A stretch of 8,046 bases of DNA from Planctomycetota bacterium (GTDB lineage: Bacteria > Planctomycetota > UBA8108 > UBA1146): NCBI GenBank assembly GCA_002691835.1, contig NZJA01000019.1:1-8046 (forward strand). The letters run 5' to 3'. Of this stretch, positions 1 through 8,046 are shown piece by piece. The notes beneath the pieces were generated by a model. The model made no database searches and was not told the DNA's origin. It worked only from the letters and a program-made list of their open reading frames with translations. The position numbers and the translations under genes were made by a program. Positions within the stretch are counted from its first letter, which is position 1. The number at the start of each line of letters is the position of its first letter.

Positions 1-398
1 ACGACGGGTAATGTCGCAGTATCTCCTAGTGCTACATAAGTATCCCGACGACGAAGAATGTGCTGTTCAATGAAATCTAAACTCGGGCCTGGTATGCCCG
101 TGTGCAGCTCAAAATCAGAATCTAAGACATCGCTCGTAGGGACTTGGGCTTGGTCGGCATAAGCGACAACCTGGTCTCCTTGATAGAGCAAAGTCACACG
201 ACAGTTTTCCGAAAGCATGGGACGGCTATTCGATTCTCCCCGATTTTTGGGAAGGTACGACCTTAGGGTCCCCTCTGGCATTTTGAATTTCGTGGCCAAC
301 ATGAAGAAGATCAACAGAAGAAATACGACGTCGATCATCGGTGTCATATCAGCCTCAGCCTTGTTGCCGTCGGGGTCAACTACCTTGCGTCTTGCCAT
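1..398 (-). CDS. ExbD/TolR-type biopolymer transporter subunit, second paralogue (3' end outside window)
   Basis: Stator subunit of a proton-driven inner-membrane motor; it should pair with the ExbB-type channel upstream. The reading frame starts at ATG 398 and stays open to the left edge, giving 132 codons with no stop, so the C-terminus is missing. Residues 1-17 are a short cytoplasmic tail. Residues 18-37 hold the family signature MTPMIDVVFLLLIFF, with the proton-carrying Asp at residue 23. A single transmembrane helix follows, then a periplasmic domain from about residue 40. The start is secured by a strong Shine-Dalgarno just upstream. The gene lies 59 bases after the first ExbD. The two paralogues share only the signature helix region: this one lacks the poly-lysine tail and its periplasmic part (residues 41-132) reads quite differently. 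Family assignment is secure; the specific partner or cargo is unknown. Confidence 0.93.
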   Translation of the reverse strand, partial: MARRKVVDPDGNKAEADMTPMIDVVFLLLIFFMLATKFKMPEGTLRSYLPKNRGESNSRPMLSENCRVTLLYQGDQVVAYADQAQVPTSDVLDSDFELHTGIPGPSLDFIEQHILRRRDTYVALGDTATLPV

Positions 399-400
399 GA

Positions 401-410
401 TTCCTCCTTT
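401..410 (-). promoter_or_regulatory. Strong ribosome binding site of the second ExbD gene
   Basis: On the minus strand this reads AAAGGAGGAA, ending two bases before the ATG at 398, with the GGAGG core 4 bases from the start. It is the strongest Shine-Dalgarno in the window and fixes the start of a gene whose 3' end is missing. The rest of the 59-base gap (399-457) shows no convincing promoter or terminator, so this gene is probably read on the same transcript. Confidence 0.75.
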
Positions 411-457
411 CCTCTTCCCATCCGAACTTGCCGGACAAATCTATGAACACGGATCGA

Positions 458-967
458 TTACTCCGGGTTGTATGGGTCCTCAAGTCGTTCTCCGATTGCC
501 GCACAGCGAACCTTGTAGATCCGCGCTTTCGAACAGGCACCGAAGATCTTGTGAATATTTCCGCTTTCAGCTCCCTGATCACACCGAATCGTCACTTCAA
601 TACGAGACAACCGTGCTCGCGGATCCGGATTTGCCGGATTATCTTCATAGAGACCGTAAGCTTCTGCTTCCTGTCTCAACGCGAGTGTCAATTGCTCTGT
701 CGTCATTGCGGGGCCATTCATCAACTGAATGACTTCCTTCCCCTCTGAATCAAAGGAGACATTGACGAAAAGAATCCGACTTCCAGGCTGGGGTTCTTCA
801 ACTGTCGCTTCCGATGCGACAGGGAGAATCACCTCAGCCTGTTGCACCGTGAGCTCGGTGACCACCATAAAGAAAACGATGAGCAGGAAAACGATATCGA
901 TCATGGGCGTCATGTCCATGTCGACTCCTTTTCGTGCGATCACGATTTTCTTCTTTTTCTTGGCCAT
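458..967 (-). CDS. ExbD/TolR-type biopolymer transporter subunit, first paralogue
   Basis: Stator/plug subunit of an ExbB-ExbD-type proton motor, 169 residues. That is somewhat longer than the usual ~140 for ExbD. Residues 1-13 are a very basic cytoplasmic tail (five consecutive lysines at 3-7). The signature MTPMIDIVFLLIVFF follows at 19-33, with the conserved Asp at 24 in the single membrane helix (about 22-38). The periplasmic domain begins near QAEVILPVA (43-51), the usual beta-strand after the helix. It ends in a region matching the typical 'vtI.cD...yg.i..i..a' pattern (123-150). A loop at about 103-120 (YGLYEDNPANPDPRAR) looks like an insertion and may explain the extra length. Cysteines sit at 129, 145 and 155, unusual for ExbD and possibly oxidisable in the periplasm. 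It starts 17 bases after the ExbB stop, with GGAG 5 bases before ATG. A housekeeping TolR is less likely because no tolA/tolB neighbours follow. Confidence 0.93.
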   Translation of the reverse strand: MAKKKKKIVIARKGVDMDMTPMIDIVFLLIVFFMVVTELTVQQAEVILPVASEATVEEPQPGSRILFVNVSFDSEGKEVIQLMNGPAMTTEQLTLALRQEAEAYGLYEDNPANPDPRARLSRIEVTIRCDQGAESGNIHKIFGACSKARIYKVRCAAIGERLEDPYNPE

Positions 968-984
968 ACCTGCTCCGTCCAGCC

Positions 985-1749
985 CTAAGCTTCAGCAACA
1001 TCATCGAAACGGGACATCAGTTCGGAGGCGATGCTACTCACCTCTACTGAAGCTCCGTCAATGATCGTTTTAAGAATGAAGTAGGAAATCGTCATTGGAA
1101 TCGCCACGATCAATCCCATCATGGTCGTCATCAATGCTTCCGAAATTCCCCCAGCGAGATCTTTTGGCTTCGGTGAGGTTTTGCTGGTTGCGATCACGTT
1201 GAAGGCACCCACCATTCCCATCACCGTTCCAAGCAACCCCAGCATGGGCGAAATGGCTGCGATCAGTGAAATGTAGCTGATTTTACGATGTAAATCAGAA
1301 GACTCCATTTCACCGGCCTCTTCCATGGCTTCCTCGATGTCCTCGTAAGGACGATCAATCTTCGGAAGCCCGGCAGCCAATACGCTCGAAAGGAAACACG
1401 GCTGCTGTTCGCAGGCGTCCAGAGCCCCCTCGAAGTCATCGGTCTCAAATAGAGACTCCACATGATCCAGAAGGTCCGGTGGAACCAGAACGTCACGCCT
1501 GAGTTGCATTCCATGCATCAGGGTCAGCGCCATTCCCGCTCCAGAGAGAAGAATCAGAATCACACCCACTGTTCCGGCGGCCTTAATGTTATCAAGAACC
1601 GAAACCGTTTCCGCTGGAACTTCGCCATCGGATTGTGCGTAAGCAACAACACTGGTTCCAAGAACGAGCGTTACTGCAAAAATGGTCAAGAGAAGAACAC
1701 GGGTCAACGACGCGCCCCGAATCTTACTCATGAAACCTGTCAACATCAT
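985..1749 (-). CDS. MotA/TolQ/ExbB proton channel family protein with signal peptide
   Basis: Inner-membrane channel subunit that couples proton flow to work on periplasmic partners, together with the ExbD-type proteins that follow. From ATG 1749 it is 254 residues. Residues 1-39 form a signal-peptide-like start (hydrophobic core RVLLLTIFAVTLVLGTSVV, then AYA-Q near 37-39), which E. coli ExbB lacks. Membrane helix 1 is at about 58-79. A cytoplasmic domain at 80-155 holds LVPPDLL, two cysteines (113, 118) and an acidic helix. Helix 2 is at about 157-184 with the family motif SPMLGLLGTVMGMVGAF (167-183). Helix 3 is at about 203-228 (EALMTTMMGLIVAIPMTISYF). The frame could begin at TTG 1800 inside the preceding gene, but AGAGAGGAAAG ahead of ATG 1749 favours the shorter form. 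The signal-peptide form of ExbB is, as I recall, common in planctomycetes. Family call is secure; cargo is not known. Confidence 0.95.
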   Translation of the reverse strand: MMLTGFMSKIRGASLTRVLLLTIFAVTLVLGTSVVAYAQSDGEVPAETVSVLDNIKAAGTVGVILILLSGAGMALTLMHGMQLRRDVLVPPDLLDHVESLFETDDFEGALDACEQQPCFLSSVLAAGLPKIDRPYEDIEEAMEEAGEMESSDLHRKISYISLIAAISPMLGLLGTVMGMVGAFNVIATSKTSPKPKDLAGGISEALMTTMMGLIVAIPMTISYFILKTIIDGASVEVSSIASELMSRFDDVAEA

Positions 1750-1753
1750 TTTT

Positions 1754-1764
1754 CTTTCCTCTCT
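1754..1764 (-). promoter_or_regulatory. Ribosome binding site deciding the ExbB start
   Basis: The minus strand reads AGAGAGGAAAG here, with the GAGG core 8 bases before the ATG at 1749. It favours 1749 over the TTG at 1800, which would lie inside the end of the preceding gene, and over ATG 1731, which has no clear Shine-Dalgarno. The 38-base gap to the preceding stop holds nothing else recognisable. Confidence 0.65.
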
Positions 1765-1787
1765 CACCCTTGGTTCAGGTGATTCGA

Positions 1788-2870
1788 TTACTTGTTCCAA
1801 CGGGAGTCTGGTGCGACTTGTTTAAGTCTTTGTGTCAAATTTTCAGCACGTTCAGAATCGCCCTGTTTTTTTGCTAATTCCTTGGCACGGTAAAGAGCCT
1901 CAGCAAGGACTTCTCCACTTCCACTGGTAGCCATGACTGCAGCTCGCAGATAGCGAATCATCGCCCACTGTAACTCTGCAGAGTCTCCTCCAGCTTGCTC
2001 TTCAGTAGATCGTCCCCAAACCAACCAACCATGCGCAAGGGCGGCAGTGTTGGCCTGGATTTCTTTATTTCGCGATTCCAAAATCTGCTTGCGAACAGAA
2101 TCCGCAGCCTGAGTCCATTGCTTCTGACCCTGTTGAGCACTGGCATAGCCGATCCATGCTTGACAAATTTGATCAGTGGATGCATTAGAATCATTCGAGA
2201 CCGAAGAAAACTCTTCTCTGCACTGGACCCACTTTTCCTGGGCCAGCAAACTCTGGGCTTTACCAAGCCGTGCGCCCAGCACCCATCGACGTCCGAGATT
2301 ACCGGATGCCAGACTGGAGAGAGCACTCTCAGAATCAGAGTAATTCCCGGATTTTCGGTGGGCCTCGGAGAGAGCCATTCGAGCATGGGGAACATAGAAA
2401 TCTTTTTTACCTTCAAACTCACTGAGGTATGCCCCCAGAGCGGTAATCGACTCCTGGTACTTAGCGGGATCAGAATCACCCCAGCGCAATAGCGACAATC
2501 CGTGCATGTACATGGCACTCGATTTTTTAAGAGCGTCACCCATGCTCGTCGCCGCTTTGAAACTACTCGCAGCAGTTTCCCAATCACCATTTTCAAATGC
2601 CCCACGTCCGCGGGCCAAACTTGAGGACTCTCTGGAAAAGATCAGTCGAAGCACCTTGTCAGCATCCACCTTCTGGGCAGTGCTGACACCTGGAAGCTTG
2701 AACTGAACCTGTTCATAGCTCGCTCCGGTAATCGTCACATCGTCATAGTTCCTACCACCAGTGACAATGATTTGGTCAGCGAGAAGCTCAGTTCCTACCA
2801 TTGGGCTGAATCCCAGGAACATCAAAAGGAGCATTAAGTAGCGGTTCATCGCGGGTGTTCTTTCCATCAT
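1788..2870 (-). CDS. Secreted TPR protein with N-terminal small beta domain
   Basis: Predicted periplasmic protein of 360 residues, probably a protein-protein scaffold. Residues 1-31 hold a hydrophobic export signal (LMLLLMFLGF core, cleavage perhaps near LLA-DQ). Residues 32-80 form a compact beta domain (IIVTGGRNYDDVTITGASYE, then VDADKVLRLIFSRE). It follows the SH3-like pattern 'DxIxLkdGxxxegVxVxxxxyxxVxxx...IxxxxVxxI' that I recall ahead of TPRs in planctomycete proteins. TPR-like helices follow: 85-118 (ARGRGAFENGDWETAASSFKAA), about 160-188, 199-226, 236-262 and 322-353. Its ATG at 2870 overlaps the preceding TGA stop (2867-2869) as ATGA, so translation is likely coupled. ATG 2849 (MNRYLMLL) is an alternative start with a shorter signal peptide. 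The TTG at 2876 is less likely. It sits between the large TPR protein and the ExbB/ExbD motor, compatible with a link between motor and envelope, much as the TPR protein CpoB accompanies Tol-Pal. No enzymatic motif is visible. Confidence 0.87.
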   Translation of the reverse strand: MMERTPAMNRYLMLLLMFLGFSPMVGTELLADQIIVTGGRNYDDVTITGASYEQVQFKLPGVSTAQKVDADKVLRLIFSRESSSLARGRGAFENGDWETAASSFKAATSMGDALKKSSAMYMHGLSLLRWGDSDPAKYQESITALGAYLSEFEGKKDFYVPHARMALSEAHRKSGNYSDSESALSSLASGNLGRRWVLGARLGKAQSLLAQEKWVQCREEFSSVSNDSNASTDQICQAWIGYASAQQGQKQWTQAADSVRKQILESRNKEIQANTAALAHGWLVWGRSTEEQAGGDSAELQWAMIRYLRAAVMATSGSGEVLAEALYRAKELAKKQGDSERAENLTQRLKQVAPDSRWNK

Positions 2871-5716
2871 TTGCAATCCGACTCAAGTTGATCAAAACGA
2901 GACTGGAGATCACCGGGAGCAAACGCTTTGCCATCGCCGGCCATCAATCTCCTGCTACGAATCAACTGCACCACATCCTCACAACGACCCTGTGCCTTCA
3001 AGACTTCCATGTACTGGAGCCATGCAGACCAGTAATCACGCTCAAAAACCGGATTCGTTCCACCGGAAAACAACAGGGATTTTCGTCGCTGATCAAGAAT
3101 CGCAATCGCGGACTGAAGATCGTCGGACATAGAGGTCAACCTCTTAGCCGAACGATCAGACTGGTAGAGGCCCAGCTCAGCAGTCGCTTTCTGAATCAGC
3201 ACAAACGGGGCTTCGTTGTAGGAGCCTCCAAAAGTACTCTCCCCATAGTTCTCGATAATTGCATTCAGGCTGTCGAGAGCTTCCTGATTCTTTCCAGCAG
3301 CATTGGCCGCCTTGGCCAGGAAATAGGAAACCCCGATCACGAGGGACTCTTCCCCCGATTCCATCGCTTCCTCTTGTGCTTTCGAGAGCATCCCGGCAGC
3401 TTCAGCTGAGAATCCACCATCGATCAGAATCGAGGCCAGGCCGAGTCGAACTCCAGGGCCAGACTCGTCAAACCCTGATCCCGGTAGCTGAATCCAATCC
3501 AGAACCAGTTCCCCGGCACGCCTCTGGTCTTCCTTTTTTGAGGAAGCGGCATAGGCTTCGATCAGATAGTAAGTACCGGCGACAAGCGTACTACTCTCAG
3601 GCCAAACTTTCCGAAGCTCAGCAAGAACCTGCTCTGATTCCAGTGTCTTGCCATTGGCTGACAAGATTTCCAGCAAGAAGAGCAATGCTCCTTCACGGTA
3701 AACATTATTTCCACCGAGATCCTTCAGCACTGGCTGAAGATATTTGAGGGCCTCATCACTGTCTTTGCCACGGTCTCCCCAGTAAATCTTGGCGAGTTCA
3801 TAACGAAGAACAGATTCCCCACCGACGCTGCGAGCTTCGCGAGATTGCGTCAGCAACGGCAAGACTTCACCGAGAGCATCCTTGCGGGCTTGTTCAACTT
3901 CAGTACTGGCTCTAAACAGGCAGCGGGCTGCTCCGGCCCGGGCTCGGAAGAAAAACGGAACCGCCTGCTCTTCGTCGCCATCATTGTATGTCTTGGAAAC
4001 TCTTCTAAAGAGGTCGCGCGCTTTACGGTAGTCCCCTTCCAGCTCAGCTTCGACAGCCTGCTGAAGTTTCAGTTGCTCGCTTCCCAATCCTTTGGAATTG
4101 TCTGCAAACAACTTTTCTGCGGTGACCAATAGCTTGTCCCATGGACTTGGCTGGCCACTACCGGCAAAGTCCCCTGCGATGGCAAAGAAGTTTTGGGCAG
4201 CCATCGCCACCATTCTGGAATCCGGATAGTTCTCGGCTAACTCCTGATAAGCCAGCGCCGCTTCTGTTGAGCGGCCGAGAGCATCGCTGGATTCACCGAT
4301 CTCATAGAGAGCTTCGGCACGCCAGTTTGCGGAATCTGGACTGTCATCATTGGCGTACAAAGCCAACTTTGCAGTTTCAATCGATTTCGCTGGCAGTCCA
4401 CGGTCGCGGAAACCTAGCGCAGCACGAGCATAAAACTCCGCTGGAAGATCTCCGGCTCCCAATTCCTGAAGTCGGCTCAATCCACGATTGATGCCGGTGA
4501 CGACTTCACGTGCCTGGGCAGGATCTGTTGAATAAGCGTCGGGGGTGTCAAAGCGAGCGATCACCCCTTTGATGAGTTCAAACCCGAGTGCCCGATCTCC
4601 ACTGGCCAGACGGGTGACCCCTTCTTCCACATCCAATAGCGCCACCAGCGTTGATAGCTCTGGGTCTTCCGGCGTTTTACGGTAGGGAAAGTCTGCCTGT
4701 TCATCTTCGTAAAGGAAGTCGAGAAGGTCCAAGCCATCCTGAGGCTGACCCGATCGGTTGTAAGCACGCAACGATCCGGTCAATGCTTCCACTCGCATCT
4801 TGCGAATGAAATACACCACATCATCGTTGTAAGGAGGATCAGCACTCGGCTCAATATCCACCAAGAGCTCCAGAGCCCCGGCCGCCTCAGCCGCTTGGCC
4901 TGAAGAAGACAGAGCCTGACCGTAAATCAACTGAGCTTCGTATCTTCGCCCAAAGTTTTCGTAACGAGAATTCACGAATTCGTCTGCAAAGTTAGCAAGT
5001 GCCATAAACATGGCCTTTGCCGAATCTCCTCCATCGGGAAGCATTCCGGCATAAACCTTGTAAGCATTCAGTCGATTAAATTCCCAAAGATCGCGGATCC
5101 GGGTTTCCTCGGCCAGTTTGCCGGCGAGCTCATTTCTTTCAGAGTCACCCGCACTCGCCTGCCCGAGTTTCTGTATCTTGTCTTCCGTCCTGGAAACTTC
5201 GTCATTCAGCCTGCGGATATTCTCAGAAAGGACATTCTCAATCTCATCATTCCAGATTCGATCCCTCTGATCCATCGCCTGCTGGCGCTGGGAAGGACTC
5301 GTCGCGAAGACCATTTCGGTATTGGCATCAGAGAGTCGCAACAACGAAGCAAGAACCGATTCGAGCTGGGCACCCTTTGACCTGGGATGATTGGGATACT
5401 TTTTAGCGAGGCTTTGAATCTCAGCTTCATACCCATCGACATCGCCTTCGATGCGTAAGGCATCGGCAAGAGCAAACTCAAGAGTGGCGCGGCCGCCAGA
5501 ATCGGCAGTCTTGATCCGGGACTCGATCCACACCCTCGCCAAATCGGGAGAAGCATAGGTCCCCAAGAGCTCTCCGACGAACACTGTTTCCTCACTCGAC
5601 AGTGCTCCTCTTCCCAATGACTGGGCATGCGCTGACACCGGTGCCAAAAGCACCGCTGCCAGAGCCAGACCAGAGACGCAAGACGTCCATTTGGAAAAGG
5701 GCGATCCGTGGAACAT
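2867..5716 (-). CDS. Large secreted TPR/alpha-solenoid repeat protein
   Basis: Predicted periplasmic or outer-membrane-associated scaffold of 949 residues with no catalytic motif seen. Residues 1-32 are a clear signal peptide (basic start, LALAAVLLAPVSAHA, cleavage near AHA-QS at 31-33). It has no lipobox, so it is not an evident lipoprotein. Most of the rest is helical repeats. An early pair spans about 75-125 (LRIEGDVDGYEAEIQSLAKKYP). A charged coiled-coil-like stretch lies at about 150-212 (Gln/Glu/Arg-rich). The best TPR units are near 462-500 (ALYEIGESSDALGRSTEAAL, then YPDS) and 548-580 (AELEGDYRKARDLFRRVSKT). More degenerate units run to about 880, and the chain ends in a helix finishing LESDCK. 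The start has AGAAGG 5 bases upstream and lies 40 bases after the secretin stop. Its stop overlaps the next gene's ATG. Co-transcription suggests it bridges the secretin and the ExbB/ExbD motor; that role is inference. The specific family is not recognised. Confidence 0.88.
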   Translation of the reverse strand: MFHGSPFSKWTSCVSGLALAAVLLAPVSAHAQSLGRGALSSEETVFVGELLGTYASPDLARVWIESRIKTADSGGRATLEFALADALRIEGDVDGYEAEIQSLAKKYPNHPRSKGAQLESVLASLLRLSDANTEMVFATSPSQRQQAMDQRDRIWNDEIENVLSENIRRLNDEVSRTEDKIQKLGQASAGDSERNELAGKLAEETRIRDLWEFNRLNAYKVYAGMLPDGGDSAKAMFMALANFADEFVNSRYENFGRRYEAQLIYGQALSSSGQAAEAAGALELLVDIEPSADPPYNDDVVYFIRKMRVEALTGSLRAYNRSGQPQDGLDLLDFLYEDEQADFPYRKTPEDPELSTLVALLDVEEGVTRLASGDRALGFELIKGVIARFDTPDAYSTDPAQAREVVTGINRGLSRLQELGAGDLPAEFYARAALGFRDRGLPAKSIETAKLALYANDDSPDSANWRAEALYEIGESSDALGRSTEAALAYQELAENYPDSRMVAMAAQNFFAIAGDFAGSGQPSPWDKLLVTAEKLFADNSKGLGSEQLKLQQAVEAELEGDYRKARDLFRRVSKTYNDGDEEQAVPFFFRARAGAARCLFRASTEVEQARKDALGEVLPLLTQSREARSVGGESVLRYELAKIYWGDRGKDSDEALKYLQPVLKDLGGNNVYREGALLFLLEILSANGKTLESEQVLAELRKVWPESSTLVAGTYYLIEAYAASSKKEDQRRAGELVLDWIQLPGSGFDESGPGVRLGLASILIDGGFSAEAAGMLSKAQEEAMESGEESLVIGVSYFLAKAANAAGKNQEALDSLNAIIENYGESTFGGSYNEAPFVLIQKATAELGLYQSDRSAKRLTSMSDDLQSAIAILDQRRKSLLFSGGTNPVFERDYWSAWLQYMEVLKAQGRCEDVVQLIRSRRLMAGDGKAFAPGDLQSRFDQLESDCK

Positions 5717-5721
5717 GGAAA

Positions 5722-5727
5722 CCTTCT
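5722..5727 (-). promoter_or_regulatory. Ribosome binding site of the large TPR protein
   Basis: The minus strand reads AGAAGG, 5 bases before ATG 5716, supporting this start. The whole 40-base gap between the secretin stop and this gene (5717-5756) has no hairpin-plus-T-run terminator, so the two genes are probably on one transcript. Confidence 0.55.
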
Positions 5728-5756
5728 ACCCGACTTTCGTCAGGAGAGCTGATCGA

Positions 5757-8046
5757 TTAGTTAAAACGTTTCTCTTCTTCGTCACGAATCACAGTGATTT
5801 TGGCACTGATCAACACAAACAAGTTGGACTGCATCCGGGCGTTCCCCTTACGTCCAGCAAGAAGATCCAGAATTGGCAGTCGAGAAAGAACCGGAATACC
5901 GGATCGGGATTCCTGCGTAATCGTTCTTTTCAGTCCTCCCACCAAAACCGTTCCACCATCCGGAATAGTCACAGTGGTCTTAATGTTGGTCACAGAAAGT
6001 ACCGGGAATTCGACATTCAGGTTAGTGAGACCCAATGTGAGAGTCTTGAATCTGGAAGGCAACTGCACCGCAAGGGTCGGCTCGATTTCAAGAATCACAT
6101 ACTTTCGGTCATGACTGACGGTAGGCCTCACCTGGAGGATCGAACCGGAGTTAAGAATTCCGATCACGGGATTGATCACGGGGACCACACCCGTTTGGTT
6201 GACTTCGGCATCTTCAATATACGCGCTCTGATCGACCACCAGCGAGTGCGAAATCTGGGTGTTGAAGGCCGTGACCCTCGGGGCATCCAGTTTCTTGGTA
6301 CGCTGCATTTTTTGATTCGCCTCAAGAATCGCCTCAAGGGCGTAACTGTCGAGGACGTTGTATTGCAGTGCAAACCCTCCGGTATCGGAGAGGTTGAAGG
6401 GTGAAACCGAAGATCCGAGAGGAAGAGAGAACGCGTTGTAAACAGCAGCACGCACATCAATCTCACCCTGAGCATCGACGATTTCAAAACCGGAAGCGAT
6501 CTGGGTACCGGCACCATCAATGTCGTTGATCGGGTTCGGCAGGTTCGAGTTGAATGGGTTACCGTAATCTACCCCGATCGACTCCAGGAAATTGTCCTGA
6601 AGATCGATGAAGCGACTCTCCACTGTCACCATCACTCCGGTCGACTTTCTCAATGCCTTCAGGAGCTGAACCAGTTTGCGATGATTGGAAAGAGTCGTGT
6701 TCGCAACCAGGCGACCACTCTGAATCTTTACCGACTCGCCATCCGGTTCTCCTTCATCCCCGAAGAGAGCATTGATGACCAGCTCAACCAGGATGTCAGA
6801 ATCAAGAGTCGTCTCCTGTGAATCTTCTTCACCACCGATATCAAACAGGCCGCCCGCTCCACCTTCGTCACCGTCACTGTTCGACTCAAGAGCCAAACGT
6901 GGTGCACGGAAATCAGGCTTGTCCTTGGTGATATCCGAAACTTCGTAGAACTCGAGGAAGACGTCATTACGTACAGAATCGGAAGGACCAATAAGAACGG
7001 CTCCAGAACGAATGACGTATGTGAATGGAGGATCGTTCCCCTGAAGTACCAGATTGAGGACGTTTTCAAGCGGCAGGTCGGTCACTTCAGCCAGACGAAC
7101 GGTGCCGTCTCCACCTTCAAGGGAATCGGAAGCTTCCTTGGTAAGCACGAAGTTGATCCCGGAGAGCTCTCTCAGAAACTGGATCACTTGCTCAAAAGGC
7201 TCGTCTTCAAACTCAACACTGGCGACCCGAACCTTGAGACGGGAACGGATCGTCTTTTCCTGCTGACTCTCGACGGCTTGGAGACGATCCTCAAGGGACA
7301 GCTCCTGACGGCTGATTCGCAACCACTCTTCGCGAGTCGGGAAGTTAAAGATATCTGTGTAAGGAATCTCTGACTCTAACTGGCTCAGGAAAGTTCTATC
7401 CCACTCCAATTGAGTCTGAAGGCTGGTATCGAGAACTTCGTAAAGGTGACGGAGTTCTGCAGCTTCACGACGCAAAGCACGCACGTCTTTACGCGACGGA
7501 TCGAGCTGAAGCACTTCATCACAAAGACTGATGACGCGCTCATAATCTCGCTCAGCGAAGAGTCGGCGAGCCTGACGAAGAATCTCGTCAATGCGGTTCT
7601 GAATGAAAGAAACGGAACGAGCCATTTCAGATTCGGCTTCTGCCAGAATCCGCATTTCACGCTCACGCTTCTCAGAAGAGGCATACTCATTCTGTAAACG
7701 AATCGACTCTTCCTTGGATTGACGAGCACGATTCTGCTGATCGCTCAGATCGTAATCAAAGGGGAACCAGCGGATGCGCTCCAGAATCTGATCGAAGACA
7801 GTAATGGCTTTATCATAACTGCCATCGTCCATAGCTCTGCGACCATCGAGGTAGAGTCTTTCCAACTCGAAGACATCCTGCTGCAATCGAACCTTCTTCT
7901 CATCGACCATGCGACGCTGAAGATCACGAATATCTCCACTACGATCACTGAGCAGCATCAGCACAGTGAGCAGCGTGTCGAAGAGTAGCAGCATCTCGAC
8001 GAGCAGCATCGGCCGGCCCGACGCGCGTCCGTCCGTCCGCGATCTC
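5757..8046 (-). CDS. Secretin family outer-membrane channel protein with TPR N-terminus (5' end outside window)
   Basis: Subunit of a multimeric gated outer-membrane pore of the type II/III secretion and type IV pilus secretin superfamily. The frame is open to the right edge. The first ATG inside, at 8009, gives 750 residues, but it has no Shine-Dalgarno and no proper signal peptide follows, so the true start is probably beyond the window. Numbering from that ATG: TPR-like units at about 55-85 and 143-178 (ARRLFAERDYERVISLCDEV), charged coiled coil at 90-140, an STN/N0-like domain at about 258-346 (FEQVIQFLRELSGINFVLTK), and a secretin-N-like domain at about 350-460. The latter is split by an acidic Gly-rich insert (375-402). 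The secretin core is at about 545-743 with KKLDAPRVTAFNTQ (572-585), VTIPDGGTVLVGGLKR (680-695), SGIPVLSRLPILDLL (703-717) and NLFVLISAKITV (729-740). It ends seven residues later on EEEKRFN, so there is no long C-terminal pilotin-binding S domain. Exact system is unassigned: no GspE/PilB-type ATPase is in view. Confidence 0.92.
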   Translation of the reverse strand, partial: RSRTDGRASGRPMLLVEMLLLFDTLLTVLMLLSDRSGDIRDLQRRMVDEKKVRLQQDVFELERLYLDGRRAMDDGSYDKAITVFDQILERIRWFPFDYDLSDQQNRARQSKEESIRLQNEYASSEKREREMRILAEAESEMARSVSFIQNRIDEILRQARRLFAERDYERVISLCDEVLQLDPSRKDVRALRREAAELRHLYEVLDTSLQTQLEWDRTFLSQLESEIPYTDIFNFPTREEWLRISRQELSLEDRLQAVESQQEKTIRSRLKVRVASVEFEDEPFEQVIQFLRELSGINFVLTKEASDSLEGGDGTVRLAEVTDLPLENVLNLVLQGNDPPFTYVIRSGAVLIGPSDSVRNDVFLEFYEVSDITKDKPDFRAPRLALESNSDGDEGGAGGLFDIGGEEDSQETTLDSDILVELVINALFGDEGEPDGESVKIQSGRLVANTTLSNHRKLVQLLKALRKSTGVMVTVESRFIDLQDNFLESIGVDYGNPFNSNLPNPINDIDGAGTQIASGFEIVDAQGEIDVRAAVYNAFSLPLGSSVSPFNLSDTGGFALQYNVLDSYALEAILEANQKMQRTKKLDAPRVTAFNTQISHSLVVDQSAYIEDAEVNQTGVVPVINPVIGILNSGSILQVRPTVSHDRKYVILEIEPTLAVQLPSRFKTLTLGLTNLNVEFPVLSVTNIKTTVTIPDGGTVLVGGLKRTITQESRSGIPVLSRLPILDLLAGRKGNARMQSNLFVLISAKITVIRDEEEKRFN
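7950..8010 (-). repeat. In-frame GATGCTGCT repeats coding a Leu-rich segment
   Basis: The minus-strand word GATGCTGCT occurs at 8010-8002, 7995-7987 and 7959-7951. The 10-base form GATGCTGCTC is repeated exactly at 8010-8001 and 7959-7950. All copies fall in the same frame and give the tripeptide Met-Leu-Leu three times, at residues 1-3, 6-8 and 18-20 counting from ATG 8009. The segment is Leu-rich but broken by Glu5 and Asp11, so it is neither a clean signal peptide nor a clean membrane helix. It could be an amphipathic or leucine-zipper-like helix, or sequence damage near the window end. Confidence 0.5.
8011..8046. other. Abrupt GC-rich tail with tandem GTCC repeats
   Basis: In the last 36 bases 29 are G or C, clearly above the near-balanced rest of the window. 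They contain three perfect tandem GTCC units (8027-8038) and stretches of alternating CG. In the secretin frame this reads as an Arg/Gly/Ser/Pro-rich peptide (RSRTDGRASGRP) with no secretin or signal-peptide character. It may be a contig-end artefact, a chimeric join, or a genuine divergent N-terminus. Confidence 0.4.

What the first reader, a model, noticed from the sequence alone, without database searches (positions are those of the whole stretch)
1..8046. Candidate proton-driven secretin machine: secretin, two periplasmic TPR proteins, ExbB and two ExbDs in one operon
Seen: six same-strand genes with tiny gaps, coding an outer-membrane secretin, two signal-peptide TPR proteins, one ExbB-type channel and two ExbD-type stators. 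Known: secretins normally work with cytoplasmic ATPases (GspE, PilB/PilT) or as phage/T3SS ports, while ExbB/ExbD normally drive TonB and TolQ/TolR drive Tol-Pal. Inference: here the inner-membrane proton motor may act on the secretin directly through the TPR proteins, giving a trans-envelope uptake or export device not described under the standard systems. Planctomycetes are reported to have pit-like surface pores and to take up macromolecules, which would suit such a device.
Basis: partly seen in the sequence, partly recalled or inferred. Interest (0 to 1): 0.72.

Follow-up and report, generated by a model that had tools for sequence, protein, structure and literature searches.

The report
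Proton-motor secretin complex of planctomycetes
A gene cluster found in many bacteria of the phylum Planctomycetota joins large outer-membrane pores and pilus-type anchoring proteins to a proton-driven motor, which makes it a good candidate for the unidentified machine by which these bacteria bring large molecules through their envelope.

Summary
The window encodes, on the minus strand, a secretin, two TPR proteins, ExbB and two ExbDs, and cuts both ends. It is TMED53-like Planctomycetota DNA and only the middle of the cluster: relatives carry a PilM-PilN fusion, an Amuc_1100/PilO-fold protein and an unassigned protein upstream, and often a second secretin downstream. Secretin and ExbB share a strand in 82 of 119 loci, 23 of 40 in the least selected set. 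The 75 loci with two or more ExbDs show no prepilin, PilB/GspE/PilT or GspF and no TonB match; one looser locus, L177, has a prepilin and a PilT-like ATPase. TMED53 keeps its pilus, T2SS and TonB genes elsewhere. Against obligate coupling, several genomes keep the motor module apart from the secretin, and two or three show secretin platforms with no ExbBD found nearby. Best reading: a secretin platform powered by an ExbBD stator, probably for macromolecule uptake, related to Akkermansia MUL2, possibly the crateriform structures. Composition and conservation are shown; energising and direction are inferred.

The parts
5757..8045 (-). SEC1: outer-membrane secretin with N-terminal TPRs, 5' truncated by the window (full-length relative P0002, 838 aa); about 7961-8046 does not match relatives
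   Evidence: Pfam Secretin E 3.7e-20; NCBIfam Amuc_1098 family E 3.3e-21, 75 bits against a cut-off of 750
2867..5716 (-). TPR1: large TPR protein, 949 aa, N-terminal signal-like hydrophobic segment (by eye)
   Evidence: weak YbgF match TIGR02795 E 1.5e-11, 45 bits against a cut-off of 90
1788..2876 (-). TPR2: TPR protein, 362 aa, N-terminal signal-like hydrophobic segment (by eye)
   Evidence: overlaps TPR1 by 10 bases
985..1800 (-). ExbB/TolQ-type proton channel, 271 aa as called from TTG
   Evidence: PF01618 E 1.5e-29
458..967 (-). ExbD1 stator, 169 aa, with the transmembrane aspartate (TPMID motif)
   Evidence: PF02472 E 4.2e-17
3..398 (-). ExbD2 stator, 3' truncated by the window (132 aa seen), with TPMID motif
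   Evidence: PF02472 E 2e-11

Best explanation
The six genes are the middle of a conserved planctomycete operon for one trans-envelope machine. A PilM-PilN fusion, an Amuc_1100/PilO-like protein and protein Y form an inner-membrane ring of type IV pilus kind. It docks on secretin pores in the outer membrane (SEC1, in many lineages also SEC2) through periplasmic parts that include TPR domains. TPR1 and TPR2 bridge or brace the periplasm. ExbB with the two ExbDs is the motor and uses the proton motive force, instead of a cytoplasmic ATPase with a pilin piston, to open the secretin gate or cycle the complex. The most likely job is taking large polymers into the wide periplasm. Shown: gene content, two folds, conservation, and absence of prepilin, ATPase and GspF genes (and of a TonB match) from the well-linked loci. 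Inferred: that the parts form one complex, that ExbBD energises the secretin, and that the direction is uptake.
Against: Linkage is not universal: 17 of 40 in the least selected set are unlinked, five of them with a contig end within about 5 kb downstream of the secretin; one further 'unlinked' genome, G149, has TPR1-TPR2-ExbB-ExbD-ExbD followed by a secretin fragment on another contig. G037 and G064 have PilMN and three tandem secretins with no ExbBD in the stretches fetched; G199 has three secretins and no ExbBD, but its contig ends 3.7 kb downstream. G048, G070, G090, G102 and G126 keep the motor module away from the secretin, so it may have its own job. L177 has a prepilin and a PilT-like ATPase beside the cluster. 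ATPase genes of the PilB/GspE family occur elsewhere in 28 of 28 genomes and could serve this platform in trans. Gold-labelled dextran binds pili-like fibres on crateriform structures, and MUL2 in Akkermansia is read by one paper as an attachment device; both fit a pilus better than a pilin-free pore. No complex was modelled and no mutant or proteome data were seen.
Confidence: 0.42

Rival explanations
1. It is a lineage-specific type IV pilus or T2SS platform that uses ATPase, PilC/GspF and pilins encoded elsewhere; ExbBD and the TPR proteins are accessory, for example helping secretin assembly or peptidoglycan anchoring as ExeAB/GspB do.
For: PilM-N, PilO-like and PilQ-like parts; PF00437 ATPases elsewhere in 28 of 28 genomes; platforms with three secretins and no ExbBD found nearby; a prepilin and a PilT-like ATPase beside locus L177; pili-like 12 nm fibres sit on some large crateriform structures and bind dextran.
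Against: In TMED53 a PilM-PilO-PilQ locus and a GspD-E-F-G locus each have their own secretin; no pilin, ATPase or GspF gene in the 75 loci with two or more ExbDs; an ExbBD module is linked in 82 of 119 loci.
Confidence: 0.29
2. The TPR-TPR-ExbB-ExbD-ExbD part is a Tol-Pal-like envelope-holding motor that is merely co-transcribed with a secretin; together they pin the outer membrane to the inner one (press-stud role), with no transport.
For: TPR1 weakly matches YbgF/CpoB; the module stands apart from secretins in G048, G070, G090, G102 and G126; crateriform structures appear to fasten the two membranes together.
Against: Linkage with a secretin recurs across the phylum; matches found are pore and pilus-platform families. 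TolB and Pal were not searched for.
Confidence: 0.16
3. ExbBD drives TonB-dependent receptors and is next to the secretin by history only.
For: ExbB/ExbD classically pair with TonB; TonB can be encoded far away (PMC12204202, passage).
Against: TMED53 has a separate ExbB-ExbD-TonB locus; no TonB match in loci with a secretin (one-query search); conservation in 82 of 119 loci.
Confidence: 0.05

Closest known systems
Akkermansia muciniphila MUL2 with PilQ (Amuc_1098-1102)
   Same: PilM, an Amuc_1100-type protein and a secretin with N-terminal TPRs; reviews say MUL genes are needed for mucin transport or accumulation (PMC12418764, PMC12928651, passages; gene lists from PMC13174399, PMC4960237, passages)
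   Different: MUL2 as described has a pilin-like gene (amuc_1102) and no ExbB is mentioned; PMC13174399 reads it as an attachment device. Here PilM is fused to a PilN-like part and an ExbB/ExbD/ExbD motor with two TPR proteins is linked, often with a second secretin
Type IVa pilus (PilMNOPQ) and T2SS
   Same: PilM, PilN-like and PilO-like platform and PilQ/GspD-family pore
   Different: no prepilin, GspF or PilB/GspE/PilT in the 75 well-linked loci; a proton motor is linked instead
TonB-ExbB-ExbD and Tol-Pal
   Same: ExbB and ExbD stators with the proton-binding Asp; TPR neighbour as in CpoB
   Different: no TonB match in loci with a secretin; usually two ExbDs and a secretin
Fibrobacter succinogenes FSU_2397, FSU_2398 (TPR) and FSU_2400-2402 (ExbB, ExbD, ExbD), raised on cellulose
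   Same: TPR, TPR, ExbB, ExbD, ExbD genes with near locus tags, tied to polysaccharide use (PMC6851124, passages)
   Different: the word secretin does not occur there, FSU_2400-2403 is described as a TonB/ExbB/ExbD cluster, and homology of the TPR proteins was not tested here
TPR, TolQ-like and paired TolR-like genes with vWA force transducers in the PVC group (PMC12204202, passages)
   Same: same motor-gene grouping in the PVC group
   Different: that work names vWA transducers and does not use the word secretin

Membership tests
Type IV pilus / T2SS | secretin pore | tested here: met
   PF00263; best solved match over the secretin domain is PilQ, E 1.6e-11
Type IV pilus / T2SS | PilM/PilN/PilO (GspL/GspM) platform | tested here: met
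   in relatives, not in the window:
Type IV pilus / T2SS | cognate PilB/GspE ATPase and PilC/GspF in the cluster | tested here: not met
   hits in 2 of 119 loci (weak in unlinked L131; PilT-like on the other strand in L177); same queries hit in 6 of 7 control loci. ATPases occur elsewhere in the genomes, so use in trans is not excluded
Type IV pilus / T2SS | prepilins in the cluster | tested here: not met
   1 of 119 loci, L177; control locus L078 gave 4 motifs
TonB system | ExbB and ExbD | tested here: met
TonB system | TonB protein in the cluster | tested here: not met
   one TonB C-terminal part as query, E <= 1e-3; only hit is in L204, a locus without secretin
TonB system | TonB-dependent receptor partner | not tested
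   no search made
Tol-Pal | TolB and Pal | not tested
   none among the flanking proteins scanned; no dedicated search
Tol-Pal | CpoB-type TPR protein | tested here: inconclusive
   TIGR02795 below its cut-off
Akkermansia MUL2 type | PilM plus Amuc_1100-type protein plus TPR secretin | tested here: met
   the Amuc_1098 model is far below its own cut-off (75 of 750 bits)
Akkermansia MUL2 type | Amuc_1102 pilin-like protein | tested here: inconclusive
   classical prepilin motif in 1 of 119 loci; an archaeal-type pilin was not sought
Akkermansia MUL2 type | required for polymer accumulation | not testable with these tools
   needs mutants

The most novel reading that the evidence does not exclude
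A new class of envelope machine: a secretin gated by an ExbBD proton motor through a pilus-type inner-membrane ring, with no pilin piston or secretion ATPase. In planctomycetes it is the crateriform structure and the CCCP-sensitive importer of proteins and polysaccharides, and it is the energised counterpart of Akkermansia's MUL2.
Probability: 0.18. Interest if true: 0.92.

Novelty: new variant of a known kind. Interest (0 to 1): 0.72.

Why it matters
Planctomycetes take macromolecules into their periplasm. One paper speculates that crateriform structures do it and shows that CCCP stops dextran uptake (PMC5394234, passages); another calls the mechanism for chondroitin sulphate unknown (PMC5520146, passages). 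The passages read do not say which proteins build the crateriform structures. This operon gives a concrete, testable gene list. It would also show a secretin run by a proton stator instead of a secretion ATPase, and would tie the Akkermansia mucin-use genes to a widespread planctomycete system.

Tried and rejected
Rejected: a complete ordinary T2SS or pilus locus (ATPase, GspF and pilins absent from the 75 well-linked loci); a local TonB operon; chance neighbours. Rejected: calling the TPR-bearing Sulfatase-family protein that follows the ExbDs in 24 of 82 linked loci a true sulfatase: 0 of 30 detected proteins have the C/S-x-P-S/A-R pattern (recalled motif) in their first 200 residues, and 23 of 30 have T-L-P-A/S/G-H.

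Led nowhere: a sequence search with Y against solved structures gave only weak FN3-like matches (best E 0.0036); I did not model Y, so it is unassigned. No genome is held for the window. My first ExbD pattern was too narrow (46 of 68 and 45 of 68) and was replaced.

Limits: loci were chosen in four ways. L001-L039 came from a secretin scan. L107-L126 were picked for paired secretins. L127-L166 were the best-secretin loci of 40 genomes picked by hand, not at random, from the rows listed (E 2.5e-63 or better) after the paired ones were taken out. L167-L186 are 20 loci of 19 weak-match genomes, eight of which searches had already shown to have ExbD near. Only the third set bears on frequency. L040-L044 (other secretins) were left out of the counts. 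Within the first set, pairs L001/L004, L002/L004, L006/L007 and L010/L011 share near-identical stretches; none was found between the first set and the rest. L177 counts among the 82 but has one ExbD, no TPR match and a tRNA synthetase between secretin and ExbB. Genes are longest-ORF calls. The tree is a quick one with long outgroup branches.

For the first two, and because MUL2 is read as an attachment device, I lowered the best explanation from 0.45 to 0.42 and the novel case from 0.20 to 0.18 and raised the first rival from 0.27 to 0.29.

Print: no paper describing a secretin-ExbBD operon was found in the searches (open-licence PMC only). Davey et al. 2023 on MUL genes is recalled and not held; I saw it only through PMC13174399, PMC12418764 and PMC12928651 (passages).
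Full report
What is in the window. The minus strand carries six genes in one direction with gaps of -13 to 59 bases: secretin, TPR1, TPR2, ExbB, ExbD1, ExbD2. Pfam supports each. The closest named matches are Planctomycetota metagenome proteins, including TMED53. The secretin is truncated at its 5' end, and the first 78-86 bases of the minus strand do not align to relatives, although the rest aligns end to end with L002 and L005 at 78% and 76% DNA identity.

How widespread. With a TPR-secretin as query, 144 of 199 genomes drawn from the phylum have a match at E <= 1e-40, often two on one contig about 10 kb apart. All 20 loci fetched because of such pairs have ExbB and two or more ExbDs between the two secretins. 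In 40 loci not chosen for pairing, 23 have ExbB and at least two ExbDs on the secretin's strand; of the other 17, five have a contig end within about 5 kb downstream of the secretin, and one (G149) has the motor module followed by a secretin fragment on another contig. Genomes examined hold 2-15 ExbD matches, one holds none, so by rough reckoning a random 20 kb stretch would hold one in a few per cent of cases. Over all four sets 82 of 119 loci are linked; of these 75 have two or more ExbDs, 78 have TPR genes before ExbB, 48 have PilMN upstream, 54 have a downstream secretin. One linked genome, G170 with a 6.9 Mb contig, is Engelhardtia mirabilis (named through P0099).

The two secretins. In a tree of 64 upstream and 50 downstream secretins the labels need four changes against a shuffled mean of 40, so the two positions have kept their own lines for long. 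They are not two single clades: the downstream ones fall in one group of 31, one of 17 (with the window's lineage) and one of 2, and well-supported branches force at least two changes for each label. One old duplication is therefore not shown; two events or exchanges would also fit. The tree is quick and the three outgroup branches are long.

What the cluster lacks, and what the cell has elsewhere. Prepilin-type motifs: 0 of 99 loci (1.74 Mb), with four in the control T2SS locus L078, and 1 of the 20 loci added later, L177 (N_methyl E 2.5e-9). Homologues of TMED53's PilB, GspE, GspF and PilT: a weak hit (E 1.5e-6) in unlinked L131 and a PilT-like ATPase on the other strand in L177; the same queries hit in 6 of 7 control loci. 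L177 has only one ExbD and a tRNA synthetase between secretins and ExbB. TonB: one query, no hit in a locus with a secretin. TMED53 itself has, elsewhere, PilM, PilO, a PilQ-type secretin and a PilT-like ATPase at one locus; GspD, E, F and G with prepilin motifs at another; a further PF00437-T2SSF pair; and ExbB-ExbD-TonB. The eight near-clade genomes have five secretins each, two of them on one contig about 9 kb apart, and hold two to four ExbDs.

Results against tight coupling. G037 and G064 carry PilMN and three tandem secretins, and no ExbBD was found in the stretches fetched on either side; G064 has two TPR2-like genes (E about 1e-27) some 11 kb downstream, without ExbB. G199 also has three secretins without ExbBD, but its contig ends 3.7 kb downstream. 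Their best genome-wide TPR2 matches are much weaker (E 1e-19 to 1e-23) than in linked genomes such as TMED53 (2e-105). Single-contig genome G126 has PilMN-X-secretin at one locus and TPR1-TPR2-ExbB-ExbD-ExbD at another. G048, G070 and G090 had no match to the TPR-secretin query at E <= 1e-15, yet hold a PilM-type gene (PilMN profile E about 1e-125 in G048 and G070, Pfam PilM in G090), a secretin of 1,551-1,704 aa without Pfam TPRs in the two scanned, and a TPR1-TPR2-ExbB-ExbD-ExbD module away from it. In G048 the giant secretin and PilMN lie about 9 kb apart on opposite strands; in G070 another, ordinary-sized secretin lies about 8 kb from PilMN. G102 has the module too. G107 has PilMN and a giant secretin, TPR1-TPR2 at a further place without ExbB, and three ExbBD loci of which none has TPR1-TPR2 beside it. 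So the blocks tend to co-occur even where split, which favours one system, but the motor module can live apart from the secretin gene, which leaves room for a separate role.

Mechanism. From established knowledge, ExbB5-ExbD2 uses the proton motive force to move a periplasmic partner, and PilM/N/O rings dock on secretins. The transmembrane aspartate is visible in 144 of 145 ExbDs of the first three sets. I therefore propose that the stator acts on the secretin-platform complex through TPR1/TPR2 or X/Y. This step is inference. For direction: planctomycetes accumulate dextran and GFP in the periplasm, CCCP abolishes dextran uptake in Gemmata, and crateriform structures (about 104 per Planctopirus cell), or some of them, join outer and inner membrane; but gold-labelled dextran sits on pili-like fibres rooted in them (PMC5394234, passages), which a pilus would explain too. 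Chondroitin sulphate reaches the same compartment by an unknown mechanism (PMC5520146, passages). In Akkermansia the related PilM-Amuc_1100 locus is one of two mucin-utilisation loci; reviews tie MUL genes to mucin transport (PMC12418764, PMC12928651, passages), while PMC13174399 reads MUL2 as attachment (passages). Its TPR secretin is the most abundant outer-membrane protein (PMC4960237, passages). In Fibrobacter, TPR, TPR, ExbB, ExbD, ExbD proteins rise on cellulose (PMC6851124, passages). Together these make uptake more likely than export, but none tests this operon.

Extra gene. In 24 of 82 linked loci, 0 of the 29 in the window's own set, a Sulfatase-family protein with TPRs follows the ExbDs. 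It lacks the usual sulfatase active-site pattern (recalled) and mostly has TLP[ASG]H there, so it may be a phospho-type hydrolase or transferase.

Verdict. Parts are of known families; the combination of pilus-type platform, TPR secretins and an ExbBD motor was not found described in the searches listed under Tried and rejected. I class it as a new variant of a known kind, with a categorically new proton-driven secretin machine as the bold reading.

Noticed in passing
window 7961-8046: The first 78-86 bases of the minus strand do not align to relatives and put a false start on the secretin; likely contig-end artefact.
   Followed up: yes
L109:3637-5544, L112:14402-16369, L126:3360-5123 and others, 24 linked loci in all: Sulfatase-family protein with C-terminal TPRs just after the ExbDs; TLP[ASG]H in 23 of 30 detected proteins, usual sulfatase motif in none.
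   Followed up: partly
L080:972-5985: A further secretin of TMED53 sits beside a CHAT-domain (caspase-like) protein.
   Followed up: no
L207:5880-10535, L210:4516-9627, L212:10289-14479, L214:9676-14790: Giant secretins of 1,396-1,704 aa in genomes without the linked cluster; no Pfam TPR in the two scanned.
   Followed up: partly
L178, L179, L180: Three secretin genes in tandem, beside a PilM-PilN fusion in L178 and L180, with no ExbBD found nearby.
   Followed up: partly
L177:13193-19999: Beside a three-secretin cluster: tRNA synthetase, ExbB, one ExbD, a prepilin-type protein and a PilT-like ATPase on the other strand.
   Followed up: partly
L012 and L015: MAG records titled Bacillota and Proteobacteria carry this cluster (L015 only its secretin and TPR1 before the contig ends) and probably bear wrong labels.
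   Followed up: no
L030:1-2225: LptD and a cytidylyltransferase (CoaD-like) lie upstream of the cluster; a cytidylyltransferase also lies upstream in L006.
   Followed up: no
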